A stretch of 64,000 nt of DNA from Gordius sp. MW1 (lineage: Eukaryota > Nematomorpha > Gordioida > Gordea > Gordiidae). How positions within the stretch are numbered: position 1 is the first letter of the stretch; every line of letters begins with the position of its first letter. Of the stretch, positions 1 through 64,000 are shown piece by piece. The notes under the pieces are model-generated. The model was not told the origin of the DNA and made no database searches. It worked only from the letters and a program-made list of their open reading frames with translations. Position numbers and translations under genes: made by a program. The stretch lies in contig OZ038531.1 in NCBI GenBank assembly GCA_964036665.1, positions 19,830,324-19,894,323 of the forward strand. The letters run 5' to 3'.

Positions 1-1150
1 AATTAGGGGGGAGGGGGGGGGGACAAAACACCCCCTGCCCCCTCTCCCCCACTTAAGAAAGAGGGTAAAAAAATTAGGGGGGGGGGGACAAAACACCCCC
101 TGCCCCTCTCCCCCACTTAAGAAAGAGGGTAAAAAATTAGGAAGGGGCAAAACACCCCCATTCCACCCCCTCTCCCTCGCATCAGAAAGAGGGTAAAAAA
201 TTGGGGGGGGGGGGCAAAACCCCCCATGCCCCCCTATCCCCCACATCAGAAAGAGGGTAAAAAATTAGGGGGAGGGGCAAAACACCCCCCTTTTCCTCGC
301 ATCAGAAAGAGGGTAAAAAAATTAGGGGGGAGGGGGGGGGGACAAAACACCCCCTGCCCCCTCTCCCCCACTTAAGAAAGAGGGTAAAAAATTAGGGGGG
401 AGGGGGGCAAAACACCCCCCTGCCCCCCCTCTCCCCCGCATCAGAAAGAGGGTAAAAAATTGGAGGGGCAAAACACCCCCTGCCCCCCCTCTCCCTCGCA
501 TCAGAAAGAGGGTAAAAAATTAGGGGGGGGGCAAAACACCCCCCATGCCCCCCTCTCCCCCACATCAGAAAGAGGGTAAAAAATTAGGGGGAGGGGCAAA
601 ACACCCCCCTTTTCCTCGCATCAGAAAGAGGGTAAAAAATTAGGGGGAGGGGGGCAAAACACTCCCTGCCCCCCCCCCCCGCATCAGAAAGAGGGTAAAA
701 AATTGGGAGGGGCAAAACACCCCCCTGCCCCCCCCCCCCGCATCAGAAAGAGGGTAAAAAATTAGGGGGGGGGGCAAAACACCCCCTCTCCCTCGCATCA
801 GAAAGAGGGTAAAAAAGTAGAGGGGACAGGGGGGCAATACACCCCCATGCCCCCCCCCTCTCCCCCACATCAGAAAGAGGGTAAAAAGTTAGGTGGGGGG
901 GGGGGCAAAACACCCCCCATGCCCCCCTCTCCCCCACATCAGAAAGAGGGTAAAAAATTAGGGGGGGGCAAAACACCCCCCTCTCCCCCGCATCAGAAAG
1001 AGGGTAAAAAATTAGGGGGGGGGGCAAAACGCCCCCCTCTCCCCCGCATCAGAAAGAGGGTAAAAAATTAGGGGGGGGGGCAAACATCCCACCTGCCCGC
1101 CGTTCCTCCCCAGGTGAGAAAGAGGGTAAAAAATAAGGGGGGGGGGGCAA
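1..1150. repeat. G-run/C-run minisatellite, about 18 units of 56-70 bp
   Basis: Each unit has the plan GAAAGAGGGTAAAAAATTAG, then 7-12 G, (A)CAAAACACC, a C-run, TGCCCC, TCTCCC and (CA/GC)ATCAGAAAGAG. G- and C-runs vary in length between units. Each unit can fold back (G-run against C-run). It continues past the left edge. Open frames here are low-complexity artefacts. The ATTAGGGGG..CAAAAC core resembles the G-run miniature elements elsewhere in the window. Confidence 0.95.
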
Positions 1151-1339
1151 ATCTTCACAAATTTTTTTCATAAATAAAACATATTAATTTACTACCTACT
1201 TCTATAATGCATAATAATTAATTATAATTTACTGAATTTACTAGATTGTGACGTCATGATACATTTATTTTTATTTTCTTAAATTAAAAGTTCATTACCT
1301 AAATCTAAATACACAAATATGATAAACAAATTGATATAT

Positions 1340-1613
1340 TTGTATGCCCAACCCAAAACGACCAAAACTAAACCAAAAGGTTAATAATATTATCCACCCA
1401 AACCCTTTAGCTCTTTAATACACCCAAACCTAAACGCCAAAGGTGCCCCAAAAAAACACCCAAAACGCTTTGGGTGTTTTTTACGAAAACGCCAAACGCC
1501 AAAGCCCTCCCAAGAAAATTCACCCAACACTGAAAAGGTTGGGTGAAAAAAAACGCCAACAACTAAGCTTAGCAATACGCTGGGAAAAACCAGCCAGCCG
1601 TTTTTACAACACT
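1340..1613. repeat. Degenerate element with hairpins and a CAGCCGTTTTTACAACACTA end
   Basis: AACGCCAAA/CACCCAAA-rich block with two short hairpins (CACCCAAA..TTTGGGTG at about 1457-1478 and CACCCAAC..GTTGGGTG at about 1522-1546). The right edge CAGCCGTTTTTACAACACTA is the terminus of a miniature family also seen near 44700, 46025, 60960 and 62905. The left end is not clear. Confidence 0.4.
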
Positions 1614-1841
1614 AATATATAGGATATCATCCGAGTGCTATATCACGCCTTTAGATTCTTGTTTACAAGTTGATTAATGGAATATTTAGAATCATAATTG
1701 ATATTTGAGAGGATAATCTCAGCTTAATATAAGAGATTTGCTAAAGTTTTTTTTGTACTTTAATAGAAAACATATTAAATTTTAAAAGGGCAATCTTTTT
1801 AGCCATTAGATTAAATAGAAATTATACATACAATTTAGGAT

Positions 1842-2400
1842 GCTATATAACTTAATTAGATCCTTAAAAATTGTAAAGGGATCATTACTAAATATGATTA
1901 GTATCAATGTGGATGTGATTAGATAAGCTTTTGTATTTAGTTTTTGCTATTATTTTAAAGCGAATTTATTTATACCTGAATCTCTAACTATATCTATTTT
2001 ATTTTTATCCACCTCAACTAATGTTTACTTATTGATGTACTGTTATATTTATATATAAGATGATTGATGGGTGAAACTCTTACCCCAATTTTTACATTTA
2101 ATGCTTACAAAAGAGCTTAGAAGCTATATAACTATTAAATCCTTAAAGATTGTAAAGGGATCATTACTAAATATGATTAGTATCAATGTGCATGTGATTA
2201 GATAAGCTTTTGTATTTAGTTTTTGCTTTTATTTTAAAGCAAATTTATTTATACCTGAATCACTAACTATATCTATTTTATTTTTATCCACCTCAACTAA
2301 TGTTTACTTATTGATGTACTGTTATATTGATATATAAGATGATTGATGGATGAAACTCTTACCCCAATTTTTACATTTAATGCTTACAAAAGAGCCTAGA
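1842..2400. repeat. Two-copy direct tandem duplication, period 281 bp
   Basis: 1842-2122 and 2123-2400 are near-identical copies beginning GCTATATAACT and ending ATGCTTACAAAAGAGC. They differ by scattered substitutions. No coding potential seen. Confidence 0.9.
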
Positions 2401-2980
2401 AAAAATGCTTTAAAATCTTGTTCTTGTTTTAAAAAGATCTAATTAGAAAATGTTATAGCTGGTTGTGAAAATCTGGTAACTATCAATAACTTTTTAAGAA
2501 TGTGAATAAGTTTATTTTCTACCAAACTTAATTTCAAGAAATATCAATAAGCTTAGACTTTATAGCATTTCAAACTTTTAACTCTTATCTCAGCTCAGTA
2601 TTTTGTGCAATCTTTTGCCACAGATTTTAAAATAAAAGTTTCAAATTTAACAAGTTGTACTTTTGCAAATCCTTTAAAACTTTCATATGTCTATGCTCTA
2701 TATTGCTACTTAACAACATACATCGTAGCCTTTTATTTGGTATTTTGACTTGTCATATATATGTATGTGGAGTAATACAAGATTAATCCTCCTTTTTGGG
2801 GCCTAAGATATTCTGGGGAAGCCACTAGGTTAATAAATATTAATTAGTTGAATCTTAGATATAAATACATATTTTGTGAAGATAATGAAAAAAATAAAAA
2901 AACTAGGTGTATAAATATCAAAAAATACCTCTGTACATTTGATTGGTAACATCCATAATTTGTGGATTATCAGTAGGTAT
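2401..2980. other. AT-rich sequence without recognisable content
   Basis: No gene, RNA gene or repeat recognised by eye in this stretch. Confidence 0.5.
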
Positions 2981-2986
2981 GAAATG

Positions 2987-3215
2987 GCTTATTTGTGTAT
3001 TAGGAGTGGCCACACTTTGCTGAAAAAAAATTACAAAAATTAAACAATACAATACTTTGTGGCTGTTCTTGCCTCTAAAACTCTAGGCAGTATTCTCGGA
3101 TAGTTGGTAGAAACACCTATTGACTGGCTTCTTTGTGTATTAGGAGTGGCCACACTTTGCTGGTCTAAAAGATTACAAAAAAAATTAAGCAATACAATAC
3201 TTTGTGGCTGTCCCT
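2987..3215. repeat. Tandem duplication with about 139-bp period
   Basis: TTAGGAGTGGCCACACTTTG occurs at about 3000 and 3139, and AATACAATACTTTGTGGCTG at about 3044 and 3193. Both blocks keep their order, so a module of about 139 bp was duplicated and has diverged. Confidence 0.8.
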
Positions 3216-4329
3216 GCACAATTAAGGCTCGAAGCAGCAGTTGATTAGATGCAGAGATAGATGGGAGATTATTCTGGCCTAGATAATATAAATTTGAAAA
3301 TAAATGAAATTGCACTTGTAGGCATAAATAATAATTGAAAATATTGCACTTTGTGATATGGTAAAATTTTAAAATAAACGGTAAAATGAACGTTATAATG
3401 ATTGGTTATCTACTTAAGATATATGACATATCCTATAAATTTTAGTTGCGAAATTGTCTATGAATTTGATAGGTTGTCAGTATTATGAACTGTCGTTATT
3501 TTGGACAGAAGCGGATATTTATTTTAGAATTCTGTTTTTGATATTAAAAGAAAATTATTGCCCGCGAATATTCAACTGTTAATTATTCTCCAATAAACAA
3601 AGCAAAAATATTTTAATAAATCATAACCTAAAAAATTTAATAGATACAAATATAATTAAGATCAAATATAAATGCAACTTTTAATTTTGTTAAAATAGTT
3701 TTTTTTATGGTATACAAAAAATTACATATACGATTGTTATATTAATTTACAATTTTTTTTAAATAAATTTAAAAACAAATGTAAAGATAAGTCTAGCAAA
3801 TTTTTCGCTATCACCACTAATAAAAATTTATTATAAATAGCTGAATAATTACCCAATAAATTACCAATATTACTTCTGCAAATATTGACCAATACTATTT
3901 CGTTTATTAACACATAATATCCGAATTCAACAATATAATAATTACTTACGAAGTTCGGATAAAATTAATATTATATAAGGGGAAACAGAAAAAAGTAAAA
4001 GTGATAATAATTTTATATATCGTGTTTTCCGATAAATAGCTTTCTAACGAGGGTGCGCAGATGTTTTTCTGTTCTTCGATGTTTTCATGGCTCAGCACCG
4101 TCTATCCCACGATGCATCAGAACAAAGCAACGCCGTTAGTAATTAAACTTATAGGGGAAGATGGCGACGGTCGATAGTAAAATATACATAAGGAGATAGA
4201 TGGGCGTAAAATAGACATAAAAGTAGATTAGGAATAAAAGTGAAATAGAAATAAAAGTAAAATAGGTTAGAGGCGGTGGCATGGGGGAGCGCGACCACCT
4301 CATTAATACAAGCGACATATCCGATAAAA

Positions 4330-7113
4330 TGAAACCAAAGAACGACTCTCACAATAAGGATCAATTTATATGTATCGGAGAATGTTCTAGAGCACATTTG
4401 GTTATATATAAAATGCGAAGTTTATAAACAAATTCGATGTTACGAAAACAATTTTACATCTCTCCCCGCTTAACCAATTTACATTTATTAAAATTTCTAT
4501 AATTAATCTACGCGGTGGCTTCCTTGGTCTATTCTCCCTTCTTAAGTTTACATCATCCTTAACGTGGTGGCTTCCTTAGTCTATCCTCCCTTCTTAAGTT
4601 TACATCAATCTCCCGGTGTGTCCATTTCTACAGGCAATAGCTCTTCACGTATTGCCTCTTCAAACTCTACTGGTGCTAGTCTTGGTATCTCTTGATCATA
4701 AACTACCTCCTCCTCTTCTAATGATAAATCTTTTAATTTCGGGGAAGCTGAATTTAACAAATTTTGATCTTCAACTACTTCCTCTTCTCTTTTTCTCAAT
4801 TAACTAGCATGTTTGCGCAAAACTTTATTATTACTTTGAACGCTCTAAGATAACAATCGATTCCTGGAGAGTATGTTTCCTTCCCAGACTAATTCATTTA
4901 TCTCAAAGTTTCGTGGCCGTGTCGTCCTATTATCATTGGGTGCGATAGTTTCTGCAGTCGTTTTTAAATCCTCTTCTTTTTTAGGCTCGTCATCATTTCC
5001 ATTCACTTCCTTTTTAACTCGTTTACCCTTGGGAATTGTGCCTTTTTTGGCAGCAATTTTAGACTTGGGTAATACATCTGCGTTTTTTGCATTCGCCTTT
5101 TCCGATTTGATTACATCACTTATTCCCTTTGTTTGTAGGCTTCCATCGTTTTTATCCTCGCGATATTCTTTACCGTTTGTTTGATCAGCGTTTGATTTTT
5201 AGTCTAACCCATTATAATCATCTTCAATCTAGTGCCATCTTAGCTCTCTTCTTTTGAACTGGTTCTTTTTTAACACCTTTTTCAGCCCGCGAAGATGTAG
5301 CTTGACCATCTGAGTCCATTGTGCTAGGTTTCTTAAACTTCTCTACTATTTTATTAGTCGTTGATTGGCCCTCGTTCTATGGTAACGTTCCGAGGTTCTT
5401 TTCAGCTACCTTGAATTCCGATTGCTGATTTAATTGGTCTGTGATTTCGTTTGCATCTTGTAAGGTGCTTTCTTTCAACTTTTTCCCTATCTTTTTGCCA
5501 TTAACTTTCACCGTTTTACACTCTGACCCAACATAGAAAATTCCGGCCAATTTATTCTATTAAATTATCAATCTTCTTACTCGAGTTTTGATTCAAAATA
5601 GTTATTGATTGTTCAACCTTAAAAATAGTGACACATTTGGGACTGCATAATCCAACCTTTAACATCCAGGGTAAGCCAAATAAGGGTACGTCATATGTTT
5701 TTGTAACTATGACAGGTAGTAATTTACTCGTATCTACCCCACTTTAATGTCTGTTTCGCCCAATACATATAATTTTTGATGGCCATAACTCTTAAAGTTA
5801 TGCGTTGGTCTTAATTTAGGCTTCCCAATCTGATTCTAAATCTCCTCATTTATCTCGGACACGCGTCATATTCCAAACGGAATGGAACATCATTTAAAGT
5901 AGCTTCTATTGTTGCTCGTTTCCGACCAATATTGTAATGTGATTAATGTAATTAATTTCGCCAACCACTGTCTCGCAATTATCGAAAACTTGATTTATGA
6001 CTTGTATTAAATGCATTTCTTTTTTATCATCTATTCCTAATAATTGTTCATATAATAATCATCATTTAATTTAATAAATATAAAAAATAATTTTAGCTTA
6101 ATATATATTTCTTAAGAATTAATTTTATTATTTAAAACTACGTAGTCTATCTCTGATAACTTTAAAATAGAAATTTATTAAATAGAAAAACATAAATTTA
6201 ATAATATTAAATAAAATATTTTCTCATCTAAATCAAGAATTTACACATTTAATTTTTTTAAATTAATTTAGTAATTTTGAAAAATCTTACTTTTTTTCAT
6301 AATCATTCCCTTAACATAAATCAAAAATTAATATAAGAAATAAATTGGATAAAAATGTTTTGGTCATTAATATTCAATTTACCTTTTTAACTAATTTATA
6401 AATTTAAACGAACATCAATAAATTAATATTAAACATAATATAGATGGCGCTAAATTTATTAGACAATCATGGTTTTAATTTTAAAATGCTGTTTTTTATT
6501 TATACCCAATTCAATTTTATTTTAATTTACATAAAACATTGATATTTATTAAATCACTACTTTACCATGTTAACATTAAAATGGCGGAAAAAGGGTACAC
6601 CTACTAGGTTTAAATATGATTTAGGAAGGTTCCATAATTTAATCGAAGTTGACATCTTCAAATTTCTTCGGAAATAAATAATCTTTTACTTGCATTACAT
6701 TCTCAATTGCGAAAAATGCCAATAATAATTTTTTGTATATGTACTTCACTTCATTACCCGTGGCGTATATTCCCTTGGCTCTTAATGTATATTATTTTGC
6801 ATTCTCGAAATATTCTTCTCTAGGGATCTATGGGGAAAATAGTTGAAGCATGATTTTCGAAATATTAACCTCGTTCCCCATCACATTTTCCATCGTTATT
6901 GAATTTTCCGTCCTTGTCGCCAAATAAAGCATTTAGATTAGTTTAATATTTAATTCAACATTAGCCAAATACCCGATAAAATGAAACCAAAGAACGACTT
7001 CCTTACAATAAGGATAATTTAAATGTAACGGCGAATGTTCTAGAACACATATGGTTATATATAAAATTCGAAGTATAAAAAAGAATTCTATGTTACCAAA
7101 CACAATTGTTACA
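4330..7113 (-). mobile_element. Degenerate short-LTR Ty3/gypsy-like retroelement, copy A
   Basis: Direct terminal repeats of about 130 bp lie at 4330-4458 and 6982-7113 (read on the minus strand they start TGTAA and end GGTTTCA). A purine-rich tract (about 4459-4471, minus strand) abuts the 3' LTR. Internal minus-strand relics in order: a Gag-like start (about 6905-6660, containing NVMGN, SKIMLQPF), a retropepsin-like region (about 5960-5590; VPFRLEYD, YVPLFGLPW) and a tail like the C-terminus of gypsy integrase (4799-4605; LRREDR, KPP). No reverse transcriptase or integrase core was recognised. 6040-6620 holds unrelated repeat sequence absent from copy B. Confidence 0.7.
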
Positions 7114-7145
7114 AAAATCACTTGCACTTTGTGGTTTATAACGCT

Positions 7146-8004
7146 TAGAGGTGTACACGGATTAAATTTTCAAATTTTTTTGATTCGATCCGATCCAAGG
7201 GGTTTTTAAAAAATTTTATATCCCATCCGATCCGAGTTTTTTAAAATCTAAATCCTATCCGATCCGAGTTTTTTAAAAGCTAAATCCGATCCGATCCTAA
7301 ATTTTTATATTAAAATTTTACGAACAGAACTTTTTATTGATGATTAAATTTAATACATAAAAATAAGGTATAGCAATTTTAATAGACTAAAATAAATATA
7401 AAATTTTGTTTGACTAATTCCATATTATCACATAAAAATAAAAAAGAATCTAAATTTTCTGGTTTAATTCGCGTTCTTCTTTCTTCTAATGATCTTCAAG
7501 CCACCGAGAAATTTCTTTCCGAAGTGGTAGAGGTAGCAGGTATAGCTTAAACTTTATTTGCCAGCTTATAAAGCCTTGGCAGGACTGTTTGATATGAAAC
7601 CCACCATTTCAGCAAATCTTTTTTTGAATCATATTTGCAATCTTCATTTTCTAACGAAAGGTAAATTGAGAGCTAAAAAGGAAACGGGAGATGCTGATTT
7701 ATCATTGACACTAGCTCCTTTCTCGCCAAATAAGAAAGTCTAGCTAGGGGAAAACGCTAGGGAAATACTGATAAATGTATCAGGGTAAGTAAGGTGAGAG
7801 GTGGTATTGGGCATCAAAAATGGTAAAGTAAAAAAAGAATGCAAAGATAATTATGAAAAGGTATACTAAAAATTATTAATTTAATTATTAGAACCTTTTA
7901 TTGCTTATTTTAAATTTGAAAATCCGATCCGACTAAAATAAAATGTTGATCCGATCATCCGACTTCCAAAATTAAAATGTTGATCCGATTCGATCCCACC
8001 TCTA
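7146..8004 (-). mobile_element. hAT element inserted in copy A, subterminal CCGATCC repeats
   Basis: Ends are TAGAGGTG...CACCTCTA. Copy B lacks it and reads straight through GTTTATAACGCTATAGTAAAC near 28955, the empty site; flanks here are ATAACGCT and AAAACGCT, an imperfect 8-bp duplication. Both ends carry repeated CCGATCC. On the minus strand at about 7560-7400 the hAT dimerisation signature survives (IPATSTTSERNFS, RTRIKPENLDS) with stops. Confidence 0.85.
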
Positions 8005-8224
8005 AAACGCTATAGTAAACATGCAATAAACTCTAAGAGCTATACTTAATTATAGTAATAATGGACTAAAACGTTTGCCTTAAAAATGTTAAGGTCTCGT
8101 TTGAGGCTTTGAAGAGGGTTAATAAGGGTCCCATTTTGCCCAAATATGTACCTAGTGAACTTATAAATTTCTAAGTCTGTTTATATTCGACCGACTTAGA
8201 GAATTTTATATAAATGTTATAATT

Positions 8225-8395
8225 TACTCGAACACGGGAGCTCATTTTCAAAGACAAAGTCCACTTTCTTTCAAAAGCCTTAAAATATATCACATCGTCA
8301 ACACGGCTGTGAGGCATGGATAGCCAAGCATCACCCATCATCCAAATATTTAAAGCTGACCACCTTAGTGTGACAAACAGCTATTGGAATTTTTT
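8225..8395. repeat. Rearranged SINE fragment (copy A)
   Basis: The tRNA-like head is in antisense (GAACACGGGAGCTC..CAAAGACAAAG) next to the SINE body in sense (GATAGCCAAGCATCACCCATC..CTGACCACCTTAGTGTGACA). The same head-body inversion is in copy B (29185-29345), so it predates their duplication. Confidence 0.75.
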
Positions 8396-8812
8396 TTATA
8401 ATTTGCTAAAACTAGAGATGTTAAAGCGCTAGAGATGGTTGTGCAGGTATTGAATTCTGGTAATAGGCACATATCTCCTACCATTCCCATCTAGCATAAC
8501 AGCACATGCTGCTTAATAACCCGGTTACAGCACTGTTACTGGTAGATTAAATCTGCTTATGGCTGCTGGTTAAATAAGATATAAACTAACTTGGCATCGA
8601 GCAGAGTTACTTGATATAAACCGTGTATGAAACTAAACATGGTTTTCAGCAATTTTCCTTATAGCGTACTAGCAGGCAGCTGTCATGTAATGCTAATATT
8701 ATCCTAATTTTAATATTTTTACATATAAGGTGCTTAATATTACTTTAACCACAAAGCAATCGATTAAAATATCTTAAAATTATTAAAAATAAAAAACTTC
8801 ATTTTTGTGGGA

Positions 8813-10396
8813 CAGTCAAAATCGCTTAAGTGAGAATTTCTGGGCCTTAATTTAAAAAAAAATTCTCATTTAAGCGATTTTTAGCACTTATACGATTAAT
8901 TTAATTATTTATTTAATTTATGAAGAGTTTTGCACTCGTGCTATATTTATGAAGCTATAGATTCCAAAAATTAATATCCGTAACATATAATTTATGTATA
9001 TATACATAAATTATTTAGATAAAGTTAATATTTTAAGCCTACTTAACTTTATGCACTTTTAATGCAAATCAGCAACAGCTGACATGTGTTGCATACATTT
9101 AAAATTTATAAATTTTCTAATATATGAAACAATCTAGATAAATATTTGATTTATATTTGTCTTATTTATACATTCTATAGTAATATTTAATCAGAGGATA
9201 TATATTCTAAAATTTACTATTTTAATAGTATGTTTGTTAAATTTTATAATAAACTTATGAAATCTTAAATGAATTTATATCATGTATTATAAATAAATCT
9301 TTGTTTTATACTTGTCTTATATTTGCATATCTTAGATTATTACTAAAAATGGTTTCTTTACATTTGAAATAAAACTAAACAATGGACAAAAATTACTGTG
9401 ATAAGTTTATTTAAATATACACATTATTTAGTAAAATATTGTGTTATAAGTTGCTGATGACTTTCACATTTAAAGAGTTTATTTTCAATAAGGATTCAAA
9501 TAAAGATCTTGTCATCCAGGACTTTTTGTTTAAATAGTAATTAACTGGTATTATTTTATTTTTAAAGCACCGTGGCTTTTGGTATTTTCCAATAACAAAC
9601 ATTTGTTTGTCAGTGCCTGTCTGATTTGTTAAAAAAAAGTATGGTGAGTCTTTCTTTATTCGATTTTAAACCCATGACTTTTTCGGTATTAAAAGCAAAA
9701 GTGCTTTTGCTTCCAGCTTTGTAAAATAAACCTGTTTCATCACAATTGTAAATATTATCTGGATCAAAGGCTAATTAAAAATTATAATAAAAACTTGATC
9801 ATTGATGATAAAAATATTAATTTAAAAAATTTACCTTCATTAAAATGATTTGAAAAAGATTTAGCCTTTGTAAGAAGCAAAGGACCATTATTTGCACATT
9901 GTTTTGAACTAATTTCAGAGAACCATTTTAGAAGGGCTTGTTCTGTCTTTATATATTGTGCTATGTAAATTAAATAATTTTTATTTATACAAACAATATT
10001 ACTTTTTCTTTGTCTTTTTTAATTGAGAGATATGTTATTAGAAGCAGTTGTTTTCAAATCGGTAGCATTTTTGCATATACGGTATATTGTTCCTAATCCC
10101 ACATTGTAATTTTTGGCTAAAGTTGATTTACTGGTAAGTTTGGCTTCTTCTATAATTTTCAACTTTTCATGATAAGTTAAATTTTTTTTCATTCTCACTT
10201 AACCACATATTATCAAGTATAAAAATAATAAAATACCTCTAAAATTTTCCTAGTAATGCGATTTTTATCACTTATACAATTCTCACTTATAAATATATTT
10301 TGCGCAAAATTTAAACGATGTGTTTAAAATATCGCGGTTATTTATCATTTATAAATATTACCATTTATCCGATTCTCACTTATACAATTTCGACTG
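8813..10396 (-). mobile_element. Tigger/pogo-type DNA transposon (Tc1-mariner superfamily), internally deleted
   Basis: Inverted ends CAGTCAAAATCGCTTAAGTG and its near match at the right end (..TATACAATTTCGACTG|TA). The left end itself folds (8820-8880, AATCGCTTAAGTGAGAATTT against AAATTCTCATTTAAGCGATT). Copy B has a continuous sequence at this point (about 29760). Confidence 0.88.
9430..10192 (-). pseudogene. Tigger transposase relic (CENP-B-like HTH plus start of DDE domain)
   Basis: From ATG at 10190-10192 the minus strand reads KKNLTYHEKLKIIEEAK..., a CENP-B/Psq-type helix-turn-helix, with an in-frame stop after SNNISLN. Further down come the second DNA-binding helix region (LLKWFSEISSKQ..NGPLLLTKAK), the first catalytic Asp region YNCDETGLFYKAGSK, KSNKERLTILF, GTDKQMFVIGKYQKPRCFKN and NKKSWMTRSLFESLL. 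The part with the later catalytic Asp residues is gone. Non-functional. Confidence 0.88.
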
Positions 10397-11485
10397 TATT
10401 ACGCTAGTGACACTTGTCTTAATTCACATATTAAGAGCTAAAAAAATAATTGAAACAAAAAGTTGTGATCTAGGGTTTCAAAAAACTATTAAAAATTAAA
10501 AAAATTCTTTTATGGTATTACTTTGGTGACTTTTATGTTTCTTGCTACCACTCTGTATCTCGGAACTTGATAACTAGTTTTTTGCCCACCAAAGTAAATA
10601 ACGTATGGCAAATGGACGAATGTGCGGTATGATGTTATGTAATCAAACCGGTAGGATAACAATACGTTGGATATAAATGTAGACCGAATGCCGCGGATAA
10701 GTACAATCAATAATACGGTTTCAGACGTAAGACGATATATGAGGTATGCAAATGATATCTGTGCGATGTAGGTGAGATGGTGTGATATCCTTTCATCGCT
10801 CGTTTTTCCCCAATTCATGGTCGATTCACGCGCAGTCTCCTCTACCTCATTTGCGTAGGTTCATCTGCGTAGACGTTATTCTCTAAGGTGTGTGCATACT
10901 TAAAATAAACAATTACGTAGACGTTATTCTCTGGGGTGTGTGCATACTTAAAGAAAACAAATTAATCAAAATTTATCCAGACATGCAAATAACTACAACT
11001 ACAACAGTAACAATTGTTATAATTGTCATTTTAAGAGCTAAACAAATAATTCAAACGAAAATTGGTTGGTTAAGGTGTAATAAAATTAATAAAAATTAAA
11101 AAATTGCGGTTCTACCTTAAAAATAGGGAACATTAGACAAAGTAGTATGACTGAAAAGTAACTCCTGCAATAATGATTATCTAGAAGCATTCTTAGCTTT
11201 TATGAATTTGACTATCCTATAATTAAAGGTATGAAGATAATCTTTTAGGATACGATCAGAAGTAAAACAAATCTTAAATACATTTTAGGGGGTAAATCAC
11301 TAAAAAAATGGAGGTAAAGCTTAATTAATTATAGAGTTTTAAAGAAAACGTTGTATCATTCATGCTGTGAAAGCATATTGGATTGGTAAATTAATGAAAT
11401 AATTCAATATATTGGTTTATTTATTTATTATTTATACAGATTATTCCAAATCTATGTAAAGTCATACAGAATTTAATCGGGACTT

Positions 11486-12400
11486 GGTTGAGGCAGCACA
11501 GAAAAAGGAGCTAAAACTCGTCACGATCATCACATTTCGTTACTCTCGTCACGAAAACCATATTAAAAACCATATGAAAATTGATATGGTGAAAGTGAAT
11601 CTGATCATCAGATTTATAAAATGGTGAAATTATAATATGTAATTATACTTAATAAAAGGATACTATAATTGTTAATTAAAACAAAATAAGGTATATCAAA
11701 ATGTATAATACTATTTTATAAATAATTACATATCAAATAAATTACTAAATCTAACCCTTGCCTATATTACATTTTGCACAGAAGTGGGTGAAAGTATATA
11801 TCTTAGATCTTAGCTATATGTAGGTAATTATTTAATAATTTGTCATCATCAATTATATCTGAAAGATTTCATAAAATGAGAACCAAAATTTTTTTAATTC
11901 TCATGTATACAATATTTATTAAAATTCAGTGAACAATGTGTATTATATAAGATTGATCATTTTCCCTTGATTTATCTTTTTGATGTTTGAGTCACTTTCT
12001 CGTTGTATTGCTTTAATGTGATCTATGAACTCGTAGATGTTAGGGTGGGATTGTTTTATCATGTGTTTTAATTTGTTGTGGAATCCTTCTATGTGATTAT
12101 TGGGTTAGGGTTAGGTTTAAATTACTTGGTAATAAATTCCTGGATTTTTTCCTATCTTTGCTTTGGTATAGGAGTATTGGCCATAAGTCAACACCTGACC
12201 ATTTCTTGCTGACTTCGTAAATTCTAAAAAATATGTACAGCCTATATAATTACACTTACTTAATTTATCTTTCGCTAGAAAATTTCTAAATTCTTGCACA
12301 AATGCCATGTAACAATATGCAAACGATAGGTAGCTAGGTAATCTCTAAAATACGAACCTAATTTTGTGCTGCTTTTTGTGACGATTGTGCTGCCTCAACC
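11486..12400. mobile_element. DNA-transposon-like element with GGTTGAGGCAGCACA inverted ends
   Basis: GGTTGAGGCAGCACA at 11486-11500 is matched by its inverse GTGCTGCCTCAACC at 12387-12400. Inside both ends lie related GTCACGA motifs. No transposase recognised; target duplication unclear. It begins just past the right edge of repeat copy A. Confidence 0.65.
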
Positions 12401-13190
12401 ATGATTCATTTAATCACATCAAACGAATATCCACCTTTAAAATGTGTATAGCACCTCATTACAAGATGAGGAATTGAATCTAAGATTGATAAAATGCATT
12501 CAAAATAGAGACATTTGGTTAAGACTATTATGAATACAAAATTATATTTTAAAGCTTTCAATAAGATATGATAAAAGATTTGATTTCTATTCGAAATGCT
12601 AACTCTAAATTGATCTCCATATTATAGCAAACTGAAATTACAAGAATTACCATTAAAGTTTCACGAAAAAAAAGTTAGGAATAGCCTTAATTTAATTATA
12701 ACACTCAAGTAAATAAATGACATAATTGCAAACAAGAAATACATGTATGCTAACAGTAATAAATTTATAAAGGATATTTTACCTTCAATCTTGAAAAATT
12801 AAATAACCTGACTAAGTCTGCATTTCAATATCTTCTTTGTCTTCCTATATCCTCAGGAAATTCCAAAAAGTCTATTTATGTCCCGTTGCTAACTAGGCGC
12901 GAGGAATTTGTAAACAATGTATCACGTTGAAAACCCAGGTGTAATATCCATTTCCACGACGCTCAATAAAATCGAAATGCCAATCAAAAAATTTTCTTAA
13001 AATTTGAAATTAAATTTCTATGGGCTAAGACAAACGTCAATCAACAGATGTTTTTAGTTACTAACCTATAAAATTCACAAAAAATATTGATTATAATTCA
13101 ACCATGGTTTACAAGATTAATTAAAATTTATCATATTTGTAATTAAAATTTTTCATATTTAGCATTCTGCATTTACTTCTTTTGATATGT
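12401..13190. other. AT-rich stretch, nothing recognised
   Basis: No coding, RNA or repeat structure seen. Confidence 0.5.
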
Positions 13191-13195
13191 GTTTT

Positions 13196-13930
13196 TGAGC
13201 TTGAGCTGATGATCATTGATCTATGTTTATAATTCCTTTAAATGGCTGATATAATTTAAAAAGTCAATATTGTATTTGGTACATTTAATAACCTAAGGGA
13301 TATTTGAGTGAGTATTTAAATACATTAGCTAATGCTCATTTAATCTGATCTATGTTTATAAGCCTATCCTTTTAATTGTAATTTTGGTAAAGCTAATTGA
13401 TGAACTCAATATTGTATTTGGTACATTTATAATAACCTAAGGGATATCTGTTGAGCTTGAGCTAATGATCATTATATCTGATCTATGTTTATAAGCTATC
13501 CTTTTAATTGTAATTTTGGTAAAGCTAATTGATGAACTCAATATTGTATTTGGTATATTTATAATAACCTAAGGGATATCTGTTGAGCTTGAGCTAATGA
13601 TCGTTATATCTGATCTATGTTTATAAGCTTATCCTTTTAATTGTAATTTTGGTAAAGCTAATTGATGAACTCAATATTGTATTTGGTATATTTATAATAA
13701 CCTAAGGGATATCTGTTAAGCTTGAGCTAATGATCATTATATCTGATCTATGTTTATAAGCCTATCCTTTTAATTGTAATTTTGGTAAAGCTAAATGATA
13801 AACTCAATATTGTATTTGGTACATTTATAATAACCTAAGGAATAGCTGAGTTAGTACTTGAATACATTGAGCTTGAGCTAATGATCATTATATCTAATCT
13901 ATGTTTATAAGCCTATCCTATTAATTATTT
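13196..13930. repeat. Tandem repeat, units of about 131-133 bp
   Basis: Units start GAGCTTGAGCTAATGATCAT and contain TCTGATCTATGTTTATAAGC, AATTGTAATTTTGGTAAAGC and AACCTAAGGGATA. Unit starts are near 13196, 13453, 13585, 13718 and 13869, with a degenerate unit near 13325. The central units are the most alike. Confidence 0.92.
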
Positions 13931-14815
13931 TTATTGTCTATAAGCTTAAAACTAAGGTAAAGTTTAACTTAGACTAATAAAGTAAAAGATTTTTTAATAA
14001 GCTTCAAATGATTATGTGCATTTTTATACAAAACTAGAGATGAAAATACAAATGCTTGAGCTTGACTAAACTGATATTCATAATTTTCTTGATCTAACCT
14101 AAATTTATAAAATACATGTGAACAAAAAGATTTGATAATATACTTAAATGGCTAAATTGATAGTTTGTTAGTGATTCTCTAAATTTTAATTTATAATTTG
14201 ATAATTATGCATAGTAATTCCTTGAAATATTTTGAAAGTCTTGTGTCGTCATTTTAGTGTCTTCAAAAAAAATACATGTTTTTGTGCCAAAACTAACCTA
14301 TTGAGCTTTTAGGAAGATCACGTGATATGGCATATAACTCCTTATTATGCCATATTAACCAATAGGGTTCAACTGAGCGGCGTCGTTTTTTAAATGTCGA
14401 CGTTTCAGATCATTACACCGGTTCTCTTCCGAAATCACAAGTTAAGCAACGTAGGCAAGTTGATAATCAAAAAATATTCATATTCTCTTAAAGTAGTTTT
14501 TAAAACTAATATTAACAGTATTATTAACTGTTATCATCATTGTTGATCGTTGAAAGATTGTGAGATTAGGTTTGTGTAATATTTCGATTAATGTATTATT
14601 TTATATATCGTTATTCTTGGTGAGGTGTAAAATTTTTGTATTTCCTAATTCGAAATGTTGTGTCGCTTCTCGCAAGCTGTAATCTCTCCTTTTAAATAAA
14701 GTGTTTTCGTGATGGCAAATAATCGTTCGTAAATCGTTCCTTCTTCACATTTATAACAAATTCATTTGAAAGGAATAAGGGAAAGATACGCACAAACAAG
14801 GTTATAAAAGAAAGA
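13931..14815. other. Intergenic stretch; possible 5S-rRNA-like fragment at 14428-14462
   Basis: Mostly AT-rich with no reading frame. CCGAAATCAC AAGTTAAGCAACGTAGGC at 14428-14462 resembles the conserved 5S rRNA internal region around the A box, but no full 5S gene surrounds it. Confidence 0.35.
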
Positions 14816-15327
14816 TACACGAACAGTTGCGTAAATGGGGGGGGGGGAACCAGAAATTCCCCCTAGATTTTTTATGAAAAAAAAATTATATTAGATCTTA
14901 TGTTGATATTTTATAGTTGTGCAACGTAACTGACCAAGTAAGATACTTGCTTGCTTCAATTTCTCCTATCTTCCATTTCTGACAACATTTCAATTAGGCC
15001 TGGACGCCGTTGAATTGCCCATCAAATCCCTGGCCTCTTAACAAATTAATATTTATAGTGAGATCTTTTATGCTCTTTATAATTATGTCGCCTAGCCCTC
15101 AACTGTAAAAAATCTTCTTTTATTGTTAATGTAGAAGAGTCAATATAGCGAGCACACAGGGAAATTTGTTGCATCCCTGACATATCAGTAGATTCATCGC
15201 AAAGAATTGTGAAGAAGGGAGATTTGTTTATTTGATTGACTATTTTTTGAACAAAACCTCATTTTGAAAGTAAGGACTTAAGTAGAGGGCATTTTTGTGG
15301 GAATTTTTCGACCATTAGCACGGTACC

Positions 15328-16303
15328 TAGAGCCCTGCAAAATTGAGTTTTATCGGCCCGAGCCCGACCCGAGCACGAAACTTTTTTTTATTTTTTGCCC
15401 GAGCTCGACCCGAGCCCGATTTGTTTTTTTCACTCAGGCCCGACCCGAGCCCGAGCCCGGCCCGACTTTTGTAAAAATGTAAATTTGTACCAATTTTATT
15501 TCAAAAATTTATTTATAAATATATTACGTATCGCGAATATTATGTGATTTAAAATATAAATAATTATGGTAAATAAATAAAGTTGGGTCTAATTTCTCGG
15601 TTTTAACGAAGTCCTTCATTCTTCGTAAGCTCGCCCAGCTGTAGAAAAGGCTCGCTCACTGCTAGCTGATGTAGCAGGTATTGCCAAATACTTTCTAGCC
15701 AAATTACTCAAACAAGGAAATTCACTCTGATGCATCTTCCACCATTCCAAAACTTCCATACCATCAATATAATTCGTATTTAAATATTTATGTAATTCAT
15801 CTTCCTCAGCTTCGTTATCTATTCTGGGCTCTTCCCAACTACTAAAATCTAAAAATTCTTTCTCCATTATATTATCTGGAAAAATAATAAGAGCTTAATG
15901 CAAATTAAAAAATTACCATGCTCGACGGCTATACTAGGCGTAATACACATAAAACACACACAGTCTATTGTCTAAATACATTCTCTATGTAAGAATAGGG
16001 TTTAAAATACGCAACGCGTCTAAATCAAAAACTTAAAATCAAACAAATTAATATATGGGGGATAGTAAAATTCTAAATATTTATTTGTAGGGGGATTATT
16101 TTGTATTGTAATTATATTTTGGATTAATATTTATTCAAATTTTTTTTCGGGCTCGGGCCACGGGTCGGGCTGGCCCATCAGGCCCGATCCAAGCCCAAGG
16201 CCCGATCAATGTTTTAAAATTTGCCCGAGCCCGGCCCGAAAGCCCGTCGGGCCGGGCCGAACTCGGGCCGGGCCGGGCCTCGGACGGCCCGTGCAGGGCT
16301 CTA
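15328..16303 (-). mobile_element. Nested hAT element with subterminal CCCGA/CGGGC arrays
   Basis: Ends TAGAGCCCTGCA...TGCAGGGCTCTA are flanked by a perfect 8-bp duplication ACGGTACC (15320-15327, 16304-16311). Both ends carry dense CCCGAGCCCGACC-type repeats. It sits inside the older hAT 14824-16474. Degraded relatives begin near 55083 and 41934. Confidence 0.93.
15610..15867 (-). pseudogene. hAT transposase C-terminal dimerisation domain fragment
   Basis: Minus-strand frame of 83 residues: acidic start, then EVLEWWKMHQSEFPCLSNLARKYL-type block and IPATSASSERAFSTAGRA, the diagnostic hAT dimerisation motif. The catalytic part is absent, so this is an internally deleted, non-autonomous copy. 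Confidence 0.9.
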
Positions 16304-16696
16304 ACGGTACCTTAAAAGAGCCCTAAAATTGTCATCACCAAATGACGCTAGGAAAAAGAAAATATCAAATTATTTATAATGATTTTCTTTATGTTTAATA
16401 CCAGATTTTATAATTTTGATGTTAAATTAAAAAGGTTATAAAAATTTGTTGGAAATTTCATGGCTATGCGCCTGTACACGAAGAGAATTAACTTTAATCT
16501 GAATGTTTATCGTTATCTATTGCTATATAAACTCGCTATTTATGGATTCGTTTTCATCACTGTTATATTTTCCCTTTAATAAAATATATTCCAATCCCTT
16601 TCACTAAACATTTATTCCTCCAACAATCATATATTAAAACAATGAGTTAAACTTATGTAAAAAAATTAAAACTGTAAAAAAAATCTACATATTTAA

Positions 16697-16905
16697 GGAG
16701 ATCATATGTGCTTTCACTGTGGAGGACCACATTATGGTTAGATATTGCAATAAGAAGGCGGGAAGGTTGTTCAAAGGCAGAAGTAGGCAAAGTTTTAATG
16801 GTAGTTTTTCTAGGCCATTCCCAGGCGGTTTTCGAGACACTTCTAGTGGTTCAACTTTTGGAAATTATGCTAGGCCACTGCCAGATGGTTATTTACAATG
16901 GTGAT
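16697..16905 (+). pseudogene. Possible Gag zinc-knuckle relic
   Basis: MCFHCGGPHY in one frame and VRYCNKK in the next give a C-x2-C-x3-H-x4-C knuckle if one extra G is ignored (near 16737). It is followed by an Arg/Gly/Ser/Phe-rich tail ending DGYLQW. This suggests a retroelement nucleocapsid remnant; no neighbouring pol or LTR was found. Confidence 0.4.
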
Positions 16906-17332
16906 AGCGGATTTAATATTCTTCGTTTAATGAATAATTGGTTAAAAAATTTATTTTGATGCTTTTTGAATATTTTATTCTTACGATTAAAGAAAAATAT
17001 TTGAATGCATAATTGTACTCTTTTGATTTTAATATTATTATTATTTATCTCGCGAGAGTATTTTATCGCATTTATAAGATGCATGTATCGTATATATTAT
17101 ATATATCTTCAATTTGCATCAATAAAGTAAGTACAACTTTTATTACGGTAGTCTTTTATACAATATACCTTTTACAACAACTTATTATATACAATGGTTA
17201 TTTACAATGTGTTATTGTTAAAAAGAACTATAGCGCCATCTATAATAAAGTTTCTATACGTTGTATTTTATTTGCCTTTATTACAATATGATTACATATA
17301 AAATTTCACAAATATATCACTCTTATCAACTA

Positions 17333-18245
17333 TTAATTGCTATGCAATTTATGGGCTCGTTTTTTGGTGTCCGTCCGTCCGTTGTCCGTCCGTTACCCTC
17401 CTATCTATTTGCATTGGGTATATTAGGTTATCGATTTTTTAAATTAATGCATGAGAAAGTTAAATAATTTTTATTTATACAAACAATATTACTTTTTCTT
17501 TGTCTTTTTTAATTGAGAGATATGTTATTAGAAGCAGTTGTTTTCAAATCGGTAGCATTTTTGCATATACGGTATATTGTTCCTAATCCCACATTGTAAT
17601 TTTTGGCTAAAGTTGATTTACTGGTAAGTTTGGCTTCTTCTATAATTTTCAACTTTTCATGATAAGTTAAATTTTTTTTCATTCTCACTTAACCACATAT
17701 TATCAAGTATAAAAATAATAAAATACCTCTAAAATTTTCCTAGTAATGCGATTTTTATCACTTATACAATTCTCACTTATAAATATATTTTGCGCAAAAT
17801 TTAAACGATGTGTTTAAAATAAATTGCATAGCATTAAAAGTAAACAACTTTTATCTATGTTTATTATATAACAAAAACTAGTTAAATTGCATAGCAATTA
17901 AAAGTAAACAACTTTTATTTATGTTTATTATATAACTAGTTAAATTGCATAGCAATTAAAAGTATACAACTTTTATTTATGTTTATTATATAATAGATAA
18001 TTTAACAAATCTTATATATAACACACCGAGGGAGATAGAGATGAGGGGTGGGGCACCTCTTATGCATTAATTTAAAAAATAACACAGCGAGGGAGATAGA
18101 GATGAGGGGTGGGGCACCTCTTTCTCATGCATAGCAATTAAAAAGCGATAACCTAATATACCCAATGCAAATAGATAGGAGGGTAACGGACGGACGACGG
18201 ACAACGAACAACCAAAAACGAGCCCATAAATTGCATAGCAATTAA
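17333..18245. mobile_element. Fold-back element with about 125-bp inverted arms and a captured Tigger segment
   Basis: The left arm (17333-17460: TTAATTGCTATGCAATTTAT, GGGCTCG, CGTCC runs, then ACCTAATATACC complement) is the inverse of the right arm (about 18120-18245). The right half also has two AAATTGCATAGCAATTAA units and two GAGGGAGATAGAGATGAGG units typical of the 1.85-kb family. Between the arms, 17460-17821 equals 9970-10331 of the Tigger element without a visible mismatch. Confidence 0.85.
17460..17821 (-). pseudogene. 362-bp captured Tigger fragment (CENP-B-like HTH)
   Basis: Identical to 9970-10331 over 362 bp as read line by line, including the transposase start ATG, the first helix-turn-helix and the in-frame stop. 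It carries only the 5' transposase region and adjoining sequence, not the Tigger termini. Confidence 0.92.
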
Positions 18246-18399
18246 AATATTTTATCTTCTAATTGGTTTAAATATTTATTAATCAAGATTTTACACATTT
18301 ATATTTTTAAATTAATTTAAAAGTTAAATCCTATTTTTTTTTCATAATCATTCCCTTAATATAAATCAAAAATTAATATAAGAAATAAATTGAATAAAA

Positions 18400-18533
18400 A
18401 TGTTTTGGTCATTAATATTCACTTTACCTTCTTCCTTAATTACGACCGACGGGAAAAGACCAGACGGGCTAACGCTCATACCTTTCTCGCGGTCTAAACT
18501 AAATCTCAATTGGGATTTTACTACGGTCTACAT
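18400..18533 (+). pseudogene. Retroelement pol C-terminal fragment, part 1
   Basis: Plus-strand reading DGKRPDGLTLIPF..NLNWDFTTV followed by the hAT insertion. The pattern (GKRPDG..PW..G..L.WD.TV) is typical of the C-terminal region of many invertebrate non-LTR or related retroelement polyproteins. It resumes in frame at 23711. 18260-18430 resembles 6240-6385. Confidence 0.65.
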
Positions 18534-18618
18534 TAGAGATGTCATATTTTCCCAAAATAGGAAAATAAGGGAAATTTTGAAATAGAACTATGTAGGGTGA
18601 ATCAACAACTCAAAAAAA

Positions 18619-20466
18619 ACTCGGGCCTTCGGCCCTCGTGGGAAGGGGGAGAAGGAAAGGGAAGGGAAGAGGGGAAGGGAAGGGGGGACGACTCATCTGT
18701 ACTTCGTATAAATGTATCATATTTGCTATGCAATTTATGGGCGAGAAAGGTGGGAAGGGGCGAGAATGCCTATAGCGGGGTATTAAATGCCTAATGATTA
18801 ATTAATTATTTATACAAATTTTCCATTATAGGCAAAATGTAATAAAGGCAAAATGTAATATAGGCAAGGGTTAGGGTTAGATTTAGTGTTTGCATCTAGT
18901 TGCGTATTACATTAGTTTTTATGGCCTTTAGTGATTATGGGTCTAACAAACATTATATTATAAAACAACACAATGTTAAGAATTTGCAGAATTGTTGGGA
19001 CAAATTTTTTGTTGAATTTGAACAATTTTTAATTAAAAAAATCAAAAATTTGGCCAATGGTCACTTTTTCTCTAATGGTCAGTACCAACAGATACTCTAT
19101 AAGTCAATGATAGCCAAAAAAACGGAAAAAAATATTTTGATGCTCACTTTGGCCAATGGTCATTTTTTTCCATTGGTCAGCAGCCAGCACACGGTAAAAG
19201 TGGATATAAATTCACAAGAGTAAAAAAAACGAAAAAAAAATTTTCGAATCACATTTTGGCCAATGGTCATTTTTTTCCATTGGTCAGCAGCCAGGACACA
19301 ATAAAAGTGGATATAAATTCATAATAGTCAAAAAAAAAACGAAAAAAAAGTTTTCGAATCACATTTTGGCCAGTGGTCATTTTATTCCATTGGTCAGCAG
19401 CCAGCGGACGACCAAAAAGTCATAATAGCAATGGTAGGAACAGGAACAATGATAATAGTCAAAAAAAAACGAAAAAAATAATTTCGATTCACATTTTGGC
19501 CAATGGTCATTTTTTCCATCGGTCAGAAGCCAGCGGACGGCCAAAAAGTCATAATAGCAATGGTAGTAACAGGAACAATCATAATAGTCAAAAAAAAACG
19601 AAAAAATAAACTCGGATTCACATTTTGGCCAATGGTCATTTTTTTCATTGATCAGCAGCCAACGGAGGGCCAAAAAGTCTTATTATCAATGATAGTAACA
19701 AGAACAATCATAAAAGTCAAAAAAAACTCCGGGATTCTAACCCAAAAACTAGTTAAATTGCATAGCAATTAAAAGTAAACAACTTTTATTTATGTTTATT
19801 ATATAACATTGGTCAGCAGCCAGCGGACGGCCAAAAAGTCATAATAGCAATGGTAGAAACAGGAACAATCATAATAGTCAAAAAAAACGAAAAAAATAAT
19901 TTCGATTCACATTTTGGCCAATGGTCATTTTTTTCATTGGTCAGCAGCCAGCGGACGGCTAAAAATTCTTATTATCAATGATAGTAACAAGAACAATCAT
20001 AAGAGTCAAAAAAAACTCCGGGATTCCAACCCCAAAACTAGTTAAATTGCATAGCAATTAAAAAGTAAATAACTTTTATTTATGTTTATTATATAACTAG
20101 TTAAATTGCATAGCATTAAAAGTAAACAACTTTTATCTATGTTTATTATATAACAAAAACTAGTTAAATTGCATAGCAATTAAAAGTAAACAACTTTTAT
20201 TTATGTTTATTGTATAACTAGTTAAATTGCTTAGCTTTAAAAGTAAACAATTTTTATCTATGTTTATTATATAATAGATAATTTAACAAATCTTATATAT
20301 AACACACCGAGGGAGATAGAGATGAGGGGTGGGGCACCTCTTTCTCATGCATTAATTTAAAAAAGCGATAACCTAATATACCCAATGCAAATAGATAGGG
20401 AGGACAACGGACGGACAACGGACAACGGACAACCAAAAACGAGCCCATAAATTGCATAGCAATTAA
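18619..20466. repeat. 1.85-kb modular composite repeat, copy 1
   Basis: Order: head with GGGCCTTCGGCCC hairpin and GGGAA-purine tract; subterminal TTTGCTATGCAATTTATGGG (inverse of the right end); CAAGGGTTAGGGTTAG; seven GGCCAATGGTCA units; 60-bp CTAGTTAAATTGCATAGCAATT units; one GAGGGAGATAGAGATGAGG unit; GGACAACGGACGG microsatellite; terminus CGAGCCCATAAATTGCATAG. No coding potential: the frames are low-complexity artefacts of the tandem units. Confidence 0.9.
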
Positions 20467-20619
20467 AACAACACAAGCACTTAAAACAACACATTTAACA
20501 TCGATTTCAAAAAGATTTATTAAATTTATAACGATTAGATTATCTAATAAGTGAATCTAAAAAGTTTATGTTATTTATTATGTATATAAACAGATTAAAA
20601 TTATTCAGTATCTGATGTA

Positions 20620-21080
20620 ATTTTTTCTAAATCTTCATCTATGGAATCCGAAGATAAATATGGCCTTAATAAAAAAATTTCTCCAATAAATATTGTCCAA
20701 CATTTTAAAAGGGCAGTTGGACATACATAATGCTAAAGATAATGATTCATCCAATTTTTTTTTGATCATCTGGAGCCACCTTAACAAAAAATTTGGTAAT
20801 GCTGTTAGTTGATAAAGGTATTGTTTTGTCATCTTTCAAGCTAGTATTTTCTGTGCTTAAAGTTACAACACTATAAATATATGCTGTGGTTTCTGAAGAG
20901 ACATACTGTTTTGAATTGTTGTATTTAGTGCATTTTGATATATGTACAGTCATTTTGGTTGAATTAGGGAAATTATATTTATTATTACAATATTTACAAA
21001 TCACAATTCATCCTTTTTTATTTGGGGCAGTAATTTTAAAAAGTGTGTCCATATGTCAGAGTTCTTTTTTTGGCATAGTT
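20620..21080 (-). pseudogene. hAT transposase N-terminus with BED zinc finger
   Basis: Minus-strand reading WTHFLKITAPNKKG, one stop, ICKYCNNKY..MTVHISKC gives a C2H2-type BED finger. Then SITKFF..DQKKI, DESLSLALCMSNCPFKML and YWRNFF match the conserved start of hAT transposases (ESLALAI..GTPF). A frameshift separates it from an upstream ATG. It may be the coding remnant of the surrounding 18534-23702 element. Confidence 0.82.
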
Positions 21081-21084
21081 GTAA

Positions 21085-21600
21085 ATATTTTGTAAATTTA
21101 CCTTTTTGAGATGTTTGTTTTTTTAACTAAATACTTTTATAAAGATAATGGTAAAGTTTTTGTAAAATTACCTTTTTGAGATGTTTGTTTTTTCAAAGAC
21201 TATACTTTTAGAAGGCTATTTGATATTTTATAGATGTTTGTTTTTTAATTATAAACCTTGGTAAGATAATAGTAGATATTTGTAAATTTACCTTGTTTGT
21301 TTTTTTAACTAAATACTTTTATAAAGATAATAGTAAAGTTTTTGTAAAATTACCTTTTTTAGATGTTTGTTTTTTTAAAAGCTACACTTAGTAGGCTATT
21401 TGATATTTTCAAGATGTTTGTTTTTTAATTATAAACCTTAGTAAGATAATAGTAGACAATTTGTATATTTACCTTCTTGGGATGTTTGTTTTTTTTAACA
21501 ATAAAGATGTTTGATTTTTGAACAATAAAGATGTTTATTTTATTAACTATAAATATTAGTAAGATATTAGTAGATATTTTGTAAACTCACCTTTGAAGAA
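21085..21600. repeat. Imperfect tandem repeats with GATGTTTGTTTTTT core
   Basis: Blocks of TTGTAAAATTACCTTTTT, GATGTTTGTTTTTT, ACTAAATACTTTTATAAAG and ATTATAAACCTTGGTAAG recur in the same order with a higher-order period of about 210 bp. Confidence 0.85.
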
Positions 21601-21905
21601 GTTGGGGAGGGGGGCAGATTAAGAAAAAATTTCCTGAGAGCAAAAAAAAAAGGTCTCGACCATCCAAATCCAAAAATTTTCCTCTATAAGGTCTCGACTC
21701 TCCAAATCCACCTCTATAATTTTCCTGAGAGCAAACCCAACTCCCCTAATTAGGCAGTGGGGGCAGCCAGCTCCCCCTGGCAAATTAGGGGGGGGGGGGC
21801 AAATCATTTTTTTATTTTATTTTTAAGGGTTTTTGTATTGAAATTTTTTTTTAAATAGGGGGCAGCCGCCCCACCCCCTGCCCCCCCTGCTTACGCCCAT
21901 GAATA
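21595..21905. mobile_element. G-run/C-run miniature element remnant
   Basis: GGGGAGGGGGGCAGATTAAG at the left; ..GGGGGCAGCCGCCCC and CTGCTTACGCCCATG at the right. It belongs to the family bounded by CATGGGCGTAGCCAGG. Confidence 0.7.
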
Positions 21906-22045
21906 TATACCTATATTAATTATTAACGAAACATGATATGTAAATGTAATTACTTAATTGAATATATTATTATAAAGGATCCAGATTATTTAAGCGCCAA
22001 TATTAATTAAAAAAATAGCCTCGAGGCATATTAAAATTACATTGG

Positions 22046-23565
22046 AAAAACATGGGAACCCCGCATATTCCCGAAACCGCACAATCCCGAAACTACGATA
22101 AGGCCATGGCTACGATTTGAAATTACCATATGATATTTTTCAATGGTTTCATTTTAAAATTTATTAAATTTGAGCCCCATTTTATTATACCACATAAAAG
22201 TATAATTTTAAACATGAATTAATTTATTTATTTATTAGCATTGTCAACCTTAGCTATATATAACCAAGTTTCAACCACTGAATGACATCTCACAAGTAAC
22301 CTTATATAGGGTTAGGGTTAGTAACTGATGCTAATATGTTACACAACTAAGGAAAATAAATTATTTCAAGATTAGAAAATATGAAATCATTGGTTGAAGT
22401 TGTTGGAATCATTATTTTAAAGATGATATTTATAATGTTGATATTTTTCTTATCCGCATATTGTGAATTATTTACACGTTGAACATTATACAAAGCCTTG
22501 CAAAAATATATCAATTCAATTGTTGCTAGTACCAATCTTATTGCTTTTATTACATGTTTTATTGTTCATATTTTTATATATAGTATCTAAAAATTCAAAA
22601 CAATCAATTTCATTACTAACTTTAGTTTCTGTAGTATAAGATAAAGGTTTAAAACATTAGTAACTTAAAAAGAGTTAATGTAAATTCTGTTAGATCATTG
22701 ACAAACTTTATAAAGCTAATAAGCTTAGAAAACTATTACATTAAATATATATTAGCTTATGTATATAGACATAATTAGAACTATAATACATTGATATAAT
22801 AAACATCTTTATTGGATGTAATAAATAACAGTAATCAAGCTTTAAGTGCAAATTTACTCATAGGATAATTTCTTTCTTTTCTGATCTGTTTCTTAGATTT
22901 GATACTTAATTCATGTTTGGTCATGCATCTACACATCATTATTGTTAGAATCTATTTACAATAAATTTAGTAGTTAATAGTAACTAACAGTTAATGTCTA
23001 TGATAATCAATCATGTGACTACTTGGTATTATATCATCCACTGAGTTTAATAAAATTGCACCTTGACTAGAATCTTAAAAAAATCTCAAAAAATTATAGA
23101 CATATCTTACTTTCTTGATTTTCTATGGGTGTAGAGATATTTTCTATAACCATAACACTTGTTGTTTTTCATTCAAAGCTAAATTTGTATTAAAAAACTG
23201 TTAAGTTTATTACTTTGGAGATTTTGTTTTTGTATAGAATTTTGGGAATGTTCTGATGTTATCATAAAAATATTATATCTAAGGACTCTTCCTGGTCATT
23301 TACATATACTGTAGTGCCTGCACTTATAGTATACTTGTCCCATCTTACCTGCTCGGATCTTGATATAGTCAAACTTTAAAGTGACTATATCATTTTTTCT
23401 ATTAGATTTTTTAAAACCTATAACAATATGTGTAACTTATATTCTCTTTGTTATCTTGATTTGCAATTAAAGAGTTTTCCAAATTTTCCATATGTTGAAA
23501 TTGCCGGAAAAAACGTAGTTTCGAAATTCGGGATTCTGCGTTTTCGGGATTCTGCGGGGGAACCG
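22046..23565. mobile_element. Element with inverted GGAACCCCGCA..ATTCCCGAAA ends
   Basis: Left GGGAACCCCGCATATTCCCG, ACAATCCCGAAACTACG (about 22053-22098) pairs with right CGTAGTTTCG, CGGGATTCTGCGTTTTCGGG, GGGGGAACC (about 23514-23565). The interior is AT-rich with no transposase recognised. Confidence 0.65.
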
Positions 23566-23710
23566 AAAAACATAATAAATGATATATCACATATAATAAT
23601 TAGCTATCAGAAAAATTATAGGGAAATTTTAAATTTCTTATGGAAATTTCCCGTGGGATTTTCCCAATTTTCCCGGGAAATTTCCCTATACCGCCATCTC
23701 TAGTCGACAT

Positions 23711-23987
23711 CTTCGCCCCCTCAAACTCTTCCCCCGACCTTATAATCAAGGCAGAGAGGAAAAAGGTCGAAAAATATTCCACTCTCACCAATACAGTTTT
23801 CATCCCCGTGGTGGCTACCACTATTGGCAACCTTTCAGAGGCTCTCGCTATCCTCAAACAAATTTGGAAAGCGATGACATATTCTTCTTTAGAACCTAAG
23901 GAATTCTTCTACATCAGGCAAAAGATCACTATGGAAATCGTCAAATTCAACAGTATTTCCATACACGGATCAATTCCCTCCAATTAG
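23711..23987 (+). pseudogene. Retroelement pol C-terminal fragment, part 2
   Basis: Continues part 1: IFAPSNSSPD, AERKKVEKYSTL, FIPVVATTIGNLSEAL, ending SIPSN and TAG. The order FAPS..A..KK..KY..L....F.PVA.ET.G is a common retroelement C-terminal signature. An inverted partial copy lies at about 35645-35745. Confidence 0.65.
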
Positions 23988-24200
23988 TTTCTAACACGTT
24001 TTTTTTGTAGTATTATTTTATTTACCAATGTATTTTACCCATGTGATACTTTTTTATATATTAAATAAAGCTATATTGATTTATAAATTTGAACGAACGT
24101 CAAAAATTAATATTAAACATAATATAGATGGCGCTATATTTATAAAACAAATATGATGGTTTTAGAATTCTGTTTATAAAAGAAAATTATCGCCCGCGAT

Positions 24201-25438
24201 CAGGGTTTCTTTCAGAAAAAATGCTCGGGGGGGGGGGGGGTAAAAAAATTTTAATTGCCAAACCATTTTGTATAATATTTACTGATTTTTATTGGTGATA
24301 TAAGTGATATATAAATAAATACATACACGCATAATCATTAAATAAATATCTAATGCTTAAATACCATAATTTCCCATAGTTAGGGATAAAACAAGAATTT
24401 TTTTAATTCAGTCCCATCTTTACCTTACAAACAAACATATTCATGCCTTATTCTATATAAACACAAATACCCATAGTATTCCTCACAACTCTTCTCGCCT
24501 TTTTCAAAATCAAATAGATAAAAAAGATATTTTATCTATATCAGAATTTAAATGCGTGACAGATAATTATCATTAGTTATAAACATTATTAATTGCTGTG
24601 TATAAATGTAAATACCATCTTTTTTATTTTAACAATCTATGGAATAAACCTGTTTCTCCGCAGAATTATCCTCACCTTTTCGTAGTACATAATTGATTAG
24701 ACAAAAAAAGATCTTTTTTATATGCTTGCAAGCAAATTATCATTAGTTAATATACATTTAAAATGACCAATATTTTGTTACTAATATAAATATAAATACC
24801 ATCCTTTTCATTATAACATTGAATGGAACAAACCAGAGTTTTTTCTACAGAACAATTATTCACATCTTCACCTGTTGCATAATTAAAATTATTCCAAAAA
24901 AATCATATTTACCATCTTTTTTATTAGGCTTTTCCTTTTTACTAAAGTAGTGTAAAAGAGTACTTTTATATTTACCAGACATCTGCAATTCAAAATAAGC
25001 ATATTATTTCATTAAAAAACAAACAATAGAATTTATCATTAATAATAAATCTTTTTAAGTTTATAAGTAAGATAGTGATTTAACAATCCTAAAAGCATTT
25101 ATTTATGTTTATTTACCTATTGATATTTTTAATTGAAGATAATTTGTAACTTTCAAGATTGTAAAAAATGCCTATTAAAAATTCGTTTAAATTAGGGTTC
25201 ACAGATGTTAAAAAATGATGTCTATGAATGATTTCCACCTTATTTGTTAAAAAAATTTAATTTTGCCAATTTTATATTTTTTTATTGACAAATTAAAATA
25301 ATTTATTGAATTTCAATTTTAGCCTATTAATATAATTTATGACTTCATGATGGAACTTGAGTTCATGCTTCAATCAAAACTCTCCGGGGGGGGGGGTATT
25401 TGAAATTTCTCCCGGGCTCCCCCCTGAAAGAAACCCTG
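24201..25438. mobile_element. hAT-type element with CAGGGTTTCTTTCAG inverted ends
   Basis: CAGGGTTTCTTTCAG at the left and CTGAAAGAAACCCTG at the right form a perfect 15-bp inverted repeat; G-runs lie just inside both ends. Flanks CCCGCGAT and CTCGCGAT match at 7 of 8. Copy A shows continuous sequence at this point (about 3560). No transposase recognised. Confidence 0.9.
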
Positions 25439-26109
25439 CTCGCGATCAACTGTTAATTATTCTCCAATAAACAAAGCAATAATATTTTAATAATCCGTAA
25501 CCTAAAAATCTAATAGATATAATAAAATATATAATCAAGATCAAAAATATTAAAAATACAACATTGCAATATTTTAATTCGTTAAAATAGTTATATTAAA
25601 ATATATGAGCAAATTTTTCGCTATCATCACTAATAAAAACTTATTATAAATAGCTGAATATTTACCCAATAAATTACCAATATTACTTCTGCAAATATTA
25701 ACCAAACTATTTTGTTTATTAACACACAATATCCAAATTACATTCAACAATACAATAATTACTTACGAAGTTCGGATAAAAATTAATAATATATTAGGGG
25801 AGAACAGAAAAAGTGAAAGTGATAATAATTTTATATATCGTGTTTTCAGATACATAGTTTTCTAACGAGAGTGCGCAGATGTTTTTCTCTTCTTCGATGT
25901 ATCAGAGCAAAGCAACGCCGTTAGTAATATAGGGGAAGATGGCGACGGTCGTTAGTAAAATATACATAAGGAGTTAGATGCGTGTAAAATAGACATAAGA
26001 GTAGATAAGGAATAAGAGTGAAATAGAAATGAAAGTAAAATAGGTTAGAGGCCACGTGGCGTGGGGGAGCACGACTACCACATTAATACAAGCGACATAT
26101 CCGATTAAA

Positions 26110-28930
26110 TGAAACCAAAGAACGACTCTTGCAATAAGGATCAATTTATATGTATCGGAGAATGTAGAGCACATTTTGTTATATATAAAATGCGAAGTAT
26201 ATAAACAATTTCGATGTTACAAAACACAATTGTTACATCTCTTCCCGCTTAACCAGTATACATTTATTAAAATTTCTTCAATTAATCTACGCGGTGGCTT
26301 CCTTAGTCTATCCTCCCTTCTTAAGTTTACATCCTCCTTATCTCCCGGTGTGTCCATTTCTACAGGCAATAGCTCTTCATGTATTGACTCTTCAAACTCT
26401 ACTGGTGCTAGTCTCGGTATCTCTTGATCACAAACTACCTCCTCCTCTTCTAATGAGAAATCTTTTAATTTCAGGGAAGCTGAATTTAACAAATTTTGAT
26501 CTTCAACTACTTCCTCTTCTCTTTTTCTCAATTAACTAGCATGTTTGCGCAAAACTTTATTATTACTTTGAACGCTCTAAGATAACAATCCATTCCTGGA
26601 GAGTATTTTTCCTTTCGGCCATCCTGGCGTGAATTATTTTTTACCCAGACTAATTCATTTATTTCAAAGTTTCGTGGCCGTGGTCCTATCATCATTGGGT
26701 GCGATAATTTCTGCAGTCGTTTTTAAATCCTCTTCTTTTGTAGGCTCGTCATCATTTTCATTCACTTCCTTTTTAACTCGTTTACTCTTGGGAATTGTGC
26801 TTTTTTTGAAATTTTAGACTTGGGTAATATACATCTGGGTTATTTGCATTCGCCTTTTCCTTAATTCCATCACTTATTCCTTTTTTTGGAGACTTTATTC
26901 GTTTTTATTCTTGTGATCTTTTTTACCGTTTGTTTGATCAGCGTTTGATTTTTTGTCTAACCGATTATGGTCATCTTCGACAACTTATTTTTATTTTACT
27001 GCCATCTTAGCTCTCTTTTTTTGAACTGGTTCTTTTTAACACCCTTTTTTAGCCCGAGAAGACGTAGCTTGACCATCTAAGATCTTAAACTGTTACTTCT
27101 TTATTAGTCGTTGATTGACCCTCGTTCTATGGTAACGTTCCGAGGTTCTTTTCAGCTACTTCAAATTGCGATTGTTGATTTAATTGGTCTATGATTTCGT
27201 TTGCATCTTGTAAGGTGCTTTCTTTCAACTTTTTCTCTCTCTTTTTGTTATTAACTTTTACCGTTTCAGTCTCTGACCCATCATCAAAAATTCCGGCCAA
27301 TTTATTCTATTAAATTATCAATCTTCAAAATAGTTACTGATTGTTCAACTTTAAAAATAGTGACACATTTGGGAATGTATAATCCAAACTTTAATATCCA
27401 GGGTAAGCCAAATAAGGGTACGTAATATGTTTTTATAACTCGGGTAGTAATTTGCTCATGTCTATGCCACTTTAATGTTTGTTTCGCCCAATACATCTAA
27501 TTTTTGATGGCCATAACCCGTCAAGTTATGCTTTGGTTTTAATTTAGGCTCCCAAATTTGGTTTTAAATTTCCTCATTTATCACGAGGCCTTTGTCATAT
27601 TCCAAACGGAATGGAACATCATTTAAAGTAGCATCTATTGTTGCTCGTTTCCGAGCAATATTTTTAATGTGTAATGGAATTAATTTCGCCAACCACTGCC
27701 TCGCAATCATTAGAAACGTGATTAACCCTTTTTTATTTCAATTATAACATTTTGCAGTAGTTGCAGCGCAATAATTACGAGTTTGTGATTGGCTACAACT
27801 AAAAAATTTAGAGAGTAGGGTTGGAAACTCTAGTCCTTATAAACACCTGTAACATTATGATTTTCCCTAATTCTATTAATATTTCAGGGGTTAACTTCGC
27901 TCTTCGCCCCTTCCCATGCTAACGCCATATTTTAAATCTTTTTAAAAGTTATGCTTTTACCTTCTTTATGCAGCATAGTAGGATACCTAATTCGAATCTC
28001 GATTTCCAATTTCGGGTATCGAATTCCTGCTAATAACACAGCTCTACAAATATTGACTTTGTGATTACATCCCTCAGTCCGATTAAAAATTCTGATAAAG
28101 AATTTTTTGTGCTGAAAAATAATATGTTTTGGTTTTTTTTCTACAATTACCAGTTTTTTAGATATACGAGGTTGAAGGTGCCAAAAGTGCCTTTTTAAGC
28201 CTTTTTGAGGCTATATTGCCACAGTATTTTTAATATTTAGTGAAAAATAGTAATATATTCATGTAGATCAAAGTTTTTTCTATTATTATCTTCTGATTAT
28301 TATCGTTAAACTCGCAATTCATTTACTTATTTCTCATAACAAAACAAAATAATTATTACTACCACAATTATGAGGGTTATTTCATAGCCACCATAAGAAT
28401 GGGTTTAAATCTAATTTGAGCATTAACCTATCTCACTTACTGTGTGACTAGAAAATTAATTATGGCATACTGATGAGCTCTAATAAGAGCGAAAACGTTA
28501 TATGTCTGTTATCATTTTAGAAGTCACATGCTAAAAAAAAAGAAGATATTTGGTAATATGTACTTCAATATATTACCCGTGGCGTATATTCCCTTGGCTC
28601 TTAGTGTATATTTTGCATTCTCGAAATATTCTTCTCTAGGGATCTCTGGGGAAAATGGTTGAAGCATGATTTTCGAAATATTAACCTTGTTCCCCATCAC
28701 ATTTTCCATCTTTATTGAATTTTCCATCCTTGTAGCCAAATAAAGCGTTTAGAATAGTTTAATATTTAATTCAACATTAGCCAAATATACGATAAAATGA
28801 AACCAAAGAACGACTTCCTTACAATAAGGATCAATTTATATGTATCGGCGAATGTTTTAGAACACATATGGTTATATATAAAATTCGAAGTATAAAAAAG
28901 AATTCGATGTTACCAAACACAATTGTTACA
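26110..28930 (-). mobile_element. Short-LTR Ty3/gypsy-like retroelement, copy B
   Basis: LTRs at 26110-26237 and 28798-28930 (minus strand TGTAACAATTG..GGTTTCA). A polypurine tract GCGGGAAGAGA (complement of 26238-26248) directly precedes the 3' LTR. Gag-like start at 28739-28524; retropepsin-like region at about 27680-27330 (VPFRLEYD, GYGHQKLDVLGE, YYVPLFGLPWILK); a Lys/Glu-rich stretch; an integrase-tail-like FEINELVWVKN block (about 26690); and a tail ending LRREDRLRKPPRRLIEE. About 650 bp separates protease from tail, too little for reverse transcriptase plus integrase. 27725-28520 has no match in copy A. Confidence 0.78.
28524..28739 (-). pseudogene. Gag-like N-terminal frame of the short-LTR element
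   Basis: 71-codon frame beginning just inside the 5' LTR (MATRMENSIKMENVMGNK.. SKIMLQPFSPEIPREEY). Copy A has the same frame with changes at 6905-6660. Its function is inferred only from position after the LTR. Confidence 0.5.
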
Positions 28931-29184
28931 AAAATCACTTGCACTTTGTGGTTTATAACGCTATAGTAAACATGCAATAAACTCTAAGGGCTATACTTAA
29001 TTATGGTAATAATGTACTAAAACGTTTGCCTTAAATATGCTAAGGCCTAATTTGAGGTTTTATTCAGGGTTAATAAGGGTCCCAATTTGCCCAAATATGT
29101 ACCTAGGTCAAACACGTGAACTTATAAATTCATAAGACTGTTTATATTCGACAGACATTGTAAATTTTATACAAATGCTATAAT

Positions 29185-29345
29185 TTGCTAGAACCCGCGA
29201 GCTCATATTCAAAGACAAAGCCCACTTTAAAATATATCTCATCGTCTACACGACTGTCAGGCCTGGATAGCCGAGCATCACCCCTCATCCAAATATTTAA
29301 GGCCAACCACCTTAGTGTGACAAACAGCTATTGGAATTTTTTTTC
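29185..29345. repeat. Rearranged SINE fragment (copy B)
   Basis: Same inverted-head plus sense-body arrangement as 8225-8395, better preserved: GAACCCGCGAGCTC..CAAAGACAAAGC, then GATAGCCGAGCATCACCCCT and ACCACCTTAGTGTGACA. Confidence 0.75.
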
Positions 29346-30164
29346 ATCATTTGCTAGAACTAGAGATGCTAAAACGGTAGAGATGGTTGTGCTTGTATTG
29401 TGCTCAACTCTGGTAATAGGCATATATCGCCCACCATTCCCATCTAGCCTAACGAGCACATGCGGTTTAATAACCCTGTTAAAGCGCTGGGAGATTAAAT
29501 CTGCTTATGGCTGCTGGTTAAGTAAGATATAAACTAACTTGGCATCGAGCAGAGTTGCTTGATATAAACCGGGTATCGAGCAGGGCTGTTTGAAACTAAA
29601 CATGGTTTTCAGCAATTTTCATTATAGCATACTAGCAGGTAGCTGTCATATTATCATGATTTTAATATTTTTACATATAAGCTGCTTAATTTTAATTGAA
29701 CCATAAAGCAATCGATTAAATTATCTTAAAATTATTAAAAATAAAAAACTTTATTTTTGAGTTACTCTAGTGATACTTGTCTTAATTGACATTTTGAGAG
29801 TTAAACAAATAATTTAAACAAAATTGGTGGTCTAGGGTGTCATAAAATTAATATATAAGTAAAAAAATTGTCTTGAGGTTTTACCTTGGTGACAATTGTC
29901 ATACTTGTCATTTTATGAGCTAAACAAAAAATCTAAACGAAAATTTGTAGGTTAGGGTGTTACAAAATTAATAAAATTTAAATAAATTTGTGGTTTTACC
30001 TTGGTGACAATTGTCATAATTATCATTTTTAGAGCTGGTAGGCCAGCTCGATCTTAAGTCCGAAGCTCGATTTTTGTTTAAGTGTAATTTAATGTGTATA
30101 ATTTTAATTTCTTCAAAATAAATAAACTAACACATTGCCGCTTGAAATGTTTTATTTAGGATTT

Positions 30165-31360
30165 TGTAGAGATTTAAATCTCTTTATTATAACCCAAAAG
30201 AAAAGTGATTTAAGTGATTGAAATTTAGTTAAAACATCGTGTTTATATACATATCTAGCGAGGTAATTTGTGTGAAATGTATTCACTTTTATGAATAGGG
30301 TGCGTGAATACTTGAATAATAAAGGTTAAGTTTTTGCCTAGGTGAGTTGGTATATTCAAATTAAGGTTTTGCCTAGGTAACCATACAAGTCCCCTCCTAT
30401 TTGCAAGGAGTGCTAAAAATGAAAGTTAAAATACTTAGTTGGCCAATGTTTTAGTGTTTGCACTAGTGCTTGCTAGTGTGGTGAACGAGGTGTGTGTGAT
30501 GATTGGGAGCTGATGTACTATCCAATATATTCGTAGATTGGTCGGAGCAGACATATCTATTTTAGAAGCGCATTATTCCCTTAGTTCAATCGGTCAGTAT
30601 TGGTTAGAACTTTGGTAGTGGTAGTAGTAAGTGTTATTGCTCTTTTGAACGCCGTCTTTGCTCGTTGCAAGAGGCCGTGTGATGTTGATTCTTTTGAGAT
30701 ATGTTTTGCAGTTGGGCCATTGGCAGGGCAGTGGACCATTTTGACGTTCGGTAGACGCTGTTGTTGCTTGTGTAGAGGTGTAATATGGTAACATAATTTT
30801 CTTCGTATTAACAATCAGGTAGGTAGGTAGTTTGTATCTTTCACAGCAGCCACATGTTTCGAGTTTAGCATTAAGGTCGAAATTGTTTGTTGCAGCTCGA
30901 TTGTATGCCGGATTGAAAAGATAATGCCCTATATCTGAATTGTTTTATTTTAACTAAGAAAACCAAACACCATTGCTAAAGGGACTGTTATGGGGGAAAA
31001 AAATATGTCTCTCCCGAAAGTTGGGGTCAATGTGGACCTGGGTTATAAACGTATAGGGGGGAGGAAAAAAAAGTTCGGCTCCCCCGAAAATGCGGGGTCA
31101 CCATTTGAAGAGAATTAAATCTCTTTAATTATAACCCAAAAGTAAAGTGATTCAAGTGAATGAAATTTAGTTAAAACATCGTGTTTATATACATATCTAG
31201 CGAGGTTATTTTTGTGAATAATAATGATGAATTACGAGACATTCAAATACTTGAATGTATTCACTATTATGAATAGGGTGCGTGAATACTGAATAATAAA
31301 GGTTAAGTTTTTGCCTAGGTAAGTTGGTATATTCAAATTAAGTGTTTGCCTAGGTAACCA
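30165..31360 (-). mobile_element. TRIM-like LTR retroelement (no coding capacity)
   Basis: Direct repeats at 30165-30383 and 31106-31360 (TG(T/A)AGAGA..GGTAACCA on the plus strand) flank about 720 bp. On the minus strand TGGTGACCCCGC lies two bases after the 5' LTR, a good tRNA primer-binding site, and AGGAGGGGACTTG lies just before the 3' LTR, a polypurine tract. The two LTRs differ by an indel, so it is not a very recent insertion. Copy A has no such insert. Confidence 0.78.
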
Positions 31361-33652
31361 TAATTCTTTAAAATAGGGCACATTTGACAAAGTATTACTT
31401 ATGACAGACAAAAGTAACGCCTGCAATAATCATTATCTATAGCATTCTTAGCTTTTATAAATTTGACTATTCTATTATAATATATATATATTTAATCTAT
31501 TGGGATTTGGGATACGATCAGAAGAAAAACAAATCTTAAAACATTTTAGGGTCTAAATCACCAAATGTTCATAGTTATATATAAAAAAACATTTAACATT
31601 AAACATATCAAGACAAGATATTATTATAGTTACCAGCTCCATTACAAAATTTTATAATAGGAATGCATCATAGGAGGTTAGATTGAAAGTCTTTTTAAAC
31701 AAAATTTAAAAAAATGGAGGTAAAGCTTAATCAGGCGCATAGCCAGGATTTTCTCCCGGGAAGGGGGGGGGGGAAATTTCCAAAAAATTTTTATAACATT
31801 TTTACTTCAACATCAACATTATCAAATCTGGTACAGGCGCGTAGCCAGAAGTTTCTCGAGGGGGGGGGGGGGGGGGGAGGGGGGAAAGCTGGCAAATTTT
31901 TTTTACATTTTATTTGTAATTAAAAATCAAATTTAAACAACCGTAAAGTTGGGCTCGCTGCTGGGCCCACTCGGCTAAGGGGTCGTGCAGGCTACCGTTT
32001 TAAATTGTAATTTTCAAGTAGGCCTGGGGGGCACGATAATCAGATTTTTTATATAGTTTACTATTTTTTTGTCACCTTTCTATTTATAAAAATTCTGGAA
32101 ATTTTTTTGAAAATAAGACAAAATTAGTTCTTGAAATTTTGTCATTTTGGGCCCGGCTGTTCGGACCAGAGGTCAGATTTGTTTGGAATTTTCCGCCCGA
32201 ACCCGGCCCGGTTCAAATTTTCAACTAAATTGCCCGCCTGTCCTTCTAAGTGTCCGCTCGGTGATGCCCGAACCATTAGAGCTGCCCGAACTGCCTAGCG
32301 ATTAAAAGGTCACAAAATTTTAATAGATTTATTGCTAATGCATTTAGGTTAATAAAAAAAATTCAATTAAAAAAACTATATTTAATCATTAAGTCACCTT
32401 CTAGCTATAGAATATAATAGGGAAATTTTTTATTTGAAGCACAAAAATAGTATAGGAATTAATTCTATATTATAAAAAAGTAAAAGCGTAGATAAGGGAA
32501 TAAAAAGGGCGAATCGCGAAATGGGGCAAAAAAGAGTGATATGGAAATTAATTATTATAGAAATTAGAAATAAGTAATAGCGTAGATTAGGAAATAAAAA
32601 GGCGAATTGCAAAATGGGGAAGCTTTGTTAAATCAAATTTTATTTGTTAAAAGAATTAAATGAAGAATGATTAAATTTAGCACTTATTTGTTTTAAGTCT
32701 AGACGGCACAGGCGAACAATGAAAGGGCTACATAAATATTTCAATTCTTTCCATAAGCGTAGCTAGGGATCTGAAAGAAATGGAGTCGGGCAAAGATTAT
32801 AAAAATAACTTGGGAAGGGGTGGCAAAATTATGCTATTTTAGCATTTTAAGCATTTTCGATATATGTTCTAATAAAAAAGTAACAAAATAATATACTATG
32901 TTTTAAATTTAATTATGCCCGAATTGCCCAAATCTTATCAGCGTGCTCGCCCGGGCCCGCCCGAAATTTAAAATGTAAGACAGTTACCCGGCCCGGCCCG
33001 TACGGGCCGGGCGGGCAGGGCAATGTGGTCTCTGGCTCGGACAGCATTAGTGAATTGGGCAATTAAAGGGTTTTGGCTGGCCTTGGCAGGCAATTTATTA
33101 TCAAACCGTGATGGGTTCCAGCAGAAAATTTAGACAAATCTGATAAATGATAAAAGTATTAATCTTATATATAAAAATGAAACTATGTGTGTATGTGTGT
33201 ATGTATGCCGCCACCAATTTTGGAGAACTACCGGACCGATTTGGCTCAAAATTTCACAGTTTATTCCCCACACTCCGGAGCGTGTTTTAATTTATGTTCC
33301 AGCCAAATCGGTCGACTAGTTTTCGAGATATTGGGTTTTATGCGTTTTGACGTTGTATCGAACGTCAATCAAACGCCCTGCCCTCATCACGTACTGCTGC
33401 ATATCTTATCTATCTATCGTGTAGGTAGTCTGGTGATAAATGCAGTAGGCATGTGTTGCGGAAAATGAAAACTTTTTACGCACTATCAAAGCCATTTTTT
33501 GCTTCATTTATTATTATTATTATAGGACGGTCGTGTCCTCCCCTCCTGCGTGGCTAAATAAATTAAAAAATCTAATTTTGTAATTTTTTGCACGTTAAAC
33601 AAGGAGAAAAATGAAAATACTTTTAACAAAGTGCCAATAAATGTTGATATAT

Positions 33653-36054
33653 CCATGGGCGTAGCTAGGTTTTGAATTAGGGGGGGGGCAGATTAAAAAA
33701 AAGGTCTTGACTACCCAACAATTTTCCTGAGAGCAAAAAAAAAAAGGTCTCGACTATCCAAAAATTTTCATGCAACCGTAATTTAAATTTTATTTTACCA
33801 AAACAATTTTTTTTTAAACAAATAGTAGTTTATTCTAATAATCACATGGGTAAAATACATTGGTAAATAAAAAAACTCGGGCCTTCGGCCCTCGTGGGAA
33901 GGGGGAGAAGGGAAAGGTAGAGGGGAAGGGAAGGGGGGACGACTCATCTGTACTTCGTATAAATGTATCATATTTGCTATGCAATTTATGGGCGAGAAAG
34001 GTGGGAAGGGGCGAGAATGCCTATAGGGGGGTATTAAATGCCTAATGATTAATTAATTATTTATACAAATTTCCATTATAGGCAAAATGATATAGGCAAA
34101 ATGTAATATAGGCAAGGGTTAGGGTTAGATTTAGTGTTTGCATCTAGTTGCGTATTACATTAGTTTTTATTGATTATGGGTCTAACAAACATTATATTAT
34201 AAAACAACACAATGTTAAGAATTTGCAGAATTGTTGGGAGAAATGTTTTGTTGAATTTGAACAATTTTTAATTAAAAAAATCAAAAATTTGGCCAATGGT
34301 CACTTTTTCTCTATTGGTCAGTACCAACAGATACTCTATAAGTCAATGATAGCCAAAAAAATGGAAAAAAAAATTTTGATGCTCACTTTGGCCAATGGTC
34401 ATTTTTTTCCATTGGTCAGCAGCCAGGACACGGTAAAAGTGGATATAAATTCATAAGAGTAAAAAAAAACGAAAAAAAAAATTTCAAATCACATTTTGGC
34501 CAATGGTCATTTTTTTCCATTGGTCAGCAGCCAGGACACGGTAAAAGTGGATATGAATTCATAATAATCAAAAAAAACGAAAAAAAAGTTTTCGAATCAC
34601 ATTTTGGCCAATGGTCATTTTATTCCATTGGTCAGCAGCCAGCGGACGGCCAAAAAGTGATAATAGCAATGGTAGGAACAGGAACTATCATAATAGTCAA
34701 AAAAAAAACGAAAAAAATATTTTCGATTCACATTTTGGCCAATGGTCATTTTTTCCATCGGTGCGGACGGCCAAAAAGTCATAATAGCAATGGTAGTAAC
34801 AGGAACAATCATAATAGTCAAAAAAAACGAAAAAATAAACTCGGATTCACATTTTGGCCAATGGTCATTTTTTCAGTGGTCAGCAGCCAACGGACGGCCA
34901 AAAAGTCTTATTATCAATGATAGTAACAAGAACAATCATAAGAGTCAAAAAAACCCGGGATTCTAACCCAAAAACTAGTTAAATTGCATAGCAATTAAAA
35001 GTAAACAACTTTTATTTATGTTTATTATATAACATTGGTCAGCAGCCAGCGGACGGCCAAAAAGTCATAATAGCAATGGTAGAAACAGGAACAATCATAA
35101 TAGTCAAAAAAAAACGAAAAAAATAATTTCGATTCACATTTTGGCCAATGGTCATTTTTTTCATTGGTCAGCAGCCAGCGGACGGCCAAAAATTCTTATT
35201 ATCAATGATAGTAACAAGAACAATCATAAGAGTCAAAAAAACTCCGGGATTCTAACCCCAAAACTAGTTAAATTGCATAGCAATTAAAAAGTAAACAACT
35301 TTTATTTATGTTTATTATATAACTAGTTAAATTGCATAGCATTAAAAGTAAACAACTTTTATCTATGTTTATTATATAATAGGTAATTTAACAAATTTTA
35401 TATATAACACACCGAGGGAGATAGAGATGAGGGGTGGGGCACCTCTTATGCATTAATTTAAAAAATAACACAGCGAGGGAGATAGAGATGAGGGGTGGGG
35501 CACCTCTTTCTCATGCATTAATTTAAAAAAGCGATAACCTAATATACCCAATGCAAATAGATAGGGAGGGTAACGGACAACGGACAACGGACGGACGGAC
35601 ACCAAAAAACGAGCCCATAAATTGCATAGCAATTAATATTTAAAAGAAAACGCGTTAAAATCTAATTGGATGGCATTGATCCGTGTATGGAAATCGTGTT
35701 AGATTTGACGATTTCCATAGTGATCTTTAATTTTGTGTAAATTCGCTAATAAGCATCTGTATTATTTGGAGTTAAGTTCAAATAGGGGGGGGGCAGCAGC
35801 GCCCCCTGCCCCCGCCTGCCTGGCTAATTAGGGGGTGGGGCAAAACATATTTTTTTTTTTTAATTTTTAAGGGTTTTTGTATTGAAATCCTCGGCTGCCC
35901 CCCCCCCCCCCCCCCTAATTTGCGAAACCAAATTTTTTTCAATGCAAAAACATTGAAAAATTTAAAAAATTTATGTTTTGCCCCCCTTTAATTGAACTTT
36001 TAAACGTTTTGCCCCCCCCCCCCCCCCTAATCCAAAACCTGGCTACGCCCATGA
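33653..36054. mobile_element. G-run element with CATGGGCGTAGC..GGCTACGCCCATG ends, expanded by a nested repeat
   Basis: Left CATGGGCGTAGCTAGGTTTT followed by a G-run; right C-run, CTAATCCAAAACCTGGCTAC, GCCCATG. The inner 33875-35636 is copy 2 of the modular composite repeat. Further G- and C-runs at 35787-36030 belong to this element. Confidence 0.75.
33875..35636. repeat. 1.85-kb modular composite repeat, copy 2
   Basis: Same module order as copy 1, again with seven GGCCAATGGTCA units having the same unit-by-unit variants, but two GAGGGAGATAGAGATGAGG units and fewer 60-bp units. Confidence 0.9.
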
Positions 36055-37484
36055 TCATAGGTAAATCTGACTTAAAAAATTTGCTTCATGAAAATTTAAA
36101 TTCGAACATTATTGAGGTAAAATTTTGTGTTTTTAACCACCCTTAAAGATATCAATTATTTGTTATTTTTCGTTAAATAACCTATATGCGTATCCGTATC
36201 CGCCTTTCGTTTATATTTTATCATAAAGGCCAGGCGCGATATTTTTTTTTTGATTATAGGTAAATTTGGCTTAAAAAAAATTTGCTTCATGAAAATTTGA
36301 ATTCGAACATTATTGAGGTAAAATTTTGTGTTTTTAACCACCCTTAAAAATATCAATTATTTGTTATTTTTCGTTTAGTTGAGTTTTTAAATTTTTTTTT
36401 GGTAGTTTTAAATTTTCTTATTTAAATTTTTTAATTTTTTTTTTAAATATTTTTAATATGGCAAAACAACGTTTGCCGGGTCAGCTAGTATTATATAGAA
36501 TGAGGAACATTATAATAATCGCTTAGTTATCTACTTCCTGGGGCGGTTTGGTGTTTTCACGGGAAATAAATGTTCAAACAAGATTTTTTTTCATAGCATT
36601 TTCACAATCATATTCGGAAATTTTATAAAGCATTTTGTCAAAAATTAAATCAAAAAATTAAATGTATATACTTTGTTTCTAGGTTTTTAAAAGTGGCTTA
36701 AAGTCTATGATGTAACTAAACTATAATATTTTAACCCATTTAATTTAGTAATTAATCGAAAAACTTTTCAAATTTTTGCACGGGGAGAAATTTCCCGTTC
36801 CCTCCCCCCCCCTATTTACGCCACTGGATGGGGAAAAAATAGTATATAAAGTTACGTTTCATATCGCAAAAGGAAAACAACAATAATAGTTAATAGTATT
36901 TTGTCGAAATTTGATTCAAAAATAAAAAAAGTATATATCGGTATATAATTAATAAATTGCATTGCATAGCAATTAATAAGTGTCTTAGTTGGTCAGTTAC
37001 GTTGCACAACTATAAAATATAAACATTAGATCTAAAATAATTTTATTTTATAAAAAATACCGGGGGCCGTATTTACGCCACTGAGCTTAATTAATAATAG
37101 AGTCTTAAAGAAAACAATGTTGTATCATTCATGCTGTGAAAGCATATTAGATTGGTCAATTTATGAAAGTAATTCAATCTATTGAGATATTTATTATTTA
37201 TAAAAATTACTCCAAATCTATGTTATAGGATCTCAATTTTAAATGTGCTTTAAAATGTTGTCAAAATGTTCCATATCAGTGCCCGGCCCAAAAATCCAAC
37301 CATTAGCAAGCTGATGTTGATAAGTGTATTGACTTATAACACCATAGACTGGTAATGAGCTAATTATAGCATTGAAAGTTAAAAATTAACCTAGCATCAT
37401 TTTAGGTGTATAAAATTTTTATAAGCATTTGTCGTATCAGAAGCAAATAAGAAAAAGAAGAATGAGGATAAAATATCTCACAAG

Positions 37485-39686
37485 CAGAACTGTTAAAGTT
37501 ACTTTACCACAGTAACTAGTTAAGTTACAGTTACTTTCACAAAAAATGTAACTAATTACAGTTACAGTTACAAATTTTCAAATGTAACTGATTTCCAGTT
37601 ACTTACCTGATGGAACTTGTTACACCTAAAGTTACAAAAAACAATATTTTTTGATATTATTTATTTAAACATTTATATAGAAATCAGAAGGTAATAAATG
37701 ATGATTTGATTTCAATAATACGTTATTTTTTATATTGTCAATAAGATAGTTCGCTTTTCACCTAAAATTAATTTAACAAGAAAAGACGCTCGACGGGGCG
37801 CTAGATGGTAGGGGTACATTGAATTTCGTGAAAAGTTTCTTCAATTTAGGGAAACTATTATATATTAACAAACCACTATTATTCGAATTTATAAATGTGT
37901 GAATGCACTCTTGAATACTTTTCGACTTTGAAAGATTAAAAAAATCCAACGTATTTGGTTCCTCTAGGTCCTGTCTTTCTCCTGGTTAGGGATCAATGAA
38001 TTAATAATGCCTTAGAATCAGCCAATAGGCTAATAAAGATGAATTCTTACTGAGAGAACGCCTACCACTTAGTAGGTTTAATGTCATGGCTTTGGACAAG
38101 GTTAAAACTTAGCCCTCTGAATATAAATACTCCAAAAAATTGTCAAAACCTATGAAAAATTTAAAGCTATGGACAGAAGGTTATGAATTTGCAGGAAATA
38201 ATATTAATAGCTTGCCAAAAAACGTCTTAATATTACTGAGTATTGTATACCAGCAAGAAATATTAGCTATGATTAGTGAAAATAACATTAGCAATGTCAA
38301 AGAATTTTTGGCTTTGGCTATGTGAATTTCCAAATGATTGTGAAAAATGCTTTAAAGGCTAGTGCAATTGTTGCTTTTTATACAATATATTTGCAAGCAT
38401 GTGGTTTTATTTGCAATTAAACTTAAATTTTGCCAACCACCTTAAGAAGCCAAAAGTTTGGGGCAAAAAAGAAAGCGAGGTAGACCCTTAAAGACTAAAT
38501 CAGCATTTAATGTTAAGTAATAGTAAGTTTCGATAATTTAACACTGAATATATAACAAATTGGTTTTTGAAATGAAAGTTGTATCCAGCAAAATTTGTCT
38601 ATTTTCCATTTTCAATTGTTAATAATTATTTTGTGATTATATTCAAATAAAAATTTTATATTTTGCCTTTATAAAGTTTAAGATTGATAACTCTCAATAA
38701 ATTTGCAAATAAATACATTATAAACACAAGCTTAGTAAAATTTAAGAAGGGAGAGACAGAGCATTTTAGAATTGGAAATATAGGTCATTACTTTTCATAG
38801 CTTTTCTAATTTTCCATATTTATTTAAAGGGTTAGAAGGGAGGAAAAAATTCAAGACACTAAGCTACCTTTTAATTGATAAAAATTTAACAATCTCCAAT
38901 CTGTTTAATGTAGCCAGAATAAAAAAATATTTTAATTTCCACAAACTCAATTTAACTTTATTTTATAAAATATTAACGCTAAATAGATTAATATTGAGAT
39001 TAATATTGAATATTATTAATTAAAATTACTGAGCATTTTTTTGAAATTACTGAGCATTTTTTTTTATAACTGAGCATTATTAAGTTTATTTAATGAGCAT
39101 TTTTGAATTTTTTACTGAGCATTTGAATAATATCCATTAAAATATATTATTATTTCAATAACATTCATTAATATTGCACTAAAGTAATTTATTAAATGGC
39201 TTTCAAAATTTAAATTTAGAGGTTGGGTCAAAATCATATGATGAAGTTGATAAAAATTTGTTTTGCAAATATAAAAAAAGAACTGAACAAATGATAAGAG
39301 ATAGCCAATTAAAATTCATTAAATGTTCATTACATTTTTGCCCTGTTGTGTCACTTCTTTAAATTTTTGGAATACAAATTTGTACTAAAATAATATTTTA
39401 TATAATATTGGCAATTTACTGATAAAATAGATCATCTATTCGAAATTCAAATTTGATCCGCGAAGGAAATTTAAATTAAAGTGAAGTACACAAACTAGAC
39501 GTGTAATTTGAATATTTAATTAAAAAAATTTAATTTATAAAAAGTAACTGTAACTTTAGTTACACAGTTATTGAAATAATGTAACTAACTACAGTTACAG
39601 TTACCCTGAAGTAAAAGTAACTGGTTACAGTTACTTTACTGAAGAAAAGGAACTAGTTACATGTAACTAGTTACTTAACAGCTCTG
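37485..39686. mobile_element. hAT-type element with subterminal GTAACT arrays
   Basis: Ends CAGAACTGTTAAAGTTACT and ..AGTTACTTAACAGCTCTG with a perfect 8-bp duplication CTCACAAG (37477-37484, 39687-39694). About 120-150 bp at each end is packed with GTAACT/AGTTAC. The interior is AT-rich; no intact transposase seen. Confidence 0.9.
39000..39130. repeat. Cluster of ACTGAGCATTTTT motifs
   Basis: Four copies of (T)ACTGAGCATT plus one TGAGCATT within about 110 bp at irregular spacing. A second cluster lies at 40765-40905. Confidence 0.7.
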
Positions 39687-39699
39687 CTCACAAGTAACT

Positions 39700-41290
39700 A
39701 ATTATATAAAAAACAATTGCATTTATCGCACATAAAAATTATGTTATAGATGGCGCTAATAATACTTTTAGTAATATTATCAAATAAGTGAGTTTTTTAT
39801 ATAAATTTCAATCTAGTTTTTAATTTTCCACGGTGTTTTTATTTGTTAAGAGCCAGTTAATAGTGACCGTAGCACAATATAGATAATTCAAAACAAATAA
39901 AATAAATTAAAAAAATAAGTAGGGTTATGATTTTAATAGGATGTTATATGTGCATTCTTGAGGCACATTGCGGTCATCCTGTATTTAGCTTTGTTACACC
40001 TAAAAAATTATTATAAACTTTAAATTTTTTTTATTTCTTATAGACTTTCATATAATTATCAGTGTTATTTTTATACCAAAAAACTCAATCTTTTTCAACA
40101 TTTTTCATAAGTGGCAACTTTTATCCAAATATTGGTGTGTTTACATGGTATTTACCCAAAATACAATGGGACAAAATACAAATAGCTTGAAACGGTTTCA
40201 AAGATCTTATAATGCGCATGCGTATGCATTTAACAGACCAATCAGATAGCTGCGCATTTTAATAATGCGCATGCGTATGCATTTAACAATTATTGCTGCA
40301 CTATAAAACTTTAAGGGACAGGGTTAAGGTTCAGGGTAGTGTTTTAGGTCAGCGTTTTAGGTTAGGGTTAGGATTAGATGCACATCAAATTCCCTCCCCA
40401 TTTGAGATTTAATTTTCCGTGATATTGTGGCATTTTGGACTGTAACCATTATATTTTGTCTCATTGAATTTTGGGCATGAATCTGTTTACATTGCAATAT
40501 ATTCCGCTTTTTATCTAAAACAACTTCTTGGCTGTCAGATTCATAAGGTTCCAGAGTTTGATAACCAGAGAATGTAGCTTGGGAGTTATCAAGTTAAATT
40601 TAAAATGAGCGCCAAAGAGGAAGTAGTTTATAAAAATAAATTTATTTTTTATTACCATATTAAAAAATACGTCATTCTTTTAAGAGCACTATGACTCCAT
40701 GGTAAACACCGGATCCACTTCAGAATTTTATATACTAGTTTTCAATTATTTGGCATAAGTAAAAAAATTACTGAGCAAGATTTAAACAAAAAACTGAATA
40801 AAAAATTATACTACTGAACATTAAATTATTTACTAAGCATTTGATTATTCTACTGCTTTTTAGTTTTATACTGAGCAAAAATTGAATAGAATACTGAGCA
40901 AAATGATTGGCTATAACTCTTGAAAAATCTTATTCTCGCCCCTTTGTCAGCAAGTTTACGACAAAATTTATTTCAAGCATCATAATCTAAAAAATTTAGT
41001 TACGAATTCTTAATTTTCTTTTTAAATCAATATATGTTTAATAGATTTAATATAAAATAATCTATACACTTAATAGAGCAAATATAATTTAAGCTTATTC
41101 AATAAAGTATGACTGTATGGTATTTAATTAATTATATATATTTATCACATGTTTAAATCCTTACCACTATAATATAATATAAAAATTTTGGACTAAAAAT
41201 ATGTACTGTTGAAGTAATATATTTATCAAAGCATTTCACTACAATTTTGACATCTTGTTTAATGTGACGAAAAGATGCGGCTACAAATTA
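39700..41290. other. Intergenic stretch with short repeats, no gene
   Basis: Holds AATGCGCATGCGTATGCATTTAACA twice (about 40211-40235 and 40263-40287), a TTAGGTTAGGGTTAGG run near 40363 and the second ACTGAGCA cluster. No reading frame I can support. Confidence 0.6.
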
Positions 41291-41597
41291 AATAAGTATA
41301 TTAATTTGGCCACCATGGCTAGAAATAATTTAAACACCCAGCGACTTCTCTGCCGCCTAACCCCGCGTTCGTGATGACGCGCGAAGCGAAAAAAAGCGAA
41401 GTGAATTTTTGTGCTAATTTATAAAACTTTTCATTATTTTTCTTAATATCTTATATTCATCGTGAATTTTATCATATATCACGAAAATAACAATTGTAAT
41501 TATGAGGTGTTTATAGTGAAACCGCAGACGATTATTTTCCCCTGCGGCAAAAAGCGAACAAAAATTAAGATACGTATCATTTTGTACTTTTCGCGCA

Positions 41598-41776
41598 ATG
41601 GTGGAAAAACCGAGAAAAATCTCGTCTCGTCTCGTCTCGTCTTGTCTTGTCTCGTCTCGTCTCGAGGTAAAAATTCTCGTCTCGATCTCGACTTAATTTT
41701 TCCAATTCTCATCTCGTCTTGTTCGGTTTTTCGAGACGAGACGAGACCGAGATTTTTCTCCGTTTTTCCGCATCAC
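41598..41776. repeat. 180-bp fold-back with (CTCGT)n arms
   Basis: GGTGGAAAAACCGAGAAAAATCTCGTCTCG at the left is inverse to CGAGACGAGACCGAGATTTTTCTCCGTTTTTCCGC at the right (arms given in part). The pentamer CTCGT/ACGAG fills both arms. Likely a miniature inverted-repeat element. Confidence 0.8.
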
Positions 41777-41933
41777 TAATTACACATAAAATTTAAAAGA
41801 ATTTTAATATTTTACATTTTATGAAATATCGAGACCATAATGGTATTATAATTGAAAGTGCTAATAAAAGCTGAACAGCATTGTCATAAAAATCCTTACT
41901 TTCGTTTTTTTTGTATTTCTTAAAGATACATGT

Positions 41934-42080
41934 AGAGCGCTGCAAAATTTATTTTATTTGGCCCGAAACCTGGCAAAAGCGCGATGTTTTTATTTTTGAT
42001 TTGTCCGAAATCGCCCTGAGACAAAAACTTTATGCTTTGATTTTGTCCTACTTCGAGCTAGGCCCGTTAGGGAACGCTTA
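41934..42080. mobile_element. Degraded end of the TAGAGCCCTGCA hAT family
   Basis: TAGAGCGCTGCAAAATTTATT followed by GGCCCGAAAC-like and GTCCGAAATCG-like stretches matches the left end of 15328-16303. Confidence 0.55.
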
Positions 42081-42429
42081 AGGCAAGAATCAGGGGGTAC
42101 GATTGCCATCACATTATAATTTAATTATGACCATTTTGTGCCATGTGCTGACTGTGTCAATCAATGTCAGGAGTAACAATTGCTTCTATTGCTAAAACGT
42201 CAGTAATAAAAAGTAATGAAAGCTTCCTAAAAGTTTACGTATGCTAAGTTAATATAAATTAATTGTATGCATAAAGTCATGCTATAAAAAAGGGTTTAAA
42301 ATTTAAGGAAGTCAAAATATGAATTGAATATAAACTTTCTAAAACAGCCAATTTAATTTAACACTTTAATAAAAAACGGGGCAAAATTCAAGGGATTTTT
42401 AGGGTGAGTATTTATGTAGTTTTATTTTG

Positions 42430-42640
42430 GAGGAGGTATGGGGGCGTAGTAGGTATAGGCTTTGTATTTGAACAAGAGATCGCAGGTTCAAATTACACTT
42501 TCAGCACTTTTTTCCAAAAATGTAAAATATATCACACCGTAAGTCAGGCCTGAATAGCTGAGCGTCACCCCTCATCCAAGTATCTAAAGCTGACCACCTT
42601 ACTGTGACAACCAGCTATTGGAAATATTTTTTAGTTTTAT
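42430..42640 (+). repeat. tRNA-derived SINE just upstream of CKAP5
   Basis: Pol III A-box-like TAGTAGGTATAGGC and B-box GGTTCAAATTAC sit in a tRNA-like head (about 42433-42510). The body contains AATATATCACACCG, GCGTCACCCCTCATCCAA and TGACCACCTTACTGTGACA. It ends about 80 bp before the CKAP5 start codon, so it lies in the promoter or 5' UTR. Confidence 0.85.
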
Positions 42641-42715
42641 TTACGCAATTTATAACATTTGGTCTTTTCGATGATCATATGGTATAATGCATTCCGTTAA
42701 TTTTTAAATTGCAAA

Positions 42716-54725
<12,010 letters not shown>

Positions 54726-55377
54726 CCCCCCTTCCTCATTCTTGTTTTTTAATTTTTATTGTAAATTATTTTTCCACTTAATGTGATACCCGTATTAATA
54801 GCAAAAGTTTCAGAAAATGCTTATCTCACGCAAAAATACTAAAGTTTTATTCGATTATAGTTTCACAATTTATTGTAAACCCTCTCATGAGGATCATTAT
54901 TAATTTTTAATCACAAAATCGCACTTGTCAAATAATAATATAAATTAAATTAAAACCTATTACGTACGCCTTACTAGTTTTGGTAAGTGAATTTATCTAA
55001 TTGTTTTTATGAAACTAGAGTTGACCTTATCTTAAACTTTTAGTTGAGTTTTAAGCAAATACATGAAGTGTGGATCTGGATAGAGCCCTGCAAAATGAAA
55101 TCTTCGCCGAGCCCGAGACTTTTTATTTTGCCTGAGCCCAATTTTTTTTACTTAGGCCCGACTTTTTTGAAATGTAATTTTATAAAAAAAATTTATTCAG
55201 AATACCCACCCGCACCTTTTATTAAACATAAAAATGTTTTGTCGTCTCTAAGTAGCCTACTCAACAAAAGAATTTGTAAATTTAATAAACCAATCAGCCA
55301 TAGGGCGTCGGACACGAGATGCGGATCGAAAACGGAATATAGTTAAAGGAAAATAAGTTGAATAAATTGGTGTCCTA

Positions 55378-55514
55378 TCAACTCGCCGAAAACCATCTCG
55401 CCTAATTTAATGTCCCAGGGTTAAAAAATGTCCCCTAATTTAAAAATGTCCCCCATTCAACCAATCACAAAATGTCCCAGGGTGAATTCGGCGAGATGGT
55501 TTTTGGCAAGTTGA
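55378..55514. mobile_element. 137-bp miniature element with about 26-bp inverted ends
   Basis: TCAACTCGCCGAAAACCATC (then TCGCC) at the left is the inverse of GGCGAGATGGTTTTTGGCAAGTTGA at the right with two mismatches (given in part). The centre has four AATGTCCC motifs. Target duplication unclear. Confidence 0.85.
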
Positions 55515-55659
55515 CGGATTACCGAATAAATTTAAGATCAGCATTAGGAAAAGGATGCATATGAATGACCTGACACTTTTAAGTCATCATTTAAATGGGA
55601 CTTTAAATCCATCCAAGAATAAAACAATTAAAAAATTCTATATAGTCCTGTAAATATTA

Positions 55660-57581
55660 ACTCGGGCCTTCGGCCCTCGTGGGAAGGGGGAGAAGGGAAG
55701 GGAAGAGGGGAAGGGAAGGGGGGACGACTCATCTGTACTTCGTATAAATGTATCATATTTGCTATGCAATTTATGGGCGAGAAAGGTGGGAAGGGGCGAG
55801 AATGCCTTTAGGGGGCTTAAATGCCTAATGATTAATTAATTATTTATACAAATTTTCCATTATAGGCAAAATGTAATAAAGGCAAAATGTAATATAGGCA
55901 AGGGTTAGGGTTAGATTTAGTGTTTGCATCTAGTTGCGTATTACATTAGTTTTTATGGCCTTTAGTGATTATGGGTCTAACAAACATTATCTTATAAAAC
56001 AACACAATGTTAAGAATTTGCAGAATTGTTGGGAGAAATTTTTTGTTGAATTTGAACAATTTTTATTTAAAAAAAAATCAAAAATTTAGCCAATGGTCAC
56101 TTTTTCTCTATTGGTCAGTACCAACAGATACTCTATAAGTCAATGATAGCCAAAAAAACGGAAAAAAAAATTTTGATGCTCACTTTGGCCAATGGTCATT
56201 TTTTTCCATTGGTCAGCAGCCAGCACACGGTAAAAGTGGATATAAATTCATAAGAGTAAAAAAAACGAAAAAAAAATTTTCGAATCACATTTTGGCCAAT
56301 GGTCTTTTTTTCCATTGGTCAGCAGCCAGGACTAAAAGTGGATATAAATTCATAATAGTCAAAAAAAAACGAAAAAAAAGTTTTCGAATCACATTTTGGC
56401 CAATGGTCATTTTATTCCATTGGTCAGCAGCCAGAGGACGGCCAAAAAGTCATAATAGCAATGGTAGGAACAGGAACAATCATAATAGTCAAAAAAAAAA
56501 CGAAAAAAATAATTTAGATTCACATTTTGGCCAATGGTCATTTTTTCCATCGGTCAGGAGCCAGCGGACGGCCAAAAAGTCATAATAGCAATGGTAGTAA
56601 CAGGAACAATCATAATAGTCAAAAAAAAACGAAAAAATAAATTCGGATTCACATTTTGGCCAATGGTCATTTTTTCATTGGTCAGCAGCCAACGGACGGC
56701 CAAAAAGTCTTATTATCAATGATAGTAACAAGAACAATCATAAGAGTCAAAAAAACTCCGGGATTCTAACCCAAAAACTAGTTAAATTGCATAGCAATTA
56801 AAAGTAAACAACTTTTATTTATGTTTATTATATAACATTGGTCAGCAGCCAGCGGACGGCCAAAAAGTCATAATAGCAATGGTAGAAACAGGAACAATCA
56901 TAATAGTCAAAAAAAACGAAAAAAATAATTTCGATTCACATTTTGGCCAATGGTCATTTTTCTCATTGGTCAGCAGCCAGCGGACGGCCAAAAATTCTTA
57001 TTATCAATGATAGTAACAAGAACAATCATAAGAGTCAAAAAAAACTCCGGGATTCTAACCCCAAAACTAGTTAAATTGCATAGCAATTAAAAAGTAAACA
57101 ACTTTTATTTATGTTTATTATATAACTAGTTAAATTGCATAGCAATTAAAAAGTAAATAACTTTTATCTATGTTTATTATATAACAAAAACTAGTTAAAT
57201 TGCATAGCAATTAAAAGTAAACAACTTTTATTTATGTTTATTATATAACTAGTTAAATTGTATAGCAATTAAAAGTAAACAACTTTTATTTATGTTTATT
57301 ATATAATAGATAATTTAACACATCATATATATAACACACCGAGGGAGATAGAGATGAGGGGTGGGGCACCTCTTATGCATTAATTTAAAAAATAACACAG
57401 CGAGGGAGATAGAGATGAGGGGTGGGGCACCTCTATCTCATGCATTAATTTAAAAAAGCGATAACCTAATATACCCAATGCAAATAGATAGGGAGGGTAA
57501 CGGACGGACGGACAGACGGACGGACGGACAGACGGACGGACGGACAACAAAAAACGAGCCCATAAATTGCATAGCAATTAA
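55660..57581. repeat. 1.85-kb modular composite repeat, copy 3
   Basis: Longest copy: seven GGCCAATGGTCA units, five 60-bp palindrome units, two GAGGGAGATAGAGATGAGG units and the longest CGGA microsatellite (about 57499-57545). Flanks read AATATTA on both sides, a candidate 7-bp target duplication. It lies between CKAP5 and PRDX6. Confidence 0.9.
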
Positions 57582-58659
57582 TATTAGTATTAATTTAACT
57601 TCAATTTATAATCTAAAAACAAAATTTAAATGTTTTTTATTAAATACTATAGAAAATCATTTGATTAAAGATAGTAGTTTAAAAATTATATTCAATCCAC
57701 TAAATCTAAAGTATATTTAAAAAGATCGAAATTTTTTATTTATGAAATTTTAAAAGATGGTTTAAAAAATATCAAAAACCTGCATTGACAATAAAATAAA
57801 AATTATTTTTTGAAATAGTAATTGTCTGAGAGCACTATTAAAAATTTTCGAGGGATGCTAGCTTTAAGTTCTTTATTAAAAATTAGCCCTCTTCTCAGGT
57901 TTGCTTTATATTAGGTAAAATCTTTTGGTTAGATTTTGCCTCGGGCTGACCCACCAGGCCCGATACCCCGATTAAATTTTAATTGCGCAGGGCTAGAAGT
58001 TGAGCGTTATTACATTAAATTTCATACTTCGTAATAAATCTTTAACTTGTAAAAATATTATAAATATTTCTTTTTATACTATTCTTTAAGATAATAGTTA
58101 TGAAAGTGCAAATTTCACAGTTATTGTTTTTTCTAATGTACACAAAAATAAGTATTTTTCCAAATTTTAATTTTTTCTTCTAATAAATTTTGAATTAAAT
58201 TCGTTCATAAGTGTAAAGCTGTTAGATGTTATATAATTGGTATAAAATCAATAGTGACAACTATCTCTCTAAGATAAATGAAAACAACTGATATAAATTG
58301 CAAGCATTTCGATAATTTTATTGGCAATGTTTTGAAGAGTGACAATTTTGAAAACATAATTAAAAATTAATAAGAAGGCATCAATATTTTGGCAGTCAAA
58401 AATTAAAAGTATACAATTGAATTCTTCCGTTTACAAGCGCTATAAATTATAAACTGAGTTAAATATTTTTTCACGATTTTAAAATTAATAATTGACTAGA
58501 TTTTGTATAATAACGATAATATAAATAAATAATCAAAAAAATAACTTGCTAAATAGCGACTAATATCTGTATTACATGTCTAACAACAACATTAAAATTT
58601 TGCATAAATAGCTACGACTTGCATTGTTAAGTGGATGAACTAGTAGAGAAATATGTATT

Positions 58660-61600
58660 TTAAGGGGCGGGGGTGAATCGTAGATATTCCTTGCCAGAAG
58701 GTACTTCAACTTTCTTAACTCCTTTAGGAAATTTTCTACCGAGTTCTTCGTCAGCTACGTGAGGTTCCACCATACATTCAGTTCCCGGCTTTAATATAAA
58801 TTTTATAAATAATTACTACATAATTAATCGCAAATCTTTTTTTATAAGAGATAAGATGGTATCACTATTAGCATGAACGCAGCCAGGGGGTGGCAAGGAG
58901 GGGCGGCTGCCCCCTTTTAAATCCAAAAAATTCGTCACAATTTTATATAATTAAGGCTTAAATTTTAAAAAATTATCATTTTGCCCCTAAAGCATTAAAG
59001 CCCCCCCCCTAGTTACAATCCTGGCTACGCCCATGTTTGTAAATATAATTCAATAGCAGTATCGGAATGTTTTCCAAATATTTATAATACTTAACTTTGA
59101 ATAACTTTGAATTGTTTATTTTATTCAACTTCAAATAATATGTTTTTTTACCATGAAAGATTTAATATATCGTCCAGTCTGTCTGTCTGTCTTATATAAT
59201 ATTCTAATAAAACTCAGTAGGTTGTCCAAGTTTTAGATGCCCCAATATTGTCGTAGGCGCGTGATTTTTAACAGTGCCTTTTCATCCTTTTAAAAATAGT
59301 GGGTGTTATTTTGTAAAAGCTAAGCATGCGCAGTATATTTTAAAAATATACACAAAAGTAAAGATGATTGGATAGATTAATTGTTCTCAAAGCAATAATT
59401 TTTTCTTAAAATAACTTTTTATTTTCATGCAGCCAACACAACAGCTAAGAAAAGGGGATTTTGATATTTTATTGCAGAACAGGATTTCCGCACATTGATA
59501 TGCTATTTTTATGTACTAGGAATAATTCCTCAAGGCAACCCCTATTCACTCTCAGCATTTTGAAATATTGTTGCAATTGACATTAACCTCAGAGGATATT
59601 CTATGAAAAATACACTTTTTGCTTGATTTTATATAAGGATTTGATTAATAATTAAATGAACATTTTTCGACAATAAATTTTTCTTATTAATATTGTATCT
59701 ATTCGTTTTAAAAACATGTATACCCTCAAACAAAATTACACATATAAAATATTCCCCATTTTAAATTATGCTATGGGGAAAATGTGCATAAAATTTACTT
59801 TCCAATCTACGGGTGTTGCTACGGTGGAACCCGATCTTTCGGTCAATTGTAGAGCGTCAATAATTCGCAAAATTTCGCTAAAATTTACGAAACAACATAA
59901 AAAAATTAAATTAAAATTAGTTATAAAATGAATATTTATTAAATTTTACCGATTAATTTGCAGGTTACTGACGTTAATAAAAGGCTAAATCGCTATTTTT
60001 ATCAACTTTGACAGCAAATATTTCAAAAACTTGACGTATTGGGGAAAAAATTAAAAATAAATACATTCGTGTTCACCGCGAAAAACTCTACCAAAATAAA
60101 TCTGCAAAGATTTTGCCGGATGATTTTTATAATTGAACCGTGTTATTATCGTATTTATATATATGTAGATGAAAGCAAACTAAATGAACATTTCTCGATT
60201 CCTGAAAATTGATATTTTATATAAGTGTTAAATAGTTGTCAATTAAAATATACGAAACGCTGTTTAAAAGCCAAAAAGTGATCAAAAAGGGCTAACTCAT
60301 GTAATTATAGAGCTTCGGGGGCGTCAACCTTTGATTGAAGGTTTAATAACGAATAATTAATTAAACACGTATTGAAAAGAAAGCAATTTTTATACTCCGA
60401 TGATAATTTTTTGTCAAAAGGGCCCATTTAATTTTCAAAAAAAATGTTGTTTTCAAAATTTCAAATATTATAGTATAAAGAACGTACTCAAAGTTTCGGC
60501 CAGCCGAGGCGGGATAAAGTATGGAAGCTTTGAGCTTTTTATCTTTCCCAATGATGTAGACCTACAAAGGAAAACGTTAAAAAATAAGTAAAGTATCAAT
60601 ATTGTGAGCACATTTAGAAAAATTATTAAAATTTAATTAGTTATTTAAAAATATATTTTTAGTAGCAAAAGTTAATGCCTAGTTTACAAGGATTCATTTT
60701 AGAAGCATCACTTTATTCCAACTGTTTTGCTTTGGCCAAAAGGTATCACATAGACAGCAGAGTTTTGAAAGCCTATTTTTTTATCAAACCCCACACGAAA
60801 CCCTTGAGTAGTGGTGGTAAAAACGGCTGCGTTCTGTTTGGGGTTTGGCCAATTTGGTTTATTTATGCTACCAAGAAAAACACAGACCAAAAAATCTCTT
60901 TGGTTTGCTTGTGTTTAGTCGACTAAAGGCAAAGGTCGACCAAACAAAACCCAGCCGTTCCTCCAACACTACCCTCGCGACACTGTGCCAAACTGTGTTT
61001 GGGGTCATATTGACCCCTTGTGTAAACAATTAAAAAGGCCGAAAATAATATCTTATCTTATTCTACAAAACTTTAGCGCACATGCATTTTCAGAATGACT
61101 TGGAAAGAAATTTTGTGCAATAATAAAAATAAATTTTGGAATTTAAAGCATAAAAGGACAAATAAAATGCAAAGTTGCATACAGCTCTACAAGGCAGGGT
61201 ATCGGGGCTATCCTGGTCTGCTGGATTGATCATTCCCAGTTTGACAGCTAGCACCTTATGATGATCGTCTATGATAGGGTAAGGAAATGGGCCACTCAAT
61301 TTCCCAAAGCTCTATCGCATAAAATGACGTTTAAAAAACGCTCATTGTCTCTCATTTTCTTTCGAACAGAAGTAGTAAATTTAAAAGATTTTGTCGCTCA
61401 TAAAGACTTTTTCTAAGAGATTTATTGACAGGAGCATTAGAGGGCGTTAAAAAATAATTATGATCGTTATAATAATATTTATTTTATTTCATTTATCAGT
61501 TCATTTTTCTTGAATAAGACGAAATATTAGTATGACATTTAAAATTATTTTTTAAAGCCCCCTAATGCTCCTTTAAATAAATCTCTCAAAAAAACTAGTA

Positions 61601-62686
61601 AACTCAAAAAAATTTTAGAACCATTTAATATGATGTATTTTTAGCAAAATTAGCCTTGGCCGATAGATTTTTGAAAGTTGTAGGTCTCGCTTAGCAATTA
61701 GGTTTGCCATAATGAACGAGGACAAATAGTATAATAATAATTAATAGATAACCCAGTTAAGTCTACAAAATTTTTGCACTACGGCACGGTGGGACAAAAT
61801 GCAATTAGATCACAAAATTTTATAGGCAATTTTAGGTAAAATAAGCCCTAATTTGCCACAAAATCCATATTTTTACAAAAAAAATTTTTTTAATTATTTT
61901 TATTCAGCTAACCCCTAAGTTGAGTGTGGTGATTTCCGAATATAAAAAGCGCAATTAAACCCTAAAAAAGTCGTAGAGTTAATAACGAAAATATGTATAA
62001 AGGTAATCAGACGGGCACAACAACAATAATGGATATCGGGGTCGGGCTAGGTCGAAAAAAATTAAAGCCAACCAGCGGTCATCGGCTAGTCTATTTGCGA
62101 AAGCAAAATAAAAGTCATTCACAAAAGCATACGTCCACAGCCATTAAAACCCCTCATAAGTTTCAACGGCAATTATTCAAAAATTACAAGTTGGACATGA
62201 CAGGACAAGCCAACCAAAGCGAGCCCATAAATTGGGGTTATAGGGGGGCAAAAATGATTTAGGGAGGGGCAAAATGATCATTTTTTGAAATTTTAGCCAT
62301 AATTTTAATAAATTTCAACAAATTTTCGGATTTAGAGGGGGCAGCCGCCTTTCCCTGCCGCCTCCCTTGGCTACTCCCATGCATAAATTACCTAGTAATT
62401 AATAAATTAGAGGGGGGCAGCCGCCCTCCCTGCCCCCCCCCCCTGGCTACGCCCATGCATAAATTACCTAGTAATTAATAAAAGATTTTTACTGTCATAA
62501 TAATGGGGATTGTTTACTACCTGCAAATCTTTGATCCAAGTTTTGTGACTATCTATTGTATCGCAAGACAGGCCTATAATTTTGACGCCCCTGTCCTCGA
62601 ATTTGCTAGCCAATTGGGCCATACGGGTCAATTCGGTCGTGCAAACTGGCGTGAAATCAGCCGGGTGAGAAAATATTACGGCCCAA
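58660..62686 (-). CDS. PRDX6: Peroxiredoxin 6 (1-Cys peroxiredoxin), 3' five exons; N-terminal exon outside the window
   Basis: Cytosolic 1-Cys peroxiredoxin that reduces H2O2 and lipid hydroperoxides. Exons on the minus strand, in transcript order: 62521-62686, 61183-61311, 60488-60561, 59799-59877, 58660-58788; phases agree across all junctions and give 191 residues plus TAA. The first exon seen begins inside the codon before Trp33 (human numbering) and contains FSHPADFTPVCTTEL with the peroxidatic Cys47 and His39. PFPYPIIDD, Arg132 (LPCRAVYII) and Asp140 (GKDKKLK) are kept, then SILYPASAGRNFDEILR, VATPVDWK and a C-terminus ending YLRFTPAP. About 32 N-terminal residues are missing; no matching exon was found up to base 64000. 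The position of Gly34 in the vertebrate GDSWG motif is Ala here. Introns carry miniature elements. Confidence 0.93.
58872..59035. mobile_element. 164-bp G/C-run miniature element in PRDX6 intron
   Basis: CATGAACGCAGCCAGGGGGT at the left; C-run, CTAGTTACAATCCTGGCTAC, GCCCATG at the right; centre GGGGCGGCTGCCCC. Confidence 0.8.
60765..60970. mobile_element. Miniature element, AAACGGCTGGG family, in PRDX6 intron
   Basis: Right end TTAGTCGACTAAAGGC, AGGTCGACCAAACAAAACCC, AGCCGTTCCTCCAACACT. The left end near 60765 is degenerate. Confidence 0.6.
62011..62460. repeat. Dispersed repeat followed by G/C-run element remnants
   Basis: 62011-62235 pairs with 44423-44640. 62240-62460 contains two G/C-run element pieces, each ending GGCTAC(G/T)CCCATGCATAA, followed by the direct repeat ATAAATTACCTAGTAATTAAT (62383 and 62459 areas). 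In the PRDX6 intron. Confidence 0.75.
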
Positions 62687-62904
62687 CTAAAAATTTTCAA
62701 AAATAACTTTAGCCTATTTTAAACCTCAAACTTGCTATGCAAATTTCTTATTAAACGTCACATAGAGCAAAATTTAAAGATACTTTGAACCTTTTTTTTT
62801 CAACCGTTCCCAGCAATTAGTCGAAGGTATGGGGTCAAAATGACAATAAAAACTAAATAGGCTAAGTCGAGCTCTATAAAATGTATCACTCATTTACGGC
62901 ATTA

Positions 62905-63075
62905 GTGTTGTAAAAACGGCTTTTGGTTTTAGTCGACTAAACATAAACAGACCATGTTTAGTCTGTCTTTCTTAGGCGACCTCTAAGCGTAGTCAAAATT
63001 TGAAAAACAGACCAGGGTCGACCCTAAGTTTTATTCAAACTGAAAGTCGACCAAACAAAACCGAGAAAATTGACA
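62905..63075. mobile_element. Miniature element with GTCGACTAAAC..GTCGACCAAAC
   Basis: TTAGTGTTGTAAAAACGGC at the left, inverse GTCGACCAAACAAAACCGAG at the right; internal AACAGACCATG..TAGTCTGTC hairpin. Upstream of the first PRDX6 exon seen. Confidence 0.7.
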
Positions 63076-63079
63076 AAAG

Positions 63080-64000
63080 GGCCCCCGAAAACGAAAATAA
63101 TGTTACAACATTTAGCCAAAATATCAAGAATCTTCTACAATAAATTTTCCATGATATTAACGAAAAGTTGCTAAATAATTTTTACTAAAGATTAAATACA
63201 TTTCAATCTTTGGTAAATTGTAGTGAGCAAGAGCAAAATGTTATGCAGCAACAACTAAACTTTTGATTCCCGAAAATCGTACCGTTCATTATATCAAAGA
63301 GAGCAGTCGAGATATTACTCTTGTTAGAGGAAATAAGCAGGTTGCCCTATTTTACTATTATTTTTATATCAAAAAAATATCGATATTTATTAATTTTTTG
63401 CTATTTAAAACTCTTCTATTTTTCACTTGACGCACTAAAAAAAATTTATTTCCAAGGTTTTTTCCAAAATATAGCCAGCGGTATAGCAAATAAAAATTTA
63501 ATTTTTTCAATAAAAAGCTACAGTTTTTGTAGCGGAAACTAATAAAAGGAATTAAAAAAAATTAACGATTTTTTTATTTTTGCCAATTCATTTATCTAAA
63601 AATCAATATTTTAATCGACTTAATATCTACCTTCTAATAACAATAATTCCAATAAACCTTTATAATTTTTGAACTGAATTATGTAATGGCTAAATAATTT
63701 AATTAGACCTTATAAGAAGGTCAATTTAAGGGGGAGGGGAGGGGTTGTATTGACCCCATAGCAAGTATAAATTGGTTCTAAAATTTATTTTGGTAATTAA
63801 AGCAGTTTATTCATCCATAGACATAAATACATAGTTACAAAAGCTTATATGAAACTCCAATTTTTGCATTTACTTAAAAAGTCTTATAGAAAAAAAGTTT
63901 TTTCTATTTAAAACATATAGATAAAATATAGAAATGTAAATATTAGTAAAATTAATGACTAAATCTTTGTTTGGCTCATCAAACACAATAAATTATCTTT
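63080..64000. other. AT-rich sequence, nothing recognised
   Basis: Searched on the minus strand for a PRDX6 N-terminal exon (APNF, GDS) without success. No other feature seen. Confidence 0.5.

What the first reader, a model, noticed from the sequence alone, without database searches (positions are those of the whole stretch)
17333..18245. Fold-back element that appears to have captured a Tigger transposase fragment
Inverted arms derived from the 1.85-kb family terminus enclose 362 bp (17460-17821) that read identical to 9970-10331, an internal piece of the Tigger element 7.5 kb away. The Tigger ends are absent, so simple Tigger transposition does not explain it. Identity in non-coding AT-rich DNA implies a recent copy event, perhaps template switching or gap repair, which also shows the fold-back family was recently active.
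Basis: partly seen in the sequence, partly recalled or inferred. Interest (0 to 1): 0.75.

Follow-up and report, generated by a model that had tools for sequence, protein, structure and literature searches.

The report
Repair patch between two broken transposons
A 362-base piece of a nearby jumping gene was copied, letter for letter, into a break between the stumps of two other, oppositely pointing jumping genes; it is most likely a well-preserved scar of DNA break repair and not a new mobile element.

Summary
In detail: 17460-17821 is identical to 9970-10331 (362/362). The nearby Tigger is the source. The pair shares two substitutions absent from all 20 other genomic copies checked at each site, and the nearest other copy differs at 3 sites. 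Direction is Tigger to acceptor: the piece is continuous with a 1,586-bp Tigger (8812-10397) and stands alone at 17460.

The 'fold-back element' reading does not hold. The arms are ends of an abundant family (5,356 exact end-matches) with HINE (non-autonomous Helentron) anatomy. They are 90.7% alike, each closer to copies elsewhere. Both are 5' ends in Helentron convention; no 3' end is present. Outer edges are true termini, inner edges are not. The right flank is a repeat that continues leftwards in 8 of 8 examined other copies (of 18 places found); that left half is missing here. So this is not one clean insertion.

Best explanation: two opposed HINE insertions lost everything between them and the gap was patched with 362 bp copied from 7.1 kb upstream (repair-mediated duplication, SDSA-like). 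The kind of event is known; interest is modest.

The parts
8812..10397 (-). Donor: Tigger-like (pogo type) element, 1,586 bp, both terminal inverted repeats present, degenerate transposase on the minus strand
   Evidence: Ends ACAGTCAAAATCGC / TTTCGACTGT; flanks GA..TA here, TA..TA in 6 of 11 other near-full-length copies; 12 of 1,584 sites differ from the majority of 12 copies, itself included; CENP-B_N Pfam hit 34.6 bits, cut-off 21.2
9970..10331 (+). Copied stretch in the donor (contains the CENP-B_N reading frame on the minus strand, about 10020-10192)
   Evidence: 362/362 identical to 17460-17821; private substitutions shared at window 10021 and 10239
17333..17459 (+). HINE remnant A: 127 bp of the family's 5' end (Helentron convention); outer edge a true terminus, inner edge a break
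   Evidence: Up to 99% to genomic copies elsewhere (40 listed at 94-99%); terminus as in complete copies
17460..17821 (+). Templated patch copied from 9970-10331
17820..18245 (-). HINE remnant B: 426 bp of the family's 5' end including part of the tandem array, opposite orientation; 2-bp overlap (TA) with the patch
   Evidence: 95-98% to the 39 other scored genomic places
18246..18450 (.). Right flank: interrupted host repeat (extent approximate); other copies continue leftwards of the insertion point, here the left half is gone
   Evidence: L070, L071, L072, L088-L091 and window 5998-6355
17210..17332 (.). Left flank, nearly unique, not the missing half of the right-flank repeat
   Evidence: Query 17195-17340: 3 matches in the genome, itself and two partial ones at 72% and 82%; only AT-rich matches of 21 bases or less to the missing half
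18618..20466 (-). Complete reference copy of the HINE-like family next door (strand in Helentron convention)

Best explanation
The locus is a repair scar. Two HINE-like rolling-circle elements inserted independently in opposite orientation: copy A with its 5' end at 17333 pointing right, copy B with its 5' end at 18245 pointing left. A break or breaks between or inside them removed both inner parts, the spacer, and the host DNA that once lay left of copy B's insertion (inferred from the missing half of the right-flank repeat). The gap was closed by copying 362 bp from the Tigger 7.1 kb upstream, in the same orientation, and joining with 0 bp of overlap on the left and 2 bp (TA) on the right. 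The likely pathway is synthesis-dependent strand annealing with an ectopic nearby template, finished by end joining. Shown: source, identity, boundaries, origin of the arms from different copies, outer edges at element termini, missing half of the right-flank repeat. Inferred: the break, the size of the deletion, the repair pathway and the order of events.
For: Exact 362-bp identity with hard ends. Two private substitutions shared with the local donor and absent from all 20 other copies checked at each site (18 aligned, two partial ones per site); 0 differences within the pair, 3 to the nearest other copy. The 18 loci L011-L028 all lie in longer Tigger sequence (in L026 a HINE hairpin end cuts the Tigger). 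Arms 90.7% alike, each closer to copies elsewhere. Outer edges coincide with termini of complete copies, inner edges with none seen. Right-flank repeat: 8 of 8 examined other copies (7 fetched and one in the window, of 18 places) carry the left half next to the right half; it is absent left of 17333 and, apart from the intact copy at 5998-6355, from the window (one 36-bp, 83% hit at 21298-21332 set aside). The patch length lies within the range of human repair-mediated duplications (up to 619 bp; PMC2671141, abstract and sections 6 and 7 read).
Against: The deletion is inferred from paralogous repeats; no orthologous empty locus was available. Donor and acceptor are 7.1 kb apart, beyond the 5-kb class that holds 824 of 1,136 human cases. 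The left junction has no microhomology. The left flank is nearly unique, so copy A's own target site cannot be checked. Tigger position 1166/1167, 7-8 bases inside the left edge of the copied piece, is a HINE insertion point in L026 and L085, so the edge may lie at a fragile or preferred site. A chimeric read or assembly join was not tested.
Confidence: 0.72

Rival explanations
1. Replication-based template switching (FoSTeS/MMBIR): a stalled fork jumped from HINE B to the Tigger upstream and then to HINE A, producing the same chimera and the deletion without a two-ended break.
For: Nearby template in the same orientation and 2-bp overlap at one junction; AT-rich inverted repeats nearby.
Against: Zero overlap at the left junction; [quoted passage not shown] Breakpoints alone cannot separate this from SDSA.
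Confidence: 0.17
2. Capture during rolling-circle transposition: one chimeric HINE picked up the Tigger piece and inserted here as one unit.
For: Helentrons are reported to carry captured gene fragments (PMC4067079, passages); both outer edges are true family termini.
Against: Two 5' ends and no 3' end or 3' palindrome in the 913 bp; arms from different copies; the right-flank repeat shows no clean insertion; no second copy among the places scored.
Confidence: 0.06
3. Two HINEs inserted into a Tigger copy and most of the Tigger and HINEs was then lost, leaving the piece in place.
For: A similar arrangement exists: L085 has 249 bp of Tigger between two HINE hairpin ends.
Against: The piece would then be a different Tigger copy, but it shares both private substitutions and every base with the local one; the flanks are not Tigger; the inner HINE edges are not termini.
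Confidence: 0.03
4. Assembly artefact or chimeric read.
For: Both neighbours of the patch are high-copy repeats.
Against: The junctions are not at sequence shared by donor and acceptor beyond 2 bp, so an overlap error would not make them; the assembly is in 12 contigs. Reads were not available.
Confidence: 0.03

Closest known systems
Repair-mediated duplications by capture of proximal DNA (Pace, Sen, Batzer, Feschotte 2009, PMC2671141; abstract and sections 6 and 7 read)
   Same: Short copy of DNA from the same chromosome at a break in transposon sequence; one best donor; length within range; microhomology (2 bp on one side) and deletion at the junctions
   Different: Donor 7.1 kb away (most of theirs under 5 kb); the acceptor is a deletion between two elements and not an insertion in one; non-vertebrate genome, judged by repeats and protein matches only
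Pol theta alternative end joining with templated insertions in Drosophila (PMC2895639; passages read)
   Same: Templated insertion from flanking DNA at an end-joining junction
   Different: Their inserts average 5.5 and 7.6 bases in the two assays with wild-type mus308; 362 bp is far longer, so strand invasion with longer synthesis is more likely
HINE / DINE-1 non-autonomous Helentrons (PMC4067079, PMC7492417; passages read)
   Same: Palindromic subterminal inverted repeat 3 nt from the 5' end, a second copy towards the 3' end, microsatellite, central tandem array, palindrome by the 3' end, T-rich target, no target duplication
   Different: The 3' subterminal repeat lies about 100-125 nt from the 3' end (38-60 in the mite families); the palindrome is 5 nt from the end (8-35 in the mite families); no autonomous partner found
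Drosophila Foldback (FB) elements (recalled, no call)
   Same: Inverted arms around unrelated sequence
   Different: FB arms are, as recalled, long, repeat-rich and alike within a copy, and form a mobile family; here 127 bp, 90.7% alike, one locus seen

Membership tests
Repair-mediated duplication (SDSA-type templated insertion) | Acceptor identical or nearly so to one specific donor, others more distant | tested here: met
Repair-mediated duplication (SDSA-type templated insertion) | Donor intrachromosomal and near | tested here: met
   7,128 bases lie between donor and acceptor (9970-10331 and 17460-17821); farther than the 5-kb cut-off used in PMC2671141, so met only in the wide sense
Repair-mediated duplication (SDSA-type templated insertion) | Microhomology, filler or deletion at junctions, no poly-A tail | tested here: met
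   2 bp right, 0 bp left; loss of the left half of the right-flank repeat
Repair-mediated duplication (SDSA-type templated insertion) | Orthologous pre-event locus | not testable with these tools
   The genome has no relatives held (note)
HINE (non-autonomous Helentron), for the arms' parent family | Palindromic subTIR near the 5' end and inverted partner near the 3' end | tested here: met
   4 of 4 complete copies
HINE (non-autonomous Helentron), for the arms' parent family | Palindrome near the 3' end | tested here: met
   GGGCCGAAGGCCC (3-nt centre) 5 nt from the end in 4 of 4. Met by sequence; an RNA-parameter fold of the terminal 40 nt on the other strand paired the stretch differently
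HINE (non-autonomous Helentron), for the arms' parent family | Insertion in T-rich/TT sites without target duplication | tested here: met
   Two nested insertions compared with the unbroken array unit (L075, L038+L073); flanks
HINE (non-autonomous Helentron), for the arms' parent family | Autonomous Rep/helicase partner sharing the ends | tested here: inconclusive
   150 Rep matches from 150 of 714 candidates scored; of 23 loci compared (20 short, 3 of 10 kb) only L062 carries the ends, and there as a separate complete copy
Mobile fold-back family | Several copies with paired outward arms | tested here: not met
   0 pairs within 1 kb among the first 100 of 5,356 ends listed; 2 within 2.5 kb, one a nested insertion (L075), one a 55-bp arm stretch about 0.6 kb from a separate copy with both ends (L074). 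No genome-wide list was available, so rare cases are not excluded
Mobile fold-back family | Clean empty site | tested here: not met
   Joined-flank query gave no place holding both flanks (40 of 336 candidates scored); right-flank repeat continues differently in 8 of 8 examined copies
Tigger/pogo (donor) | TIRs with TA target duplication | tested here: met
   TA on both sides in 6 of 11 other near-full-length copies; GA..TA at the donor itself
Tigger/pogo (donor) | CENP-B type DNA-binding domain and DDE catalytic domain | tested here: inconclusive
   CENP-B_N above cut-off; HTH_Tnp_Tc5 below its cut-off; no family hit in the third piece

The most novel reading that the evidence does not exclude
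Two head-on HINE 5' ends act as a rolling-circle fold-back unit: the inverted 5' end resembles the 3' subterminal repeat, so a chimera with two 5' ends could be mobilised, and the Tigger piece was taken up by template switching during its replication.
Probability: 0.05. Interest if true: 0.55.

Novelty: new member of a known kind. Interest (0 to 1): 0.3.

Why it matters
It is an unusually legible repair scar: donor identified by private substitutions, no change since, acceptor built of elements with known ends. A repeat-rich genome like this one would allow such scars to be counted and the template distance to be measured, as was done for vertebrates in PMC2671141. It also warns that outward inverted ends can be debris of two insertions and need not be a fold-back family.

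Tried and rejected
Fold-back family: rejected on arm dissimilarity, absent 3' ends, flank evidence and lack of further compact pairs in the sample seen. Simple inverted duplication of one arm: rejected, 90.7% between arms against up to 99% of the left arm to copies elsewhere. Nested HINE-in-HINE, which does occur (L038+L073, L075): rejected here because neither flank of the 913 bp is HINE. Local HINEs as source of the left arm: the four other local matches are 83-96% identical, one of them over only 58 bp. Reciprocal product of a balanced rearrangement: a pattern for HINE hairpin ends next to AATATTAAA gave 41 places, two of them on C5; in the six fetched as loci (L079-L084) the missing half was not found, only 31-32-base weak matches in three (the listing had been cut and showed two of the six). 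The other 35 were not examined. Organism: the XMAP215-like reading frame matches many animals at 23-43%, most at 30-36%, so no closer placement was made.

Against my reading: donor distance exceeds the 5-kb class in PMC2671141; the left junction lacks microhomology; the deletion is inferred from paralogues; 8 of 18 right-flank places were examined, the first three chosen because their matches reached the insertion point. Tigger position 1166/1167, 7-8 bases inside the left edge of the copied piece, is a HINE insertion point in L026 and L085; I take the nearness to be chance in a T-rich stretch but cannot exclude a fragile site.

Full report
Observation. The window lies at C5:19830324-19894323 of an unnamed 211.8-Mb genome in 12 contigs; an XMAP215-like reading frame suggests an animal. 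17460-17821 and 9970-10331 agree in 362 of 362 bases, and the agreement stops at once on both sides. A genome search with the piece scored 40 of 101 candidates: the two window copies are 100%, other full-length near matches 97-99%, then a group at 70-82%. The 18 loci L011-L028 all lie in longer Tigger sequence.

Source. In an alignment of the patch, the local Tigger and those 18 copies, patch and local Tigger differ by 0, the nearest other copy by 3 and the farthest by 8 substitutions. Two substitutions (columns 52 and 270) are found only in the pair, a third (column 356) in the pair and 1 of 18 others. Among the 153 pairs of other copies the minimum is 1. Three partial copies left out of that alignment (L085, L086, L087) also lack the private bases wherever they cover the sites, two copies per site. 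The local Tigger differs from the majority of 12 near-full-length copies (itself included) at 12 of 1,584 sites; 3 of these lie in the copied stretch and all 3 are shared by the patch. So copying came after those changes and nothing has changed since. With 0 of 362, the usual 95% bound of 3 events over two lineages gives at most about 0.4% per lineage, about half the Tigger's own divergence of 0.76% (my arithmetic). Direction follows from the anatomy: the stretch is part of an element with both ends at 8812-10397 and stands alone at 17460.

The donor. The Tigger has inverted ends and a TA-type target (TA..TA in 6 of 11 other copies, GA..TA here). Its minus strand carries a broken transposase: a CENP-B_N domain (34.6 bits, cut-off 21.2), a below-cut-off Tc5-type domain, and no family hit in the third piece tested. 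The copied stretch covers the CENP-B_N frame (about 10020-10192), so 'transposase fragment' is right for roughly half of it.

The arms. Left 17333-17459 and right 18120-18245 are inverted and 90.7% alike; family sequence on the right runs from 17820 to 18245. The left arm is up to 99% identical to other genomic copies (listed copies 94-99%; 40 of 1,983 candidates scored), the right part 95-98% to the 39 other scored places (40 of 2,879). They therefore derive from two different copies. The outer ends coincide with the termini of complete copies. In the orientation used for Helentrons the element starts TTAATTGCTATGCAATT with a palindromic subterminal repeat 3 nt from the end, has an inverted partner starting 120-125 nt from the other end, a CT-rich microsatellite, and a palindrome 5 nt from its 3' end, in 4 of 4 complete copies. 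The palindrome is read from the sequence; a fold of the terminal 40 nt with RNA parameters, on the other strand, preferred a different pairing. Central tandem arrays are listed. Two insertions into the array of another copy show a T-rich target and no duplication. These are HINE features as described in PMC4067079 and PMC7492417 (passages). The 27-base end occurs 5,356 times exactly (2,686 + 2,670; control 0). An autonomous partner was not found: Rep matches are numerous (150 listed), but of 23 loci compared only one carries the ends, as a separate complete copy.

Not one clean insertion. The first bases right of 18245 belong to a repeat with 18 other places. Eight were examined: L070, L071 and L072, chosen because their matches reach the insertion point, window 5998-6355, and four more (L088-L091) taken from the rest. 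All eight carry the left half beside the right half; L070 lacks about 50 bp next to the point. That half is not left of 17333, where only AT-rich matches of 21 bases or less occur, and in the window it occurs otherwise only in the intact copy (a 36-bp, 83% hit at 21298-21332 is set aside). A query of the joined flanks gave no place holding both (40 of 336 candidates scored). The left flank is nearly unique. So copy B landed in that repeat, and its inner part and the repeat's left half were later lost.

Junctions and mechanism. The right junction has a 2-bp overlap (TA), the left none. Both outer boundaries are element termini and both inner boundaries are not, which puts the breakpoints inside. 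The simplest history is two opposed HINEs, loss of everything between, and closure with DNA copied from 7.1 kb upstream. Insertions in Drosophila end joining average 5.5 and 7.6 bases with wild-type mus308 in two assays (PMC2895639, passages), so a longer copying pathway is more likely. The human repair-mediated duplications are the closest match: 824 of 1,136 had donors within 5 kb, and those were up to 619 bp (PMC2671141, abstract, sections 6 and 7). Template switching at a fork would leave the same marks.

Is there a fold-back family? Among the first 100 listed ends there are 0 outward pairs within 1 kb and 2 within 2.5 kb. One is a complete HINE nested in another (L075), the other a 55-bp arm stretch beside a separate copy (L074). 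The list is the start of contig C1 only, so rare further cases are not excluded. Literature searches listed no title or abstract start describing this arrangement in a Helentron family; that is a search of listings, capped at 8 to 20 rows each.

Verdict. Observation confirmed, source confirmed, copying recent relative to the donor, fold-back family not supported. A new, clean example of a known kind of repair event.

Noticed in passing
window 18618-20466, 33874-35636, 55659-57581: Three complete copies of the HINE-like family in 64 kb, 97.7-98.2% alike outside gaps; a further partial end at about 44586-44646.
   Followed up: yes
L002 about 1926-1931; L005 about 1931: Head-to-tail neighbours of the family, one end directly beside the next or within about 4 bases, as expected from rolling-circle read-through.
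   Followed up: no
L075 781-2693; L038 1501 onward with L073 1-277: Complete HINEs nested in the array of another HINE at the same T-run of the array unit; the nested copies are no more alike (98.0%) than other pairs (97.2-98.7%), so a target hot spot is likely.
   Followed up: partly
L085 641-889: 249 bp of Tigger between the facing hairpin ends of two HINEs; with L026 it shows two HINE insertions at the same Tigger position 1166/1167.
   Followed up: partly
window 17033-17209: Part of a repeat whose copies often come in pairs about 5.6 kb apart elsewhere, suggestive of long terminal repeats of a retroelement.
   Followed up: no
window 50445-54725: 1,426-codon uninterrupted reading frame related to XMAP215/mini spindles, up to about 36% identity over half or more of its length.
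   Followed up: partly
window 1-1161: G- and C-rich tandem array with about 64-bp units.
   Followed up: no
window 13318-13937: Tandem array with about 133-bp units.
   Followed up: no
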